In this document: piece by piece, positions 1 to 64,000 of the stretch
How positions within the stretch are numbered: position 1 is the first letter of the stretch
How the letters are laid out: the number at the start of each line of letters is the position of its first letter
Origin: Phenylobacterium sp.
GTDB lineage: Bacteria; Pseudomonadota; Alphaproteobacteria; Caulobacterales; Caulobacteraceae
Length of the DNA stretch: 64,000 bases
Reading direction: 5' to 3'
Assembly: GCF_030646615.1 (NCBI RefSeq)
Contig: NZ_JAUSLG010000011.1
Span: 1-64,000, forward strand
Position numbers and translations under genes: made by a program
The notes under the pieces: model-generated
Database searches by the model: none
Told to the model about the DNA's origin: nothing
What the model saw: only the letters and a program-made list of their open reading frames with translations

Positions 1-455
1 CTGACCCCACTCACCAGGACGCCGGTGAGGTCCCAATATTCCGACCCAGCGGTCCCCAGCACGGTCACATTGCTGTAGCCGCCACTCGTGATCGCCTCGA
101 TCCCCACAAAGCTGTGAAGGCCGATGTAGCTGTTGTGAGCACTGGCCGAGATCGTATCGGCGCCCGCGCCGCCATCGATAATGCTCCCCCAGCCGGCCAG
201 GGAGTTCACGAGGATCGTATCGTCGCCCGTTCCGCCGCTAACGCTCTCCGCGTTCCAGCCGCCAGACAGCAGGTCGTTACCCTCGCCGCCGTGGATCGTG
301 TCGTTCCCGCCTTCGCCATAGATGGAATCGGCGCCGCTACCGCCTGTCACGTGGTCGTCGCCGTCCCCCGCATAAATCAGATCATCGAAATCCGGCGCCC
401 CGGCGTCTCCGAAATAGGTGTCTGATCCGCTGGTCAGATAAACGGTGTTGGTCAT
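1..455 (-). CDS. RTX calcium-binding repeat protein (N-terminal part, runs off the window)
   Basis: The reverse strand reads an open frame from ATG at 455 to the window edge, giving 151 residues with no stop. A purine-rich run (GGGGGGGACC) precedes the ATG. Residues about 29-105 contain glycine/aspartate nonapeptides of the GGxGxDxUx type (for example GGSGADSIY, GGEGNDLLS, GGTGDDTIL, GGAGADTIS), the calcium-binding beta-roll of RTX proteins. There is no N-terminal signal peptide, which fits type I secretion using a C-terminal signal that lies outside the window. The activity (protease, lipase, adhesin or S-layer-like) cannot be told from this part. Confidence 0.85.
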   Translation of the reverse strand, partial: MTNTVYLTSGSDTYFGDAGAPDFDDLIYAGDGDDHVTGGSGADSIYGEGGNDTIHGGEGNDLLSGGWNAESVSGGTGDDTILVNSLAGWGSIIDGGAGADTISASAHNSYIGLHSFVGIEAITSGGYSNVTVLGTAGSEYWDLTGVLVSGV

Positions 456-907
456 GGTCCCCCCCGGGAGCAGGCGAGCGTTGAGCTGGCCGATCCCGAA
501 AACATGCCTGACAAAGCGGACACGTTAAAGGTATTGTTTGAGGCTCAGCACAACTTTTGGCTGAATCGGTTCACCCGCGCTGCGGCGTGGTTCCAATTTC
601 AGCCGCTTTGCGGGGGCCGATGTTGAGCCTTGGCCCCGCCGCAAGAGATCGAGCGCTGCCAAGCTTGCGCCTGGGGGGCCCATTAGGGCCAGCGACTAGG
701 CCGGAAACGTCGGCAATTTCTGGGGATATCGTGGGCGCAGCGATACACTGTTCGTTGGCTTAGGACGCTAACCACGGCGTGATGCGCTCGGACGCAGGCT
801 GGTGGCGAAGGCTAGGATCGGCGTTGGGCGCGTCGCGGTCACCTGGCGCCCGGCGCTCTTCTCCCTTGCCGTCGAGCATTTCCGCCGCGCCCCCCTATAT
901 AGCCTCC
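456..907. other. Intergenic region between divergent genes
   Basis: This 452-bp gap separates the RTX gene (minus) from the LLM oxidoreductase (plus) and should hold both promoters. I see no convincing small gene. A GC-rich inverted repeat lies near 614-650 (GCGGGGGCC opposite GGCCCCGC with a 13-nt loop) but has no T-tract. Confidence 0.5.
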
Positions 908-1903
908 ATGATCCCGCTCTCAGTTCTCGACCTTTCGCCCATCGTGCAGGGCGGCAGCCCTGGCCAGTCCCTCCGCGACAGCCGCAACCTGGCCCGCGCC
1001 GCCGAGCGGCTGGGCTTTGCGCGCTACTGGATGGCCGAGCATCACAACATGACCGGCATCGCCAGTGCGGCCACCGCCGTGGCCCTGGCCTATGTGGGGG
1101 AGGGGACCTCGACCATCCGGCTGGGGGCCGGCGGCGTCATGCTGCCCAACCACGCGCCGCTGATCATCGCCGAGCAGTTCGGCACTCTGGACGCCCTCTA
1201 TCCGGGGCGGATCGACCTGGGCGTCGGCCGGGCGCCGGGGACTGACCAGGTCACCGCCCGGGCCCTGCGCCGCAACCTGGCCGGCGGCGTGGATCAGTTC
1301 CCGCAGGATGTGATGGAGCTGATGGCCCTGCTGGACGACGCGCAGCCGGGCCAGACGGTGCGCGCCGTGCCCGGCGTCGGGTCCAAGGTGCCGGTCTGGG
1401 TGCTGGGCTCCAGCCTCTATGGCGCCCAGCTGGCCGCGGCGCTGGGCCTGCCCTACGCGTTTGCCTCCCACTTCGCGCCGGCCATGATGGACCAGGCCGC
1501 GCAGATCTATCGCCAGCAGTTCAATCCCGCGCGGCCGGGGGACCAGCCACGCCTGATGCTGGCGCTCAACCTGGTGGCGGCCGAGACCGACGCCGAGGCG
1601 AAGTATCTGTTCACCTCGCTGCAGCAGGCCTTTGTGAACCTGCACCGGGGTCAGCCCGGCCCCCTGCCGCCGCCGATCGAGGATTCGGAGGGGGCGCTGG
1701 CCGGCACGGTGGCGCCAGGCTCGCCGCTGTCCAAGGCGGTGGTCGGCGGCCCCGAGACCGTCCGCGCCGGCCTCGAACGGTTCGTGGCCGACCATCGCCC
1801 CGACGAGGTCATCATCACCGCCCAGATCTTCGACCAGGCCAAGCGCGCCCGCTCCCTGGAGATCGCCAGCGCCGCCCGCGACGCCCTGGCCGCGGCGGCC
1901 TAG
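908..1903 (+). CDS. LLM-class flavin-dependent oxidoreductase (MsnO8-like)
   Basis: A 331-residue luciferase-like monooxygenase, a TIM-barrel enzyme that uses FMNH2 or F420 to oxidise an unidentified small substrate in the cytoplasm. It opens with the LSVLDLSPI motif typical of the MsnO8 subgroup. It continues with the conserved RYWMAEHHN segment (substrate and flavin pocket) and a [11 protein letters not shown] loop, followed by [14 protein letters not shown]. The ATG at 908 is chosen because homology starts there. The frame is open back to 779, but that extension is arginine-rich and looks non-coding. The ribosome-binding site is weak. The gene stands alone, with a convergent neighbour 56 bp downstream. 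Confidence 0.85.
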
Positions 1904-1959
1904 ACCCCGTCAATCAAGGGCGCGGCCCGGACGCGCGAACGCCCGGGCCGGCCTTGGCC

Positions 1960-3195
1960 TCAGTCGGTGATGGCCGAATAGATCAGGCTCTTCAGCTGGC
2001 CGCGGAAGTTGAAGGTGCCCGATGGCATCAGCTGGGTCATGAAGACCAGGGTCAGGTCCTCCTTGGGATCGACCCAGAAGATGGTCGAGGCCGCGCCGCC
2101 CCAATAGTAGTCGCCGACGCCCAGGGACCCGGTCTCCACCTGGCCCATGGTGGAGGCGAAGCCGAGGCCAAAGCCCACGCCCTCATTGGCGGTCTCGGAG
2201 AAGGCGCCGATAGCCAGCTTCGTCAGGTCCTTGCCGCCGGGCAGATGGTTCATGTGCATCATTTCCAGGGTGCGGGGACCCAGGATGCGGTGGCCGTCCA
2301 GCTCGCCGCCCCGGCGCAGCATTTCGGTGAAGCGGCCATAGTCGGCCACCGTGCCGGTCAGGCCGCCGCCGCCGGACTTGAAGCCGGGCTCGCGGACGAA
2401 CTGGCTGTCGCCGCCGGGATCATCGATCAGCTTCAGCGTCTTGTCCGGCCCGCGCTGATAGTTGGCGCAGAACCGATCGATCTTGTCCGGGGTGACGTGG
2501 AAGGCGGTGTCGACCATGCCGAGCGGTTCGAAGATCTCTTCCTGGAGGTATTGGTCGAAGGGCTTGCCGGAGATGATCTCCACCAGGGCGCCGCAGACGT
2601 CGGTGGCCAGGGAGTACATCCAGCGCGTGCCCGGCTGATAGAGCAGGGGCACCTGGCCAAGCTTGTCCATGAACTCCTGCATGGAGTCAGCCCCGCCCAC
2701 GGAGCGCACCTTCAGGCCGCGATAGATCTTGTCCACCGGATGCTGGATTCCCATGCCGGGCAGGCCGCCGCCATAGGTCAGGCCGCTGGTGTGGCTGAGC
2801 ACGTCACGGAAGGTCGCGGGCCGGTGCGGCGCCTCGGTGACCAGGTCGTCGCCCTCGCCGGACACCCAGACCCGATGGTTGCGCCAGGACGGTACGAACC
2901 GGCTGATCGGATCATTCAGCTGAAAATGGCCCTGCTCGTACAGCATCATCAGGGCCACCGAGGTGATCGGCTTGGTCATGGAATAGATGCGGAAGATGGC
3001 GTCGTCGCGCATCGGCTTGGCCCGCTCCACATCCATGGAGCCAAAGGCCTTTTCGTAGGCGATGTGGCCGTGGCGGGCGACCTGCACCTGGCAGCCGGCG
3101 ATCTTCTGCGGCTCGATATAGTTGCGTTGCAGGTGGTCGGCGATGCGGTCCAGACGCGTGGCGTCCAGCCCCGTCCATTGTGATTGGGCGTCCAT
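1960..3195 (-). CDS. Beta-lactamase-family serine hydrolase (class C/esterase family VIII type)
   Basis: A 411-residue protein of the serine beta-lactamase/penicillin-binding fold. The nucleophile motif SxxK is visible as S72-M-T-K75 after the typical DDAIFRIY lead-in. A tyrosine motif (YSLATD) near residue 190 is the expected second catalytic element. No signal peptide is evident, so it is probably a cytoplasmic esterase or carboxylesterase rather than a secreted beta-lactamase. GGAGGA stands 8-9 bases before the ATG. It is convergent with the LLM oxidoreductase and divergent from the CinA-like gene. The substrate is unknown. Confidence 0.85.
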   Translation of the reverse strand: MDAQSQWTGLDATRLDRIADHLQRNYIEPQKIAGCQVQVARHGHIAYEKAFGSMDVERAKPMRDDAIFRIYSMTKPITSVALMMLYEQGHFQLNDPISRFVPSWRNHRVWVSGEGDDLVTEAPHRPATFRDVLSHTSGLTYGGGLPGMGIQHPVDKIYRGLKVRSVGGADSMQEFMDKLGQVPLLYQPGTRWMYSLATDVCGALVEIISGKPFDQYLQEEIFEPLGMVDTAFHVTPDKIDRFCANYQRGPDKTLKLIDDPGGDSQFVREPGFKSGGGGLTGTVADYGRFTEMLRRGGELDGHRILGPRTLEMMHMNHLPGGKDLTKLAIGAFSETANEGVGFGLGFASTMGQVETGSLGVGDYYWGGAASTIFWVDPKEDLTLVFMTQLMPSGTFNFRGQLKSLIYSAITD

Positions 3196-3321
3196 GTGAA
3201 AATCCTCCCGAAAATCGCGGCGCTTCTAATTGGCGCCATCATGGGCCGGAGACGGCTTGCGGCCAAGACGTTCGTCGCCCGCGCCTGCTAGGTTCGGCGC
3301 GAAACCGGGAGAGACACGAGC

Positions 3322-3804
3322 ATGAGCAATCTGGCGGAACTGGCGGCGCAGGTGGGCGAGGCCCTTAAGACGCAAGGGCAAAAGGTGGCCGTGGCCGAGA
3401 GCTCATCCGGCGGCCTGATCTCGGCGGCCCTGCTCGCCGTGCCGGGCGCCTCGGCCTACTATCTCGGCGGCGCGGTGGTCTATACGGGCAAGGCCCGGAT
3501 GAGCCTGCTGGAGATCCCCCGCGAGGCCGTGGCCGGCATGCGCTCGGCGTCCGAGCCCTATGCGATGCTGCTGGCGCGCACAGTGCGCGAGCGGTTCGGC
3601 GCCGACTGGGGCCTGTCGGAGACCGGCGCGGCCGGGCCCACCGGCAATGGCTATGGCGACCCGGCCGGCCACACCTGCATCGCGCTCTCTGGCCCCGTGG
3701 AGCTGGTCACCACCCTGCGCACGGGCTCCGATGACCGGGCGGCCAATATGGAAGCCTTCGCCGCCGCGGCCCTGGACCTGCTGCGGCGGGCGACGGAGGC
3801 CTGA
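3322..3804 (+). CDS. CinA C-terminal-domain protein (NMN amidohydrolase-like)
   Basis: A 160-residue stand-alone CinA C-terminal domain (PncC type). Members deamidate nicotinamide mononucleotide to NaMN in pyridine-nucleotide salvage. Visible motifs are AESSSGGLISAALLAVPGAS (the AESxTGG nucleophile loop, here with Ser in place of the usual Cys/Thr), YLGGAVVYTGKAR and ETGAAGPTG. The length matches single-domain PncC. The matching N-terminal MoCF domain is encoded separately at 41538-42332. GGGAGA precedes the ATG. Activity is inferred from the family only. Confidence 0.85.
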   Translation: MSNLAELAAQVGEALKTQGQKVAVAESSSGGLISAALLAVPGASAYYLGGAVVYTGKARMSLLEIPREAVAGMRSASEPYAMLLARTVRERFGADWGLSETGAAGPTGNGYGDPAGHTCIALSGPVELVTTLRTGSDDRAANMEAFAAAALDLLRRATEA

Positions 3805-3828
3805 GCCGCCTCCCATCGGAACGAAAAA

Positions 3829-3852
3829 GGGCGGCCGCATAGGCGACCGCCC
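3829..3852 (-). terminator. Rho-independent terminator of the TonB-receptor gene
   Basis: A 10-bp GC stem with one mismatch (3829-3838 pairing with 3843-3852) and a 4-base loop is followed, on the minus strand, by TTTTTC. It lies 25 bp past the receptor's stop codon and between two convergent genes, so it may act in both directions. Confidence 0.75.
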
Positions 3853-3876
3853 TCCCTCGCCCCGCAGGCATGAGCG

Positions 3877-6800
3877 CTAGAAGCTGCTCTTCATGCCCAC
3901 ATAGAAGTAGCGGCCCACGGGTCCGACGGGCGAGGCGCCCTCGGTGAAGGCCGCCGCCCCCGTGGTCGCCGTGCCGGTGGAGCCCCGATCCGGCAACTGG
4001 TTGGTGAAGTTGTTCACCCCGGCATAGGCCTGGTAGCGGTCCTGGAAGCTGTACTGGACCTGGATGTCGTGGGTCTTCCGCGGCGACCAGTTCCAATAGC
4101 CGTCCGGCACATAGTTCGGGTTGGAGGCGCGGCGCTCGTCGGTGAAGCGCTTGGTCTCGTCGAACCAGTTGAAGCCGTAATTGACCATCAGGTCGTTCCA
4201 CAGCCAGGTCACGTCGAAGTTCGCCTGCCACTTGGGCGCGCCGGCGAAGCCGAGTTCGCTGGAGGCCTCGGCGCCGTCGATCTCCACGAATTCCAGCTTG
4301 GTCAGCCGGTTGGCCACCAGGTTGAACTGGAAGGTCCCGATGTCGCGGACGACGCCGAAGTCCACCGGGTTCAGCAGATACTGCATCGAGAAGTCGAATC
4401 CGGCTGTCTCATAGGACGAGACGTTGACCGAATACTCCCTGAAGGAGTCGACGAACTGGCTGCCCGGCGCGCGGGTGAACAGACCGCAGAAGTCGTTGGG
4501 CTGTTCCAGATCGTAGCAGCTCTCGATGATGGTGTTGGCGGTGAACAGGTTCACCGCATCAGCCAGGGTGATGCGGTAATAGTCCAGCGACATGGACAGG
4601 CCCGGCGCAAAGCGCGGGGTGAACACAAGGCCCAGGGTCTGGGTGTCGCCGGTTTCGGCCCTCAGATCTGGGTTGCCGCCGATGACGCCCTCGACCGAAG
4701 ACGAGGTGGTGTTGATGAAGTCCACCTGCGTCGGATCGAAACCCAGGTCGGCGGTGCAGTTGGCGACGCGGAATTCCGTGCCGGCCTGGACATTGCGCGT
4801 GTCGCAGGGGTCGGTGATTGTGCGGAAGGTCTGGCTCTGCGGCAGGAAGAGTTCACTGATATTGGGCGCGCGCACCGCGCGGGCCCGGCTGCCGCGGACC
4901 ATCAGGTCCTGGGTCAGCCGCCATTGGGCCCCGATGTTCCAGGTGTCGGTGGTGCCGATGGTGGAATAGTCAGAGAACCGGTAGGCGAGGTTTACGTCCA
5001 GCGACTCCACCATAGGCAGATCGCGCAGGATGGGGACCGCCAGCTCGCCGAACAGTTCGTGGACTTCGAACTCGCCGGTTGCGACCGCGCCTTGGCCGAG
5101 CCAGGTGACATTGTAGCCCAGCTGAGCGCCCAGCAGTTCGTCGTCCGACGGGGTGTCGGTGCTCTTTTCCTTGCGATACTCGGTCCCCAGCACGAAGCCG
5201 ACCGGGCCGGCGGGCAGGGAGAAGGCCTGGGAGGAATCGCCGGTGATGTAGGCGCTGAAGACCTCCTGCTCGACCTTGGCGCTGGAGGTGGCGGCGCTGT
5301 TGATCCAGGCCGCGGCTTCCGGTGAGATGCCGCCTTCGCCGAAGATGTTGATGGGCACGCAACCGGCCGCTTGGCCGCCGCCGATATAAACGCTGTTCCA
5401 GGCGTCAGGATCGACGGTGGTCCCGAACAGATCGCCGTCGGGAATGGCCGACGGATCAAGGGTTGAGCGGCAGACGATGTTGCCAGAGCTCGGGTCCCGG
5501 ACCGCATCGATGGCGGCGAACCAGCGCAGATTGTTGCGGTTGTTCAGTTCGGTGTTGGATTCCTTGGTCTGCCCGTAGGTGTAGGAGACGTTGTAGGCCA
5601 CGGACGGGGACAGATCGCCCTCGAAGCCGATCACGCCGCGGAAGGTCTCGCGCTCGATCTCGCGGCGGACATTGCCGAGATCGAAGTTGTCGCGGGCCAC
5701 CAGCACGCCAGGCGTGTCGAGCCAGGTCCCGGCCGCGGCCGTCCCGCCCGGCGCCAGGGCGTCGGCGCGAATGGAGTCGGGCATGAAGGGATTATCGATC
5801 GGGACCAGGATCCCGTAGTCGAAGGTCGGCTGGGATTTGAAGCTGGTCTTGGCGTTGTTGTACTTGAAATCGGCGAACAACCGGTGGTTCGGCGCGATCT
5901 CGAACATGCCGCCGACATAGCCGGTCCAGCGCTCCAGCCCTGGGACCAGCTCGGTCTGGAAGAGGTCGATGGGCGTGCCCGAGCCGCCCAGCATGGTGAA
6001 GCCGCCGGTATAGAGACCGTCCTGCCAGGGGGCGCCGTCGCCCTGGAAGCTCACGCCCGACAGGGTGTTGGGGTCGAAGCCCGCGCGGGTGTAGACGCCG
6101 CCGCCGAGGCCGGTGTCGATGTAGCGAGCGTCACGGGCGAAGACGAGGTCGGTGTCGCCCCAGGGGCCGCGGTCGATGTCGTTGTAGTCGGCCGGGTTGT
6201 TGACCAGGGTCTCGCGACTGCCTGCGCGAGAGAAGTCGCGATCTCTCGGATCAAGGGCGTCGCGGTTGGAATATTCCAGGCCGACGGTGAGGTTGGCCCG
6301 GCCGTCCATGAAGTTGCGGCCGCCCAGCGCGCTGATGAAGCTCTCCTCGCCGCCGCCCAGGTCCGACCAGCCGTACTGGGCGCGGACGTCCAGGCCATCG
6401 AAGTTGCGCTTGGTGATGAAGTTCACGACACCCGAGACGCCATCGGCGCCATAGATGGCCGAGGCGCCGCCGGTCAGGATCTCGACCCGGTCGATCAAGG
6501 CCACCGGAATGGCGTTGGTGTCCACGGCGGCCGAGCCGGGCTGGCCGGCCACGTGGCGGCGGCCGTCCACTAGCACCAGGGTGCGCTTGGTCCCGAGATT
6601 GCGCAGGTTCAGCAGGTTCAGGCCGACGCTGCCCCGGTCGGCGGCGTTGGACAGGGCCTGGGTGTCGGTGGAGCCGACCAGGGCGGGGTAGTTCTCCATC
6701 AGGTCGGTGACGTTGGTGACGCCCGAACGCTCAATGGCCTCGCCGGTCAGGGTGCTGACGGGATTGGGGGAGACGAAGTCCTGCAGCCGGATGCGCGAGC

Positions 6801-6930
6801 CGGTGACCACCAGCTCCTCGACGGCGACGGCGTCGTCCTGGGCGAAGGCGGCCTGCGGGGCGGCCAGGGCCGCTAGCGCGGCGGCGCTGGAAAGCAGCGT
6901 GGAGGCAAGAAGGCTGGTTCTGGTCGGCAT
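3877..6930 (-). CDS. TonB-dependent outer-membrane receptor
   Basis: A 1017-residue outer-membrane receptor of the large family expanded in Caulobacterales and sphingomonads. ATG at 6930 follows GGAAGAG and opens a signal peptide (cleavage near residue 30, AAFA|QDD). A TonB-box-like EELVVTGSRI follows, then a plug domain with GVTNVTDLMENYPALVG. A long beta-barrel ends in a C-terminal aromatic (YFYVGMKSSF), as needed for BAM insertion. The ligand (siderophore, vitamin or glycan) cannot be deduced. The gene is monocistronic with its own terminator. An in-frame ATG 63 bp upstream (6993) is less likely because the signal peptide would be internal. Confidence 0.93.
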   Translation of the reverse strand: MPTRTSLLASTLLSSAAALAALAAPQAAFAQDDAVAVEELVVTGSRIRLQDFVSPNPVSTLTGEAIERSGVTNVTDLMENYPALVGSTDTQALSNAADRGSVGLNLLNLRNLGTKRTLVLVDGRRHVAGQPGSAAVDTNAIPVALIDRVEILTGGASAIYGADGVSGVVNFITKRNFDGLDVRAQYGWSDLGGGEESFISALGGRNFMDGRANLTVGLEYSNRDALDPRDRDFSRAGSRETLVNNPADYNDIDRGPWGDTDLVFARDARYIDTGLGGGVYTRAGFDPNTLSGVSFQGDGAPWQDGLYTGGFTMLGGSGTPIDLFQTELVPGLERWTGYVGGMFEIAPNHRLFADFKYNNAKTSFKSQPTFDYGILVPIDNPFMPDSIRADALAPGGTAAAGTWLDTPGVLVARDNFDLGNVRREIERETFRGVIGFEGDLSPSVAYNVSYTYGQTKESNTELNNRNNLRWFAAIDAVRDPSSGNIVCRSTLDPSAIPDGDLFGTTVDPDAWNSVYIGGGQAAGCVPINIFGEGGISPEAAAWINSAATSSAKVEQEVFSAYITGDSSQAFSLPAGPVGFVLGTEYRKEKSTDTPSDDELLGAQLGYNVTWLGQGAVATGEFEVHELFGELAVPILRDLPMVESLDVNLAYRFSDYSTIGTTDTWNIGAQWRLTQDLMVRGSRARAVRAPNISELFLPQSQTFRTITDPCDTRNVQAGTEFRVANCTADLGFDPTQVDFINTTSSSVEGVIGGNPDLRAETGDTQTLGLVFTPRFAPGLSMSLDYYRITLADAVNLFTANTIIESCYDLEQPNDFCGLFTRAPGSQFVDSFREYSVNVSSYETAGFDFSMQYLLNPVDFGVVRDIGTFQFNLVANRLTKLEFVEIDGAEASSELGFAGAPKWQANFDVTWLWNDLMVNYGFNWFDETKRFTDERRASNPNYVPDGYWNWSPRKTHDIQVQYSFQDRYQAYAGVNNFTNQLPDRGSTGTATTGAAAFTEGASPVGPVGRYFYVGMKSSF

Positions 6931-7215
6931 CGGCTCTTCCCATGGAAAGGTTCGGTTGCCGAAACTTCGATCATGGAAAGACCGTCGGTACACATGGGGG
7001 AGGGCTCAATCTGGCGCAAAACCCCTAAAACGCGCCCAAAATCGCCCACATTTTGCCGCTGCTGCGGCGAAAAGGCCACAGGGTGACGGAACGATGGCAT
7101 CTTGGAGACGCCTGTATGACGCCGAAAGCTTAGCCTTATCCGGACCTTAAGGCCAAGCTTGGCGTATGCGCGCGTGGCGCGAATTTTCCGCCAAGGTAAA
7201 GCATGCCTTGGCAGG

Positions 7216-7398
7216 CTAGCGCCGCTTGCCGAGTTCTGCGGCGATATCCTTCGTCATCCGGCCGACCTTGCGGTGGGCGGCGGTGATCTGGTCGCGGGTC
7301 ACGCCCCAGCGCTTCATCCAGTATTCGACGGCCTTGCGCTCCGACAGGTCGAGACGATCCTTGTCGATGAAGCCGCGCTTGTCCTTGAGACCGGCCAT
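7216..7398 (-). CDS. DUF3606 family small protein
   Basis: A 60-residue basic protein matching the DUF3606 pattern: a DLSERKAVEYWMKRWGVTRDQI core followed by AAHRKVGRMTKDIAAEL. The family is widespread in Proteobacteria, often stress-associated, and has no established function. GGGAG lies 8-10 bases before the ATG. It stands alone between the TonB-receptor promoter region and the DUF3429 gene. Confidence 0.85.
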   Translation of the reverse strand: MAGLKDKRGFIDKDRLDLSERKAVEYWMKRWGVTRDQITAAHRKVGRMTKDIAAELGKRR

Positions 7399-7462
7399 GC
7401 TGTGAGCTCCCTGAAACCGCGGTGAGTGCGCTGTTTATCCCGCGTGCGCCGCGGGGGCCAGA

Positions 7463-7921
7463 TCAGCCGAGGCCGCGGCTGGCCGCCAGCGCGACCTGCA
7501 GGGCGGCGACCACGGCGAGGGTCAGGCCGATGCGCAGGCGTCCGTACCAGACCGGCGCTTCGCCCCGACGTACGGTCCACAGATCGTAGAGCATCAGCGC
7601 CAGGAAGGCGGCCGACAGGGCCAGCAGGCCAGGCCCGCCGGGGATCAGGAAGGTCGCCCAGGCGAACAGGGCCGGCAGGACGCTGACCGCCAGGGCTCGG
7701 GCCGAGGGGCCTTGATCGTGGGCGGTGGCCAGGCCCCACTGGGCCCCGCCCATGAAGGAGAGGATAAGCGCAGCGTACAGCCGCAGTACCCGCTCGGCCT
7801 GTTCCGGCGCCAGGAGGCCGAGGCCGCCTAGGGCGATCACCAGGGCCAGGGCGGCGAACGGCAGGACGCCGGCTGCGCCCAGCAGCAGGGCGTGGGCGGG
7901 AATGGCTCTGCCTGGCTTCAT
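7463..7921 (-). CDS. DUF3429 inner-membrane protein
   Basis: A 152-residue protein with about five hydrophobic segments and the DUF3429 hallmark LRLYAALILSFMGGAQWG. ATG at 7921 is preceded by GAGGAG at a good distance. Longer open reading upstream runs into the aquaporin gene's 3' side and is arginine-rich, so it was rejected. The function is unknown. The gene is downstream of aqpZ on the same strand with a 103-bp gap, so co-transcription is possible. Confidence 0.85.
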   Translation of the reverse strand: MKPGRAIPAHALLLGAAGVLPFAALALVIALGGLGLLAPEQAERVLRLYAALILSFMGGAQWGLATAHDQGPSARALAVSVLPALFAWATFLIPGGPGLLALSAAFLALMLYDLWTVRRGEAPVWYGRLRIGLTLAVVAALQVALAASRGLG

Positions 7922-8024
7922 GGAATCTCCTCGTGCCTGGCTGATCCTAGCACGCCCCCTTTCGCCAGCCGCAGATCGGCTACGAGGCGCCGGAGGGCGG
8001 TCGCACGTCGATGGCCTGGGGCGC

Positions 8025-8750
8025 TCAGGCCTCGCCCGTGACGGCGACGGGCGCAGGTTGCGGGCCACCCAGCCAGCGATAGACGAGACCGGCCAGCGCC
8101 GCGCCAACCAGTGGCGCGACCCAGAAGAGCCAAAGCTGGCCCATCGCCCAATCCCCGACGAAGACCGCGACACCCGTGCTGCGCGCCGGGTTTACCGAGG
8201 TGTTGGTGACCGGGATGCTGATCAGGTGGATCAGGGTCAGGCAAAGGCCGATGGCGATCGGCGCGAAGCCCTTGGGCGCGGCGCCGTGGGTCGAGCCGAG
8301 AATCACGATCAGAAACATGAAAGTCAGCACAATCTCGGCGGCCAGCGCGGCCAGCAGGCCAAAGCCGGCGGGCGAGTGCTCGCCGAAGCCGTTGGACGCG
8401 AAACCCGCCTGGACATCGAAGCCCGGCGCGCCGCTGGCGATCACATAGAGCACGGCTGCGCCGGCCACGGCGCCCAGCACCTGGGCGGCCACGTATGGGG
8501 CCAGGTCTTTGGCCGGAAACCGACCACCAAAGAAGAGACCGAGCGAAACAGCGGGATTGAGGTGGCAGCCAGAGACGTGGCCGATGGCGTAGGCCATGGT
8601 CAGCACGGTGAGGCCGAACGCCAGAGAGACGCCGAGCAGGCCGATCCCCACCTCGGGAAAACCGGCGGCTAACACCGCTGAGCCGCATCCGCCCAGGACC
8701 AGCCAGGACGTTCCAAGACATTCGGCGGCAAGGCGCTTCACCAGGGGCAT
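8025..8750 (-). CDS. aqpZ: Aquaporin Z (water channel)
   Basis: A 241-residue MIP-family channel of the inner membrane for osmotic water flux. Both NPA half-helices are present (CHLNPAVS and TSVNPARS). The segment [20 protein letters not shown] is nearly that of E. coli AqpZ, including the selectivity-filter His, Thr and Arg. The Phe of the filter is in LAFGLT. These residues indicate a water-specific channel rather than a glycerol facilitator. ATG at 8750 follows TGGAGATG. An upstream in-frame start at 8840 would add 30 polar residues not found in the family. Confidence 0.95.
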
Positions 8751-8960
8751 CTCATCTCCAGTACGGTCGGCGGGCGGGCGACCGATAGGAGCCGAGACAG
8801 GCTCTGCTGTCGAATACTGAACTGTAAACAATTGTCCCATGGCGCCGCTCGTGTCGGAGACGGACCTTGTGGCTGCCCATGAAGGTTGGTTCTGCGAGCC
8901 TATAGACCGCTAGCCGCGCGTCATATCGAGGTCCTGCGGACCTCGCTGCGATGAACTGAC

Positions 8961-9746
8961 TCAATCAACGGCGGGCTTGGCGGCGCTCATCTGCGGGACA
9001 TAGAGGCCGGTGACGAAGCGGGCGCCGAAGCCTTCGACGCGGAACCGCGACCCATATTCCCGGCAGGGATCGGTTTCGGCGGTGATCTCCCGGGGCTGGT
9101 GATCCTCGGGCGTCATGGTCGCCGCAGCCGCATCGGCGAAGGGCTCGACGAACTGCAGGGCGTCGCCGATCCGGCTGAGGGACGGATTGTCGGTGCCGAT
9201 GGCGGTGGCGGTGCGTCGCCAGACGATGGCGGCGATCTGCTGATCGGCGACGTCCAGAAGCTCGGCTTCCGCTCCAAGACCGCCCAGGCCGCCGGGCACG
9301 CGAATGCCGACCGGACCCGGAATGAAGAAGCCCGCCGCCGCCGAGGCCGCCGAGCCGGCCGGATTGGTCGCGACCACCTCGGTGATGGCGGCGCGAACCC
9401 GTGGGGTGGTGGGGGCCGCATCCGGGCCGGCGATCTCGAAGCGCTCCGAAAGTTCGAAGCAGAGCTGCGCGTCCACCTCGCGCAGCATCATCGTCTGCTC
9501 CTCCGGCGTCATCCAGGCCTTGGCGTTGGTGCTGGGGGAGAAGATCGTGGGCTCGATGCGGACGGCCCGGACGCTCGTAAGGGCGTCCTTATCGGCGCGG
9601 TCCAGGGCGCCGGCGCGGACCATGTCGGTCCGCGGGGCCAGATCCTCATAGCTGGACAGGAACTGGCCCTGGGTGGGCGCTCCGGCGCAGGCGGCGAGGC
9701 TGAGAAGAAGGGCGGGCGCGACGAGATGGGGGAGGGAGGTTTTCAT
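8961..9746 (-). CDS. DUF3313-like lipoprotein
   Basis: A 261-residue lipoprotein. ATG at 9746 opens a hydrophobic signal with lipobox LAAC, the lipidated cysteine being residue 20. QFLSSYEDLAPRTDM follows, resembling the start of DUF3313 lipoproteins, and a small-residue Ala/Gly-rich stretch lies in the middle. The protein is probably an outer-membrane lipoprotein facing the periplasm, of unknown role. It lies 38 bp downstream of purL on the same strand but has no purine function that I can see. Confidence 0.75.
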   Translation of the reverse strand: MKTSLPHLVAPALLLSLAACAGAPTQGQFLSSYEDLAPRTDMVRAGALDRADKDALTSVRAVRIEPTIFSPSTNAKAWMTPEEQTMMLREVDAQLCFELSERFEIAGPDAAPTTPRVRAAITEVVATNPAGSAASAAAGFFIPGPVGIRVPGGLGGLGAEAELLDVADQQIAAIVWRRTATAIGTDNPSLSRIGDALQFVEPFADAAAATMTPEDHQPREITAETDPCREYGSRFRVEGFGARFVTGLYVPQMSAAKPAVD

Positions 9747-9784
9747 GGCGACCTTTAACGCGGTCGCCGTCCAGTGGCTCCGCC

Positions 9785-11983
<2,199 letters not shown>

Positions 11984-11993
11984 GGCGGCCTTC

Positions 11994-12043
11994 TAGAGCG
12001 CGTTCCGATAAGTGGGAACCGGTTATCGGAACGAAACGCGCTC
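11994..12043. repeat. REP-like palindromic element
   Basis: An imperfect inverted repeat. The arm GAGCGCGTTCCGATAA faces TTATCGGAACG and AAACGCGCTC, with one side carrying a 4-base bulge and an 11-base loop GTGGGAACCGG. The layout resembles dispersed intergenic palindromes of alphaproteobacteria. It could form a stem-loop in the purL 5' leader. Confidence 0.65.
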
Positions 12044-12058
12044 AAGACTTGGAGTTTA

Positions 12059-12105
12059 GAGCCTGATTCAACGATCAGACGATTCCGTCTGATCGCATCG
12101 GGCTC
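12059..12105. repeat. Second palindromic element adjacent to the first
   Basis: Inner perfect arms GATCAGAC/GTCTGATC flank a 6-base loop GATTCC. Outer arms GAGCCTGAT/ATCGGGCTC match with one mismatch. It starts 15 bp after the first palindrome and differs in sequence from it, so this is a pair of distinct repeat types. Confidence 0.6.
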
Positions 12106-12230
12106 GGCGAGGTTCGCGCCGCAGGGCGATAGGATGGTGCGAGAGTCCGGATGTCCTCGGTCTTGAGTTGCATTGTCGCGCCTGAATTCCCGCTAGGGGA
12201 GAAGCCTGCTTTCGCTGGGTTTTTGCGCGC

Positions 12231-12258
12231 GTTAACCATTCAGAGACCTATGGTTAAC
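12231..12258. promoter_or_regulatory. Inverted CtrA-type half-sites
   Basis: A perfect inverted repeat GTTAACCAT-N10-ATGGTTAAC. TTAACCAT is the established half-site of the cell-cycle regulator CtrA. The repeat ends 103 bp before the start of the secreted repeat protein at 12362. Binding is inferred from sequence only. Confidence 0.6.
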
Positions 12259-12361
12259 GAAACCTTGTCAGGTGCGACATTCCGTCCTAACAGGAGGCGT
12301 GAGCGTAAGGGGCTGATGGCTCACGCCAGCCCTTTGGTGAAATCAAACCAGGGTAGGTGTC

Positions 12362-12811
12362 ATGCTCAAAATCGCATCCATGGCTGCTGTCACTTTGCTG
12401 GCCTCGGCCGGCGCAGCCAGTGCGCAATACCATCCGACAGCGCCGCAGCCGTCCTACCAGAACTGCCCGCCGCTCCACCCGGGCTATCCCGGGCGCGCCG
12501 ACTGCTACTGCCCCCAGGAGCAGGTCTTCTATTATCCGCCGGCCGGTCCGGGCTGGAATGTCCGCCATGTGGGCGGCCCGGCGGTGCGGGTCTATTCCCA
12601 GCCGGTCTATGTGCCCTCGGGCCGGATCGATATCCAGGGGCCACCCATCTATGTGGAGGCGCCGCCGATCCGCGTCGCCCCGGCGCAGATCTATCTTCAC
12701 GCGCCCGATGTTCGCGTAAAACCCTCGCAGGTCACGGTAGAGCCGCCGCAGGTCCATGTGGCGCCTTGCCCCGATGGCCGCGTCTGTGGCCCGGCCGGCG
12801 CCGGAAGCTGA
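12362..12811 (+). CDS. Secreted proline/valine-rich repeat protein, unknown function
   Basis: A 149-residue protein with a clear signal peptide (cleavage near residue 21, ASA|QYHP). The mature part has an N-terminal tyrosine/proline-rich stretch with four cysteines. It then has degenerate repeats of about 10-14 residues with the pattern PxxVxxPxxxIxV (for example PPIYVEAPPIRVAPAQIYLHA), ending with a Cys pair (CPDGRVC). I do not recognise a domain. It is likely periplasmic or outer-surface. The start is supported by the signal peptide and an upstream GGTAGG. A CtrA-type inverted repeat lies just upstream. Confidence 0.75.
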   Translation: MLKIASMAAVTLLASAGAASAQYHPTAPQPSYQNCPPLHPGYPGRADCYCPQEQVFYYPPAGPGWNVRHVGGPAVRVYSQPVYVPSGRIDIQGPPIYVEAPPIRVAPAQIYLHAPDVRVKPSQVTVEPPQVHVAPCPDGRVCGPAGAGS

Positions 12812-12980
12812 TCTGAAAGCGGGACACTGGAGGCCGAGATTCTGCGGCGACCGGATATGGGTTCGTCTAAGCGCCGACTGCGCAGTACAGCAGAGGGCTA
12901 GCGGCATTTGATATGGCGCATGGCGAAGTGCGTGCCTGAGAGGCAGACATTTCGCGTCTGACGAGGCCTGGAGCGCCATT

Positions 12981-14054
12981 TTGAATCCGCCGCACCCGGA
13001 CGCCCCGTACGATGTCATCGTCATTGGCGGCGGGCAGGCAGGTCTGGCCTTAGGCTACTTCCTGCGCCGCACCGGCTTGCGCTTCGCCATCCTGGACGGC
13101 GAGCCGGGGCCCGGCGGGGCTTGGCGGCATGGCTGGGATTCACTGCGGCTCTTCTCGCCTGCGCAATGGAGTTCGCTCCCAGGCTGGCCGATGCCCTCGG
13201 CAGGCGAGGGCTATCCCAAACGCGATGATGTCGTCGCCTATCTCACCGCCTATGAGGCCCGGTACGATCTGCCGGTCGTTCGCCCGTCCGAGGTCGACTT
13301 CGTCCGCCGAGGATCGGACGGGCTGGTCGTGGAGACCTGCGCCGCCGCTTGGCGAACCCGGGCCGTGGTGAGCGCTACGGGCACATGGCGTTCTCCGTAT
13401 TGGCCGCCCTATCCCAATCAGACGCTGTTTCGCGGCGTGCAGATCCATTCTGCGCAGTACCAACGGCCCGAGCCGTTCGCCGGCCAGCGCGTGCTGGTTG
13501 TTGGCGGCGGCAACAGCGGCGCACAGATTCTGGCCGAGGTGTCGCAAGTCGCCGACACCACCTGGGTGACTCCGGAGCCGCCCACCTTCCTGTCCGACGA
13601 GGTCGATGGGCGCGTGCTTTTCGAACGCGCCACCGCCCGCTGGCAGGCGCAGCAAGGCGTCGGCGGGGATGCGCCGCCGCCGGGTGGGCTTGGCGACGTC
13701 GTGATGGTCGAGCCGGTGAAGGCGGCGCGCGCCCGAGGCGTCCTGAACGCGGTCCGGCCTTTCCGGAGCTTCACCGAAGACGGGGTGGTCTGGGACGATG
13801 GACGCGAGACCAAGGTGGATGCGGTGATCTGGTGCACGGGATTCAGACCTGCGCTGCAGCACCTCACGGCCCTGGACGTCATCGAGGCCTCCGGACGCAT
13901 CGCCGTCGAGGGCACGCGCGCGGTCAAGGAGCCGCGGCTGTGGCTGGTTGGCTACGGCGAGTGGACCGGCTTCGCGTCAGCGACCCTCATCGGCGTGATG
14001 CGCACCGCACGCGACACCGCACGGGAGATCGCGGAAGTGCTGGCGCCCGCTTGA
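12981..14054 (+). CDS. Flavin-containing NAD(P)H monooxygenase (ArsO-like)
   Basis: A 357-residue two-dinucleotide-binding-domain flavoprotein. The FAD site [15 protein letters not shown] is near residue 16 and the NAD(P)H site [12 protein letters not shown] is mid-protein. Between them lies [11 protein letters not shown], matching the FMO fingerprint FxGxxxHxxxY. The sequence around [21 protein letters not shown] resembles ArsO-type enzymes from arsenic clusters, but no ars gene is nearby, so the substrate is open. The start is TTG with GGAG about nine bases upstream, and the N-terminus fits the family. Confidence 0.83.
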
Positions 14055-14125
14055 GGTGATTGTCCTCGGGCCTCCGAGCGCGCGCCGATGGGCCGCGACC
14101 CAAGCGGCGACGTAAAAGGGGCGGC

Positions 14126-14617
14126 CTATTTTTCTGTGGCGCAGAAGGCCCGGATCTCGCGGGCGAGGGGCAGGTCGCCGCCCTCCAGGGCGGTGCGGAC
14201 GGCGGCGTCGCACTGGTCCTGGGCGGCCAGGGTGGTGACCTCCAGCCTCAGGGCGGCCCTGGCGTCGGCGGCGTCCTGCAGGGCCCTGGCCTCCCGGCGA
14301 TCGCCAGGCGTGCAAAGCGACATCCAGGAGGCCTCGGCGCAGCGGCGGATCAGGCGCGCCTGACGGATGGCTTCGGCGCCCGAAGGCTCGCCGACGGGTC
14401 CCGTAGCGGCGATGTTCGCAGGATCGGCTGGGGGCAGCAAAGGCGCGCTCTGCGGCGGCGAGGCGGCGGCCGCGTCTTGATCTGTCATCGGGCGGTAGAT
14501 GGTGTCGGGGACCCGGTAGCGGCAGACCCAACCCTCGGCCTCCAGCACACAGGACTGCAGGGTGGCCTGGCTTTCCTGGCCGAGCAGCAACAGACCAAAG
14601 GCCAGAGCCGAAAGCAC
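14126..14617 (-). CDS. Hypothetical secreted protein
   Basis: A 163-residue protein I do not recognise. The proposed GTG at 14617 follows AGAGGTG and gives a short signal peptide (LSALAFGLLLLGQESQA). The mature part has a Cys-containing segment (CVLEAEGWVCRYRVPDTIYRP), a Pro/Ala-rich linker, and an alpha-helical Ala/Arg-rich C-terminal half with further cysteines. It lies downstream of the dehydrogenase gene on the same strand. The start codon is uncertain, since the frame remains open upstream. Confidence 0.6.
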   Translation of the reverse strand: MLSALAFGLLLLGQESQATLQSCVLEAEGWVCRYRVPDTIYRPMTDQDAAAASPPQSAPLLPPADPANIAATGPVGEPSGAEAIRQARLIRRCAEASWMSLCTPGDRREARALQDAADARAALRLEVTTLAAQDQCDAAVRTALEGGDLPLAREIRAFCATEK

Positions 14618-14700
14618 CCGATCAGCACCTCTATTCGGAAGGGCGGAGGCCGACGATAACACGTCGACCTCCAGCGCCAAGCCCGTCAGGACCTCTGGCT

Positions 14701-15837
14701 TCAACCCTTGGCGGGGTTGACCAGGTACTTCTCGCCCGTCGCCTTGCGGGTATAGGCGGCGATGACCTCGGGCTGCATGACCTCGGCCAGAGAGATTTCG
14801 GCCGTGTAGTGGCTGGCGAAGGTGGTCTTCAGCTCGGCCATCACCCGTTCGCGGAGTTTCTGGGCGTCGGCCGCCCCGATCTTCTGCAGGAAGTAGGTCA
14901 GCAGCCAGCCGCCGACGCCCCAGGCCATGCCGATGCTGCGGTCGATCTCGGTGCGGCGCAGTTCCAGGCCGCCATAGATATAGACCTGCTTGTGCACCGG
15001 CGAGCCGTAGCGGCTGTAGACCTCGGCCTTGCGGTTGAGCGCGGTCTCCATGGCCACCAGGATCTTGTTGGCCAGATCGCCGCCGCCGATAGCGTCGAAG
15101 GCGAGCGTCGCGCCGGTCTCTTCCATGGCGTCGGTCAGGTCGGCCATGAATGTTTCCGACGTGTTGTCGAGGACGTACTTCGCGCCGATGTCGCGCAGAA
15201 TCTTCGCCTGAGCGTCGCTGCGCACGATGTTCACCAGCGGGACGCCGTCCTGGAGGCAGATCTTGTTCAGCATCTGGCCGAGGTTGGAGGCCGCCGCGGT
15301 ATGGACCAGGGCGGTATGGCCTTCGCGGCGCATGACCTCGACCATGCTGAGCGCGGTGAGCGGGTTGACGAAGCACGAGGCGCCGTCGGCGGCCGTGGCG
15401 CCCTCCGGCAGCACCATCACCTCGGCGGCGCCCACCAGACGGTGTTCGGCGTACATGGCGCCGCCCAGCATCGCGACGGTCTTGCCCAGATAGGCCTCGG
15501 CGCCTTCGCCGGCCTTGATCACCAGGCCCGCTCCCTCATTGCCCACGGCCAGGGATTGGTCCAGGCGCGGATGAAGGGCGCCCATCCGTTGCGGCGGCAC
15601 CTTGGCGGTGAGGGTGGCGTCGGCGCCTTCGCCGCTGGCCCTGAGTGTGGCCATGTCGGCAGGGCCGAGCAGCAGGCCGAGATCCGAGGGGTTGATCGGC
15701 GAGGCCTGTACCTGGACGAGCAACTGACCCGGGCCGGGCTCAGGCGTCGGCACGCGCGCCAACGACAGTCGAAGCTCTCCGTCGGAGGTGATCAGTGACC
15801 GCAGTTCCAGGCCGGTGGTCTTCACAGCGTCGCTCAT
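14701..15837 (-). CDS. Zinc-binding-type/quinone oxidoreductase (MDR family)
   Basis: A 378-residue medium-chain dehydrogenase/reductase. The N-terminal GroES-like domain shows PTPEPGPGQLLVQVQASPINPSD and NEGAGLVIKAGEG. The nucleotide-binding domain carries ALVHTAAASNLGQML in place of the classical GxGxxG, as in NADPH-quinone-reductase relatives. No zinc-ligand cysteines are apparent, so it is probably a zinc-independent enoyl or quinone reductase. ATG at 15837 follows GGGAG. A longer frame upstream lacks homology. The substrate is unknown. Confidence 0.85.
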   Translation of the reverse strand: MSDAVKTTGLELRSLITSDGELRLSLARVPTPEPGPGQLLVQVQASPINPSDLGLLLGPADMATLRASGEGADATLTAKVPPQRMGALHPRLDQSLAVGNEGAGLVIKAGEGAEAYLGKTVAMLGGAMYAEHRLVGAAEVMVLPEGATAADGASCFVNPLTALSMVEVMRREGHTALVHTAAASNLGQMLNKICLQDGVPLVNIVRSDAQAKILRDIGAKYVLDNTSETFMADLTDAMEETGATLAFDAIGGGDLANKILVAMETALNRKAEVYSRYGSPVHKQVYIYGGLELRRTEIDRSIGMAWGVGGWLLTYFLQKIGAADAQKLRERVMAELKTTFASHYTAEISLAEVMQPEVIAAYTRKATGEKYLVNPAKG

Positions 15838-15910
15838 GGGCGGCTCCCTTGTTTCGTTGGCGGGGAAACTGGGGCGCCGTGGCGCGGGCCACAAGGCCGC
15901 GTCATGGAAA

Positions 15911-16162
15911 TCAGCCCTGACCGTCATCCCGGAAATAGGGCTCGACCTCGCCCTGCAGCTTCACCGTCACCGGATTGCCCTTGCGATCCAGGGTCTTGCC
16001 CACGGCTAGGCGGACCCAGCCCTCGCTGACGCAGTACTCGTCGACATTGTTCTTTTCGACCCCCTTGAAGCGCACGCCCACGCCGCGGGCCAGGGCCGCC
16101 TCGTCGTAGTGGGGGCTGTCGGGATTGGTGGCCAGGCGATCGGGGGGCGTGTCGGCGGTCAT
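15911..16162 (-). CDS. DUF3297 family small protein
   Basis: An 83-residue protein with the DUF3297 core VGVRFKGVEKNNVDEYCVSEGWVRLAVGKTLDRKGNPVTVKL, ending in EVEPYFRDD. The family is conserved in Proteobacteria with unknown function. ATG at 16162 is preceded by CTGGAG. A second ATG at 16192 is possible but has a weaker site. It lies 74 bp upstream of the dehydrogenase on the same strand, with which it may be co-transcribed. Confidence 0.85.
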   Translation of the reverse strand: MTADTPPDRLATNPDSPHYDEAALARGVGVRFKGVEKNNVDEYCVSEGWVRLAVGKTLDRKGNPVTVKLQGEVEPYFRDDGQG

Positions 16163-16236
16163 GGTCGGGCTCCAGAGGTCGGAGCGGTTCATAGGCCGAA
16201 CGCCGCGGCGCGCCAACCGCTGCGTCACGGGCGCCC

Positions 16237-16590
16237 TCAAGCCCCGATAAAGGTCACCAGGGCCCAGGCGGCGATCAGCAGAGGGGCGAAATAGGCGCTC
16301 ACCGCGGCGATACGGGCGGCGGTTCTGGGGCGGTAGGCCAGCAGCAGGGTCAGCGCCAGGGCGGCCAGCATGATGAGGCCGCTCCAGAGCACCGAACCGA
16401 AGCGCCAGCCTTCGGCGACGACTGCGCAGGCGAAGGCCGCGCCAAGGCCCGCGGCGCCGCCGGCCTTGGCCAGGGTCTGTTCGCGGGGGACCAGGCGACG
16501 GCCCACGGTCTCGACCTGATGCTTGGTCATCGACAGGCACAGGGCGGCGAACCCGGCATAGGCCATGAGGAAGGCGGCCGTCAGGATCAT
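16237..16590 (-). CDS. DUF3325 membrane protein of the iron-uptake module
   Basis: A 117-residue protein with about four transmembrane helices, matching DUF3325 (start MILTAAFLMAYAGFAALCLSM, then KHQVETVGRRLVP). Its ATG overlaps the TGA of the PepSY gene by four bases (ATGA), so it is translationally coupled. DUF3325, PepSY and DUF3649 genes recur together beside siderophore receptors in Proteobacteria. An accessory role in periplasmic or inner-membrane iron reduction is inferred from that linkage. Confidence 0.8.
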   Translation of the reverse strand: MILTAAFLMAYAGFAALCLSMTKHQVETVGRRLVPREQTLAKAGGAAGLGAAFACAVVAEGWRFGSVLWSGLIMLAALALTLLLAYRPRTAARIAAVSAYFAPLLIAAWALVTFIGA

Positions 16591-18167
16591 GCGGGCGCCT
16601 CCTCGGTCCGGGTCCGCCGGCGGGGCTTGGGCGCCGAACGATAGGCGCCGGCCTTGAGGGCGCAGAAGGCCAGGGCCGCGCCCAGGGCCAGCAGGGTGAG
16701 GTCGAAGGCGACCATGGCCCAGTCGCCGGTCAGCAGGGCGCTGACCAGGTTGCGTGAAGTGGTCGCGGCGCTGACCAGGGGCAGGGCGGCCACCAGGAAT
16801 GCGGCGGCCGACAGGGTCTCGACCCAGGCCCGCCTGGGCGGCCGCGCGCAGGCCCAGGCGATCATTCCGCTCCAGGCGATGAAGAAGCTGTGGACCTCCC
16901 ACTCTGCGCGGCCGGCCATGCCGACGGGCAGCAGGCGGTTGGCCCACAGCATGGCGGCCATGCCGGCCGGGACGCCGGCTATGGTCCCGATGTTGAGCCG
17001 CTCCACGAGGCGGAAACCGAAATGGGGTCGATCCGGATCGGGCAGCTGGGCGCGGCGCTTGACCGTCCAGAGGACGAGCCCTGTGGCGACCATGGCGCAG
17101 CCGGCCAGGCTGCACAGGAAATAGACCCAGCGCAGGATCGGATCGGCGAACCGGCCCATGTGCAGGCCGTACATGACGCGGTTGGTGAGGACCGCTGGGC
17201 CCGGTTCTGGGGTCGCCGAGATCAGCTGGCCAGTGACCCCATTGAAGGCCAGGGTTCCGCCGGCATAGGCCAGCTGGTCGCCGGAATGGCGGGTGACCTC
17301 GATGACGGCCGAGGCGTCCCCGGGGTTGCTGACATTGACGATCCAGGGCCGCCCGCCGCCCCATTGCTCAGACGCGGTCTCCAGCACGCCGGGCAGGTTG
17401 GCCAGGGGGGCGGCCACGCCGCTGCGTTCGACCTCTTCGGCCCTCGGGAACATGGCTTCGAAATAGGTCTCCGGCGCCTTGTAGTTCGCCGTGACCCCCC
17501 AGGGCATGTAGAGGCCCATCAGGGTGACCAGGCCGGTATAGGTGATCATCAGGTGGAAGGGCAGGGCGAGGACGGCGGTCAGGTTGTGGGCGTCCAGCCA
17601 GGACCGCTGGGCGGCCTTGCGCGGCCGGAAGGTGAAGAAGTCCTTGAAGATCCGCTTGTGGGTGACCACCCCAGACAGGATCGCCACCAGCATGAACATG
17701 GCGCACAGGCCCGCCACCCAACGTCCCTGCAGCACGGGCAGATAGTGCATCTGGAAATGCACCCGATAGAAGAACTCGCCGCCACGGGTGTCGCGGGGGC
17801 TCACCGGTTCGCCGGTCGCCGCGTCAAGGACGGCCCGGTTGTCGCCTCGGCCGCGTCGCCGCGGCGCCTCTTCGCCTGGCGTCGGCGCTGGTCGCCAGAA
17901 GAGGCGCGCTGTGGCCTGGCGCTCGTCAGGCAGGGTGATCGACCAGCTCTCTGCGTCAGGCGCGGTCTTGGTCAGATAGGCGACGGCGCCTTGGGCCGCC
18001 TGGGCGTAGCTGGCCGGGCGGCCGGTCTCCGGCTCCATCCACCGGGTGATCTCGGGGCGGAAATAGCTGGCCGTGCCGGTCAGGAACATTGCGAACAGCA
18101 CCCAGCCGAACACCAGACCCGACCAGGTGTGGAGCCAGGCCATCGATTGGCGGAACGATCCCTTCAC
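16587..18167 (-). CDS. PepSY-associated TM protein (putative ferric/siderophore reductase)
   Basis: A 526-residue inner-membrane protein of the PepSY_TM family, related to the FpvG type. These proteins reduce ferric siderophores in the periplasm, with haem bound by membrane histidines. Visible features are the first helix WLHTWSGLVFGWVLFAMFLTGTASY, histidines in FYRVHFQMHYLPVL and WLDAHNLTAVLALPFHLMITYTG, periplasmic PepSY segments, and a C-terminal multi-helix domain. GTG at 18167 is chosen because it overlaps the DUF3649 stop (GTGA) and has GGAG upstream. It is the middle gene of a three-gene coupled operon. Confidence 0.85.
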   Translation of the reverse strand: MKGSFRQSMAWLHTWSGLVFGWVLFAMFLTGTASYFRPEITRWMEPETGRPASYAQAAQGAVAYLTKTAPDAESWSITLPDERQATARLFWRPAPTPGEEAPRRRGRGDNRAVLDAATGEPVSPRDTRGGEFFYRVHFQMHYLPVLQGRWVAGLCAMFMLVAILSGVVTHKRIFKDFFTFRPRKAAQRSWLDAHNLTAVLALPFHLMITYTGLVTLMGLYMPWGVTANYKAPETYFEAMFPRAEEVERSGVAAPLANLPGVLETASEQWGGGRPWIVNVSNPGDASAVIEVTRHSGDQLAYAGGTLAFNGVTGQLISATPEPGPAVLTNRVMYGLHMGRFADPILRWVYFLCSLAGCAMVATGLVLWTVKRRAQLPDPDRPHFGFRLVERLNIGTIAGVPAGMAAMLWANRLLPVGMAGRAEWEVHSFFIAWSGMIAWACARPPRRAWVETLSAAAFLVAALPLVSAATTSRNLVSALLTGDWAMVAFDLTLLALGAALAFCALKAGAYRSAPKPRRRTRTEEAPA

Positions 18168-18475
18168 AGGCGCGGCTCCATCAGCAGGGACAGCCAGATC
18201 AGCACCGCCAGACCCGAAGCAACCAGGCAGCCAAAGGCCCAGACCCGCCAGGCTTCGCGGGCGGCGAAGGCCCACATGGCGACGGCGGCGAAGATGGCGA
18301 AGGAGGCCAGGCTGCCGATCATGGTCGCCTCGAGCCGCGGCGCCGGCAGCCAGCGCGCCAGGGCGGCCGCGGCCAGGGCGGCGACCAGATAGCCCAGGCC
18401 GATGGCCGCCACGGCCCGGGCGGCCACGTCGGCGCATCTCTGCCACAGGGGCGCGCGCACAACCCTGCCGCTCAC
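18164..18475 (-). CDS. DUF3649 membrane protein of the iron-uptake module
   Basis: A 103-residue protein with three transmembrane helices resembling DUF3649 (DVAARAVAAIGLGYLVAALAAAALARWLP, and MWAFAAREAWRVWAFGC near the C-terminus). GTG at 18475 has an excellent GGGAGG eight bases upstream. A TTG at 18508 in the same frame is less likely. It is the first gene of the operon with the PepSY reductase and DUF3325, and faces the truncated haemoglobin gene across a 198-bp region with two GCRAACGAT direct repeats. Confidence 0.75.
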   Translation of the reverse strand: MSGRVVRAPLWQRCADVAARAVAAIGLGYLVAALAAAALARWLPAPRLEATMIGSLASFAIFAAVAMWAFAAREAWRVWAFGCLVASGLAVLIWLSLLMEPRL

Positions 18476-18595
18476 GATCGGACCTCCCGACGCGGGGGGA
18501 CGAGCCAAGGGGCGAAAGGCCAGGCGCAGGACAAGATCAGCCTCCAGGACGGTGCGGGCAAGCGTGCGCCCTTCCTAACCGCATCTGGCCTAGTT

Positions 18596-18621
18596 GCAAA
18601 CGATTCCTAATAGCGAACGAT
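18596..18621. promoter_or_regulatory. Direct repeats GCRAACGAT in the iron-operon/haemoglobin promoter region
   Basis: GCAAACGAT (18596-18604) is repeated as GCGAACGAT (18613-18621) with 17-bp periodicity, in the AT-richer part of the divergent promoter. The spacing suits a protein that binds one DNA face. Its identity is unknown, and Fur or an Fe-responsive regulator is a guess from context. Confidence 0.35.
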
Positions 18622-18673
18622 AAGTATCGCTCCGGAGTGGCGCGCCCTCATTCCCATGCGGCAGGATGGCGCC

Positions 18674-19210
18674 ATGCGAGACATCACCCCCGAAGAGCGC
18701 GCCGCCGCCGCCGCCCGCCGTCTGGCCCTGGCGCCTGGGCGGGCGGCCGGCGTCACCGAGGCGGTCATCCAGGCTCAGGTCCACGCCTTCTACGGCAAGG
18801 TGCGGGCCGACCCCATGCTGGGGCCGATCTTCGAGGCCAAGATCGCCGACTGGGGCGGGCACCTGGAGAAGCTCTGCGACTTCTGGTCCTCGGTCACCCT
18901 GGCGACCGGCCGGTTCAGGGGCGCGCCCATGCCGGCCCACATGCGCCTGACCAGCGTCGGGGGCGAGCACTTCGCCCACTGGCTGGCCATATGGCGCACG
19001 ACGGCGGCGGAGACCTGCGAACCGCCTGCGGCCGAGCTGTTCATCGCCCGGGCCGAGATGATCGCCCGGAGCCTGCAGATGGGTATGGCCGTAGCCCGGG
19101 GCGAGCTGCCGCCGGTGCGCTCAGCGCCGGTCGCCCAGGCCGATGAGCAGCGCGGCCGGCAGGATCAGGACTCCCGCCAGGACAAAGGGCGCCCAGGTCC
19201 CCACACCTGA
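18674..19210 (+). CDS. Group III truncated haemoglobin
   Basis: A 178-residue protein whose first about 150 residues form a 2-on-2 globin of group III. The helix around AFYGKVRADPMLGPIFEAKI is typical. WGGHLEKLCDFWSSVTLATGRF is the hallmark E/F region, and GEHFAHWLAIW carries the probable proximal His. Such globins are linked to NO/O2 chemistry. ATG at 18674 follows GCAGGA; an ATG at 18656 is also possible. The last about 30 residues are polar and antisense to the MFS gene (90-bp convergent overlap). Confidence 0.85.
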   Translation: MRDITPEERAAAAARRLALAPGRAAGVTEAVIQAQVHAFYGKVRADPMLGPIFEAKIADWGGHLEKLCDFWSSVTLATGRFRGAPMPAHMRLTSVGGEHFAHWLAIWRTTAAETCEPPAAELFIARAEMIARSLQMGMAVARGELPPVRSAPVAQADEQRGRQDQDSRQDKGRPGPHT

Positions 19211-20329
19211 GAAAAGGAAGCCCGCCATCACCGGGCCGAGCACGCGGGCTGCGGCGCTGGACGCATTGTTGGCCCCCAGCGTCTCGCCCTGGCGTCCGGC
19301 CGGCGCAGCCCTGGAGATCAGCGACGACGTGGCCGGCTGGCTGGTGGTGTGGCCGATCACCAGGATGATCATCAGGATGATGGCCACGGTGACCGGCGGC
19401 CCAAGCGCCTCCAGGAACAGGAAGACAGCTGTGACCGTCAGGCCGATCAGCACGGTGGGCCGCTCGCCGATCCGCTTGACCGCCCAGCCGGCCAGCAGGC
19501 CCTGGCTGGTGGCTGCGGCGACGCCGGTCAGGGCCATGACGAAGCCGATCATCTTCGGGTCCCAGCCGTATTCCGCAGCTCCCCAGAGGCCGAAGATGGA
19601 CCACATGGCCGAGAAGCCGGCGAAGGAGAGGAAGGTGCCGCCCATCAATCGCCGCAGGACCGGGTCGGCCAGGGTGCTGGCCAGGGCCTGAAGCGGGCCG
19701 GGACGCTGGACGCCTGCTGCTGCGCGGCTGCGGCTCTCGCGCACGAAGACGGCTGCGCCCACCGCGCCGGCGACACAGAGGGCGGCGGCGGTGAGCAGGG
19801 GAGGCTGGAAGCCTGCCGCGCCGAGTTCCGGGCGGGCCAGCAATCCGCCGAGCAGAGGGCCCACCACAAAGCCGATGCCGAAGGCCGAGCCGATCAGGCC
19901 CAGGCGCCCGGCCAGCTTCTCCGGCGGCGTCACGTCGACGATATAGCCCTGGATGGTCGAGATGTTGCCGCTGAAGACGCCGGCCACAGCGCGGGCGGCG
20001 ACGGCGAACCAGATATTGGGGGCGTAGGCCAGGGCCACATAGCCCAGGGCCGCCATCAGGATGGTGCCCAGGATCACCGGTTTGCGGCCGATGCGGTCCG
20101 ACAGCCGACCCCAGATCAGCTCGCCGAAGAACTGGCCTGCGGCGAACACCGCGAACATCAGGGTGACCTGCCAGGCCGTGGCGGAGAACACTACGGCGTA
20201 GAAGGGCAGGAGCGGGATCACCACCCCAAAGCCGATCAGGCTCAGGAACACCACCCCCATCAGGACCGGGACGGCCAGAGGACTGGGGGGCGGCAGGGCG
20301 GACTGGACCGAAGACATGGGCCTGCGCAT
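19121..20329 (-). CDS. MFS multidrug/tetracycline-type efflux transporter
   Basis: A 402-residue 12-helix major-facilitator protein of the DHA1/TCR group. The A-motif GRLSDRIGRKPVIL sits between helices 2 and 3, and RAVAGVFSGNISTIQGYIVDVTPPEKLAG is the conserved helix 4-5 region. A drug or metabolite proton antiport role is inferred, with no specific substrate. It begins 67 bp after the end of purQ on the same strand and may be read through from the purine operon. ATG 12 bp further in (20317) is an alternative start. Confidence 0.88.
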   Translation of the reverse strand: MRRPMSSVQSALPPPSPLAVPVLMGVVFLSLIGFGVVIPLLPFYAVVFSATAWQVTLMFAVFAAGQFFGELIWGRLSDRIGRKPVILGTILMAALGYVALAYAPNIWFAVAARAVAGVFSGNISTIQGYIVDVTPPEKLAGRLGLIGSAFGIGFVVGPLLGGLLARPELGAAGFQPPLLTAAALCVAGAVGAAVFVRESRSRAAAGVQRPGPLQALASTLADPVLRRLMGGTFLSFAGFSAMWSIFGLWGAAEYGWDPKMIGFVMALTGVAAATSQGLLAGWAVKRIGERPTVLIGLTVTAVFLFLEALGPPVTVAIILMIILVIGHTTSQPATSSLISRAAPAGRQGETLGANNASSAAARVLGPVMAGFLFSGVGTWAPFVLAGVLILPAALLIGLGDRR

Positions 20330-20395
20330 AGCCCGCCTGGGCCGATCAAGCCATGCTAATGCGCCGTTATACGTCGCGAAGTTTTTGCGGCGGCC

Positions 20396-21058
20396 TCAGG
20401 CGCTGGCGAGCGCGCTCTGGAACAGCAGCGCGCCGTCGGCCGAGCCCAGCTCGGCCTCGAAGGCGCGGTCCGGGTGGGGCATCATGCCCAGCACATTGCC
20501 CTTGGCGTTGACGATCCCAGCGATGGCCCGGGCCGAGCCGTTGGGATTGTCCTGGTAGCGGAACACCACCTGGCCCTCGCCCTCCAGCCGGTCGAGGGTG
20601 GCCTCGTCGGCGAAATAGTTCCCCTCGCCATTGCCCACCGTCATGACCACCTCGCGGCGGCTCCCGTAGCCCGAGGTGAAGCGGGTCTGGGCGTTGGTGA
20701 CCTCAAGGCTGACGGGCTTGCAGACCTATTTCAGGCGCTCGTTCTGCAGCAGGGCGCCGGGCAGCAGGCCGGCCTCGCAGAGCACCTGAAAGCCGTTGCA
20801 GATCCCCACCGTGGCGACGCCCCGCCCGGCGGCGGCCTTGACCTCGGTCATCACCGGCGAGAGGGCGGCCATGGCCCCGCAGCGCAGATAGTCGCCATAG
20901 GAGAACCCGCCCGGCAGGACGATCAGGTCCAGGCCTTCGGGCAGGGCGGTGTCGCCGTGCCAGACCATGTCCACCTGGGCGCCGGTGGAGCGCTCCACGG
21001 CGACCTTGCAGTCGCGGTCGCAGTTGGAGCCGGGGAAGACGATGACGGCGGCTTTCAT
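20396..21058 (-). pseudogene. purQ: purQ, FGAM synthase glutaminase subunit, interrupted by an in-frame TAG
   Basis: PurQ supplies ammonia from glutamine to PurL. The frame from ATG 21058 to the stop at 20396 would give 220 residues, the normal length. Residues 1-110 carry the nucleophile motif GICNGFQ (C87). Codon 111 (20728-20726) is TAG, inside NERLK-stop-VCKPV, where the family usually has an aromatic residue such as Phe. The frame then continues uninterrupted to PHPDRA and the end, so this is a substitution, not a frameshift. The triad glutamate is replaced by Asp (D197, after H195). Either the gene is recently inactivated, the stop is read through, or the base calls are wrong. It ends the purC-purS-lipoprotein-purQ operon. 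Confidence 0.85.
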
Positions 21059-21116
21059 GTCGCGTTCGAACCTGGTCGTTCCAAAGTTGAGCCGGCCGGA
21101 GCCGGGAGACTGGTGG

Positions 21117-21503
21117 TCACCGCGCGGCGGCGAGGGACTCCCAGTAGGCGAGAAGCTGATCGTATTCGGCGGCGTCGCCGAAGGCGCAGCCTTCATGGTC
21201 CATGACCCGGGCGCCGTCCCGTCGGGTGGCGGTCTGGACGAAGACCGCGGGATGGGCCGGGGCCTCGGGCCTGGTCAGTATGTAGGAGGCCCGGCCGGTT
21301 TCTTCATTGAAGATCTCGTAGGGCTCTCCAGGCGCATCGGGCGCCGGCTTCAGGCCCGGGCGGGCGAGGATCTCGCTGCGGATGGCGTCGAAGCCCTGGG
21401 CGCAGTCCAGCTGGAACGCCGCGACGGGCTCGGGCGCGGCGGGCGCGCAGGCCGCCAGACCGAATGCCAGCAGGCCAGGCGCCAGGGCGCCCCAGGCCCT
21501 CAC
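21117..21503 (-). CDS. Lipoprotein inside the purine operon, unknown function
   Basis: A 128-residue protein with an N-terminal signal ending in a lipobox LAAC (Cys at residue 19), then a Pro/Ala linker. The compact domain contains [17 protein letters not shown] and a C-terminal [23 protein letters not shown], so two cysteines remain in the mature part. GTG at 21503 overlaps the purS stop (GTGA), so translation is coupled. I do not recognise the family. Its position between purS and purQ is conspicuous for an envelope protein and suggests co-expression rather than a purine role. Confidence 0.75.
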
Positions 21504-21739
21504 GCCAGCTCGACCCGGTAGCTTTCGATGACCGTATTGGCCAGCAGCTTGTCGCACATGGCCTTGACCTCGACCTCGGCGGCGGCGCGGTCGGCGGCCT
21601 TGAGGTCGAACTCGATGGTCTTGCCGACGCGGACGCCCTCGACGCCGGACCAGCCCAGGCCGTGCAGGGCCTGCTCGACGGCCTTGCCCTGGACGTCCAG
21701 AACGCCGGGCTTGAGGAAGACGTGGACCTTGGCCTTCAC
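21500..21739 (-). CDS. purS: Phosphoribosylformylglycinamidine synthase subunit PurS
   Basis: A 79-residue PurS, the small dimeric adaptor that docks PurQ on PurL and channels ammonia. The sequence shows KAKVHVFLKPGVLDVQGKAVEQAL and the typical GKTIEFDL strand. GTG start at 21739 overlaps the purC TAG by one base (TAGTG), with AAGGAGG upstream. It lies between purC and the lipoprotein gene, both coupled. Confidence 0.95.
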   Translation of the reverse strand: MKAKVHVFLKPGVLDVQGKAVEQALHGLGWSGVEGVRVGKTIEFDLKAADRAAAEVEVKAMCDKLLANTVIESYRVELA

Positions 21740-22494
21740 TAGTGGAGTCCTCCTTGGATCACGGTGGGCATTTCCTTCATGATGCCCAGGCGGCGGGCTA
21801 CCTCGGTATAGCTCTCGATCACATCGCCCAGGTCGCGGCGGAAGCGGTCCTTGTCGAGCTTCTCATTGGTGACCGAGTCCCACAGGCGGCAGGAGTCGGG
21901 GCTGATCTCGTCGGCCAGGATGACCCGACCAAAGTCGTTCTCCCAGATGCGGCCGAACTCGATCTTGAAGTCCACCAGGGTGATGCCGACGGCGCCGAAC
22001 ATGCCGGTGAGGAAGTCGTTCACCCGCAGGGTGAGCGCCATGATGTCGTCGATCTCCTGGGTGGAGGCCCAGTTGAAGGCGGTGATGTGCTCCTCGGTGA
22101 CCATCGGGTCGTGGAGCTTGTCGTCCTTCAGGAAGAACTCGATGATCGAGCGGGGCAGGGCCTGGCCCTCGGGCAGCCCCAGCCGTGTGGACAGCGAACC
22201 CGCGGCGATGTTGCGGCACACCACCTCCAGCGGAATGATCTCCACCTCGCGGATCAGCTGCTCGCGCAGGTTCAGGCGCTTGATGAAGTGGTTCTGCACC
22301 CCGATCGAGTTCAGGCGGGTCATCACATATTCGCTGATGCGATTGTTGATGACGCCCTTGCCCTCCAGCACGGCCTTCTTGGTCGCGTCGAAGGCGGTGG
22401 TGTCGTCCTTGAAATACTGGATCAAGGTGCCCGGCTCTGGACCCTCGTAGAGGATCTTGGCCTTGCCCTCGTAAATCTTTTTGCGGCGGGTCAT
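21739..22494 (-). CDS. purC: Phosphoribosylaminoimidazole-succinocarboxamide synthase
   Basis: A 251-residue SAICAR synthetase, which condenses CAIR with aspartate using ATP. It starts [21 protein letters not shown] (the ATP-binding KxxEGKAK loop). [40 protein letters not shown] and [10 protein letters not shown] are the family signatures. ATG at 22494 has GGAG/AAGG upstream; the open frame further upstream is not homologous. It is first gene of the purC-purS-lipoprotein-purQ unit and divergent from the ATPase zeta gene. Confidence 0.97.
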
Positions 22495-22766
22495 CTGCAA
22501 CGCCTTCTCCCAGAACGAGGGCTTGCCGCGGTCGGAAATGAAAAAACGCGCGCAGCGGACGTCCACGCGCGGTCCCGACTCGGCCTCTCGTTCGACATGA
22601 GGCGCGCGGAAATTAGCGGATGGGCGCAAGGTGCGCAAACCTGCGCTGGGGCCTTTCGTGCGTCGCGCCGTCGCGCCTGCGAACATCTCGCCACTTGTGT
22701 GTTTCGATTGCGGGCTCGCCCAGTGGGGGGTATGGAGCCTGCGATGTGTCGCTTATCGGGGAACGC

Positions 22767-23090
22767 ATGACCACGTTTGACGATCGTGAGAGGGGCTTCG
22801 AAAGAAAGTTCGCGCTCGATCAGGAACAGGAATTCAAGGCCAGCGCGCGGCGCAACCGCATGCTGGGTGAATGGGCGGCTGGCCTGATGGGCCTTGCCGA
22901 GGATCGTGTGGCGACCTATGCGCAAGCCGTGGTCCGCTCCGACCTCGAGCAACCCGGCGACGAGGACGTCCTGCGCAAGGTCTTCGAAGACCTGAAGGGC
23001 TCCGGCGTCCAGGTCTCTGAGGGCGAGGTCCGCATGAAGATGGACGAGTTCCTGGCCCAGGCCCGCGAACAGTTTCGCACCGGCGAATAG
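22767..23090 (+). CDS. F1FO-ATPase inhibitor, zeta subunit (DUF1476)
   Basis: A 107-residue alpha-helical protein of the DUF1476 family, the alphaproteobacterial zeta subunit that blocks F1 rotation in the hydrolysis direction. The N-terminus TTFDDRERGFERKFALDQE is the conserved inhibitory helix, and RRNRMLGEWAAGLMGL follows. ATG at 22767 is preceded by GGGGA. The family is nearly restricted to Alphaproteobacteria, which supports the taxonomic call. It is divergent from purC and followed by a hairpin. Confidence 0.95.
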   Translation: MTTFDDRERGFERKFALDQEQEFKASARRNRMLGEWAAGLMGLAEDRVATYAQAVVRSDLEQPGDEDVLRKVFEDLKGSGVQVSEGEVRMKMDEFLAQAREQFRTGE

Positions 23091-23097
23091 CCCCGCG

Positions 23098-23125
23098 AGA
23101 GGCGCTCGCAGCAGCGTGCGCCTCT
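23098..23125 (+). terminator. Possible terminator after the zeta-subunit gene
   Basis: A perfect 8-bp inverted repeat AGAGGCGC/GCGCCTCT with a 12-base loop lies 8 bp past the stop codon. The downstream T content is modest, so this may be a weak or Rho-assisted terminator. Confidence 0.45.
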
Positions 23126-23180
23126 AATCTCCAGTTTCTGAATATTGAACCTGCCGGCGCCGGCGGTTGGTCGGTCGTGC

Positions 23181-24332
23181 TCAGGCCGTCGCCGGCGGCG
23201 GGGCCGCCAGGCTGGGCGCCATCGGCTTCAGGCCCCAGAGAGGGCGGAGCGGCCCGACTCTGCGCACGCCTTCATAGACCAGCAGGCTGCCGCCAATGGT
23301 GACCGCGACCAGGATGGCGGCTTCCACTCCGACGGGCAGGGCGTAGGGCTTCAGCACGAAGGCTGCGATCACCAGCAGGGTCTGGTGGGCGAGATAGCAG
23401 GGAAAGATGGCGTCGGTGAGATAGCGCCGGACCGGGCCGTCCGCCTCCCGGAGATGGAGGCTGCCAAAGCCAAGGATGGCGCCCAGGGTGGCCCATTGGT
23501 CGATGGCGAACACCGTGCGCCGCACAGTTGCGACCCAGGCGGAGTCCGGGGCCAGGGCCTGCAGCACGATCAGGGTCGCAAGCGCCGTGAGAGCCGTGAC
23601 CAGCAGAGGCCAGCGAAGGGCCTCGAAGCGTCGCCAGATGTCGTCGCGTCCCACCAGCACGAAGCCCAGGGCGAAAAGGCCGAGCGACATGGCGTGATTG
23701 TACCAGTCGTTCGGCAGGTGATTGGTCTGGCCGAAGATCGGAAACAGAATCAGCCGGCAGGCGGCCAGATAGGCCATGGGGACAAGGATCAGCCCCCAGC
23801 CTGAGAGCGCCTTGGCCAGCAGGGCTTCGGCTCTTTCGAGGCGCGTATCCCGGGACAGGACCGCCAGGGTCAAGAGGCTGTAGACCCCGATATAGAGGAT
23901 GAACCACAGGTGGTTGAGCGGCACGCCGTCCGCCAGACCCGCGATGGAGAACTCCTTCAGCCAGAAGGCGGCGAACCCCCCCGTCCACCAGCCCTTGTCC
24001 AGGGCCTCCAGCCACGCCTGGGGCGGCACCAGAACCAGGACGCCGAACAGAAGCGGCGGAGCCAGACGGGCCATGCGCGCGCCGACGACCTCCGAGGTGC
24101 GCCGGCGTACGGTCATGAATCTCAGGGCGGCGCCGGAAATGAGGAAAAGCAGGCTGAGACGCCAGGGATTGCTGGCCAGGGCCACATATTGAAGGGCGTC
24201 GACCCGATGCTGGCTGTTCACGTGCCAGTCCCAGGGGGCGTAAACGAGACCGACATGATAGAGGATCAGGACGCCGAAGGCGCCGATCCGGAGCCAGTCG
24301 ATATCCGCGCGCCGCGCCGTCGAGATGATCAA
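23181..24332 (-). CDS. Acyltransferase family 3 membrane protein (paralogue A)
   Basis: A 383-residue integral membrane protein of the acyltransferase-3/OpgC-like group, predicted to transfer acyl or succinyl groups to periplasmic or surface glycans. The catalytic-type His is in WLRIGAFGVLILYHVGLVYAPWDWHV. FLISGAALRFM and about ten hydrophobic segments follow. TTG at 24332, with GGAGG upstream, is chosen by comparison with the paralogue at 33054-34250. ATG at 24398 is the alternative. The two paralogues share the DWxRIGAF...YHVG...PWDWHV segment. Confidence 0.83.
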   Translation of the reverse strand: MIISTARRADIDWLRIGAFGVLILYHVGLVYAPWDWHVNSQHRVDALQYVALASNPWRLSLLFLISGAALRFMTVRRRTSEVVGARMARLAPPLLFGVLVLVPPQAWLEALDKGWWTGGFAAFWLKEFSIAGLADGVPLNHLWFILYIGVYSLLTLAVLSRDTRLERAEALLAKALSGWGLILVPMAYLAACRLILFPIFGQTNHLPNDWYNHAMSLGLFALGFVLVGRDDIWRRFEALRWPLLVTALTALATLIVLQALAPDSAWVATVRRTVFAIDQWATLGAILGFGSLHLREADGPVRRYLTDAIFPCYLAHQTLLVIAAFVLKPYALPVGVEAAILVAVTIGGSLLVYEGVRRVGPLRPLWGLKPMAPSLAAPPPATA

Positions 24333-24574
24333 GCCTTGCGTCCTCCGATGGCGGCCCTCGTCTTGGCGAGAATCCGGCGGATCGTTGTCCAGAACGCCCA
24401 TGACCACAAAGAGGCGCCAAGGCACGAATGCGGAGCGGCGCCAGGATTGGGCCGTCGCGCACCTGTGGCGCCAATAGCGTACACGGGCGGGATCGGCTAC
24501 CAGGAATAGACCCCAGGGGGCGGCGCGCTGACGAGCGCCTGCGGGCCGGCCGCGCATGATGTCTTGGAGATGCG

Positions 24575-25807
24575 ATGCCTCACGATGATTCCCTGATCCT
24601 GACGCTGGTGGCCGGCTTCGTCCTGGCCTTCGTCTTCGGCATGCTGGCCAACCGGCTGAAGCTGTCCCCGCTGGTGGGGTACCTGCTGGCGGGGGTGGCT
24701 GTGGGGCCGTTCACGCCGGGCTGGGTGGCCGACGTTTCGTTGGCGGGACAGCTGGCGGAGATCGGGGTCATCCTGCTGATGTTCGGGGTGGGACTGCACT
24801 TTTCGCCGGCCGACCTTCTGAAGGTGCGGCGGGTGGCCGTGCCGGGCGCGGTGGTGCAGATCGCCGTGGCGACGGTCCTGGGCTGGGGCGTCGGGCGGCT
24901 TCTGGGATTTTCAAACGGCGAGGCGGCGCTTTTCGGGCTGACCCTGTCGGTGGCCTCCACCGTGGTGCTGCTGCGCGCCATCGAGGAGCGCAAGGCGCTC
25001 AAGACCGAGGCTGGTCAGACCGCCGTGGGATGGCTCATCGTCGAGGACTTGGTGATGGTCATCGCCCTGGTCCTGGTGCCGCTGATGGCGCTCAATCAGG
25101 CCGGGACCAGCGCTGGCGAGGTCGCCCTGCGCATCGGCTCGACCCTGGTTCAGATCGCCATCTTCCTGGCTTTCATGATGATTGTGGGTTCGCGCGTCCT
25201 GCCCTGGCTGCTGGTGCGGATCGCCCACACCAAGTCGCGCGAACTCTTCACCCTGGGGGTGCTCGCCATTGCGCTGGGCATCGCCTATCTGGCCTATGCG
25301 GTGTTCGGGGCCTCCTTCGCCCTGGGCGCCTTCGTGGCCGGCGTGGTGCTGAGCAGCTCGCCCCTGGGCCACAACGCCGCCGAGCGCTCCCTGCCGCTGC
25401 GGGACGCCTTCGCCGTGCTGTTCTTCGTCTCGGTCGGCATGCTGTTCGATCCGATGGTGATCGTCGAGCGGCCCTTGGCGGTGATCGCCGTCGTGCTGAT
25501 CGTGGTGGTCGGCAAGTCCGCCGCCGCGCTCGCCATCACCAGCCTGTTCAGGATGGAGAAGCGCTCGAGCCTGATGATCGCCGCCAGCCTCGCCCAGATC
25601 GGCGAGTTCTCGTTCATCCTGGCGGGCGTTGGGGTGTCGGTGGGGATCATGGCCCGGGAGACCCACGACCTGGTGCTGGCCGGCGCCCTGATCTCGATCC
25701 TGGCCAACCCCTTCGTCTTCCGCCTGGCCGACCGGCTGGCCCGGCCCGAAGACAGCGAGCCCCCCACGGGCGATCAGGCGGAGAGCGTGGTCCCGGCCCA
25801 ACCGTGA
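24575..25807 (+). CDS. CPA2-family cation:proton antiporter lacking an RCK domain
   Basis: A 410-residue Kef/YbaL-like monovalent cation/proton antiporter of the inner membrane. It has about 12 transmembrane helices, with LSPLVGYLLAGVAVGPFTPG, LAEIGVILLMFGVGLHFSP, and the ion-binding region QTAVGWLIVEDLVMV. It ends shortly after the membrane domain, without the TrkA-N/RCK regulatory domain of full KefB or YbaL proteins. Whether that reflects a natural short form is unknown. It is convergent with purB, with only 9 bp between the stops. Confidence 0.88.
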   Translation: MPHDDSLILTLVAGFVLAFVFGMLANRLKLSPLVGYLLAGVAVGPFTPGWVADVSLAGQLAEIGVILLMFGVGLHFSPADLLKVRRVAVPGAVVQIAVATVLGWGVGRLLGFSNGEAALFGLTLSVASTVVLLRAIEERKALKTEAGQTAVGWLIVEDLVMVIALVLVPLMALNQAGTSAGEVALRIGSTLVQIAIFLAFMMIVGSRVLPWLLVRIAHTKSRELFTLGVLAIALGIAYLAYAVFGASFALGAFVAGVVLSSSPLGHNAAERSLPLRDAFAVLFFVSVGMLFDPMVIVERPLAVIAVVLIVVVGKSAAALAITSLFRMEKRSSLMIAASLAQIGEFSFILAGVGVSVGIMARETHDLVLAGALISILANPFVFRLADRLARPEDSEPPTGDQAESVVPAQP

Positions 25808-25816
25808 CGTGCTGGC

Positions 25817-27121
25817 CTAGGCCTGCTCGCCGAACACCCGGGCGAAGACCGTGTCCACGTGTTTGAAGTGGTAGCCCAGGTCGAACAGCGCCTCCAACTC
25901 CTCATCGGCCAGGGTGATCTCGGGATCGGCCTTGAGGAAGTCCAGGAAGTTCCCCTCGCCGCGCCAGACCTTCATGGCGTTGCGCTGGACCGCCGCATAG
26001 CCGCCCTCCCGTGAGGAGCCCTTCTGGGTCAGGGCCAGCAGCACCCGCTGGGAATGCACCAGGCCGCCCAGACGATCGAGGTTCTTGGCCATGTTCTCCG
26101 GATAGACCACCAGCCGCTCCATGACACCGGCCAGGCGGCGCAGGGCGAAGTCCATATGGATGGTGGCGTCGGGCGCGATGCCGCGCTCGACCGAGGAGTG
26201 GCTGATGTCGCGTTCGTGCCACAGGGCGACATTCTCCAGCGCAGGGACCGCGGCCGAGCGGATCAGGCGGGCGAGGCCCGTCAGGTTCTCGGTGAGGATC
26301 GGGTTGCGCTTGTGCGGCATGGCGCTCGAGCCCTTCTGGCCCACATCGAAGGCCTCCTCGGCTTCGAGCACCTCGGTGCGCTGCAGGTGGCGGATCTCGA
26401 CGGCCAGGCGCTCGATGGACGAGGCGACGACGGCGAGCGCACAGAAATAGGCTGCGTGGCGGTCCCGCGGGATCACCTGGGTGGAGACCGGCTCCACCGC
26501 CAGGCCCATCTTTTCGGCCACGTGGGCTTCGACCTGCGGCGAGACATTGGCGAAGGTGCCGACGGCGCCGGAGATGGCGCAGGTGGCGATCTCGAACTTG
26601 GCCATGGCCAGGCGCTCCTTGGCGCGCTGGAACTCGGCATAGTGGCCGGCGAGCTTGAGGCCGAAGGTGGTCGGCTCGGCGTGGATGGCGTGGCTGCGGC
26701 CGACGCAGGGGGTCATGCGGTGTTCGAAGGCGCGCTTCTTCAGGGCGGCGAGAACCAGGTCCACGTCCTCGATCAGCAGGTCGGTGGCCCGGCTGAGCTG
26801 GACGGCCAGGGCCGTGTCGTTCACGTCCGACGACGTCATGCCCTGGTGCAGGAAGCGGGCTTCCGGCCCGACCACCTCGGTGACGTGGGTCAGGAAGGCG
26901 ATGACGTCGTGCTTCACCTCACGCTCGATGGCGTCGATGCGCTCGGCGTCCCAGATCACGTCGCGGCCCTTGGCCCAGATGGTCTCCGCCGCTTCCTTCG
27001 GAATCACCCCGAGGTCCGCCATGGCGTCGGCGGCGTGGGCCTCGATCTCGAACATGATCGAAAACCGGGTCTGGGGGGACCAGATGTCGGCGGCGGCGGC
27101 GCGGGCGTAGCGGGGGATCAT
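25817..27121 (-). CDS. purB: Adenylosuccinate lyase
   Basis: A 434-residue fumarase/aspartase-superfamily enzyme acting twice in purine synthesis: SAICAR to AICAR, and adenylosuccinate to AMP. Signature GSSAMPHKRNP is at about residues 264-274. FLHQGMTSSDVNDTA and RSHAIHAEPTTFG provide the other active-site segments. ATG at 27121 follows AAGGAG; the 12-residue upstream extension is not conserved. It lies upstream of the other pur genes on the same strand, separated by the antiporter, acyltransferase and zeta genes. Confidence 0.97.
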   Translation of the reverse strand: MIPRYARAAAADIWSPQTRFSIMFEIEAHAADAMADLGVIPKEAAETIWAKGRDVIWDAERIDAIEREVKHDVIAFLTHVTEVVGPEARFLHQGMTSSDVNDTALAVQLSRATDLLIEDVDLVLAALKKRAFEHRMTPCVGRSHAIHAEPTTFGLKLAGHYAEFQRAKERLAMAKFEIATCAISGAVGTFANVSPQVEAHVAEKMGLAVEPVSTQVIPRDRHAAYFCALAVVASSIERLAVEIRHLQRTEVLEAEEAFDVGQKGSSAMPHKRNPILTENLTGLARLIRSAAVPALENVALWHERDISHSSVERGIAPDATIHMDFALRRLAGVMERLVVYPENMAKNLDRLGGLVHSQRVLLALTQKGSSREGGYAAVQRNAMKVWRGEGNFLDFLKADPEITLADEELEALFDLGYHFKHVDTVFARVFGEQA

Positions 27122-27183
27122 AGGCGGGCTCCTTGGACACCGGCTGATGGAGGCCAAGGCGCCCGCCTGTCAAGGCGAAGGGG

Positions 27184-28644
27184 TCAGTCTTCGTTGGAGG
27201 CCGCCAGGGCCGAGGCCATGTCCTTGGGCAGGGTGATGGCCGCCAGCAGGTAGTGGACGCCGGCCCAGGCATAGATCAGCAGGTTCCAGATGATCCCCTG
27301 GCGGGAGCCTTCTGCGATCGCCGCCCGGCAGGCCGCATCCACCACAGGGCCAGCGCCCGGCGCCCCGATGCCGCCGGGGCAGAGGGTGAAGAAGTCCCCC
27401 ATATTGTTGGCGGCGAACAGGTGCTGGCTGATCATGTCGATGCACCAGCCGCAGAAGGGCGGGCCGAAGCCCAGCGCGATCAGGTTCAGGACGAAGAATA
27501 GCAGGGCCGTCGCCGTGGCCCGCATCCGCAGGGACACCGCATTCTGGATCACCCCGAAAGTCGGACCCAGATAGGTGTAGTGGAAGATGCCCGGCAGCAG
27601 CAGCAGGGCTGCGGCCCAGCGCCAGTCGTTCTGCAGATAGACCAGGATGTAGAGGGGGCAGGCCACCAGCAGGCCGATGGCCGGCACCAGGGCGTACCAG
27701 CGCCCCGAGCGCTTGCCGGCCCAGTCGGTGAGGAAGCCGCCCATCAGGGTGCCGACCCCGGCGGCGACCCCGCCGATCAGGCCGAAGATGAGCCCGACGG
27801 TGGCCAGGTCCAGGCCGAACATGCGGATGAAGTAGGCGGCCTGATACTGGCCGGTGCCGTAGCTGGCGAAGGAGGCGACGGTGATGCCCGCCACCATGTG
27901 GAAGAAGCTCCAGCGGCCGAAGATGCGCTTGGCCACCGCCAGGATGGAGGGCGGCTTGATGGTCGCCGGGGGGACGGTCTCCTCGCCCTCCAGCATCGGC
28001 GTATCGACCACGGGAACCTGCTCGGAATAGCCCCGGGGAGGTTCCTTGACGAAGAGCTTGAGGGCGATGGCCACCAGGATGCCCGGCAGGCCCACAAGGA
28101 CGAAGGCCGCGCGCCAGGAGATGTTCTGGGCGATCCAGCCCCCGGCGACCGCGCCAAACATGGTGCCCAGCGGAATGCCGAAGGAGTAGATCGACAGGGC
28201 CGTGGCCCGTCGGCGGGGCTCATAATAGTCCGAGATCAGCGAATGGGCCGGCGGCGAAAGGCCCGCCTCGCCGACCCCGACGCCGAGGCGGAAGAGGATC
28301 AGCATCAGGAAGTTGTTGGCCATGCCGCACAGGGCGGTGAAGGCCGACCAGATGACGATCGAGATGGAGATGATGTTGACGCGGTTGCGCCGCTCGGCCA
28401 GCCGGGCGATCGGGATGCCCAAAGTGGTGTAGAGCAGGGCGAAGGCCAGGCCCCCCAGCAGGCCCAGCTGGGTGTCGGTGAGGCCCAGGTCGACCTTGAT
28501 CGCCTGACCGATGGTCGAGATGATCGTCCGGTCGATGAAGTTGAAGGTGTAGGCCAGGACCAGCAGGCCAAGGACGCTGGTCTTGTAGCTCTCTGAATAT
28601 AAAGGCTTGGGCGCGCTCGCCGCCCCCGGATCGATCGCCGTCAC
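27184..28644 (-). CDS. MFS transporter, spinster-like (paralogue 1)
   Basis: A 486-residue 12-TM transporter. Motifs YTFNFIDRTIISTIGQAIK, LTDTQLGLLGGLAFALLYT and GVGVGEAGLSPPAHSLISDY are those of the spinster-type MFS group, common in Caulobacterales. The GTG start has GGGGGAG upstream. A hydrophilic insert (residues about 215-240) precedes helix 7. The substrate is unknown; spinster-like members have been linked to lipids or aromatic acids. It is tandem with a second paralogue 121 bp upstream on the same strand. Confidence 0.88.
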   Translation of the reverse strand: MTAIDPGAASAPKPLYSESYKTSVLGLLVLAYTFNFIDRTIISTIGQAIKVDLGLTDTQLGLLGGLAFALLYTTLGIPIARLAERRNRVNIISISIVIWSAFTALCGMANNFLMLILFRLGVGVGEAGLSPPAHSLISDYYEPRRRATALSIYSFGIPLGTMFGAVAGGWIAQNISWRAAFVLVGLPGILVAIALKLFVKEPPRGYSEQVPVVDTPMLEGEETVPPATIKPPSILAVAKRIFGRWSFFHMVAGITVASFASYGTGQYQAAYFIRMFGLDLATVGLIFGLIGGVAAGVGTLMGGFLTDWAGKRSGRWYALVPAIGLLVACPLYILVYLQNDWRWAAALLLLPGIFHYTYLGPTFGVIQNAVSLRMRATATALLFFVLNLIALGFGPPFCGWCIDMISQHLFAANNMGDFFTLCPGGIGAPGAGPVVDAACRAAIAEGSRQGIIWNLLIYAWAGVHYLLAAITLPKDMASALAASNED

Positions 28645-28730
28645 GTCTCACTCCCCCGAACTGTTGTCGTCCTTATGGGGCGGCATCTGGACACAGGCTT
28701 GACCGCCGCGCCAGGGGGCAAAAGGAGCCC

Positions 28731-28757
28731 CGCCCGACGCCGTAGGGGCGCCGGGCG
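28731..28757 (-). terminator. Rho-independent terminator of the second MFS gene
   Basis: An 11-bp stem with one mismatch (28731-28741 with 28747-28757) and a 5-base loop is followed on the minus strand by CTCCTTTT. It lies 9 bp past the stop of the MFS gene at 28766 and separates the tandem paralogues into two transcription units. Confidence 0.75.
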
Positions 28758-28765
28758 GGCTGGCC

Positions 28766-30151
28766 TTAGCCGACGTGGTCTTCGCGGATGGTCTGGGTCG
28801 CCCGCCAGAAGCAGTAGAAGGCGACGAGGCCGAAGGTGGTCGAGACGATCAGCGCCCAGCGGACGCCTTCGCCAGACCCCATGCCCATGCCGACGGCGAA
28901 GTAGTCGCTGAGCAGGCCCACGGCGAGCGGGCCAAGGCCCAGGCCGATCAGATTGATGATGAACAGCAGAATGGCCGAGGTCGTCGCCCGCATGTGCGGC
29001 GGCACGATCGACTGCGCCGTGCCGTAGACCGGGCCATACCAGATGGTGCCCAGCAGGCCGTTCACCGTGAGCAGCAGCAGGGCCAGGGGCACGCTGCCGA
29101 TCGTCACTGCAGCAATATAGATCGGGATGGTGACCAGGGAGGCGATGGCCGGGGCGACCATCTGGGCGCGCAGGTCGCGGGCGGCGAACTTGTCGGCGAT
29201 GAACCCGCCGAGCCAGGAGCCCAGCGCCCCGGCTGTCCCCGACATCAGGCCGAGCGCCAGGCCCAGGAAGCCGATGGACTGCAGATTATAGCCCACGGTG
29301 GCGCCGACCGTGGAGGCCAGGGACTGCACCTGGTCGGGATAGTTGCGCAGGAAGAAGGATGCGGTGAAGGGCGCGTGGCCATAGCCGATGAAGGCTTTGA
29401 TCGCCGCGGCGAAGGAGATGTACCAGAAGGTCTTGCGGCCCTTCAGGAACTTCAGGGTCTCGGGGAAGGTGGCCGAGTTCGACTGGATCTTGACCGTGCG
29501 GCGCGCCAGCTCCTTGCGCGGCTCGGGCAGGGTGAAGAAGGCCAGGATGGCGAACAGGATGCCCGGCACCCCGGCGACGAAGAAGGCCACTCGCCAGCCA
29601 TAGGCGTCGGCGATCAGGCCGCCGAAGATCAGGCCGAGAAGCCCGCCGATCGGCGTGCCCATGGAATAGAAGGCGAGCGCCGTAGAGCGGTTTTCCTTGG
29701 GCACATAGTCGCTGATCAGCGAGTGGGCCGGGGGCGAACAGCCCGCCTCGCCGACGCCGACGCCGATGCGGAACAGGATCAGCTGGACGAAGTTCTGCGC
29801 TACGCCGCACAGGGCGGTGAAGGCGCTCCAGGCGGCCACGGCCGTGCCGATGATCATCGGCCGGTTGCCGCGCTCGGCCAGCCGGGCGATCGGGATGCCC
29901 AGGACGGTGTAGAAGAGGGCGAAGGCCAGGCCGCTCATCAGGCCGAGCTGCCAGTCGGCGAGACCCAGATCCTGCTTGATCGGTTCGGCCAGGATGTTCA
30001 CCACCTGCCGATCGAGGAAATTGATCGTATAGATGCCGAGCAGCAGGCTCATGGCATAGGTCCGAACCGGCTTGGCGAGCGGCGTGATCCCCTCGGCGGG
30101 CGCAGGCGCGGTGTCCGGCGTGGGCGCCACAGGCGCGGCGGTGTCTGTCAT
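28766..30151 (-). CDS. MFS transporter, spinster-like (paralogue 2)
   Basis: A 461-residue 12-TM transporter of the same group as the next gene downstream. It has TINFLDRQVVNILAEPIKQD, LADWQLGLMSGLAFALFYTVLG and GVGVGEAGCSPPAHSLISDY. The N-terminus is Ala/Pro-rich (residues 1-25). ATG at 30151 follows AGGAG. The shared motifs and equal topology indicate an old tandem duplication, but each copy has its own start signals and the terminator between them implies separate regulation. It is divergent from the GST gene. Confidence 0.88.
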   Translation of the reverse strand: MTDTAAPVAPTPDTAPAPAEGITPLAKPVRTYAMSLLLGIYTINFLDRQVVNILAEPIKQDLGLADWQLGLMSGLAFALFYTVLGIPIARLAERGNRPMIIGTAVAAWSAFTALCGVAQNFVQLILFRIGVGVGEAGCSPPAHSLISDYVPKENRSTALAFYSMGTPIGGLLGLIFGGLIADAYGWRVAFFVAGVPGILFAILAFFTLPEPRKELARRTVKIQSNSATFPETLKFLKGRKTFWYISFAAAIKAFIGYGHAPFTASFFLRNYPDQVQSLASTVGATVGYNLQSIGFLGLALGLMSGTAGALGSWLGGFIADKFAARDLRAQMVAPAIASLVTIPIYIAAVTIGSVPLALLLLTVNGLLGTIWYGPVYGTAQSIVPPHMRATTSAILLFIINLIGLGLGPLAVGLLSDYFAVGMGMGSGEGVRWALIVSTTFGLVAFYCFWRATQTIREDHVG

Positions 30152-30254
30152 ACGGCTTGGTCTCCTGGGCATAAGGCTTCTTATCGTTGCGGCACTCTAG
30201 ACAGGCTCCCTTGGGCTTGGGCAAGTGCGATACCCAGATTTCGAGGAGGTCGGG

Positions 30255-30902
30255 ATGGAGCTGGTCATCGGAACGAAGCGCTGGTCCACTTGGTCGTTGC
30301 GGCCCTGGCTGGTGCTGCGCAAGACCGGGGCCGCGTTCACCGAAACCCTCGTGAATCTGCGGCAGGGCGAGGTCACCCAGGGACAGATTGCGCCCCATTC
30401 CCCCTTCGGCCAGGTCCCGGTGCTGAAGGATGGCGACCTGCTGGTCTGGGATTCCCTGGCCATCTGCGAGTATGTGGCCGAGCGCTATCCCGACGCGCGC
30501 CTCTGGCCAGAAGACCCCGCCGCCCGCGCCCAGGCCCGCGCCGCCAGCGCGCTGATGCACTCGGGATTCGCAGTCCTGCGCAGCGCCTGTCCCATGGCGC
30601 TCGACCAGGCGCCCTCCGGGATCGAGGTCACGGAGGCGCTGGCTGGCGACCTGAAGCGCCTGGCCACCCTTTGGGACCTGATGCTGGACCGGCATGGCGG
30701 CCCGTTTCTGGCCGGGTCCTGGTCGATCGCCGACGCCTTTTTCACACCGGTCGCCTCGCGCCTGCGAACCTACGGCCTGGCGCTGACCGACTTCGGCGGC
30801 CGCCCGGCCGCCGACGCCTATGGCGCGCGCCTGCTGCAGGACGCCGATTTCCTGGCCTGGGAGGCGGACGCCAAGGCCGAGGGGGCAGGGGCGACACCGT
30901 GA
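30255..30902 (+). CDS. Glutathione S-transferase family protein
   Basis: A 215-residue two-domain GST. The thioredoxin-like N-domain has TKRWSTWSLRPWLVLRKTG (with a Ser at the expected catalytic position), the cis-proline GQVPVL, and LVWDSLAICEYVAERYP for glutathione binding. The C-terminal helical domain carries GSWSIADAFFTPVASRL. ATG at 30255 has GAGGAGG at ideal spacing, which rules out the GTG at 30225. The substrate is unknown. Confidence 0.92.
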   Translation: MELVIGTKRWSTWSLRPWLVLRKTGAAFTETLVNLRQGEVTQGQIAPHSPFGQVPVLKDGDLLVWDSLAICEYVAERYPDARLWPEDPAARAQARAASALMHSGFAVLRSACPMALDQAPSGIEVTEALAGDLKRLATLWDLMLDRHGGPFLAGSWSIADAFFTPVASRLRTYGLALTDFGGRPAADAYGARLLQDADFLAWEADAKAEGAGATP

Positions 30903-30948
30903 TTTAGCGCCAAGCGCGAATGGCGTTACACTGGCCTTGGAGGTCGCC

Positions 30949-31410
30949 ATGGTCCGTTCCCGGTTGTTGAACGCGTTGGCGCTGGCCCCTCTCGCCGCGA
31001 TCGCCCTGACCGCCTGCGAGCCGGCCGCCGGCCCTGCGCCCAGTCCTGAAATCGTCGCCGTCGAGCCGGTGGCCCAGCCCCTGGGGAGCCCGCTGGTCCT
31101 GGAGGACAGCGCTGTCGTCTATCGCTGCGCCAATGGGGAGCGGTTGCGGGTGGACTATCGCCGGGACGAGACGGCGCTCATCGAATATCGTGGGGAGATC
31201 AAGCTTCTGACCCTGGCGCCGGCGGCCAGCGGCGCGCGCTATGTGGGCGCCGGCCAGCAGTGGTGGATCAAGGGTCAGGCGGAAGGCGTGCTGAGCCGGC
31301 TGGAGACGGGGCAGGCCATGGCGACAGGGGAGGGGACGCTCTGTCGCGTCGCCCAGGCGAGGCCCGCCCAGGCGGTGGGCGCGCGTCCGGACGAGGCGTC
31401 GCCCCCATGA
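30949..31410 (+). CDS. MliC-like lipoprotein (C-type lysozyme inhibitor family)
   Basis: A 153-residue lipoprotein with lipobox LTAC (Cys 23). The C-terminal domain matches MliC: YRCANGERLRVDYRR, then SGARYVGAGQQWWIKGQAEGVL, with the Cys pair of the family (YRC and TLCRV). MliC proteins sit in the outer membrane and inhibit C-type lysozyme. A Pro/Ala linker separates the anchor from the domain. GGAGG precedes the ATG. It starts 46 bp after the GST gene on the same strand. Confidence 0.85.
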   Translation: MVRSRLLNALALAPLAAIALTACEPAAGPAPSPEIVAVEPVAQPLGSPLVLEDSAVVYRCANGERLRVDYRRDETALIEYRGEIKLLTLAPAASGARYVGAGQQWWIKGQAEGVLSRLETGQAMATGEGTLCRVAQARPAQAVGARPDEASPP

Positions 31411-31637
31411 CGCCGCTGCGCTGGCGCCGGCCGCACATTGATGCTAGGGTGACCGGACATTGCACTGGTTCGGTTGCTCTCCACGCCCGCTCTTCGGATC
31501 GAGCCCGAGCCTACTTCGATCCTCGCCGGCAATTCTGATGAACGCCCTCAAGGATGGGGGTGCGAACACTTGTGCTTGAACGACGCGGCCAGGACCCTCG
31601 TGGCCACGCCGGACCTGCTGAACCTAGGAGGACGACC

Positions 31638-31883
31638 ATGTCCACCCTCGAACGCGCCTATTTCCTCGCTCGCTCCGGCGAAGTCGCCGATCTCCCGGAA
31701 CTGAAGCAGCGCCTGAAGGGCGAGGGCTTCCGCGCCGTGGACGCCCTGCTGGCCACCTATTCGGTCCGCCGTCATCTACAGGCGATCTGCGCGGCCACCT
31801 TCCGGTCGGCCGAAGCCAATGCCGAAACCCCCTCTGAACCCGAAGCCGCCCCTGCGGCGCAACACGACGAAAGCTCCACATGA
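31638..31883 (+). CDS. Small conserved-type protein, unknown function
   Basis: An 81-residue protein starting at the ATG after AGGAGG. The first 60 residues look helical (LERAYFLARSGEVADLPELKQRLKGEGF, then VDALLATYSVRRHLQAICAAT) and the tail is acidic. I do not recognise a family. Its TGA overlaps the ATG of the next gene (ATGA), so the two are coupled. Confidence 0.75.
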   Translation: MSTLERAYFLARSGEVADLPELKQRLKGEGFRAVDALLATYSVRRHLQAICAATFRSAEANAETPSEPEAAPAAQHDESST

Positions 31884-32239
31884 ACCAAAACGACCGCACG
31901 AGTTTCTCTGAACGCCTGAAGACCGCCGCCGAGGCCAAGAAGGCCCTCCTGGCCAACTTCAAGCCCAAGGCCGCCGCCGCCGATCCCCAGTTTGCTGAAC
32001 GCGCCGCCCTGCGCGAGGCTGAGCTGGAGCGGGTCCGTCAGGAGCGCCAGGCCGCCAAGGAAGCCAAGAAGCAGGCCGCCGCTGAAGCCGAAGAGGCCGC
32101 GCGTCTGGCCGCCGAAGCGGTCGAGGCCGACGCCCTGGAAGCCAAGCGCGGCGAGCGCAAGGCGCGCAAGGCCCTGACCAAGGCCGAGCAAAAGGAAGCT
32201 CGCGACCGTCGCTACGCCGCCCGCAAGGCGCGCCAGTAG
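31880..32239 (+). CDS. DUF6481-like lysine/alanine-rich coiled-coil protein
   Basis: A 119-residue, strongly charged helical protein (Ala/Glu/Lys/Arg) that begins TSFSERLKTAAEAKKALLANFKPK, as in DUF6481 proteins, and is a continuous predicted coiled coil after residue 35. The function is unknown. The basic C-terminus suggests nucleic-acid or ribosome contact, which is only a guess. It is coupled to the preceding gene by a 4-base overlap. Confidence 0.75.
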   Translation: MNQNDRTSFSERLKTAAEAKKALLANFKPKAAAADPQFAERAALREAELERVRQERQAAKEAKKQAAAEAEEAARLAAEAVEADALEAKRGERKARKALTKAEQKEARDRRYAARKARQ

Positions 32240-32249
32240 AAGATGCCAG

Positions 32250-32272
32250 GAGGGCGCGTTCGTCGCGCCCTC
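32250..32272. terminator. Inverted repeat between convergent genes, possible bidirectional terminator
   Basis: Perfect 9-bp arms GAGGGCGCG/CGCGCCCTC with a TTCGT loop, between the DUF6481 gene and radC, which end towards each other. There is no T-tract on either side, so termination is plausible but unproven. Confidence 0.45.
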
Positions 32273-32296
32273 GACGCCTCACGCGATGAGGCCGCC

Positions 32297-33037
32297 CTAC
32301 ATCAGGCCAAGGGCCTTGAAGCTCGCCACCCCGTCGCGCCCCACCACCAGATGATCATGGACGGCGATGCGCAGGGTCCGGCCCGCCTCGACCACCTGCC
32401 GGGTCATATCCACATCTGCAGATGACGGCGTCGGGTCGCCCGACGGATGGTTGTGAACCAGGATGATGGCGCTCGCCGACAGCTCGAGCGCCCGGCGCAT
32501 CACCTCCCGGGGATAGACCGGCGCGTGGTCCACCGTGCCGTGGTTCTGAACCTCATCGGCGATCAGCTGGTTCTTCTTGTCCAGGAACAGGACCCGGAAC
32601 TGCTCGCGGGCCTCGTGCGCCAGGGCCAGCTTCACATAGGCCAGCAACTGGCTCCATGAGGTGATCACCGTCCGCCGGGCGACCTGTTCGCGGCCGATGC
32701 GCAGGGCGGTGTGATGCAACAGCTTCAGATCCAGAGCCACCGACGGACCGACGCCCTTGACGCTTCGCAGTTCGGCCACCGAGGCGCCGAGCACGGCGGC
32801 GAGCGACCCAAACCGCGCCAGAAGCGCCTTGGCCAACGGCTTGACGTCGCCCCGGGGGATCGCGCGGAAGAGATGCATCTCCAGCAATTCGTAGTCGGGC
32901 AAGGCCTCGATCCCGCCGTTGAGCGCCCGATCCCGCAAACGCTCCCGATGCCCCAGATGATGCGGCTTCACCTCCGCCGCGGCCCAGAGCTCGGCCTGGC
33001 GGGAAAGATCTTCGGACAGGCCTGAGGCGTCGGACAT
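32297..33037 (-). CDS. radC: RadC-family JAB/MPN domain protein
   Basis: A 246-residue RadC. A helix-hairpin-helix-like N-terminal region ([18 protein letters not shown]) precedes the JAMM metalloprotease-like domain. The latter carries [19 protein letters not shown] and [18 protein letters not shown], the zinc-binding HxHPSGDxxPS...D motif. The family was once linked to DNA repair, but its biochemical role is unsettled. In many alphaproteobacteria radC follows map; here map lies at 36321-37145 with three other genes between. Confidence 0.93.
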
Positions 33038-33053
33038 GGCGCCAGAATGTTCC

Positions 33054-34250
33054 TTATCCGTTCCGGATTGGCAAGACCCGTTCTGCCGTCGTCACGGCCG
33101 GCGCCTCCGGCTTCAACCCGAACAGCGGGCGGAGCAGGGGAACCCGGCGGACAACTTCATAGGTGGCGCCGCAGGCGGCGACGGTCAGGCTGATCAGCAG
33201 GGCGGCCTCCAGCGCCTGGGGCAGCCCCGCCTGCGCCAGGTGATGGCCGGCGACGACGATCACCGTCTGGTGGACGATGTAGTAGGGGAAGACCGCCAGG
33301 GTCAGGTAGCTCAGGGCCGGATGGCTGCGATTCAGGTGTCTGGCGCCGAAGCCCAGTATGGCGATGATGGCGCCCCATTGATCGACGGCGTAGACGAAGC
33401 GCATGGCCAGGACGAGGCTGGCGGCGGGATCGGTCGCGGCGTCCCGCCAGGTCCAGGCATAGAGGCTGAAGGCCAGATAGGCGCAGACCGCCAGGGCGAG
33501 GGCCGGCCAGCGCAGGGCGATCAGACGCGTCCGCACCGCCTCGGACTTGGCCGTGAGATAGCCGAACAGGAACATGCTGAACGACAGGACGTGGTTGTAC
33601 CCGTCGTCCACCAGGGCGTGGGTCACGCCGAACCTCGGCAAGAGGACGGCGCGGGCGAGCCCCAGAAACACGATGGGGGCGAGCAGGAGCGTCCAGGCCG
33701 GGAGGCGCGCCAACGCCTGTTCCAGACGGATCAGGGCGGGCCTGCCCCAGGCGATGAGCCCTGCCAGGACCAGGGTGTAGACCAGCAGATAGGCCACGAA
33801 CCACAGGTGGTTCCAGGTGGGCGTGATCAGGCAGCCGTCGGCGTCGCACCAGTTCCCCGACGCCGTCAGGTAACGGCCATAGAAGGCGAGATAGCCCTGG
33901 TCGAAGCCCAGCTGCTCGACGATTTCGTAATAGGACTGGGGCGGCACGACGATCAACATGCCAAAGACCAGCGGCGGCAGGAGCCTTGCCGTGCGCTGTC
34001 CTGCCAGGATGCTGGGCGCCAGCTTGTCGGCCATGAAGCGGGTCGCCGCACCGGAGACCAGGAACAACAGGGAAAGCCGCCAAGGGTTGGTGGCCAACAT
34101 CACAGGCTCAAGCCAGGCGATCGGGTGCGGGCTCTTCACATGCCAGTCCCAGGGCACATAGAACATGCCCACGTGGTAGAGGATCAGCAGGAAGAAGGCG
34201 CCGATGCGGATCCAGTCCAGGTCATATCGGCGCGGGCTCGGATCGTTCAT
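33054..34250 (-). CDS. Acyltransferase family 3 membrane protein (paralogue B)
   Basis: A 398-residue polytopic membrane acyltransferase of the same type as the gene at 23181-24332. It has [29 protein letters not shown] with the key His, [33 protein letters not shown] and about ten TM segments. Succinyl or acyl transfer to glycans is inferred. GGAG lies nine bases before its ATG, and the start codon overlaps that of the divergent LytTR gene by two bases (CATG). The shared start region implies mutually constrained promoters. Confidence 0.87.
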
Positions 34251-35145
34251 GGCGCAGACTCCATCACCGGCGGGCGGCCCTTCCCATGGCGGGGTCGCAG
34301 GGCGGACGAAAGCGCTCTGGGATGAGCGGCGGGCCGGCGGGGACGAGCGGCGGCGTCAGCTGGCCATCGGCTGGGGCCTGATCCTGATCGTGGCGGCCGC
34401 GGTGTGCCTGCTCAATGTGCTGGGGTTCACCCAGGGCGGACGGGGACGGGTGGTCGAACACCTGGTCTATGAGGGCTCAAGCTGGCTGGGGATCGCCCTC
34501 CTGGCCTGGCTGCCCTGGGCGGTGCTTCGCGGCACGACCACGTGGACGTGGGTCCCGCGCCTGATCGCCCACGGGGCGGCCGCCCTGGTCTTTTCCATCC
34601 TGCATGTGGGGCTGTTCATCCTGTTTCGCGCCCTCGCCTTCGGGGCGCTGGGCCAGCCCTATGACCCGGGCGTGGCCATGGGCGAATATCGCTACGAGGT
34701 CTGGAAGGATCTGCTGGCCTACGCGATGTTCGCCGGCTGCTATGGGATGGCGGGGCTGTTGGCCGCGGCGCGTCCGGCCCAGCCTGAGGCCCCGGCGGCG
34801 CCCTTGGAAAACCTCTTCGACATCCGCGACGGCGCCCGCCTGGTGCGCGTGCGGCTGGATGACATCCTGGCGGTGAGCAGCGCGGGCAATTATGCGCAGT
34901 TCCATCTGCGCGACGGGCGCCGGCCCCTCATGCGCAGCTCGCTGGCCGCCCTGGAGACAGAGCTTGGAACTGGGGGCTTCGTCCGCACGCACAAGTCCTG
35001 GCTGGTGAACGCCCGGGCCGTACGAGGCCTGACGCCCGAAGGCTCGGGGGACTACGCGGTGGCCCTGGATGAGGGGCAGACCGCCCCGCTCTCGCGGCGA
35101 TATCCGCAAGCTCTGCACCGGCTGAGGGCCCCGGCGGCGTCCTGA
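34249..35145 (+). CDS. Membrane-bound LytTR-domain transcription regulator
   Basis: A 298-residue regulator. Residues about 35-185 form four transmembrane helices (for example LAIGWGLILIVAAAVCLLNVLGF and LIAHGAAALVFSILHVGLFILF). The C-terminal 105 residues are a LytTR DNA-binding domain: LVRVRLDDILAVSSAGNYAQFHLRDGR, then FVRTHKSWLVNARAVRGL. It is a one-component membrane regulator rather than a classical response regulator, as no receiver domain is present. The start is uncertain, because ATG 34249 has a poor ribosome site. ATG 34204 (GAAGG upstream) is an alternative that would overlap the divergent acyltransferase by 47 bp. Confidence 0.85.
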   Translation: MAQTPSPAGGPSHGGVAGRTKALWDERRAGGDERRRQLAIGWGLILIVAAAVCLLNVLGFTQGGRGRVVEHLVYEGSSWLGIALLAWLPWAVLRGTTTWTWVPRLIAHGAAALVFSILHVGLFILFRALAFGALGQPYDPGVAMGEYRYEVWKDLLAYAMFAGCYGMAGLLAAARPAQPEAPAAPLENLFDIRDGARLVRVRLDDILAVSSAGNYAQFHLRDGRRPLMRSSLAALETELGTGGFVRTHKSWLVNARAVRGLTPEGSGDYAVALDEGQTAPLSRRYPQALHRLRAPAAS

Positions 35146-35217
35146 TCTGGCCGGCGAATTAGGGAAAGTTCATGCCGAGCTCTGGGTCGAACGTCCGATG
35201 AGCGCTATCACCTTCCC

Positions 35218-36201
35218 ATGACCCAGACCCGCCAGATCCATCTCGTCCGCCGTCCCAATGGCAAGCCCGTGGCCGCCGACTTCGCCCTGGTGGAGGTCCC
35301 CGTGGCCGACGCCGGCGAAGGCGAGATCCAGGTGAGCGCGCTCATCATGTCGGTGGACCCCTATATGCGGCCGCGGCTGGACGCCGATCAGGCCCTGGAT
35401 GCGCCCCTGCTGGGCGGCGGCATCGGCCGGGTCGTCCAGTCCCGGAACCCGAAGTTCAAGGAAGGCGACCTGGTTCGCCACGGGGCCGGATTCCGCGAGA
35501 CCTTCGTCTCGGACGGCAAGGGCGTGTCGCGTCTCCAGCGCGATCCCGACCTGCCGCTCAGCGTCTATATGCACGCCCTGGGCGGCACCGGGATCACGGC
35601 CTATGGCGGTCTGCTGGAAACCGGCGCGCTGAAGGACGGCGAGCAGGTCTTCATCTCCACCGCCGCCGGCGCGGTCGGATCGGTGGCCGCCCAGATCGCC
35701 AAGATCAAGGGCTGCCATGTGGTGGGCTCGACGGGCTCGGACGAGAAGGCCGCCTGGCTGAGGGACGAGGTCGGGCTGGACGCGGTGATCAACTACACGA
35801 CCCAGGATCTGGCCCAGGCCCTGAAGGACGCCACACCCAAGGGGATCGACGTCTATTTCGAGAATGTCGGCGGCGCCCATCTGGACGCGGCCCTGCCGCG
35901 GATGAATGTGCGCGGCCGCATTCCGGTCTGCGGCATGATCTCGACCTATAATGGCGGCGGCGAAGGGGTGCAGAACCTGTTCAGCCTGATCTATGGCCGC
36001 ATCCGCATGGAAGGCTTCGTGGCCAGCGACTTCGCCCACCTGAACGCCGCCTTCGTCGCGGACATGACCGCGTGGCTGAAGTCGGGCCAGATCAAGTATC
36101 AGGAGACGGTGCTCGACGGCTTCGAGCGGGCGCCCGAGGGCCTGATCGGCCTGTTCGAGGGCGCCAACAGCGGCAAGATGCTGATCCACATCGCCGACTG
36201 A
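35218..36201 (+). CDS. NADP-dependent oxidoreductase (CurA/2-alkenal reductase type)
   Basis: A 327-residue leukotriene-B4 dehydrogenase-like MDR enzyme that reduces alkenal or enone C=C bonds with NADPH. Motifs are VSALIMSVDPYMRPRL, LGGTGITAYGGLLE, VFISTAAGAVGSVAAQIAK (NADP loop AxxGxxG), and GIDVYFENVGGAHLDAAL. It has no zinc site. Length and motifs match E. coli CurA relatives. It is monocistronic, downstream of the LytTR gene on the same strand. Confidence 0.92.
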   Translation: MTQTRQIHLVRRPNGKPVAADFALVEVPVADAGEGEIQVSALIMSVDPYMRPRLDADQALDAPLLGGGIGRVVQSRNPKFKEGDLVRHGAGFRETFVSDGKGVSRLQRDPDLPLSVYMHALGGTGITAYGGLLETGALKDGEQVFISTAAGAVGSVAAQIAKIKGCHVVGSTGSDEKAAWLRDEVGLDAVINYTTQDLAQALKDATPKGIDVYFENVGGAHLDAALPRMNVRGRIPVCGMISTYNGGGEGVQNLFSLIYGRIRMEGFVASDFAHLNAAFVADMTAWLKSGQIKYQETVLDGFERAPEGLIGLFEGANSGKMLIHIAD

Positions 36202-36320
36202 GGCCTGAGGCGGCGCAGAGCCGGATTTCGACCGAGCCCGCCAGAGAGGATCGGCGGTGACGGGCGCGTGCGGCGGAACGTCAGAAGATTCAGGCGCTCA
36301 GGCCGTCCGCCCTCTGATCC

Positions 36321-37145
36321 TCAGGCCGTCTCGATCGGCGGCTGGAAGAGGCCGGCCGGCGAGGCGGTGAAGATCTCGGCTCCGTCCTCGGTGACGCCGA
36401 TGGAGTGCTCGCACTGGGCCGAGAGCGACTTGTCGCGGGTGACGGCCGTCCAGCCATCGGCCAGCACCTTCACCGCCGGCTTGCCCAGGTTCACCATGGG
36501 CTCGATGGTGAAGAACATGCCGGTCTTCAGCACCTCGCCCTGACCCGGTTGCCCGAAGTGCAGGATGTTCGGCGCGTCATGGAACACCTTGCCCAGGCCA
36601 TGGCCGCAGAAGTCTCGGACCACCGAGCAACGCATGGACTCCACATAGGACTGGATCGCATGGCCGATGTCCCCGGTGGTGGCGCCGGGCTTTACCGCCG
36701 CGATGCCGCGGGCGATGGATTCGTAGGTCACCTCCACCAACCGCTTGGACCGGGCCGAAACCGGGCCGACCCCATACATGCGGCTGTGGTCGCCGTGCCA
36801 GCCGTCGAGGATGCAGGTGACGTCGATATTGGCGATGTCGCCTTCGCGCAGTACGCGCTCGCCGGGAATGCCGTGGCAGACCACGTGGTTGACCGAGATG
36901 CAGACCGTCTTTGAATAGCCCCGATAGAAGAGGCAGGCTGGCAGCGCGCCGTGATCGAGGATGAACTCGCGGGCCAGGCGGTCGAGCTCGTCGGTGACGA
37001 CGCCGGGCACGACATAGGGGGTCAGCATGTCCAGGCATTCGGCCGCCAGCCGGCCGGCCTTGCGCATGCCTTCAAAACCCTCAGGCCCGTGGGTGCGGAT
37101 CTGGCCGTCGCGGAAATCGGCTTCGAGAACGTCGGTGGTGCTCAT
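36321..37145 (-). CDS. map: Type I methionine aminopeptidase
   Basis: A 274-residue cobalt/iron-dependent enzyme removing N-terminal Met from nascent proteins. The metal ligands are readable: ANIDVTCILDGWHGDHSRMY (two Asp), CGHGLGKVFHDAPNI (His), FTIEPMVN (Glu), and a final Glu in QCEHSIGVTEDGAEI. Length is typical. It has 149 bp between its start and the autotransporter stop upstream on the same strand, which includes that gene's terminator. Confidence 0.96.
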   Translation of the reverse strand: MSTTDVLEADFRDGQIRTHGPEGFEGMRKAGRLAAECLDMLTPYVVPGVVTDELDRLAREFILDHGALPACLFYRGYSKTVCISVNHVVCHGIPGERVLREGDIANIDVTCILDGWHGDHSRMYGVGPVSARSKRLVEVTYESIARGIAAVKPGATTGDIGHAIQSYVESMRCSVVRDFCGHGLGKVFHDAPNILHFGQPGQGEVLKTGMFFTIEPMVNLGKPAVKVLADGWTAVTRDKSLSAQCEHSIGVTEDGAEIFTASPAGLFQPPIETA

Positions 37146-37254
37146 GGCGGTGCGAAACTCCCGGTCCGTCTGCGGTCAGCCAGCCGACCTCGGCGGCGGC
37201 GCAGGCGAAACGTCTGAATGAGGGCTATGTCGCAATCCTAGCACAAAACTTCAA

Positions 37255-37283
37255 CGCCCGCCGCAGATCCGCTGCGGCGGGCG
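37255..37283 (-). terminator. Strong hairpin terminator of the autotransporter gene
   Basis: A perfect 12-bp GC stem (37255-37266 with 37272-37283) and a 5-base loop are followed on the minus strand by TTGAAGTTTTG. It lies 12 bp past the autotransporter stop. Confidence 0.75.
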
Positions 37284-37294
37284 TAGGTGCTCAC

Positions 37295-40200
37295 CTACCA
37301 GGCGATGGACGCTGTCGCGGCCAGGGCGTGGCTCTCGCTCTGATCAGACGCGCCATAGCGGTAGTTGAAGCTGAGGCGCGTATTGGCCCCGGCCATCGCC
37401 TCGACCCCGGCTGACAGGCGCAGGCTCGTGCGGCCGGGCGAGGCGGCGCGGGCGGTGAAGGCGGCGCCGTCGAGGCGAGCCTCGCTGCGGCCCTCAACGT
37501 CGGCGAACTCCTGCAGCACGAAGGCCGAGGCCTGCGGCCGGAGGATCAGGCCGCCCCAGGGCGCCTGACGGCTGACCCGCAGGCCGATGCGGCCCTGCAC
37601 GGCGTCCCGGGTCGCGGCCGAAAGGCTCAGGGCCGTAAGCGCCGAGCCTTCCTCGACAACGGCGTCCCGTTCAATGCGGTCAGCGGCGAGACCCGCGACG
37701 AGGGCCACGTCGAGCGCTTGGAAGCCCAATTCGCGACCTGCCTCGAGGTCGACGCCATAGGCCTCGCCCTTGGGCTTGGTGAAGGCCGTTTGCGGACCCG
37801 CGGGCAGGGCGATCGTTCGCGCCGTCTTGTAGCTGTCGCGGCTGATCGAGACGGCGCCATCGACATAGTGCGGGCCCTGCCGCCAGCCGGCATAGGCCAA
37901 GCCCTGGTAGGAGAAGGTGGTCGCAGCCCCCATCGCGCCAGCGTCCACCTCGGTTTCCGAATAGGCGACGCCGGCCCCGATCAGCAACTGATCGCTGAGG
38001 CGGCGATCGGCGCCGACCGCCACATGGGTGCGCTCGCTGTCATAGCCCAGGGCCCGGGCGTCGGATTCTACGTCCCAGGTTTCCACATTCACCCGGCCCC
38101 AGACTCGCTGGTCGGTGTCGAAACCCTCGGCGATCCGGGCGCCAAGCGGCGTACGGGCGGCCCGGTGGCTCTGCAGCGCCGTGTCCAGGGTCGCCGCATG
38201 GATTTCGCCCGACGCCTGCTGGAGAACCAGGGTCGTCTGGTCGAGGGTCAGACCGGCCAGGCTGCGGGTGAAGGGGGCAGCCTGTGTGCGCGCATGGGCG
38301 GCCGGCCGCACGGTGTCGAGGGCGGCGCCCACGGCCTGGCCGTTGGCGCGGCCCCCCAAGGCGGCGAGCCGGTCGGGAGTCACCACCAGGATCACCGCGT
38401 CAGGACGATAGACCACCTCGAAGCGGGCATTGGCCGGCATGCCGCTGGTGGGTTGGACCAGGCTGTCATAGGCGCCGACAACGCCGCCCTCGGCGGTGAC
38501 CACCTGGAAGGCGTCGCCAATGGCCGGGGTGAAGCTGTTGGTCGCCTCGCCGGTGATGCCCCGAGTGATCGGTACGATCGCGCCGCCGGCGGTGTAGACG
38601 CCGCCAGAGCCCGTCAGCACCAAGGTGTCGTAGTGGCCCGCGCCGACGCCGGGGGTCGAGCCATCGATGTCCAGGCCGAGCACGCTGCCCGCTGACTGCG
38701 TCAGGCTGCCGGCGATCACCAGGCGACCGGGAGAATTGCCTGGCGAGACCAGGCCATTGGCCACCACGTCGCCCGCGATGTTGCCGCTGCCGCCCATCTC
38801 GCCGCCGGCCTCGACCCAGACATTGCCGGCGAACAGGTTGTTGAAGCTGAGACGGCCTTCTTCGACGCAGGCGCCGATGGCGTTGGCGCCGGCGCCCAGC
38901 AGGTTCAGATGACCGACGCCCACCTTGGTGAAGCAGGCGGCGCCGGCGATGGCGCCGGTGAGGTTCACATTGTGACTTCCGGTGTCGAACTGGCTGTCGG
39001 CGCCGTTGACGACCACCGACTGGGTCATGGTGAAGTCGCCGCCGACCCCGAAGCTGGCGCCGCTCTGCAGCAGGATCACGCCATCGGACGCGCCGAGCGC
39101 CTGCTGGGTCTCGACGAAGACGCGGCCCTGCTGGATGTCTAGAAGACCGTGGTCATTAGCGCCGCTCAGGGTCAGCACGCCGCCGCCCAGCTTCTGAACT
39201 GCGCCGCCGCCGATGATTCCGCCGTCCAGGCGCACCTGATGAACCCCGGTGTCGATGCCGCCGCCCTGCCCGGACGCGATGTTGAGGGTTTGGCCCACCG
39301 TGAGGTCGCCCAGCGCCTGCAGTTGGGCGCCTTGTGAGATCGAGATGCGTCCACCTGGGGCGCCCAGTGCGCCGGCGTGGGTGAAGGCCAGGACGCCGCC
39401 CATCAGATTGACGCCGGTATAGGTGTTGTCGCCGGTGAGGGTGAGCGCCCCGCCGCCGATCTTGGTCAGCTGCCCGGCGCCGGTGAGCGCGCCCGTCAGG
39501 GTCAGGTCGAAGCCGGCGGTGTCGATGGTTCCGCCCGCCTCAAGAATGGTGAAGTCGACATCGGTGTCGCCGGTGGAGCCCAGGGTCAGGGTGCCGCCGT
39601 CAAAGACCGGGATGACCGAGCCGCTCTTCAATTGATCAACGCTGTAGGAGGCGCTGGTGTCGATGGTGGACGGCGGCGGCGGATTTGCCGCTGGGGCGCC
39701 CCCGCCGCTAGCCTGGACGGCGGCGGCGATGTCGGTGCCGAAGATGTAGCGATAGACCAGGGTGATCTTGGAGCCCATCAGCAAGGTGCCGATACTGAAC
39801 CCCAGGCCGATCGTGTTGTCGCCATTGCCCACATTGGTCCCGGCGAGATAGTCCGACGTGCTCGACGTCCAGCTTGTGATCGCCGAATTGTGGGTCGTCG
39901 TGTCGTTCGTATAGAGGCCGATGACGTACTTCGAGGCCAGCGCCTCGGCATAGACCAGATCGGTCTCCGGCACGCCGGTCGCCCCGCGGACGTTGTTGGT
40001 GGAACTTGAGTCGCCGGCGGCGGCCACCGCGTCGGGGTCGATAAAGCGGGCGAAGGTCAGGTCGGTGAGATCGGCGAGCGCCTCGATCGTTGTGCCGATA
40101 TTGAGCTGCTGGCCGTCGGCGTTGAAGGCGTAGTCGTGGGTGATGTTGAACAAGCCGCCAAAGGAGCCGGTCCAGACGGCCCGATTGTCGCTAGTCGTCC

Positions 40201-40621
40201 CGCCATAGGCGACGCCGTTATAGCTTGTGAGGATGCCGCTTATGTCGGCGGAGCTAAGGTCGGAGTTGTTGTTGGTCGCAGTGAAGGCGCTGCTGGCGAC
40301 ACCGCTGATCGTGAAGCCTTCAAAGGGCGACCCGGGGGTCAGGTAGTCATAGGCGGGATTGAAGGTCCCGGTGCCGGTTCCGTCATAAAGGACGCCGGGT
40401 GAGGTGTTACCGTCGACCCCGAGGGTCCCTTTGTCATTAAGCCCGATCTTGATGTAGTCGCCGCTCAGCACCTCGTTGGAGAGCGGCGCGGCGGCTGCGG
40501 GGGCAGGCAGGCCAAGGGCGACGCCGGCCAGGGCGGCCAGGACGAGGCGCGAGGCGCCAGAAACATGGACGCGGCGGGCGGTGGACGAAGGCGCGGCGAC
40601 GGAAAGCGAGTGAATAGACAC
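37295..40621 (-). CDS. Type Va autotransporter adhesin-like protein
   Basis: A 1108-residue autotransporter. A long signal region (cleavage near 45, APAAAA|APLS) is followed by an N-terminal domain (about 46-310) of unknown fold, rich in Asn/Asp/Thr/Ser, with GLNDKGTLGVDGNTSPGV. The passenger beta-helix (about 330-760) has autotransporter-associated strand repeats such as KIGGGALTLTGDNTYTG and KLGGGVLTLSGANDHG. A 12-strand beta-barrel (about 840-1108) ends SATASIAW, with Trp rather than the commoner Phe last. An extracellular adhesin or biofilm role is inferred. It is monocistronic with its own terminator. Confidence 0.9.
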   Translation of the reverse strand: MSIHSLSVAAPSSTARRVHVSGASRLVLAALAGVALGLPAPAAAAPLSNEVLSGDYIKIGLNDKGTLGVDGNTSPGVLYDGTGTGTFNPAYDYLTPGSPFEGFTISGVASSAFTATNNNSDLSSADISGILTSYNGVAYGGTTSDNRAVWTGSFGGLFNITHDYAFNADGQQLNIGTTIEALADLTDLTFARFIDPDAVAAAGDSSSTNNVRGATGVPETDLVYAEALASKYVIGLYTNDTTTHNSAITSWTSSTSDYLAGTNVGNGDNTIGLGFSIGTLLMGSKITLVYRYIFGTDIAAAVQASGGGAPAANPPPPSTIDTSASYSVDQLKSGSVIPVFDGGTLTLGSTGDTDVDFTILEAGGTIDTAGFDLTLTGALTGAGQLTKIGGGALTLTGDNTYTGVNLMGGVLAFTHAGALGAPGGRISISQGAQLQALGDLTVGQTLNIASGQGGGIDTGVHQVRLDGGIIGGGAVQKLGGGVLTLSGANDHGLLDIQQGRVFVETQQALGASDGVILLQSGASFGVGGDFTMTQSVVVNGADSQFDTGSHNVNLTGAIAGAACFTKVGVGHLNLLGAGANAIGACVEEGRLSFNNLFAGNVWVEAGGEMGGSGNIAGDVVANGLVSPGNSPGRLVIAGSLTQSAGSVLGLDIDGSTPGVGAGHYDTLVLTGSGGVYTAGGAIVPITRGITGEATNSFTPAIGDAFQVVTAEGGVVGAYDSLVQPTSGMPANARFEVVYRPDAVILVVTPDRLAALGGRANGQAVGAALDTVRPAAHARTQAAPFTRSLAGLTLDQTTLVLQQASGEIHAATLDTALQSHRAARTPLGARIAEGFDTDQRVWGRVNVETWDVESDARALGYDSERTHVAVGADRRLSDQLLIGAGVAYSETEVDAGAMGAATTFSYQGLAYAGWRQGPHYVDGAVSISRDSYKTARTIALPAGPQTAFTKPKGEAYGVDLEAGRELGFQALDVALVAGLAADRIERDAVVEEGSALTALSLSAATRDAVQGRIGLRVSRQAPWGGLILRPQASAFVLQEFADVEGRSEARLDGAAFTARAASPGRTSLRLSAGVEAMAGANTRLSFNYRYGASDQSESHALAATASIAW

Positions 40622-40777
40622 GGAGAACCCCCAGCTGAAATGAGGGCTGGAGCTACAGTCAGGAGCATGGGTAGAAAGTTACCGGCCGCTGCGGCAAGTT
40701 CGCGCAGGAATCTGACCGGTTGGACCACAAGAGTCAGAAAAGTCTAGATTTCCTGTCTGAGCATCCGGGGGTGCGAC

Positions 40778-41479
40778 TTAACGCGCCCAGGGCATCTGAC
40801 CGCCGATGCTGACGCGCTCGGGGCTGAGGTCGCAGCCATAGACCAGCACCTCGACCCCAGCCTCGGCCGCCGCTTCCAGCCCCCGGGCGAAGGCCGGATC
40901 CAGGTCGTGGCAGGCGGCGAAGGCGTCGCAGTCCGTGCGCTGGACGACGAAGAGCGCGACGGCCCGGTCGCCCTGAGCCGCCATGGCGACGAGTTCCCTC
41001 AGGTGCTTGGTCGAGCGGGCCGCCACGCAGTCGGGAAACTCCGCCAGGGTTCCAGCGCGGCGCAGGTGGCAGTTCTTGACCTCCAGCCAGCAGCGGGGGC
41101 GGTCAGGCTCCTCCAGCAGGAAGTCGATGCGGCTGGCCTGGCCGTACTTCACCTCGCGACGGTGGCTGGCGTAGCCGCTGAGCTCGGGGATGGCGTCAGC
41201 CGCCAGGGCCTCGGCCACCAGGCGGTTGGGATGCATGGTGTTGATCCCCACCAGGCCGCCATCGACCTCCACCAGTTCCAGGGTGTGGGCGAGCTTGCGC
41301 TTGGGATCGGGCGAGCGGGAGACCCAAACGGGCAGGCCCGGCATGTTGAGGCCGAGCATGGCCCCGGGATTGGGGCAGTGGGCGGTGATCTCCGTCCCGT
41401 CCTCCAGGACGATGTCGGCCAGGAAGCGCTTGTAGCGCTGGATGAGCTGGCCGCGCTTGAGCGGTTGCGGGAAATCCAT
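40778..41479 (-). CDS. sfsA: SfsA-family DNA-binding/sugar-fermentation-stimulation protein
   Basis: A 233-residue SfsA. Family blocks are present: [55 protein letters not shown] and [11 protein letters not shown] (nuclease-like E-x-K). Originally named for stimulation of maltose genes in E. coli, the family has a nuclease-like fold and the function is unsettled. It is divergent from the CinA-N gene. Confidence 0.95.
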
Positions 41480-41537
41480 CGGTGGCGTTAGTCCGTACCT
41501 TGAGTAGTCAGTCAGGGTTTAGGTGAGGACGAGGGCG

Positions 41538-42332
41538 ATGGACAGGACCGAGGGCGACGCGGCTGATCCCTTCACGGCGGGACGGGTGACCGCCGCCGTG
41601 CTGATCATCGGCGACGAGATCCTGTCGGGGCGCACCCGCGACACCAATCTCGGCGACATCGCCCGCTATCTCGGCGCCCATGGGGTGGAGCTGGCCGAGG
41701 CGCGAACCGTATCCGATGTGCTCGAAGAGATCGTGGCGGCGCTGAACGCCCTGCGCGCCCGCTACGACTATGTGGTCACCACCGGCGGGATCGGCCCGAC
41801 CCATGACGACATCACCGCCGATGCGGTGGCTGCGGCCTTCGGCGTCGAGCTGGTGGAGCATCCGGATATCCTGGCCATGATGGCGGCCCGGTGGGGCGGC
41901 GAGGTCAACGCCGCCCGGCGGCGGATGGCGCGGATCCCGGTGGGCGGAGACCTGGTGAACAATCCGGTCCAGGGGCCGCCGGGTTTCACCATCGGCAATG
42001 TGTTCGTGCTGGCTGGCGTGCCGCAGATCATGCGCGGCATGCTGCAGGATGTGGGGCCGCGCCTGAAGGGCGGCGCGGTCGTGGTCTCGCGCACCCTGCG
42101 GGTCGAGGGTTCAGGCGAGGGCGCCATCGCAGCTCCGCTGGAGGGGCTCGCCAAGGCCCATCCCGCCCTCTCGCTGGGCAGCTATCCATTTTATGGGGCC
42201 GACGGGTTTGGCTCGAACCTGGTGATCCGCGGCCGCGACCCTGCGGAGGTCGAGGCGACCCTAAGCGAACTCATTGCCGTGCTGCGCGCGGCCGGCATCG
42301 AGCAGGTGCAGGTCGTGGAGACGCCGGCCTGA
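41538..42332 (+). CDS. CinA N-terminal/MoCF-domain protein
   Basis: A 264-residue molybdopterin-binding-like (MoCF) domain protein, equivalent to the N-terminal part of CinA, which has ADP-ribose/CoA pyrophosphatase activity in some bacteria. Signatures are AAVLIIGDEILSGRTRDTN, YVVTTGGIGPTHDDIT and GFTIGNVFVLAGVPQIM. No CinA-C domain is attached; that domain is a separate gene at 3322-3804. ATG at 41538 is favoured over an in-frame GTG at 41523. It is convergent with the DUF1153 gene. Confidence 0.9.
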   Translation: MDRTEGDAADPFTAGRVTAAVLIIGDEILSGRTRDTNLGDIARYLGAHGVELAEARTVSDVLEEIVAALNALRARYDYVVTTGGIGPTHDDITADAVAAAFGVELVEHPDILAMMAARWGGEVNAARRRMARIPVGGDLVNNPVQGPPGFTIGNVFVLAGVPQIMRGMLQDVGPRLKGGAVVVSRTLRVEGSGEGAIAAPLEGLAKAHPALSLGSYPFYGADGFGSNLVIRGRDPAEVEATLSELIAVLRAAGIEQVQVVETPA

Positions 42333-42362
42333 GAGCCGGCGCTGGCCCAGGGGCCGATGGCG

Positions 42363-42701
42363 TCAGGGGATCGCCGTCTGGGCCGGCTGGCCAAAGGGCT
42401 GCGACGGCGTCTGGACGCGGCGGCTCTTGGCGGGGCGATAGGTCTGGGCGCGGGTGGTCTTCAGGCCGTCCAGGCCATGGCGTTCAAACAGGCTGAGCCA
42501 GCCGGCGATTTCTTCGGCCGACAGCTTATAGAGGGCCACAGCCTCACGCAGGGAGATCAGCTCGGCGCGGATGGCGAGCAGAAGCTCGGCCTTGCGCCGG
42601 GCGTTCCACCGCACGGTGTCCGGCGGCGGCAGGGTGTCGCGGGTGATCGGATAGCCCAGGGGGCCGACGACGGCGCGAAGGATATCGCCTGGCTGGCTCA
42701 T
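42363..42701 (-). CDS. DUF1153 protein, SciP-like CtrA-pathway regulator paralogue
   Basis: A 112-residue protein with the DUF1153 core of SciP, the helix-turn-helix protein that binds CtrA at promoters in Caulobacter. It reads TLPPPDTVRWNARRKAELLLAI, then LISLREAVALYKLSAEEIAGW and GLDGLKTTRAQTYRP. It is longer than SciP because of an extra C-terminal tail. The usual short N-terminus is replaced by a phosphate-rich MSQPGDILRAVVGPLG-type lead. ATG overlaps the stop of the preceding gene (ATGA). It is last of a three-gene coupled operon with a CtrA box upstream. Whether it is the main SciP or a paralogue cannot be settled here. Confidence 0.85.
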   Translation of the reverse strand: MSQPGDILRAVVGPLGYPITRDTLPPPDTVRWNARRKAELLLAIRAELISLREAVALYKLSAEEIAGWLSLFERHGLDGLKTTRAQTYRPAKSRRVQTPSQPFGQPAQTAIP

Positions 42702-43411
42702 TGGGGACGTCCCTCCGGGGGCGGCGCATGCGCCCGCCCGGTGAATGGATCAAGCAGGCGCGAGAGCAACTGGGCGCCCACGGGGCGCGGCTCTCGGGCT
42801 GGCGGTTGAAAACTGCGGGCCTCCTCCATGGGGAAGGGCACGATCACGGCGTCGGCGACGTCCTCGGGGGGATTGCGCAGAGCCTCCTCGCCGATGGCCC
42901 AGACCTCATGCAGCCGGGCGGCCACCAGGAAGGCGGTGAACTCCGATTCCAGGGCCTCAGCGTGGGCGCGGGCCATGCGGGCGCAGGCGGCCGGCGCGCG
43001 CGCCCGGAGCTGACGGTTCTCGTAGAACTCCTGGCCCTCGATCACACGCCGGGCCTCCTCGATGGCGGAGATGGGCAGAAGAGAGTCCTCAGCCTTGCGG
43101 CTGGCGATGACCACGGTCTCGCGGGCCACGGCCAGGCGCAACATCAGAAGACCAGCCAAGGCGTCCGACCCCGGCTGCCAGCGCAGGCGGCCATGGCTGA
43201 AGGTCAGGGTCCATTCGGCCCGGAACTTCAGCGCAATCGTGGCGAAGGTGTCGAGCAGGCAGTACTCCACCACACGCCGATCACTATCCTGGCTCAGCAG
43301 ACCCGACCCGAAGAAATAGGGTGCGGCGGGCTGGGGGGCGTCTACAGCGTCGGGTTCTCGGCTCAATTCAAGATTGAATATCTGGGCCGACGGGGAGTCT
43401 GAGCCGATCAT
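42698..43411 (-). CDS. Hypothetical protein, middle gene of the SciP-like operon
   Basis: A 237-residue cytoplasmic protein I do not recognise. The N-terminal part contains YFFGSGLLSQDSDRRVVEYCLLDTF and a Trp-containing strand pair (EWTLTFSHGRLRWQPG). The centre is helical and alanine/arginine-rich. The C-terminus is Pro-rich and polar. Its ATG overlaps the stop of the upstream wHTH gene, and its stop overlaps the DUF1153 ATG, both by four bases. The tight coupling suggests a working unit with the two regulators. Confidence 0.75.
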   Translation of the reverse strand: MIGSDSPSAQIFNLELSREPDAVDAPQPAAPYFFGSGLLSQDSDRRVVEYCLLDTFATIALKFRAEWTLTFSHGRLRWQPGSDALAGLLMLRLAVARETVVIASRKAEDSLLPISAIEEARRVIEGQEFYENRQLRARAPAACARMARAHAEALESEFTAFLVAARLHEVWAIGEEALRNPPEDVADAVIVPFPMEEARSFQPPAREPRPVGAQLLSRLLDPFTGRAHAPPPEGRPQ

Positions 43412-43869
43412 TGGAGGGCCTCCCAATCGTAGGGGAGCTCCAGGGGCTGGGCGCGTTGAACAAACTCCCGGATCGCCTCGCGAGCGAGTGTCAGGCTGAA
43501 AGCCGAGCCGGGACCTGGCACGATCATGCCCCGCTCCGACAGGATCCGCAGCTTGCGGCGGACTGTTTCCCTGGGGATGCCTGTCATAGAGGCGATGCTG
43601 AAGGCCGACAATGTGGCGGTCACTTCATCGCCCATGTCTTCTTCGTTCAGGCCAACGGACTTCACCGCCTCTGCCGCTAGGGCAAGCAAAAAGGCCGTGT
43701 AGATGTATAGCGCTTCTGAATCATTTCCGCACTTCGCGCGCCATGACGACGTCAACTTGAACAGCGTGCTAGCGGCCAAGTGAAAGCGATACATCAGAGA
43801 TGTAAAGTTATCAGAAGAATGAGATTTCACTCTCGCTAAGGGCCAGTGTGCTGAAGGTTCGGTGACCAT
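43408..43869 (-). CDS. Winged-helix DNA-binding protein
   Basis: A 153-residue protein. Residues about 50-90 are helical and aliphatic (EALYIYTAFLLALAAEAVKSVGL). Residues 88-130 read ASMTGIPRETVRRKLRILSERGMI, a clear helix-turn-helix plus wing of the MarR/Crp C-terminal type. It lacks an obvious ligand domain. It is first in the three-gene operon, whose upstream region carries a perfect CtrA box 97 bp before the start. Confidence 0.8.
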   Translation of the reverse strand: MVTEPSAHWPLARVKSHSSDNFTSLMYRFHLAASTLFKLTSSWRAKCGNDSEALYIYTAFLLALAAEAVKSVGLNEEDMGDEVTATLSAFSIASMTGIPRETVRRKLRILSERGMIVPGPGSAFSLTLAREAIREFVQRAQPLELPYDWEALQ

Positions 43870-44326
43870 GACAACCTCGCAAATTCCACTCTAAGGTGGT
43901 CCCCTGCGACAATTTGGCAAGCAAGTCGGTGCGCAATATGGGCACGCTGTGCTCAATTTGGATGGTTAACGAACCGTTAAGGGGCGGCTTCTGGTCGAAA
44001 CGCCTCGGCTGCAGGCGGAGCTTGAGCGCGTTCGCCCAATGGCCATTGGGGGATGGAAAGCGCAAGGGGCCTGGCGGAAATAATTCGCCTTTGACGGGAA
44101 TTTATTAACCTCACCCAGGGCGCCGGTTGCCCGTCACGGTGGCAAACTTCGCCATTATTTCGGGGGGTCGGCGCCGTCGACACACGCCGCAACATTCGAG
44201 CAATGGCGCGGCGCGAGCCTCAAATGATCGAAACGCGCTGGGTTGCGTTTCACTTGAACAACATACGCGCGGGGAAGGCGAGGTTCGCCTAGGCTCTCGC
44301 TCTTTCAGGCTGTAGACCCCCCAGGC
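43870..44326. other. Intergenic region between SciP-like operon and polysaccharide locus
   Basis: A 457-bp divergent region, AT-richer than its surroundings. It holds one perfect CtrA box (43966-43980) and another TTAA-containing stretch (TTTATTAACC near 44100). I find no convincing small gene or RNA. Confidence 0.6.
43966..43980. promoter_or_regulatory. CtrA box TTAA-N7-TTAA
   Basis: TTAA-CGAACCG-TTAA matches the established CtrA consensus exactly, and the core CGTTAA/TTAACG is itself palindromic. It lies 97 bp upstream of the wHTH gene (minus) and 347 bp upstream of the first polysaccharide gene (plus), so it more likely controls the former. Binding is inferred from sequence. Confidence 0.65.
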
Positions 44327-45631
44327 ATGCTCGACACCCCCCTAGCCACTGACGTCCTTCATCCGCCCCATTCCGGCCGCGTGCGAAGAGGCGGTCCGCT
44401 GAGGATCGCCTTCCTGTCGTATCGATCCGATCCTCGCGTCGGCGGGCAGGGCGTTTACCTTTTTCAGGCGGCGCGGGCCCTGGCCGCTCGGGGCCATAAG
44501 GTCGATATCCTGTCTGGACCGCCCTATCCCGATCTCCCGGCAGGGGTCGAGTTGGTCAAGATCCCGTCCCTTGACCTCTATGCTCAACCCCATAATGGGC
44601 ATCTAGCCTTGCGTCTGAAGCATCTTCTGAGCTGGACGGACCTGGCGGAGTATTTCGGCCACCTGTCGGGCAAGTTCATGGAGCCCTACACCTTCGGTCG
44701 TCGAGTCGCCCGCTATCTGAAGGCGCATATCCGCGACTATGACGTGGTCATCGACAACCAGTCGCTCTGCTACGGACTGCTCGACGCCCAGCGCGCAGGC
44801 CTGCCGGTGGTGGGCGTGATCCATCACCCGATCCGGCGGGACCTGGAACTGGCCCTGGACGCCGAACCCGACAGGAAGGTCCGTTGGCTGATCCGCCGCT
44901 GGTACAGCTTCCTGGGTATGCAGGAGCATGTGGCGCCCAAGCTGGACAGGGTGATCGTGGTGTCCAAGAGCGCAGGGCGCGATGTCGCTCAGTATCTGAA
45001 CATTGCGCCCGAGCGGATGACGGCCATCCCCATCGGGGTCGATCAGAACGTCTTTCGCCCACAGCCTGACCTGCGTCGGCGTGATCGTCGGCTGCTGACC
45101 ACCGCTAGCGCCGATGTGCCCCTGAAGGGGCTGGGCGTCCTGATTCAGGCCTATGCCGATCTGCTGCCGGCCTATCCCGATCTTGAGCTGGTGGTCATCG
45201 GCAAGCTCAAGCCGGATGGCCCCACTGGAAAACTGCTCAACAGCCTGGGCCTGGCCGATCGGGTCAGCTTCATCAGCGATCTGAGCGGTGAAGAGATGGC
45301 CGAGCAGTACGCCCGGGCCACAGTCTGTGTGACGCCGTCCCTATACGAAGGCTTCGGCCTGCCGGCGGCAGAGGCCATGAGTTGCGCCTCGCCGGTGGTG
45401 GTCACGGACGGCGGCGCCCTGCCCGAAGTGGTGGGGGAGGCCGGGATCGTGGTGCGACGCGGCGATCCCCAGGCCCTGGCCACGGCGATCGCACAATTGC
45501 TCGATGATCCAGCCAAGCGCACGGCCCTTGGCGAGGCCAGTCGCCGTCGCGCGCGCGACGTGTTCTCCTGGGACCGGGCCGCGGCCGCCTATGAAACGGT
45601 CCTCGAAGATGCGGTGATCTCGGCGTGCTGA
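44327..45631 (+). CDS. Family 4 glycosyltransferase
   Basis: A 434-residue GT-B retaining glycosyltransferase that adds a sugar from a nucleotide donor to a lipid-linked glycan at the inner membrane. The N-domain has IAFLSYRSDPRVGGQGVYLFQAARALAARGH. The C-domain has the EX7E motif PSLYEGFGLPAAEAMSCASPVV with DGGALPEVVG. The methyltransferase gene's GTG overlaps its end by seven bases, so a GT4-methyltransferase-toroid unit is translated together. Confidence 0.9.
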   Translation: MLDTPLATDVLHPPHSGRVRRGGPLRIAFLSYRSDPRVGGQGVYLFQAARALAARGHKVDILSGPPYPDLPAGVELVKIPSLDLYAQPHNGHLALRLKHLLSWTDLAEYFGHLSGKFMEPYTFGRRVARYLKAHIRDYDVVIDNQSLCYGLLDAQRAGLPVVGVIHHPIRRDLELALDAEPDRKVRWLIRRWYSFLGMQEHVAPKLDRVIVVSKSAGRDVAQYLNIAPERMTAIPIGVDQNVFRPQPDLRRRDRRLLTTASADVPLKGLGVLIQAYADLLPAYPDLELVVIGKLKPDGPTGKLLNSLGLADRVSFISDLSGEEMAEQYARATVCVTPSLYEGFGLPAAEAMSCASPVVVTDGGALPEVVGEAGIVVRRGDPQALATAIAQLLDDPAKRTALGEASRRRARDVFSWDRAAAAYETVLEDAVISAC

Positions 45632-46362
45632 CCGTGAAAATAGACCGCCTGGCCCTGCGGCCGGGGGACTGGGTTCTGGATCTGGGTTGCGGCGAAGGGC
45701 GTCATTGTCACGGGGTCCATCTGGAGGACGGCGTCAATGTCGTCGGCCTGGACATGGATCTCCCCTCCCTTCGCAAGGCGATGACCGGGGTGGGCGAATT
45801 GCCCAAGCCTGCGAAGCCGGGGGCCTGCGCCTTTATCAAGGGCGACGCCTATCGCCTGCCGTTCGCCGAGGCGACCTTCGACGCGGTCATCTGCTCCGAA
45901 GTGCTCGAGCACCTGGACGACTATTTCGCGGTGCTGGCCGAGATCAGCCGGGTCCTGAAGCCGGGCGGCGTGTTTTCCCCCACGGTCCCCCGGGCCTGGC
46001 CCGAGGCCATCTGCTGGAAGCTCGCGCCGGGAAAGGGCGGCTATGCCGACCAGCCTGGCGGCCATGTTCGCATCTTCCAGGAAGACAGCCTGCGCCGGGA
46101 GATCGAACGCCTTGGCTACCGGTTCCTGGGGCAGCACTATGCGCATGGTCTGCACAGTCCCTATTGGTGGCTCAAAACCGCCTTCTGGAGCCGCCAGGAC
46201 GATCATCCGATGATCAAGGCCTATCACCGCTTCCTGGTGTGGGACCTGATGGAAAAGCCCGCCCTGACCCAAGGTCTTGAGGCGCTGGCCAATCCGATCA
46301 TGGGCAAGAGCGTCGCCTTCTATTTCCGCAAATCGGCCATGGCCGGCGAGGCCGCGACATGA
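45625..46362 (+). CDS. Class I SAM-dependent methyltransferase
   Basis: A 245-residue methyltransferase. Motif I is WVLDLGCGEGRHCHGVHLEDGVNVVGLDMD, post-I VVGLDM, and motif II region FDAVICSEVLEHLDDYFAVL. The N-terminus is short, as in UbiE/COQ5-like enzymes. A sugar, lipid or glycan substrate is suggested by the operon. GTG start overlaps the end of the preceding gene, and the last four bases overlap the toroid gene (ATGA). Confidence 0.9.
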   Translation: MLTVKIDRLALRPGDWVLDLGCGEGRHCHGVHLEDGVNVVGLDMDLPSLRKAMTGVGELPKPAKPGACAFIKGDAYRLPFAEATFDAVICSEVLEHLDDYFAVLAEISRVLKPGGVFSPTVPRAWPEAICWKLAPGKGGYADQPGGHVRIFQEDSLRREIERLGYRFLGQHYAHGLHSPYWWLKTAFWSRQDDHPMIKAYHRFLVWDLMEKPALTQGLEALANPIMGKSVAFYFRKSAMAGEAAT

Positions 46363-47414
46363 GTCAGGGCGTGGTTTCGCGCCGGGCGCCCCCTCGGCCG
46401 CGCGATCCCCTGGGCGGCGCGGTGAGCTGCATGCTGGAGGCTCAGGAGCCTGACGGCGCCATTCCCTGGTTCACCGGCGGTCCCTGGGACCCCTGGAACC
46501 ATGGGGAGTGCGTCATGGGCCTGGCGGTCGCCGGGGAGTGGGACGCCGCCCGCGCCGGTCTCGACTGCCTCATGGCGCGCCAAGGCGCCGACGGCGGCTG
46601 GCTCGGCGAGTACGGCAACATGCTGCCCATGGCCGATCGGCTGCATATGGCGCGGGTCCAGCCGCCCGCCTTCCGCGACACCAATTTCGCCGCCTATTGC
46701 GCCGTCGTCGTCTGGCACTTCGTGACCCTCACCGGCGAGGCCGAGGTCGCCCGCCGCTACTGGCCCATGGTGCGCAAGGCGATGGCCTTCATCCTGAGCC
46801 TGCAACACCCGCAGGGCGACATTTCGTGGTCGCAGGAAGCCCATGGGACCTCGGCCGATGACGCCGTGCGCGCCGGCTGCGCCTCGATCCACAAGAGCCT
46901 GGACTGCGCCCTTCGATTGGCGAACCTGGTCGGCGAGCCCCAGCCCGCCTGGGGGGCGGCCCGGGCGCAGCTTGGCGAGGCGCTGCGTGGCCGCCCGGCG
47001 CGCTTCGACCGGACCGCCGACCGCTCGGGATTCGCCATGGACTGGTACTATCCGATGCTGGGCGGCGCCTTGCAGGGCGCGGCGGCGCTCGAACGGCTGG
47101 ACGCCGGATGGGACCGGTTCGTCGAGCCTGGTGTCGGCTGCCGCTGCGTGGTCGAGCAGCCCTGGGCCACCGTGGCGGAATCCTGCGAACTGGTGATGAC
47201 GCTCATCGCGCTTGATCGTCGTGACCAGGCCGCCGAACTCCTGACCTGGCAGGACGCCCACCGGGACGCCAATGGCGCCTATTGGATGGGATGGCAGTTC
47301 GAAGAGGCGATCATCTGGCCCGAGGAGCGGCCCACCTGGACTCAGGCCGCCGCCATCCTGGCGCACGACGCCGTCTACGACCTGACCCGAGCCTCCGCGG
47401 TCCTGGTCCGTTAG
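46359..47414 (+). CDS. Prenyltransferase/squalene-cyclase-like alpha-toroid protein
   Basis: A 351-residue helical-toroid protein. It shows MLEAQEPDGAIPWFTGG, LDCLMARQGADGGWLGEYG and FILSLQHPQGDISW, repeated LxxQxxDGxx segments as in prenyltransferase/squalene-oxidase repeats and in glycoside-hydrolase-like barrels. No DXDD cyclase motif is visible, so cyclase activity is doubtful. It may instead be a glycan- or lipid-acting enzyme of the polysaccharide locus. It is coupled to the methyltransferase by ATGA and convergent with the next gene. Confidence 0.7.
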   Translation: MSQGVVSRRAPPRPRDPLGGAVSCMLEAQEPDGAIPWFTGGPWDPWNHGECVMGLAVAGEWDAARAGLDCLMARQGADGGWLGEYGNMLPMADRLHMARVQPPAFRDTNFAAYCAVVVWHFVTLTGEAEVARRYWPMVRKAMAFILSLQHPQGDISWSQEAHGTSADDAVRAGCASIHKSLDCALRLANLVGEPQPAWGAARAQLGEALRGRPARFDRTADRSGFAMDWYYPMLGGALQGAAALERLDAGWDRFVEPGVGCRCVVEQPWATVAESCELVMTLIALDRRDQAAELLTWQDAHRDANGAYWMGWQFEEAIIWPEERPTWTQAAAILAHDAVYDLTRASAVLVR

Positions 47415-47432
47415 GGCCGACCCGCAAGCCGG

Positions 47433-48047
47433 CTAGAGTCGGCGGAGCACCCGCAGGCTCTTGACCGCCTCCACCTCCGCGAACAGGTCGGAGGCGAGCG
47501 CCCGCTGATAGATTTCGAAGGGCGGCCGGCCCCCGTCTGCGGGATCGGGAAAGACGTCGTGGATCGCCAGCAGTCCGCCGGGCGTGAGGTGCGGCGTCCA
47601 TCCGCGATAGTCGGCGAGCGCCGCCTCCAGGGTGTGGCCCCCATCGATGAACAGGAAGCCCAGCCGCCCGCCCCAGAGAGCAGCCACCGTCGCTGAGCGC
47701 CCCACGACGGGGACCACCGTGTCTTCCAGGCCCGCAGCCCGCAGGGTGCGGCGAAGGACGGGCAGGGTGTCCATGGCCCCGGCTTCGGCGTCCCAGAGGT
47801 CGGGGTCGTGGTACTCCCAGCCGGGCTGGTTTTCCTCTGACCCTCGGTGGTGGTCGATCGAGAACAGGGCGGCGCCCACGCTCTTGCAGGCTGTGCCGAT
47901 ATAGACCGCCGACTTGCCGCAATAGGCGCCGATCTCAAGACAGGCGCCGAGCGGCGCGCCAGCCAGGGCGGCTCGCTGCAAGGCTGCGCCCTCCGCCGGA
48001 TCGAGGAAGCCTTTGATCTGGTCGATATCCAGGGGCAGAGCCAGCAT
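47433..48047 (-). CDS. Class I SAM methyltransferase (Methyltransf_24 type)
   Basis: A 204-residue methyltransferase. Motif I is GACLEIGAYCGKSAVYIGTACK, followed by LFSIDHHRGSEENQ and FLFIDGGHTLEAALADY, the fingerprints of the CmcI/Methyltransf_24 family that acts on small hydroxylated substrates or sugars. ATG at 48047 is preceded by GAAGAGAC. It is minus-strand, convergent with the toroid gene (18-bp gap), and probably separately regulated. Confidence 0.85.
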   Translation of the reverse strand: MLALPLDIDQIKGFLDPAEGAALQRAALAGAPLGACLEIGAYCGKSAVYIGTACKSVGAALFSIDHHRGSEENQPGWEYHDPDLWDAEAGAMDTLPVLRRTLRAAGLEDTVVPVVGRSATVAALWGGRLGFLFIDGGHTLEAALADYRGWTPHLTPGGLLAIHDVFPDPADGGRPPFEIYQRALASDLFAEVEAVKSLRVLRRL

Positions 48048-48252
48048 TGTGGTGTCTCTTCGGGCAAGTCGGCAGGTTGGGGGTTCGCACATAGACGGCT
48101 TCTGGGCAGGATGCGATGGGCGCCTCGGTAGGATAGCGTGGTCGCAGGGCCACAGGAGTCAGCGGTCCAGGGCTTGCATCGGCGCCTGTTGGTCCGCTTT
48201 AGTTTGTCCGAATCCTGATCAGTCCGTCTGCAAAAAGGGGGCGCGTACCGGC

Positions 48253-48966
48253 ATGACGCTGCTCTTCTACGAGAATATAGCCCCGATCACCTTCGCTCAG
48301 CACGGGACGATGCGTCTTCGTACGCCTCTCGACTATGGGTTCGCTGGCGGCGCCAACGCCGTGCCTCTCACGCTGTCGGAAATTCCCCTGGCCGCGCCGT
48401 GGTACCCGATCGCCTTCAGCCGTGAGCCTAGGCCCCGGCCCCTGGCGATCCTGGGGCTGCGTGAGGGCGAGAACCTCTTTGTCGATAGTAAGGGCCGCTG
48501 GCGGGAGGGCGCCTATGTGCCCATCTATGTCCGTCGCTTTCCCTTCGTCCTCGGTCAGGAAGGCGAGCTGATCACCCTGTGCATCGAGAACCGCCCAGAG
48601 GTGCTGAGCGAGACCGCCGGCAAGCCCCTGTTCGATGGGGACAGGCCGAGCGCATTGCTGGAGTCGGCCATGACCTTTTGCCGCTCGGCCCAGGCCGCCG
48701 AGCGGGCCACCATACCCTTCGTCGAGCAACTGCTGGAGCTCGACCTGCTGGAAAGCCGCACCGCCGTGGTGGAGGTGCCAGAGGGCGCCAAGGTGTCCCT
48801 GTCAGGCTTTCTCACCATCGACGAGTCCCGCTTTCGGGGGCTCAGCGACGAGGTCTTTCTCGATCTGCGCCGCCGCGGCTGGCTCGCGGCCATCTACGCC
48901 CAGATGCAGGCCGCCCTGAACTGGGGCCGCCTCGCTGACCGGCTGGGGGACAGACAGGCGGCCTGA
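48253..48966 (+). CDS. SapC family protein
   Basis: A 237-residue protein matching SapC, a family linked to S-layer or surface proteins in Campylobacter, function unknown. It has FYENIAPITFAQHGTMRLRTPLDYGFAGGA, then VPIYVRRFPFVLGQEGELITLCIEN. ATG at 48253 is the only start that removes non-homologous upstream sequence. Its last 165 bp overlap antisense with the WecG-type gene. An association with the surface locus is inferred from position. Confidence 0.8.
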   Translation: MTLLFYENIAPITFAQHGTMRLRTPLDYGFAGGANAVPLTLSEIPLAAPWYPIAFSREPRPRPLAILGLREGENLFVDSKGRWREGAYVPIYVRRFPFVLGQEGELITLCIENRPEVLSETAGKPLFDGDRPSALLESAMTFCRSAQAAERATIPFVEQLLELDLLESRTAVVEVPEGAKVSLSGFLTIDESRFRGLSDEVFLDLRRRGWLAAIYAQMQAALNWGRLADRLGDRQAA

Positions 48967-49797
48967 GCGCGTCCGTCGCCCCAGGCGGCTCTCGCCGTGC
49001 GCCTGGCGGAGATCGGCCAGGGCCGGGCCGAGCAGGGACCACGGCTCCAGGCCATAGCGCCGCCAGAGCCGCCCGGGATCTGACACAAGACGGAACAGCC
49101 ATTCCAGTCCCGCCCGTCCCATCCAGCGGGGCGCGGCCTTTTGCGCCCCGGCCTCATAGTCGAAGGCTGCGCCCACCGGCAGGATGACGCAGGACGGCAG
49201 GGCGGCGCGGTTGTCGAGGATCCAGAACTCCTGCCGCGGCATCCCCATGCCGACCAGCAGGACGTCCGGCGCAAAGGCTGTGATCGTGTCGAGGACGGCG
49301 GCGTTGTCGGCGGAGTTGGGCTCAGGATCGAAATAGCCGTCGCGGACGCCGATCACCGCGCCGGGATAGGCCGCGGACAGGCGCTCAGCGGCCCGTTGCG
49401 CCACGCCGGGCGCCGCGCCCAGATAGAAGACCCGCCAGCCATGACGGTTGGCCAGACTCCAGAACTGGGGCCGCCAGTCGAGATAGGTGCAGCGATGGAA
49501 CGGCCGGGCAGGCCAACCCAGCAGGCCGGCGAAGACCAGCAGCGGGGTGGAGTCCGCCTCGATGAGGTCGGCCTCGGCGAAGAAGGCGGCCAGCTCGGGC
49601 CGCTTCTGGAGGAGATAGAGACTGTGCAGGTTGTGGTTGGCGATCAGAGCCGGCGCGCCGGTCGACACCCAGGTGGCGAGGAGGGTCATCACCTCTTCCG
49701 GGCGCGTCAGATCGATCTCACCGCCCAGAACGGCGACCCTTGTCCGAGGGCGATCGACCGCTCGGACCGAGGGGCGGGGGGACCTGCGCCGTTCCAC
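48802..49797 (-). CDS. WecG/TagA/CpsF glycosyltransferase with C-terminal extension
   Basis: A 331-residue inverting glycosyltransferase (GT26) that adds ManNAc-type sugar residues to lipid-linked precursors. Core signatures are ALIANHNLHSLYLLQKRPEL, ADLIEADSTPLLVFAG and VLLVGMGMPRQEFWI, with LPVGAAFDYEAGAQKAAP. The canonical domain ends near residue 275 (RLWRRYGLEPWSLLGPALADL). The remaining about 55 residues are encoded antisense to sapC through a 165-bp convergent overlap. The start is GTG at 49797. Confidence 0.87.
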   Translation of the reverse strand: MERRRSPRPSVRAVDRPRTRVAVLGGEIDLTRPEEVMTLLATWVSTGAPALIANHNLHSLYLLQKRPELAAFFAEADLIEADSTPLLVFAGLLGWPARPFHRCTYLDWRPQFWSLANRHGWRVFYLGAAPGVAQRAAERLSAAYPGAVIGVRDGYFDPEPNSADNAAVLDTITAFAPDVLLVGMGMPRQEFWILDNRAALPSCVILPVGAAFDYEAGAQKAAPRWMGRAGLEWLFRLVSDPGRLWRRYGLEPWSLLGPALADLRQAHGESRLGRRTRSGRLSVPQPVSEAAPVQGGLHLGVDGREPAAAAQIEKDLVAEPPKAGLVDGEKA

Positions 49798-49926
49798 TTG
49801 ATCCGTCCGTTGAGGGTTTGCGAGACGCCGAACCTAGGCCGGCCGGGTTAAGCCGGCCTTTCGCCCGCGCCTTTTGCGCACTTGCCCCTCGCCTGACGCG
49901 CGCGGCTGTGGCACGACCCAGGCCAT

Positions 49927-50235
49927 GCGGACGTGGCGAAACTGGTAGACGCAGCAGACTTTGACTTCAGAGTGCCCGCGGGGAAATCCGCGGCGTAGAA
50001 CCGCTCAAATTCGGGGAAGGCTAAGGGGCGACCTAGGCTAATCCCGAGCCAAGCCCCGGTTCGCCGGCGGAAGGTGTAGAGACTAGACGGGCGGCGCCTA
50101 AGGCCATGCGGCTAGGGCGAAGGGATAGTCCAGACCACGAACAGCCCAGGTGACGGGCGGGCGGCGAAAGTCGAAGTGGTACGAAAATCTGTTTTCCGAA
50201 AGGAAGTGCGGGTTCGATTCCCGCCGTCCGCACCA
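49927..50235 (+). tRNA. tRNA-Leu(UAA) interrupted by a group I intron
   Basis: Exon 1 is 49927-49961 and exon 2 is 50184-50235 with encoded CCA (50233-50235), joining to an 87-nt class II tRNA. The acceptor stem GCGGACG pairs with CGTCCGC. The anticodon stem GCAGA pairs with TCTGT. The spliced loop is CTTAAAA, so the anticodon is UAA (Leu). The variable arm (TTTCC-GAAA-GGAA) and T-arm are normal. The gene is otherwise complete. Without splicing the tRNA cannot form, so the intron must self-splice. Confidence 0.95.
49962..50183 (+). ncRNA. Group I intron (IC3-like) in tRNA-Leu(UAA)
   Basis: The intron is 222 nt, inserted between anticodon bases U34 and A35. The conserved core is readable in order: P (AATTCGGGGAAGGCTAA, 50008-50024), Q (AATCCCGAGCCAAGC, 50040-50054), R (GTGTAGAGACTAGACGG, 50074-50090) and S (AAGGGATAGTCC, 50120-50131). 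GACTA in R pairs with TAGTC in S (P7). A P1 helix pairs exon ACTT with intron GAGT (49970-49973), placing the U-G wobble at the 5' splice site. The 3' end is the omega G at 50183. No open reading frame or homing endonuclease is inside, so the intron is a bare ribozyme. Confidence 0.93.
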
Positions 50236-50312
50236 AATCCCAGAGGGGGCCCTAGGAACTCCACGCCGGCAAGGTTGGTTGGCGTCGCATCAGGTCTTTC
50301 AGGAGATGCGAC

Positions 50313-50498
50313 ATGCCCGCCAAATCCGCCGCCCAGCAAAAGGCCGCCGGCGCCGCCCTGTCGGCCAAGCGCGGCGACACGCCCAAATCCGAGCTCAAGG
50401 GCGCCTCGAAATCGATGGTCAAGTCGATGAGCGAGAAGGAGCTCGAGAAGATGGCGTCCACCTCCCGCAAGGATAAGCCGCAGCACAAGTCCGACTGA
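50313..50498 (+). CDS. DUF3008 family small basic protein
   Basis: A 61-residue lysine- and serine-rich protein matching DUF3008: it begins MPAKSAAQQKAAGAALSAKRGD and continues KGASKSMVKSMSEKELEKMAST. The family is abundant in Proteobacteria with no known function, and may be stress-related. ATG is preceded by AGGAGAT. It lies 77 bp downstream of the tRNA. Confidence 0.88.
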   Translation: MPAKSAAQQKAAGAALSAKRGDTPKSELKGASKSMVKSMSEKELEKMASTSRKDKPQHKSD

Positions 50499-50600
50499 CG
50501 GCTCCACGGCGCGAGCTTCACCTGGCCGTGATTTCGTGCGACCCCTGCGCGGCTCGGCGGTTCGATCGCCCGGTCGTGGAATGGAGTTCCAAGCTTGGTC

Positions 50601-51590
50601 ATGGCGGCGCCCGTCATCGTCACCGGCGCAGCCGGCTTCATCGGCATGCACGTGGCCGAGCGCCTGCTGCTCCGGGGCCACGCCGTGGTCGGCGTCGACG
50701 AGTTCAACGCCTATTACGATCCGGCGCTGAAGGCCGCCCGTGCTGCGCGGCTGGAGGCCTATCCGGCCTTTCGCATGGTGCGCATGGATATTGCCGACGC
50801 CCCGGCCTTTGCGGCCCTTATGGCTGAGTGCGGCGCGCGGCGCGTCGTGCACCTGGCCGCCCAGGCCGGCGTGCGCCACTCCATCGAAAACCCCTTCGCC
50901 TATGAGCGCTCCAACCTGGCGGGCCACCTGTCGGTGATGGAGGCCTGCCGCCATGCGCCGGGCTTCGAGCACCTGGTCTATGCCTCGTCGAGCTCGGTCT
51001 ATGGGGATCGGCCCGGGGATGGCGCGGGCTTTCGCGAGGAGGACGCCGTCGATGCGCCGGTCTCGCTCTATGCGGCCACCAAGCGCGCCTGTGAGCTCAT
51101 GAGCCACGCCTATGGCAAGCTCTATGGCTTCCCGCAGACGGGCCTGCGGTTCTTTACCGTCTATGGCCCCTGGGGCCGGCCCGACATGGCCTATTTCTCG
51201 TTCACCGAGAAGATTCTGGCCGGCGAACCCATCGAGGTGTTCGGACAGGGCCAGATGGCCCGGGACTTCACCTATATCGACGACATCGTCGATGGCGTGA
51301 TCGGCGCCCTCGACCATCCCCCCGAGCCGGGGGTCAACCGCATCCTGAATATTGGCGACAGCCGGCCCGTGGGCCTGATGGACATGATCGCGCTGCTGGA
51401 AGCGGCGTTGGGGAAGACCGCGCAGAAGGTGTTCCTGCCCATGCAGCCCGGGGATGTGACGACCACCTATGCCGACATCTCCAAGCTCGCGGCGCTCACA
51501 GGCTATGCGCCCAAGGTCTCGCTGGAAGAGGGCATCCCGCGGTTCGTCGCCTGGTGGCGGGCCTTTCATGGCCAAGGCGTCGGACGGTGA
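50601..51590 (+). CDS. NAD-dependent epimerase, UDP-glucuronate 4-epimerase type
   Basis: A 329-residue extended SDR. GAAGFIGMHVAERLLLRGHAVVG gives the GxxGxxG NAD motif. YASSSSVYG and the catalytic YxxxK (YAATKRACELM) are present, and RFFTVYGPWGRPDMA is the signature of UDP-glucuronate/GalA 4-epimerases. It would make UDP-galacturonate for the polysaccharide. The start is ATG at 50601; TTG at 50595 is possible. It is the first gene of the biosynthetic cluster after the tRNA. Confidence 0.9.
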   Translation: MAAPVIVTGAAGFIGMHVAERLLLRGHAVVGVDEFNAYYDPALKAARAARLEAYPAFRMVRMDIADAPAFAALMAECGARRVVHLAAQAGVRHSIENPFAYERSNLAGHLSVMEACRHAPGFEHLVYASSSSVYGDRPGDGAGFREEDAVDAPVSLYAATKRACELMSHAYGKLYGFPQTGLRFFTVYGPWGRPDMAYFSFTEKILAGEPIEVFGQGQMARDFTYIDDIVDGVIGALDHPPEPGVNRILNIGDSRPVGLMDMIALLEAALGKTAQKVFLPMQPGDVTTTYADISKLAALTGYAPKVSLEEGIPRFVAWWRAFHGQGVGR

Positions 51591-51794
51591 TGCGCAGCGT
51601 TCGCGCAAGGAAGCCGAGCGGCCTGTGATGCAGGCGCAATAAAATCAGCCGATAAGCAGCCGCCGCGCAGAATGAGCGGCTTTAGGCTTGGCCGGCGCAG
51701 GACTTGCACGCTAACCGAGAACTGGCGCTTTTTCGCGCGAAGGGGCGTATCTGGCTCCCAACGCGATACGCCGCAGTGCGGGGGAAGATCTCAG

Positions 51795-53954
51795 TTGGCC
51801 ATCTATCCCGTCATCATGTGCGGCGGCTCAGGCTCGCGCCTGTGGCCGGCGTCACGTCCGTCCCATCCCAAGCAGTTTCTCCCCCTCGTGGGCGCGCGGT
51901 CCATGTTCCAGGAGACCGTCCTGCGGGTCGTCGACCTGGGACAGGCAGGCGACATGGTCATCGTGGCCGGCATCGCCCATGCCGAAATGATCGCCGCCCA
52001 GCTGGGCGAAATCGGCGTCTCGGCCACGGTTCTGCTGGAGCCTGAGCCCCGGGACTCCGCCCCGGCCATGGCGGCGGCCTGCGCCTGGATCGCGGGGCGC
52101 GATGCTGAGGGCGTCGCCATTGTGGTCGCCGCCGATCACCACATGCCCGATGGCGCCGCCTTCCGGGCCGCCGCACTGACGGCTGTTGACGCCGCCCGCC
52201 AGGGCCAGATCGTCACCCTAGGGATGCGCCCGGATGGCCCTTCGGTCGCCTATGGCTACATATCGCCGGGCGAGGCGACCGGGCCTGTGCGCCCGGTGCA
52301 GGCCTTTGTCGAGAAGCCTGACGCGGCGACGGCCCAGGCCTATATCGAGGCCGGATATCTTTGGAACAGCGGCAACTTCGTCGTGGCCGCCGACGTGCTC
52401 ATGGCCGAACTGGACGCCTTCGCCCCGGCCATCGCCGAGGCCGCCCGGGCCGCCGTCAGTACATGCGCCGCGGGGCAGAGCGTGCTGGCCGAGACGTTCC
52501 GGACGGCGCCCAAGATTTCCATCGACTATGCAGTCATGGAGAAGACCCGGCGGGCCGCTGTCCTCCCCGTGGACTTCGCCTGGTCCGACCTCGGCGCCTG
52601 GGACGCGGTCTGGCAGGCCAGCGACAAGGACGCCAGGGGCAACGGCGTCCGGGGCGAGGCGCTGATGGTCGGCTCGACCGGCTGCCTGGTCCGGGCGCCG
52701 GCCGGGATGCAGGTGACCCTGGTGGGGGTCAAGGACCTCGCCGTGGTGGCCGATGGCGGCCAGATCCTGGTCTGCGACCTGGCCTCCAGCCAGCAGGTCA
52801 AGACCGCCGTCGATCAGCTAAAGGCGCAGGGCCGTGAGACCGTGGCGCCGGTCGCGCCGTTCGACACGGTGGATCAGGCGGCCGCCTGGTTCGACCAGTG
52901 GCTGAAGACCAGCGCCCTGCCGCTGTGGTGGACCCTGGGCGCCGACCATGTGCGGGGCGGCTTCCGCGAGGCCCTTACGCCGGAGGGCGCGCCGGTCGAC
53001 GCGCCGCGACGCTCCCGGGTCCAGACCCGCCAGACCTTCGTCTACGCCACTGCTGGCCTGATGGGCTGGCAGGGACCCTGGCGTCAGGCCGCCTGGCACG
53101 GGATGGACTATTTCCTGTCCCGCTATCGTCGCCCCGACGGCCTGTTCCGCGCCGTGGTGTCGAACGAGGGCGAGCCGGTGGACGAGACCGCGGCCCTCTA
53201 TGACCAGGCCTTCGCCCTGCTGGCCATGGCCACCCTGAACCAGGCCGATCCCGGCCATACGGACCTGGCCGCCGAGGGGCAGCGCCTGCTGGCGGCCCTT
53301 CAGGTCATGCGTCATCCGGCGGGCGGCTTCCGCGAGCAAGGCGCCCATCCCTTCCAGGCCAACGCCCACATGCACCTGCTCGAGGCCGCCATGGCCTGGG
53401 CCGAGGCGGGCGGCGGCCCGGAATGGCAGGCCCTGGCCGCCGAGATCATCGAACTGGCCCTGACCCGCTTCATCGATGCCGACGGCGGCGCCTTAAGGGA
53501 ATTCTTCGACTCCGACTGGGCGCCGGCGCCCGGCGAGGACGGCCGCCTGATCGAGCCCGGCCACCAGTTCGAATGGGCCTGGCTGCTGGAACGCTGGGCC
53601 AGGCGGACCGGCGAGGCCCGCTGCCACCAGGCCGCCCGCCGCCTCTACGCCGCCGGTCTCCGGGGCGTCGACGCCAAGCGCGGCGTGGCCATCAACGCCC
53701 TGAACGACGACTTCACCGTGCGCGACGCCAATGCCCGCCTGTGGCCGCAGACCGAGTGGCTGAAGGCCGCCCTGATCCTGGGCGAGGACGTTCTGGCGCC
53801 GGCCCGCGCCCTGGTCCGCTACCTCGATACGCCAGCACGGGGCGTCTGGGCCGACGCCTGCGAGGCCAGCGGCCGTTTCCGAACCGAGCCGGCCCCGGCC
53901 AGTTCATTCTATCACCTGGCGGCAGCCTGTATGATGTTTCCAAGTATAGGCTGA
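51795..53954 (+). CDS. Fused mannose-1-phosphate guanylyltransferase / AGE-family sugar isomerase
   Basis: A 719-residue fusion. The N-terminal half (about 1-345) is a GDP-mannose pyrophosphorylase: IMCGGSGSRLWPASRPSHPKQFLPL, plus FVEKP and WNSGNFVV. The C-terminal half (about 365-719) is an AGE/mannose-6-phosphate isomerase-like alpha/alpha barrel: WWTLGADHVRGGFREALTPEG, QTFVYATAGLMGW, and EPGHQFEWAWLLERW. Together these could take fructose-6-P to mannose-6-P and mannose-1-P to GDP-mannose, though a phosphomannomutase is needed between. TTG at 51795 (GGGGGAAG upstream) is preferred over ATG at 51672, which adds non-homologous residues. Confidence 0.87.
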   Translation: MAIYPVIMCGGSGSRLWPASRPSHPKQFLPLVGARSMFQETVLRVVDLGQAGDMVIVAGIAHAEMIAAQLGEIGVSATVLLEPEPRDSAPAMAAACAWIAGRDAEGVAIVVAADHHMPDGAAFRAAALTAVDAARQGQIVTLGMRPDGPSVAYGYISPGEATGPVRPVQAFVEKPDAATAQAYIEAGYLWNSGNFVVAADVLMAELDAFAPAIAEAARAAVSTCAAGQSVLAETFRTAPKISIDYAVMEKTRRAAVLPVDFAWSDLGAWDAVWQASDKDARGNGVRGEALMVGSTGCLVRAPAGMQVTLVGVKDLAVVADGGQILVCDLASSQQVKTAVDQLKAQGRETVAPVAPFDTVDQAAAWFDQWLKTSALPLWWTLGADHVRGGFREALTPEGAPVDAPRRSRVQTRQTFVYATAGLMGWQGPWRQAAWHGMDYFLSRYRRPDGLFRAVVSNEGEPVDETAALYDQAFALLAMATLNQADPGHTDLAAEGQRLLAALQVMRHPAGGFREQGAHPFQANAHMHLLEAAMAWAEAGGGPEWQALAAEIIELALTRFIDADGGALREFFDSDWAPAPGEDGRLIEPGHQFEWAWLLERWARRTGEARCHQAARRLYAAGLRGVDAKRGVAINALNDDFTVRDANARLWPQTEWLKAALILGEDVLAPARALVRYLDTPARGVWADACEASGRFRTEPAPASSFYHLAAACMMFPSIG

Positions 53955-54008
53955 GCGATCTGCCCATCATTTGAGTTTGTGGCCTGAAGGCCGGCGGCTG
54001 AGAAAAAT

Positions 54009-54992
54009 ATGACTATGTTATCCCAGGTGAAGTCGATCGTGCGGCACAATCTCGTCCTGATGAGGTTGGCTCGTGGTGCGGTATATGACTTCACTAGGTT
54101 TTCGAATTACGCCGCTATTGCGCCAAGGTTCAAAAATCAAAGTCAGTTTGATGCGATTCTGGTAAAGGAATACCACAAAGTCGAGAAGGGGCTGAGCTTG
54201 CCCTCTCCTCGTCGGTTCTTCGGGCAGCCGGTGCTTCGCAAAGTGCTGCGAATGCTGGATTCCGAGTATGGAAGAGCCTCAGCATTCCGCGACGCCGCCC
54301 TCGGAAGCATAGCGGCCTATGTCAAGTTTCATGAGCAGCTTGAGCCCCCCGAAGGCAGCGCCGGCCTGCTGAAGGCGCTGGGCGATCTCAGGGGCGCCTG
54401 GCAGGGGACTGAAGAGCGTGGCGGCGTTCAAACGGTCCGAAAGGCCGATATCACGCGCGACGGCGAGATCGATTTCGGGAAGTTTGTGAGATCTCGCCAT
54501 AGTGTTCGAGAATTCGAACCGGGGGTGATCCCGATATCAACTTTCGAACAATGCGTAACCGAAGCCATGTATGCGCCATCTGTCTGCAACAGACAGTCGG
54601 CTAGGTGCTATCTGATCCAGGACAAGAGCGTCATAGACAGGGCGCTGGCTCTTCAAAACGGAAACCGTGGATTTTCCGACCAGATCGAGAATCTAGTGAT
54701 CGTCACCTCTGATCTATCGGCTTTCAATACGTCGGGAGAGCGATACCAGTCTTGGATCGACGGGGGCATGTTCGCCATGGCTTTGGTGTTTGCCCTGCAT
54801 TCCAGAGGCATTGGTTCCTGCTGTCTGAACTGGAGTCAGAACCCTGATGCCGACAAGGCGTTGCGGGCCAGGATGCCCATAGCCGACGCAGACAATGTGA
54901 TCATGTACATCGCTGTCGGAGAGCTCAGGGACGAGTTCGAAGTCTGCCGGTCGATGCGTAAGCCGCTTACTGAAGTTCTCAAGGAAATCTAG
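54009..54992 (+). CDS. Nitroreductase-family protein of the polysaccharide locus
   Basis: A 327-residue protein. The C-terminal part is a nitroreductase fold with FVRSRHSVREFEPGVIPISTF (FMN-binding RxSxR) and GFSDQIENLVIVTSDLSAF. The N-terminal 130 residues are a separate helical region with EYHKVEKGLSLP. The base composition is AT-richer than the neighbours. In other bacteria such genes stand next to polysaccharide pyruvyltransferases, as here. A redox step on a glycan or a regulatory role is only inferred. Confidence 0.8.
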   Translation: MTMLSQVKSIVRHNLVLMRLARGAVYDFTRFSNYAAIAPRFKNQSQFDAILVKEYHKVEKGLSLPSPRRFFGQPVLRKVLRMLDSEYGRASAFRDAALGSIAAYVKFHEQLEPPEGSAGLLKALGDLRGAWQGTEERGGVQTVRKADITRDGEIDFGKFVRSRHSVREFEPGVIPISTFEQCVTEAMYAPSVCNRQSARCYLIQDKSVIDRALALQNGNRGFSDQIENLVIVTSDLSAFNTSGERYQSWIDGGMFAMALVFALHSRGIGSCCLNWSQNPDADKALRARMPIADADNVIMYIAVGELRDEFEVCRSMRKPLTEVLKEI

Positions 54993-56216
54993 ATGGGTCG
55001 GACCTTTTATCTTACGGGCCAGAGAACATTCTCGAACCGCGGCTGCGAGGCGATTGTCAGGTCGACGGTGGACATCCTCACAAAGTCGCTGGGTGAGAGC
55101 CGTTTTCTCGTACCGTCCGACGATCCCGGACTTGACGCGCGTCAGTGGCCCGAGAGTCGGGAACTGGGCGTGGAGTTTGTCGGCTCCGGCGCGCAGCCCC
55201 GGACCCAACGGCTGTGGCAGGAGGTGCTGGGGCGATTTCCGGCTCTCCAGGCCCAGCCCTGGCCCTTTCCCATCAGCCATGAGGTGTCGGCGGGGATAGA
55301 CAGCAGTGATGCGGTCATTTCCGTGGGCGGCGACATGTATTCGCTCGACTACAGATTTCCGATCCGGGTCATGTCCCACGACGCCGCGGCGATGAACAAG
55401 GGCAAGCCCACCTTCCTCTGGGGCGCGTCCGTAGGACCCTTCTCCAAGACGCCGGCCTTTGAACCGACGGCCCTTCGTCATCTGGCTCGAATGCAGGACC
55501 TGTTCATCAGAGACGAGCTTACGGCCAAGTACCTGGAGGATCATGGCCTCAAGAACGTCACGCGGGTGTCCGATCCGGCCTTTGTTCTCAAGCCCGCGAC
55601 GTCCGTGGAGATCGATCTCCCGCCCGGGTCCAGGGTCCTGGGGCTCAATATCAGCCCATTGGTCGAGGCCGACCGAGCCGCCCAGGGGCGAGACAGTCTT
55701 GTGGAGGTCGCGCAGGCCTATGTGAAAACCGTCCTGCGGGAGACGGATTTCGGCGTCGTGCTGATCCCCCATGTCTTTCCCCTTTCAGGGCAGGGGGTGA
55801 ATGATGATCGCAAGGTGCTGAGGGCGGTCTATCAGGCCTTCAAGGACGAAGACCGGGTGAGGCTCGTGGACGCCCAGCTGAACGCAAGTCAGCTGAAGGC
55901 CATCATCGCCGCCTGCAATATGTTCGTCGGCGCCCGCACGCACGCCACCATCGCGGCCATGTCGTCGGGTCGCCCGACCATCTCCCTGTCCTATAGCGTG
56001 AAGGCGCGGGGCATTAACCGTGACGCCTTCGGCCACGAGGACCTGGTGCTCGACGCGCGAAAGGTGACGGCCGACGAGCTGTGGGCGCTGACGGCGCACA
56101 TGGCGTCACAGGAGCAGGACCTTGGACAGGCGCTGGCCGCCCGCCTTCCGGGACTCCGGGCGCGGGCGCAGTCGGCGGGCCTGCGGGTGGCCGAAGCGCT
56201 TGGCGCCGGGCGCTAA
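54993..56216 (+). CDS. Polysaccharide pyruvyl transferase (first copy)
   Basis: A 407-residue CsaB/PS_pyruv_trans-type enzyme transferring pyruvate ketal from PEP to a glycan hydroxyl pair. It shows TFSNRGCEAIVRSTVDIL, DAVISVGGDMYSLDY, LGLNISPL and MFVGARTHATIAAMSSGRPTISLSYSVKARG (the conserved R-x-H region near the end). It starts directly after the nitroreductase stop, and its TAA overlaps the flippase ATG by one base. Confidence 0.9.
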   Translation: MGRTFYLTGQRTFSNRGCEAIVRSTVDILTKSLGESRFLVPSDDPGLDARQWPESRELGVEFVGSGAQPRTQRLWQEVLGRFPALQAQPWPFPISHEVSAGIDSSDAVISVGGDMYSLDYRFPIRVMSHDAAAMNKGKPTFLWGASVGPFSKTPAFEPTALRHLARMQDLFIRDELTAKYLEDHGLKNVTRVSDPAFVLKPATSVEIDLPPGSRVLGLNISPLVEADRAAQGRDSLVEVAQAYVKTVLRETDFGVVLIPHVFPLSGQGVNDDRKVLRAVYQAFKDEDRVRLVDAQLNASQLKAIIAACNMFVGARTHATIAAMSSGRPTISLSYSVKARGINRDAFGHEDLVLDARKVTADELWALTAHMASQEQDLGQALAARLPGLRARAQSAGLRVAEALGAGR

Positions 56217-57694
56217 TGAAGCTCGCAGAGCGCTCCGCGCGTAGCGCACTTTGGTTGGTGGCTCGCTTTGGCGGCCGCCAGGCGGCCAATACCGGGGCGT
56301 TCTTTATTATCGCGGCCATTATCGGGCCTGAAGACCTGGGCGCGGCGTCGATCGCGGTGGCCATCGCGGTCCTTCTGCGCGGGCTGGTGACCCGCGGCTT
56401 GCGCGACTACGTGATCCAGTCGAAGACCCTGACCACCGAGATCACCTCGACGGCGTTCTGGACCAACACCTTGCTGGGCCTCGTCCTGGCGGGCGGGGTT
56501 GTGGCCCTGTCGTCTCTGGCTGGGGTTCTGTTCGGCGCCACGTCGATCATTTCATATGTCCAGGTCACGGCCGGCGTGGTCCTGATCGGCGCCATCTCGT
56601 CGATCCAGGAAGCGCTCATCGAGCGCGACTTCCGGCACCGCATTCTCACCGCGGCTCAGCTGGTGGCCTCGGTGCTGGCGGCCACGTCCGCGGTCATCCT
56701 GGCGATCGCCGGCGCCGGGGGCTGGGCCGTGGTCGCGCTGAGCTTCATCGAAGCTCTGGGCATGTTCTTCGTGGTCCTGGTGCTCGGGCGGTGGCGACCG
56801 GCGATGATCCTGAACGTGGCCCAGGCGAGGGAGCAGATCACCTTCGCCATGCCGATCATGCTCAGCGCGACGATCTCCGGCGGCTATATGAGGATCGCCC
56901 AGCTCATCGTCGGGGCGATGGTGGGGGTTAACGCCGCCGCCCAGTTCCGCGTCGGCAGCCAGGTGAATCAGTTCCTCACCCAGGCCGTCGTATCCCCGAT
57001 CAATCAGATGCTCCTGCCCACCTTCGCCCGCTCGAAGGCCGGCGCCGACCAGAAGTTCGTCAAGGCGCTGAGCGTCTACGCCGCCGTGGTCTGTCCGGTG
57101 TTCCTCGGCGCCGCGGCGATCGCGCCGATCGCGATCTATGAAGTCATGGGCGCCGAATGGAGAGACGCGGCCGTCATCTCCTCGATACTCTGCCTGGGGA
57201 TATTCTCGTCATTGATCGGGCCGGTGCTCTATCCCCTGCTGATCGTCGAGGGCTCGGCGGGGCTGGCGGCGCGACTGAGCATCAAGGGCGCCCTTTTCAG
57301 CCTGGTCACCACCTCGATCGGGGCGATGTTCGGCATCTACTTCGCCGCCGTGGGCTTTGTCGCCCGCGGCGCCTTCTCCATCCCCGCCAGCGCCTTCCTC
57401 GCCCGCCGCGTCATCGGAGTGCCCCTGCGCGCCACGGTGGGCGCCATTGCGCCGTTCGCCCTGCCGGCCCTGTTGATGTCGGCCGTGGTCTGGGGGGGTG
57501 TGGTCGCCCTGGACGCTGCGCCGGCCTGGGTTCGCCTGTGCGCCGGGGTCCCGGTCGGGGTTCTGATCTACGCCCTCTCCGTCCGGTTTATCGTGCCGAT
57601 CGCGGCGCCTGGCGCCTATGGCGCCCTGGTTGAGGGGACGCCGCCCATCTTGCGGCGGTTCCTGAGGGCCCGCCCGAAGGGCGCGCAAATCTGA
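56216..57694 (+). CDS. Wzx-type oligosaccharide flippase
   Basis: A 492-residue MOP-superfamily exporter with about 12-14 transmembrane helices. It would flip the undecaprenyl-linked repeat unit across the inner membrane. It begins KLAERSARSALWLVARFGGRQAANTGAFFIIAAI and has REQITFAMPIMLSATISGGYMRIAQLIVG. The ATG overlaps the stop of the pyruvyltransferase (TAATG). It lies just upstream of the polymerase, which is the classical Wzx-Wzy order. Confidence 0.9.
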   Translation: MKLAERSARSALWLVARFGGRQAANTGAFFIIAAIIGPEDLGAASIAVAIAVLLRGLVTRGLRDYVIQSKTLTTEITSTAFWTNTLLGLVLAGGVVALSSLAGVLFGATSIISYVQVTAGVVLIGAISSIQEALIERDFRHRILTAAQLVASVLAATSAVILAIAGAGGWAVVALSFIEALGMFFVVLVLGRWRPAMILNVAQAREQITFAMPIMLSATISGGYMRIAQLIVGAMVGVNAAAQFRVGSQVNQFLTQAVVSPINQMLLPTFARSKAGADQKFVKALSVYAAVVCPVFLGAAAIAPIAIYEVMGAEWRDAAVISSILCLGIFSSLIGPVLYPLLIVEGSAGLAARLSIKGALFSLVTTSIGAMFGIYFAAVGFVARGAFSIPASAFLARRVIGVPLRATVGAIAPFALPALLMSAVVWGGVVALDAAPAWVRLCAGVPVGVLIYALSVRFIVPIAAPGAYGALVEGTPPILRRFLRARPKGAQI

Positions 57695-57836
57695 CCCCAG
57701 CAGGCCGCGGTGCGCGCCTTGCGCCGGCGATCCCTGAGAGGGGCCTCGCCAGGGCGAGCGCTACAGCGGAAAAACTGGACCTGGACTAGGGGCGACCTGT
57801 ATCAACGGGGCGAAATACGGCATCCTGGAATTCCGG

Positions 57837-59324
57837 TTGCTGGCCCCGCAACGCTTTCGCCACCTCCGGGTGGCTGCTTGGAGTGGTTTCTTGGCGAGGC
57901 ATGTTCTAACAGCCATTTCGTTGCTGAGTATCCTTGCTGGATTTGCGCTGGTCTTCTTCGGCCTCGTAACGCCCAACGGAGAACGCCACGTGGTGTTTGG
58001 CCTGGGGATACTGGCGCCGGGGGCTTTCGGCCTGCCGGTCATTCTTTCGCGGCGGCCTCTGTCCTTCATCGAGCCCACCTTCCTCCTTCTGCCCTCGATA
58101 ATTGTGGGAACAACCCTGGGGGCGAGCTTTATCGCCTATGGAACGGGACCGCGGTGGGACTTTGTCACGAATGGAGAGCCCTATGCCCACTTCATCAATG
58201 GGGGGATCTGGATACTTGTATCCCTGACCCTGGTGGGGATCGGCAGCTGCCTTCCGACCGCTCGCATACGCCTGGAAGAGATCAGACTCTTCCAGGACAT
58301 CAGTGTCTCGCCCTCGCGGCTCACTGCAATCATCACCGTCGCCATTCCCCTGGTCTGGATCATGTCGGGCTTTCTCGCCGTCGGCGCCGTCGGCGGCGAC
58401 CTTGATGCGATCTCGCGGAAGCGCGATCTGGAGAGCGGCGACCAGGGCCTGGTCAGGGTGGTGTCCGCCCTGAACGTGGCGATCGTCACCTTTGTCGCCG
58501 CTGCGGCCTTCTCGATCTATCGCCGCATGCCGCTCAATGTCGCGGCGGCGCTGGTGGTGCTGATTGCCGGCAGCGTCCTGATCCCCTTTGTCACCAGCCA
58601 CCGCGGGCAGGTGATGAACACCTTCATCGCCCTGTTCATCATCGCCATGGTCTATGAGCGGCTGAAGCTTCGCACCCTTGTCACCTATGCCGTCGTGGTG
58701 CTGCTGGCCTTCTCGGCGATGACGTCGTTGCGTCAGGCCGCGCAGGGCGGCGAGTTGTCGCGTCGGGTGGATTCTTTCAACAACCCCATTGTCGCCCTCG
58801 GCGCCGCCGGAAACGGCCTGTCCATCGCTGGCACCTCCCACATCCTGGGCAATGTGCCCGAGCGGATGGATTACCTGTATGGCTCCTCCTTCTTCAGCTG
58901 GGTCACCTTCCCGATCCCCCGCTCCCTGTGGCCCAACAAGCCGGACGTCAGTCTGGGCAAGATGGTGAAGGAGCAGGTGCTCGGTCAGACGACGCGACTG
59001 ACCGGCCGGCCGCCCAGCTTTATGGCCGAGGGTTACATGAACTTCGGCATCTTCGGATATCTGATCGTATCGCTGCTGTTTGGCGCCCTGACCCGCGTGG
59101 TTTGGAACACCTTCAGGCCACTTTTAGCGAACAATAAAATTGCCACTGTATTCTATATATCCCTAATGCCCTTCATCTATGGATTGATGAACGGGAACCT
59201 ATCTCGAATCATTGTTCTGATGCTGTTGGCTTTGACGCCTCTGTTAGTTGTCGCCTACCTTCTGCGCTATCTGGTCGTAGGTCGTCGTCGACCTGCCTTT
59301 AAGCTTGAGGGGCGTCGGCTTTGA
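57837..59324 (+). CDS. Wzy-type O-antigen/EPS polymerase
   Basis: A 495-residue polytopic membrane protein with about 11-12 helices and a large periplasmic loop around residues 330-380 (FSWVTFPIPRSLWPNKPDVSLG, the PRxxWPNKP motif seen in oligosaccharide-repeat polymerases). It would join lipid-linked repeat units in the periplasm. The start is uncertain: TTG at 57837 has only a weak upstream site, and a GTG about 30 bp in is an alternative. A 142-bp gap separates it from the flippase, and it overlaps the GT2 gene by four bases (TTGA). Confidence 0.85.
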   Translation: MLAPQRFRHLRVAAWSGFLARHVLTAISLLSILAGFALVFFGLVTPNGERHVVFGLGILAPGAFGLPVILSRRPLSFIEPTFLLLPSIIVGTTLGASFIAYGTGPRWDFVTNGEPYAHFINGGIWILVSLTLVGIGSCLPTARIRLEEIRLFQDISVSPSRLTAIITVAIPLVWIMSGFLAVGAVGGDLDAISRKRDLESGDQGLVRVVSALNVAIVTFVAAAAFSIYRRMPLNVAAALVVLIAGSVLIPFVTSHRGQVMNTFIALFIIAMVYERLKLRTLVTYAVVVLLAFSAMTSLRQAAQGGELSRRVDSFNNPIVALGAAGNGLSIAGTSHILGNVPERMDYLYGSSFFSWVTFPIPRSLWPNKPDVSLGKMVKEQVLGQTTRLTGRPPSFMAEGYMNFGIFGYLIVSLLFGALTRVVWNTFRPLLANNKIATVFYISLMPFIYGLMNGNLSRIIVLMLLALTPLLVVAYLLRYLVVGRRRPAFKLEGRRL

Positions 59325-60241
59325 AAGTCACGGTCGCCATCACGACGTACAATCGTCCTGACATGCTGAGGCGCGCGATCGCCAGCGTCGTTCGTCAGAC
59401 CTACGGGGATCTTGAGATCCTGGTCTGCGATGACGCCTCATCCTACGACGTCGCAGGCGTGCTGGCCGAGTTCGATGACCCGAGACTCGCCCTGGTCGCC
59501 GCGGCGAAGAATGGCGGCATTGTCGCCAACCGAAACCGCGCGCTTCAGTCGGCGACGGGGGACTTTTTCTGTTTCCTCGACGACGATGACATCTATCTTC
59601 CGGAAAAGGTGGAGCGGTGTCTGGCCGAGGCCATCTCACACCCCGGCGACATTGTCTTTTCGCAGATCACCTATGTGAAGGGCGACAGAACCTGGCAGGC
59701 GCCGGCCGACGGACCGCGGGACGGGGAGCCGTACGGCGACTACACCTTTCTCAGGGGCGGCCTGATCCATCTCAGCGCCTGTCTCTTTCCCGCGGCCCTG
59801 GGCCGGGCGGTGGGGTTCGGGGAAGGCCTGCGGCGCCATGAGGACTTCGACTTCCTGGCGCGGATGACCGCCGGGGGCGCCCGGCTGGTCTTTCTGCCCC
59901 GGGCCCTGGCGGTCCTTGACCTCACCCTGAGCGGCGGGCGGTTTCGCCGTAGCGACAAGTATCAGGAGACCCTGCAGGCGTTCGAGGTCATCAGCCCGCT
60001 TCTGAGCGAGCGGGCGCGGCTGGCCTTCCTCGCACGCCTGGGGGCGCCGAAATATGCCGCGGCCGGCCTGAGGTGGCGGGCCGTGGGGCTGGTCTTGAAC
60101 GCCTATCGCGGGGGGGCCCTGAGGCCACGGAACGCCGCGAAGCTGCTGTTGAAGGCCTTGGCTCCGCTGTCGCTCGCCAACCTTGGGGGGCGGGAGCAAA
60201 GCCCGAAAACCTACGGCGAACTACTGAGCGCTGTGAGCTGA
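59321..60241 (+). CDS. Family 2 glycosyltransferase
   Basis: A 306-residue GT-A enzyme. It begins VTVAITTYNRPDMLRRAIASVVRQTYGDLEILVCDDAS, and FCFLDDDDIYLP supplies the DxD metal site. RRHEDFDFLARM is the usual acceptor/catalytic region. TTG start overlaps the polymerase stop. It builds the repeat unit on the cytoplasmic face. Confidence 0.92.
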   Translation: MKVTVAITTYNRPDMLRRAIASVVRQTYGDLEILVCDDASSYDVAGVLAEFDDPRLALVAAAKNGGIVANRNRALQSATGDFFCFLDDDDIYLPEKVERCLAEAISHPGDIVFSQITYVKGDRTWQAPADGPRDGEPYGDYTFLRGGLIHLSACLFPAALGRAVGFGEGLRRHEDFDFLARMTAGGARLVFLPRALAVLDLTLSGGRFRRSDKYQETLQAFEVISPLLSERARLAFLARLGAPKYAAAGLRWRAVGLVLNAYRGGALRPRNAAKLLLKALAPLSLANLGGREQSPKTYGELLSAVS

Positions 60242-60295
60242 AACCTAATTTAAGGGCAGGACTACAGCGCCCGTAACGACCTGGGGGAAGCAGCC

Positions 60296-61333
60296 GTGGC
60301 AGACAGGGATAACTACTGGGACGCCATCAAGGGGTGGAGTATACTTGCTGTCGTCGGAATTCATGCCCTCAATATTCCCGGCCAGATGGGTGAGCAGACG
60401 TTTGCCTTCCAGTTTGCGCTTCTGATCCGCCAATTCATAAATTTTGCTGTGCCGATGTTTCTTGCTCTGGCTGGTTACATGGCTGGCGGTAGGGCGGTAA
60501 TTCAGTCCGGTGAGTTCATATCCTCGCGGCTCAAGCGGCTATTGCCGCCATACCTTCTTTGGACCTTTGTCTATGTCGGCCTTGGCCGGCCGGAGGATCT
60601 ATTATCTCCGAACGTGTTGGCCGCCGACATATTCATGGGTGAGGGGATCGGAGTTGGCTACTTCGTAATCGTTCTGGCTCAGATGGTCGTGTTGACCCCT
60701 TTAATCTCTAAAGTCTCAAGCGTAAGGGGACACGCGCTGATAATGGCAGGCGGTGCGCTTGCGGGGTTAGTCACCAGCTACGTATTCCAGCTGTTTCTGG
60801 TCGACCATCCCCTGTCGAGTTTTCCGGCGAACGCGCTGCCGTTCTGGGTATGGTACCCGTTCTATCATTTTGGCTTCGTCGCTCGTCGGTATCACCTTCC
60901 GGAGTCGAAATTTTTACAGCGCTGGCTACCTCTATTGTGGTGCGGATGGCTTCTCTGCGTTGGCCTCAGTTGGCTTGAGGGCCAAGCTCTGACGGCGGCG
61001 GACGCGGCAAAGTTCGGGATGTCCCAAACGAAGGCGACCAGCCTCTTGGCCTCAGGAGCGCTTTTCCTGGCGCTTCTAGGGGCGACCGCTTCGCTCCGAA
61101 AGTACCAGTTCAGAGGGTGGGCCTGGATCGGCCGCAACTCTTACTTCATCTACCTCACCCACCTGCTGGTTTTCGCTGTTATAGCGAAGGTCTGGTCCAG
61201 GGGGGGATTGGAGATGAATCCTGTTTTCTACAGCATTCTATTAGTGCCATTGACTGTAGCAGTTTGCTCAACCGGACTATTTGTAGCCAAGCGCATCCTT
61301 CCGCCAGCGGTACAGAGAATTGTGACCGGCTGA
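60296..61333 (+). CDS. Acyltransferase family 3 protein of the polysaccharide locus
   Basis: A 345-residue membrane acyltransferase (O-acetylase type). The catalytic segment YWDAIKGWSILAVVGIHALNIPG carries the His; FAVPMFLALAGYMAGG and SRLKRLLPPYLLW follow. About ten TM helices are visible. It is not closely like the two paralogues at 23 and 33 kb. The GTG start follows GGGGGAAG. It is AT-richer than the surrounding genes, which suggests transfer. It probably acetylates the polysaccharide. Confidence 0.88.
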   Translation: MADRDNYWDAIKGWSILAVVGIHALNIPGQMGEQTFAFQFALLIRQFINFAVPMFLALAGYMAGGRAVIQSGEFISSRLKRLLPPYLLWTFVYVGLGRPEDLLSPNVLAADIFMGEGIGVGYFVIVLAQMVVLTPLISKVSSVRGHALIMAGGALAGLVTSYVFQLFLVDHPLSSFPANALPFWVWYPFYHFGFVARRYHLPESKFLQRWLPLLWCGWLLCVGLSWLEGQALTAADAAKFGMSQTKATSLLASGALFLALLGATASLRKYQFRGWAWIGRNSYFIYLTHLLVFAVIAKVWSRGGLEMNPVFYSILLVPLTVAVCSTGLFVAKRILPPAVQRIVTG

Positions 61334-61486
61334 GGCCTGGGAACAGGTCTGAATGGGAGGGCTGCCAGCGGCCCAGCATGACACGGCTGAACTGGCGCTC
61401 TCCAATAATGCGCCGCTGGCAGAGCGTGCGGCTACTGCGCAGGTTAAGTTCCCTTCAGAAACTCAACGGGCCAGTTCCTAGCCCGG

Positions 61487-62311
61487 CTAGCACGAGGACA
61501 GGCGCGCATCACGATAGGCGCCGTGGTCGGCCTCGGTGAGGCTTGCCTGCAGCCATTGGACGGTATCGTCGTCCAGGATGACGGGCGTGTTCTTCGCCAC
61601 GGGCAGGAGCCACTGCTTCAGGCGGTCTCGGGTCTGGGAGTTGAGCAGGGGCTTGATGTGGTCGAGATAGAGGCCAGACCGCATGAGGCCCCGCCAGGCC
61701 CCTTTCGCGACGGGCTTCTGGGCCGAGGCGTTGCGGGCGCCGCCGAACGCCGTGGGGAGGCCGGCCTCATCCAGGCCGAGGAACTCGGCCACCTGGGCAA
61801 GGGTCCCGGCGCGGTCCTGGACATAGTCTTCAAACCTCAGACACAGGATATGGCTTGAATCGAGTTCCGCCCGCCAAGGTTCGAGCTGATAATCGTATCG
61901 GCTGAACGCCACATAGCGGGGGTCTTCGCGCACGGCGATGTCGAACGGGCGGGCCTCCAGACCCAGCCCGACCTCATGCTGATACTGGCTCACGATCCGT
62001 TTGATGGGATCGCGCATAATATAGATGACCTTGAGATCCGGGCCGAGGAGGCGGGCGGCGGTCTTGGCCACGCCCTCATGCTCCGGCCGCTTGGCATAGG
62101 CGGTGGAGGCTTCCCCGATCCGTTGCCCGGGCTGGGCGGCGCGGAAGCTCCGTTCATATCGCTCAAGGCCGCCGGGGGCATCGATATGCAGCAGGCCCTC
62201 GGGCTCCTTCTGGGAGGACATGCAGACCCCCGGGTGCTGGCCGAGGTCGTCGTAGAGAGTGGTGGTCCCCGCCTTCATCGCCCCGATAATAAGAAAATGG
62301 GGTAGGGGCAT
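61487..62311 (-). CDS. Sulfotransferase
   Basis: A 274-residue PAPS-dependent sulfotransferase. The 5'-phosphosulfate loop is IIGAMKAGTTTLYDDLGQHPG, and the 3'-phosphate motif is VIYIMRDPIKRIVSQYQHEVGLG. DYVQDRAGTLAQVAEFLGL is the usual C-terminal region. It would sulfate a sugar hydroxyl, giving an anionic polymer. It is minus-strand within a plus-strand cluster. The upstream region is shared with the second pyruvyltransferase. Confidence 0.92.
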   Translation of the reverse strand: MPLPHFLIIGAMKAGTTTLYDDLGQHPGVCMSSQKEPEGLLHIDAPGGLERYERSFRAAQPGQRIGEASTAYAKRPEHEGVAKTAARLLGPDLKVIYIMRDPIKRIVSQYQHEVGLGLEARPFDIAVREDPRYVAFSRYDYQLEPWRAELDSSHILCLRFEDYVQDRAGTLAQVAEFLGLDEAGLPTAFGGARNASAQKPVAKGAWRGLMRSGLYLDHIKPLLNSQTRDRLKQWLLPVAKNTPVILDDDTVQWLQASLTEADHGAYRDARLSSC

Positions 62312-62556
62312 TTAAAAAAATCTCCGGGGCGGAAAACGGAAACATATATTCTCTTTCACGGCCACGCTGTAAAGAGGTATTGCTCTGGTTAGACCTTCCG
62401 TCATGAGGCGCCATTGCTGAAGATAATGGCCCCAGATTGAGCCCTTCAAGGGTTCGCCTGTATATCTCCAATTGAGAGCCGGACGAGTAACAATGTTCTA
62501 CTGGGTTGCGCTGCGGCATCGGAGGCGCGGCGGTTCGAGCGCCGCAGCCACGCCAG

Positions 62557-63675
62557 ATGAGTGAACCGACTGGCGCCGTGGCGGGCGGGCGCGCCGTCCT
62601 GTTTGGCTATCTGGGTGGCGAGAACCTGGGGGATGACGCCATGTTGGCCGGGCTGCTCAGCCTGGTTCGACCCGAGGTGCAGGTGACGATCCTCGCCCGC
62701 GACCCCTCCGCCGTCGACGTCGGGTCGAGGGCCGGGGTTTCGGTGGTGAAGGCGAGCCTGCCCAACGCCCTGCGGGCGATCCTGGCCAGCGATTTCGTCG
62801 CGCGGGTGGGGGGGACCTCGTTCCATGATGAATATGAGGGCGTGTCCCATCGCACCATATTCCTGCGCTATTTGAAGCTCTGCGGGCTCTATGCGGCGCC
62901 CAGGCTGCTGGGCAAGAAGGTCTCGGCGATCGGGATTGGCGCGGGCCGGATCACCACCTGGTATACGCGCCTGTTGTCGAAGATCGCCATGAGCTGCTGC
63001 GCGGTGCTCGTCGTTCGGGATGAGCAGTCCCTCCGCCTGTTGAGGGCGGCGGGCCACGCGCAGGCGGTCCTCGGGGTGGATCTGGCCTATGCGCTGCGGC
63101 CGGGCGGGCGTCAGCGGCCCGGGCTCGCCCCTGACTCCGAGGTCGGCCGGATCGGCGTCTCGACCATCGATCTGTCGCCCTATGGCCTGGTGGCGGACAA
63201 TGGGGCGTTCTGGCGCGAGCTGGGCGTGGCGCTCGCCGGCCGGTATCCCGCCGCCGAGTTCAGCATCTATGCGTTCAAGGACAACGAAAAGGAGTCGGAT
63301 CTCGAGAGCTCCGACATACTGGCGGGGTCTTTAGGCGCGGCCGGCGCGGGGAGCCGTATCGTCAAGAGATCTATTGGTCTGGCAGCCCTAATGGAGGACA
63401 TGTCGCGCTGCGACATCGTCGTCGCTAGTCGGTACCATTCGGCGATACTGGCGTCGTTACATAACGTGCCGATGATGATCATTCCATATAATGAAAAGTT
63501 GCAGCACTTCGTCGATGACCACGGCCTGGGGCGCAACTGCATCATCGACATGGCGCATCCCAATGAGTCTGTCCGCCGGGCGACGCCGGCCGATGTTGAC
63601 CTGGATAGCGATGAGTTCGCCGCGAGATATGGGCGTATGCGGGCGGCCGTGACGCAGGCTTTCGAGCGGCCGTAA
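62557..63675 (+). CDS. Polysaccharide pyruvyl transferase (second copy)
   Basis: A 372-residue CsaB-like enzyme, distinct from the copy at 54993. It has RAVLFGYLGGENLGDDAMLAGLLSLV, GIGAGRITTWYTRLLSKIAM, VGRIGVSTIDLS and VASRYHSAILASLHNVPMMIIPYNEK. ATG at 62557 is chosen; a TTG at 62506 adds non-homologous residues. Two pyruvylation enzymes imply two pyruvylated sites or two polymers. Confidence 0.88.
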   Translation: MSEPTGAVAGGRAVLFGYLGGENLGDDAMLAGLLSLVRPEVQVTILARDPSAVDVGSRAGVSVVKASLPNALRAILASDFVARVGGTSFHDEYEGVSHRTIFLRYLKLCGLYAAPRLLGKKVSAIGIGAGRITTWYTRLLSKIAMSCCAVLVVRDEQSLRLLRAAGHAQAVLGVDLAYALRPGGRQRPGLAPDSEVGRIGVSTIDLSPYGLVADNGAFWRELGVALAGRYPAAEFSIYAFKDNEKESDLESSDILAGSLGAAGAGSRIVKRSIGLAALMEDMSRCDIVVASRYHSAILASLHNVPMMIIPYNEKLQHFVDDHGLGRNCIIDMAHPNESVRRATPADVDLDSDEFAARYGRMRAAVTQAFERP

Positions 63676-63688
63676 GGGGGAATTAGAG

Positions 63689-64000
63689 ATGAATGTACTG
63701 TCGGTGATCCATGCGCCCGAATGGGGCGGCATCCACACGATCATGGAAAGGGTCGCGCCGCTCTGCGAAGCCCGAGGCTGGCGGTGGACGGTGGTCCTGC
63801 CAAAAACGGGACGGGACAATGGACGTGAGCGACTTGAGAAGTCGGGCGTCCGCGTGGCCGAAATTCCGCTGCGGCGGATCCGGAAGACCTTGAATCCCCT
63901 CGTCCAACTGCAGTTTCTGCTGACGATCCCGCTGGATATTTTCCGTCTGTGCCGGCTTATCCGGACGGAAGATATCGAGATCGTGCAGGTCTGCGGTCTG
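63689..64000 (+). CDS. Family 4 glycosyltransferase (N-terminal part, runs off the window)
   Basis: The first 104 residues of a GT-B glycosyltransferase: VLSVIHAPEWGGIHTIMERVAPLCEARGW is the nucleotide-sugar/acceptor Gly-rich start of GT4 enzymes, and KSGVRVAEIPLRRI follows. AAGGGGGAATTAGAG precedes the ATG. It starts 13 bp after the pyruvyltransferase stop, so it continues the same operon. Confidence 0.82.
   Translation, partial: MNVLSVIHAPEWGGIHTIMERVAPLCEARGWRWTVVLPKTGRDNGRERLEKSGVRVAEIPLRRIRKTLNPLVQLQFLLTIPLDIFRLCRLIRTEDIEIVQVCGL

Follow-up and report, generated by a model that had tools for sequence, protein, structure and literature searches.

Group I introns interrupt tRNA-Arg(CCU) in Agrobacterium and tRNA-Ile(CAU) in Azoarcus, and Vepritskiy et al. 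are said to have described in 2002 a tRNA-Leu(UAA) intron in a gammaproteobacterium. For the gammaproteobacterial sulfur bacteria Beggiatoa and Thiomargarita, the accessible part of one account reports intron-interrupted tRNA-Leu-TAA and tRNA-Arg-TCT genes (PMC4853749). A proteobacterial tRNA-Leu case was thus already known, and judging from that excerpt it is the published case nearest to ours that we found. Introns in tRNA Ile2 are on record, in an excerpt as well, for Acidovorax and Burkholderia (PMC8450103), and a further partial text counts 'few' alpha- and betaproteobacteria with such introns (PMC4033280). Caulobacteraceae are not named in the portions of the proteobacterial tRNA-intron accounts compared here. 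We describe below a tRNA-Leu(UAA) intron of this family, located in a 64-kb stretch of Phenylobacterium DNA (hereafter the window, meaning the whole stretch that was analysed).

The split gene and its intron

At the level of sequence, we confirmed that positions 49927-50235 correspond to a tRNA-Leu(UAA) gene split by a 222-nt group I intron (Table 1). The case for this identity combines a covariance-model match, covariation in 33 sequences, an intact tRNA upon splicing and an intronless orthologue in genome G190, which belongs to the window's genus group. Exon 1 comprises 35 nt and its 3′ end reads GCAGACTT; exon 2 comprises 52 nt, starts with AAAATCTG and has CCA as its final bases. When spliced in silico, the exons generate an 87-nt, intact class II tRNA, called tRNA-Leu(taa) by ARAGORN, which agrees with what the sequence-only reading had proposed for the joined exons. 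When the unspliced stretch was analysed with the intron option, ARAGORN detected the gene, misplaced the junction and labelled it Leu(aag); run without that option, the program reported no tRNA across the 64-kb window. Insertion between U34 and A35, also proposed earlier, is borne out both by the reading of the spliced tRNA and by the empty site in G190. An insert of 222 nt is too short for the usual homing endonuclease; the intron is compact and has no room for an ORF.

Table 1. Positions of the features in the window and of comparison elements in other genomes
Feature	Span	Strand	Evidence
WecG/TagA/CpsF glycosyltransferase gene, upstream	48802..49797	-	PF03808 E 2e-51; syntenic in G190 and sister loci
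Split tRNA-Leu(UAA) gene with group I intron	49927-50235	+	exons and RF00028
tRNA-Leu(UAA) 5′ exon, C32 U33 U34 at its end	49927..49961	+	ARAGORN Leu(taa) on spliced form
P1: 49958-49963 with 49968-49973; U34.G wobble 49961/49970 at 5′ splice site	49958..49973	+	U.G 33/33
Group I intron, 222 nt, U34/A35 junction, omega G last	49962..50183	+	RF00028, R1, 33-row alignment
P2: 49976-49982 with 49987-49993, GAAA loop 49983-49986	49976..49993	+	89.6% of cells paired
P3: 50001-50006 with 50089-50094	50001..50094	+	100% of cells paired
P4: 50011-50016 with 50042-50047, encloses P5	50011..50047	+	invariant 33/33
P5: 50019-50022 with 50036-50039	within P4	+	2/4 drawn pairs do not form in most rows
P6: 50048-50049 with 50074-50075; P6a: 50054-50055 with 50069-50070	50048..50075	+	invariant 33/33
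P7, guanosine-binding helix: 50079 and 50081-50085 with 50126-50131, bulged A 50080	50079..50131	+	invariant 33/33
P8: 50095-50099 with 50115-50119; inner helix 50102-50105 with 50110-50113	50095..50119	+	double changes in 5/9 pairs
P9: 50134-50138 with 50176-50180	50134..50180	+	98.2% of cells paired
P9.1: 50144-50147 with 50155-50158		+	89.1% of cells paired; double changes in 4/4 pairs
P9.2: 50162-50165 with 50170-50173, GAAA loop 50166-50169		+	100% of cells paired
tRNA-Leu(UAA) 3′ exon, CCA encoded	50184..50235	+	ARAGORN on spliced form
DUF3008 small protein gene, downstream	50313..50498	+	PF11450 E 3e-30; same position in 3/5 sister loci
NAD-dependent epimerase gene, downstream	50595..51590	+	PF01370 E 5e-56; syntenic in G190 and sister loci
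Split-gene elements with intron-bearing replacement: L285 (G155), L349 (G183), L346 (G163), L347 (G169), L280 (G116), L284 (G028), L344 (G087), L345 (G078), L096 (G297)			
Same integrase family at Leu(CAA): L373 (G006), L382 (G074), L367 (G190)			
Same integrase family at Leu(UAG): L371 (G124), L370 (G032), L364 (G128), L372 (G154)			

At the Rfam gathering cut-off, no RNA family matched in the window. In an E-value search of 451 bases, RF00028 (Intron_gpI) aligned over its full model (1-253) to 49952-50144 with 38.4 bits, below the gathering score of 50, and E 2.1e-8. The Rfam comparison suggested from the sequence alone thus yields a match, if one under the gathering score, and together with a 61-pair structure it upholds the group I type of the 222-nt insert. 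When the whole genome was scanned with RF00028, the window's intron was the sole match at E ≤ 1 (E 4.3e-8). Our own model, R1, gives it 225.4 bits, a score to be read with the window's membership of the R1 training set.

The structure was analysed on an alignment of 33 rows, the window plus 32 Caulobacteraceae relatives, with P1 to P9.2 drawn by hand on the window's row. The P3-P9 and P4-P6 helices with the P3/P7 pseudoknot could be drawn on the intron; P5 is poor. At the 61 named pairs, 94.0% of 1984 cells hold standard pairs, versus 87.4% in shuffles; double changes occur in 19 of the 61 pairs, which none of 500 shuffles equalled. The covariation score is 0.203 versus 0.093 in shuffled alignments, and 0/500 shuffles reached any of five measures. 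Sliding the structure by 1-3 columns leaves 25.5-47.7% of cells paired, a comparison in which drawing on the window's row favours the structure over the slides. As for single helices, P1 shows double changes in its two loop-proximal pairs, P2 is changed on both sides in six of seven pairs, one P3 pair is U-A instead of C-G in 12/33 introns and one P8 pair A-U instead of G-C in 11/33. Covariation is silent on P4, P6 and P7, as these helices do not vary among the 33 introns. By folding energy, the precursor does not stand out (z -2.04; 1/100 shuffles as good). All 33 introns share the same site, the same U.G in P1, the final G and the core, so that the P1 wobble and the omega G noted at the outset are present in every aligned intron.

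We take the intron, in which P2 and P9.2 both end in a GAAA loop, to be of the tRNA type, probably of subgroup IC3. Its P7 pair G50081-C50130 is presumably the equivalent of Tetrahymena G264-C311. A P8 motif, CCUAAG..UAUGG, which we take to be the 11-nt tetraloop receptor, is exact in 3 of the 33 introns and has a near form in the window.

The proposed route to a mature tRNA starts from an intron in the anticodon loop of the genome's sole known tRNA-Leu(UAA) gene, in what is apparently its native chromosomal place. Upon transcription, the P1 U.G pair would hold the 5′ splice site of the precursor; an external guanosine, bound in P7, would attack that site; the freed U34 would then attack after the omega G, and the joined exons would form a normal tRNA reading UUA. 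It could be argued that the intron alone is not an efficient ribozyme and that a host protein is required for splicing. Loops of the GAAA type in P2 and P9.2 are known from self-splicing tRNA introns, and these loops, together with the compact core, make such a requirement unlikely here. It retains some weight because some group I introns do need a protein, CYT-18 being the one named in the accessible part of PMC3984707.

Distribution and phylogeny

A full-length intron gene was found in 33 of 199 sampled Caulobacteraceae genomes, so the Caulobacteraceae case is not rare. Searching the 199 genomes with R1 returned the same 33 plus four weak, unrelated matches (G051, G067, G079 and G084), which hold another group I-like intron and were kept outside the 33. 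This other intron lies in a gene that by eye is phage-capsid-like, in genomes of the window's genus group (L273-L276, in G051, G084, G079 and G067, respectively). Genome G028 carries, besides its complete gene, a decayed second copy of a different sequence type, consisting of the 3′ part of the intron and exon 2 (L068, G028:C14:18833-19026).

In a sample of the alphaproteobacterial class, R1 matched 50 of 385 genomes at E ≤ 0.001, with 59 matches, 57 of which were read. They comprise 18 Leu(UAA), the window included, 7 Arg(CCU), 3 Lys(UUU), 3 Thr(GGU) and 2 Thr(CGU) genes, and these are the only class-level identities that we used. For the other 24 places, ARAGORN was blank on 12 and gave apparently shifted junctions on 12 (Leu gag 3, Stop 2, Thr agt 2, Leu caa 1, Phe, two Ser and Gln); one of the two Thr(CGU) junctions also looks shifted. 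The alphaproteobacterial Arg(CCU) introns are L097, L099, L100, L105, L107, L225 and L231. Group I introns of the same class are located in tRNA-Lys(UUU) (L098, L104, L106), tRNA-Thr(GGU) (L235, L236, L241) and tRNA-Thr(CGU) (L238, L240); we know of no printed report of group I introns in tRNA-Lys or tRNA-Thr hosts.

A pattern scan of named species genomes detected at least 116 stretches, at least 107 of which splice in silico to Leu(taa). These figures are lower bounds from which no frequency is drawn; splice sites were searched until Leu(taa) appeared, a lenient procedure, and 9 of the stretches lack ARAGORN confirmation. The same site is occupied in alphaproteobacteria, other Pseudomonadota, Acidobacteriota and cyanobacteria, the last with at least 18 ARAGORN-confirmed rows obtained by the same pattern. 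One acidobacterial tRNA-Leu(UAA) intron (L213) is 681 nt long and has on the opposite strand an ORF of 167 aa that by eye is HNH endonuclease-like.

A tree of 166 introns (213 columns), built by a quick method and with many open forks, includes rows from alphaproteobacteria, betaproteobacteria, two gammaproteobacteria, Acidobacteriota and cyanobacteria and some unplaced records. Left out were the 9 stretches unconfirmed by ARAGORN, L213 and class rows outside Leu(UAA), Arg(CCU) and Lys(UUU), and four junctions that overshot GACTT were shifted back. In this tree, 17 of 18 cyanobacterial rows and one gammaproteobacterial MAG form a clade (support 100) that does not contain the window's intron; among 64 chosen rows, the 12 cyanobacterial ones, chosen from the 18, again form a single clade (100/100). 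The window's intron pairs with that of a Caulobacteraceae MAG, L128 (95% identity over 211 columns, support 99). Around this pair lies a wider set of 27 rows, still open at support 89, with the L034-L038 group, alphaproteobacteria of other families and one gammaproteobacterium, while other Caulobacterales introns, those of other Phenylobacterium included, fall into a separate 25-row set (support 91, also open). Ranked by intron identity to the window's, the top 15 rows all come from alphaproteobacteria.

A single clade of all 19 chosen Caulobacteraceae introns was rejected by the AU test (p 0.009, a value that is too kind, as the grouping was named after the first tree had been seen). The Caulobacteraceae thus probably harbour two or more lineages of the intron, which implies horizontal movement. 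Exon and intron identity to the window correlate (rho 0.58, n=155), a relation that does not separate transfer of the whole gene from transfer of the intron only.

The sequence-only reading had offered two origins, descent or transfer from a cyanobacterium, which turned out to be too narrow. Single descent within the Caulobacteraceae is contradicted by the rejected clade, and the phylogeny against cyanobacterial tRNA-Leu introns leaves the window's intron outside their clade in both trees. In favour of a recent acquisition from a cyanobacterium, one could cite the shared insertion site, the cyanobacterial matches to the same pattern and an AU test that does not reject the window's intron and the cyanobacterial rows as one side (p 0.375). 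We regard such an acquisition as very improbable, considering that the cyanobacterial introns form their own clade and that the rows closest in identity are all alphaproteobacterial; for these two reasons, the sequences do not support recent cyanobacterial import. An older connection is compatible with the AU tests, which reject neither the grouping above nor that of the window's lineage with the cyanobacteria (p 0.617).

The locus and the probable need for its tRNA

The gene is located between the same neighbours as in G190, whose orthologous tRNA-Leu(UAA) gene is intronless and has exons 95.4% identical to those of the window. Upstream, G190 has the WecG/TagA-like gene and a gene like that at 48013-48966, and downstream the epimerase and a gene like that at 51672-53954, in both cases in the order of the window; between tRNA and epimerase, G190 has about 2.3 kb more than the window. 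In the rpoB tree, G026, G140, G144 and G196, all of which have the intron, group together (100/100), and G190 is the sister of this clade (100/99). This tree is without the window's genome, the rpoB marker having failed for it and for three others (4/30 genomes), so the window's genome was placed with gyrB and parE trees of 13 genomes. Both put it inside the intron-bearing clade (100/100 each); G190 is the sister in the parE tree (100/100) and is placed without resolution in the gyrB tree. A gain in the intron-bearing clade and a loss in G190 both fit. Over the 26 genomes of the rpoB tree, intron presence needs 8 changes. With its locus shared with G190, the window's gene looks native to the chromosome.

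We next consider whether the cell has another tRNA for UUA. A tRNA scan of the genome gave 41 matches, all of which were read with ARAGORN, the Leu genes being UAG, CAG, CAA and GAG. Neither these matches nor an intronless-UAA pattern search of the whole assembly revealed a second tRNA-Leu(UAA) gene; another intact copy, which had been named beforehand as evidence against the intron, is accordingly not found in the assembly. The assembly consists of 105 contigs and has a listed completeness of 100, yet it contains no rpoB match and must have gaps, so the absence of another UAA gene is strong, not absolute. UUA is the rarest sense codon, with 6 occurrences in 15,170 codons (38 long GC3-rich ORFs of the window), and is still used. 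In other known cases, too, the interrupted tRNA (Arg CCU, Ile CAU) serves a codon seldom used in GC-rich genomes. Since UUA does occur and the searches turned up no second UAA gene, the cell presumably depends on this tRNA, from which we infer that the window's intron is spliced.

That the intron is dead, the tRNA gene a pseudogene and UUA decoded otherwise is scarcely credible: the extreme rarity of UUA would suit it, and the intact tRNA formed by the exons, a core invariant across 33 introns and the missing second UAA gene speak against it. The best explanation, of which we are highly confident, is an ORF-less group I intron of a widely spread tRNA-Leu(UAA) family that comes and goes and has moved horizontally.

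Integrase elements and comparison with known systems

In six genomes of the family, a second, partial tRNA-Leu match, corresponding to a 5′ half, is located 1.5-5 kb upstream of the intron-bearing gene, and an integrase gene sits between the two. Three of these proteins match the PHROGs integrase family phrog_1 (E 2e-28 to 3e-34) and have no NCBIfam match; against PF00589 they reach E 9e-6 to 3e-5 with 24.3, 25.3 and 26.0 bits, the cut-off being 27.1. The label 'tyrosine' integrase comes from this PF00589 match, just under the cut-off.

Among 152 distinct intron-bearing loci, the 130 with at least 1.3 kb of upstream sequence were examined. An integrase lies upstream on the same strand at 28 of them, which are not independent of one another, and within 200 nt of the tRNA at 24 of the 28; the upstream stretch searched holds none at the other 102. 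At 23 of the 28 loci, distributed over Caulobacterales, Hyphomicrobiales, Sphingomonadales, Acidobacteriota and further class members, a 5′ half with GACTTAAAA precedes the integrase, and no half-gene was found by that search at the remaining five (L046, L147, L165, L192 and L080). The search required GACT[TC]AAA and is blind to an element in an intron-bearing target. When BLAST was used without this requirement, the half-gene continued through AAAA in 11 of 12 family elements; that of G163, outside the 350 bases covered by the BLAST, was observed by another comparison.

The target can be recognized from both of its sides. Brevundimonas-like genome G151 has a whole, intronless native tRNA-Leu(UAA) gene. 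Its upstream flank, matched at 95% identity in G183 and G078 (over 4.7 kb) and in G155 (over the 2.6 kb available), ends in the anticodon loop, and its downstream flank reappears at G155:C1:172492 and G183:C1:1170623 (94%), which delimits elements of about 12 and 50 kb, respectively. We searched 21 genomes, including 16 with an element, for orphan 3′ halves by a strict pattern; nine of the 16 had one, and the other seven gave no match. In these nine genomes an intronless native gene is cut at GACTTAAAA: ARAGORN reads no tRNA across the junction of the orphan 3′ half, and the joined halves are read as Leu(taa). The sequence common to both ends is GACTTAAAA alone in five genomes (G087, G183, G155, G078 and G169) and is longer around it, 13 to 23 nt, in G028, G116, G163 and G297. 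In eight of the nine, a single contig holds both halves with the intron-bearing gene between them; in G078, the 3′ half is on another contig. Among the cargo of the G155 element are AbiEi/AbiEii-like proteins and a CBASS-like oligonucleotide cyclase accompanied by a 2TM effector. As GACTT precedes the intron in all 28 replacement genes, each of them would hold the core if it had no intron.

These arrangements led us to a tentative reading, to which we give somewhat less than even weight: integrase elements cut the intronless gene at GACTTAAAA, the intron that interrupts the core of the carried gene acts as a shield, the elements disseminate the intron, and native genes become immune on acquiring it. 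The intron-bearing replacement would yield a normal tRNA while its DNA would stop being a target, and the element would then be unable to hit the gene that keeps the host alive. If this is true, tRNA introns without an ORF gain a selected role, and a native gene that has acquired an intron, such as that of the window, would be immune to the elements.

The integrase was found in 29 of the 199 family genomes at E ≤ 1e-50. It is less than 6 kb from the intron-bearing gene in 12 of the 33 intron genomes and elsewhere in five more (G006, G042, G088, G137 and G149). In the 12 integrase genomes that have no full-length intron gene, the 13 integrase surroundings contain neither an intact tRNA-Leu(UAA) gene nor a UAA half-gene. 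At Leu(CAA), the replacement gene that adjoins the integrase is intronless, and in it the core of the cut gene, GACTCAAAA, has become GATTCAAAA in both G006 and G190 and CACTCAAAA in G074. In the Leu(UAG) elements (G124, G032, G128 and G154), the cut gene is represented by a 3′ half on the opposite strand; compared by eye, the replacements, again intronless, differ from that half beside the loop. Taken together, the CAA, UAG and UAA elements show that replacements adjacent to the integrase have a changed core, either by bases or by an intron. As far as sequence comparison goes, this suits the shielding role and falls short of proving it. Counting against that role are the intronless CAA and UAG replacements, from which it follows that an intron is not needed in general, the tRNA-Leu(CAA) gene of G123, 7.5 kb from the integrase and with an unchanged core, and the 102 of 130 loci that have no integrase in the upstream stretch searched. 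The mutual dependence of the 28 loci that do have one, the five of these without a half-gene in the search and the seven element genomes without a 3′-half match weigh on the same side.

The window has no integrase of the element family in its 64 kb (E ≤ 1e-3) and no second exon-1 site. The genome as a whole has no integrase match at E ≤ 1e-50 and no match to the 3′-half pattern, and its only other 5′-half match is a tRNA-Leu(UAG). The window's gene is thus an ordinary member of the intron family, to which shielding applies at most as acquired immunity.

The link between intron-bearing genes and the elements that contain them, whose cut in the intronless gene falls on the same nine bases, makes it possible to test why ORF-less introns persist in needed tRNA genes and how they travel. 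A search of the open-access literature, covering titles and the beginnings of abstracts, found no Caulobacteraceae tRNA-Leu intron and no intron-shielded replacement tRNA.

The window's intron belongs to a widely spread bacterial tRNA-Leu(UAA) family that is gained and lost among close relatives and is horizontally mobile. With the cyanobacterial tRNA-Leu(UAA) intron it shares the gene, the U34/A35 site and a similar size and core; it differs in that the cyanobacterial introns form a separate clade in the intron trees, the deep order being open. Other proteobacterial tRNA introns are likewise of group I and in tRNA genes, but in other genes or classes. The relatives found in integrase elements resemble tRNA-borne genomic islands as the available part of the Islander account describes them (PMC4383910), with an integrase, a tRNA target and an anticodon subsite; in those islands the attP fragment regenerates the target, whereas here both halves are left orphan, flanking a complete intron-bearing gene. 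The proposal of Sugahara et al. (2012), as relayed in the accessible portion of PMC8371274, that archaeal attP sequences are vectors of tRNA introns, likewise has an integrative element spreading a tRNA intron. In that proposal an intron within attP enters the target, whereas in the relatives described here the carried gene is separate and whole, and its intron interrupts the att core.
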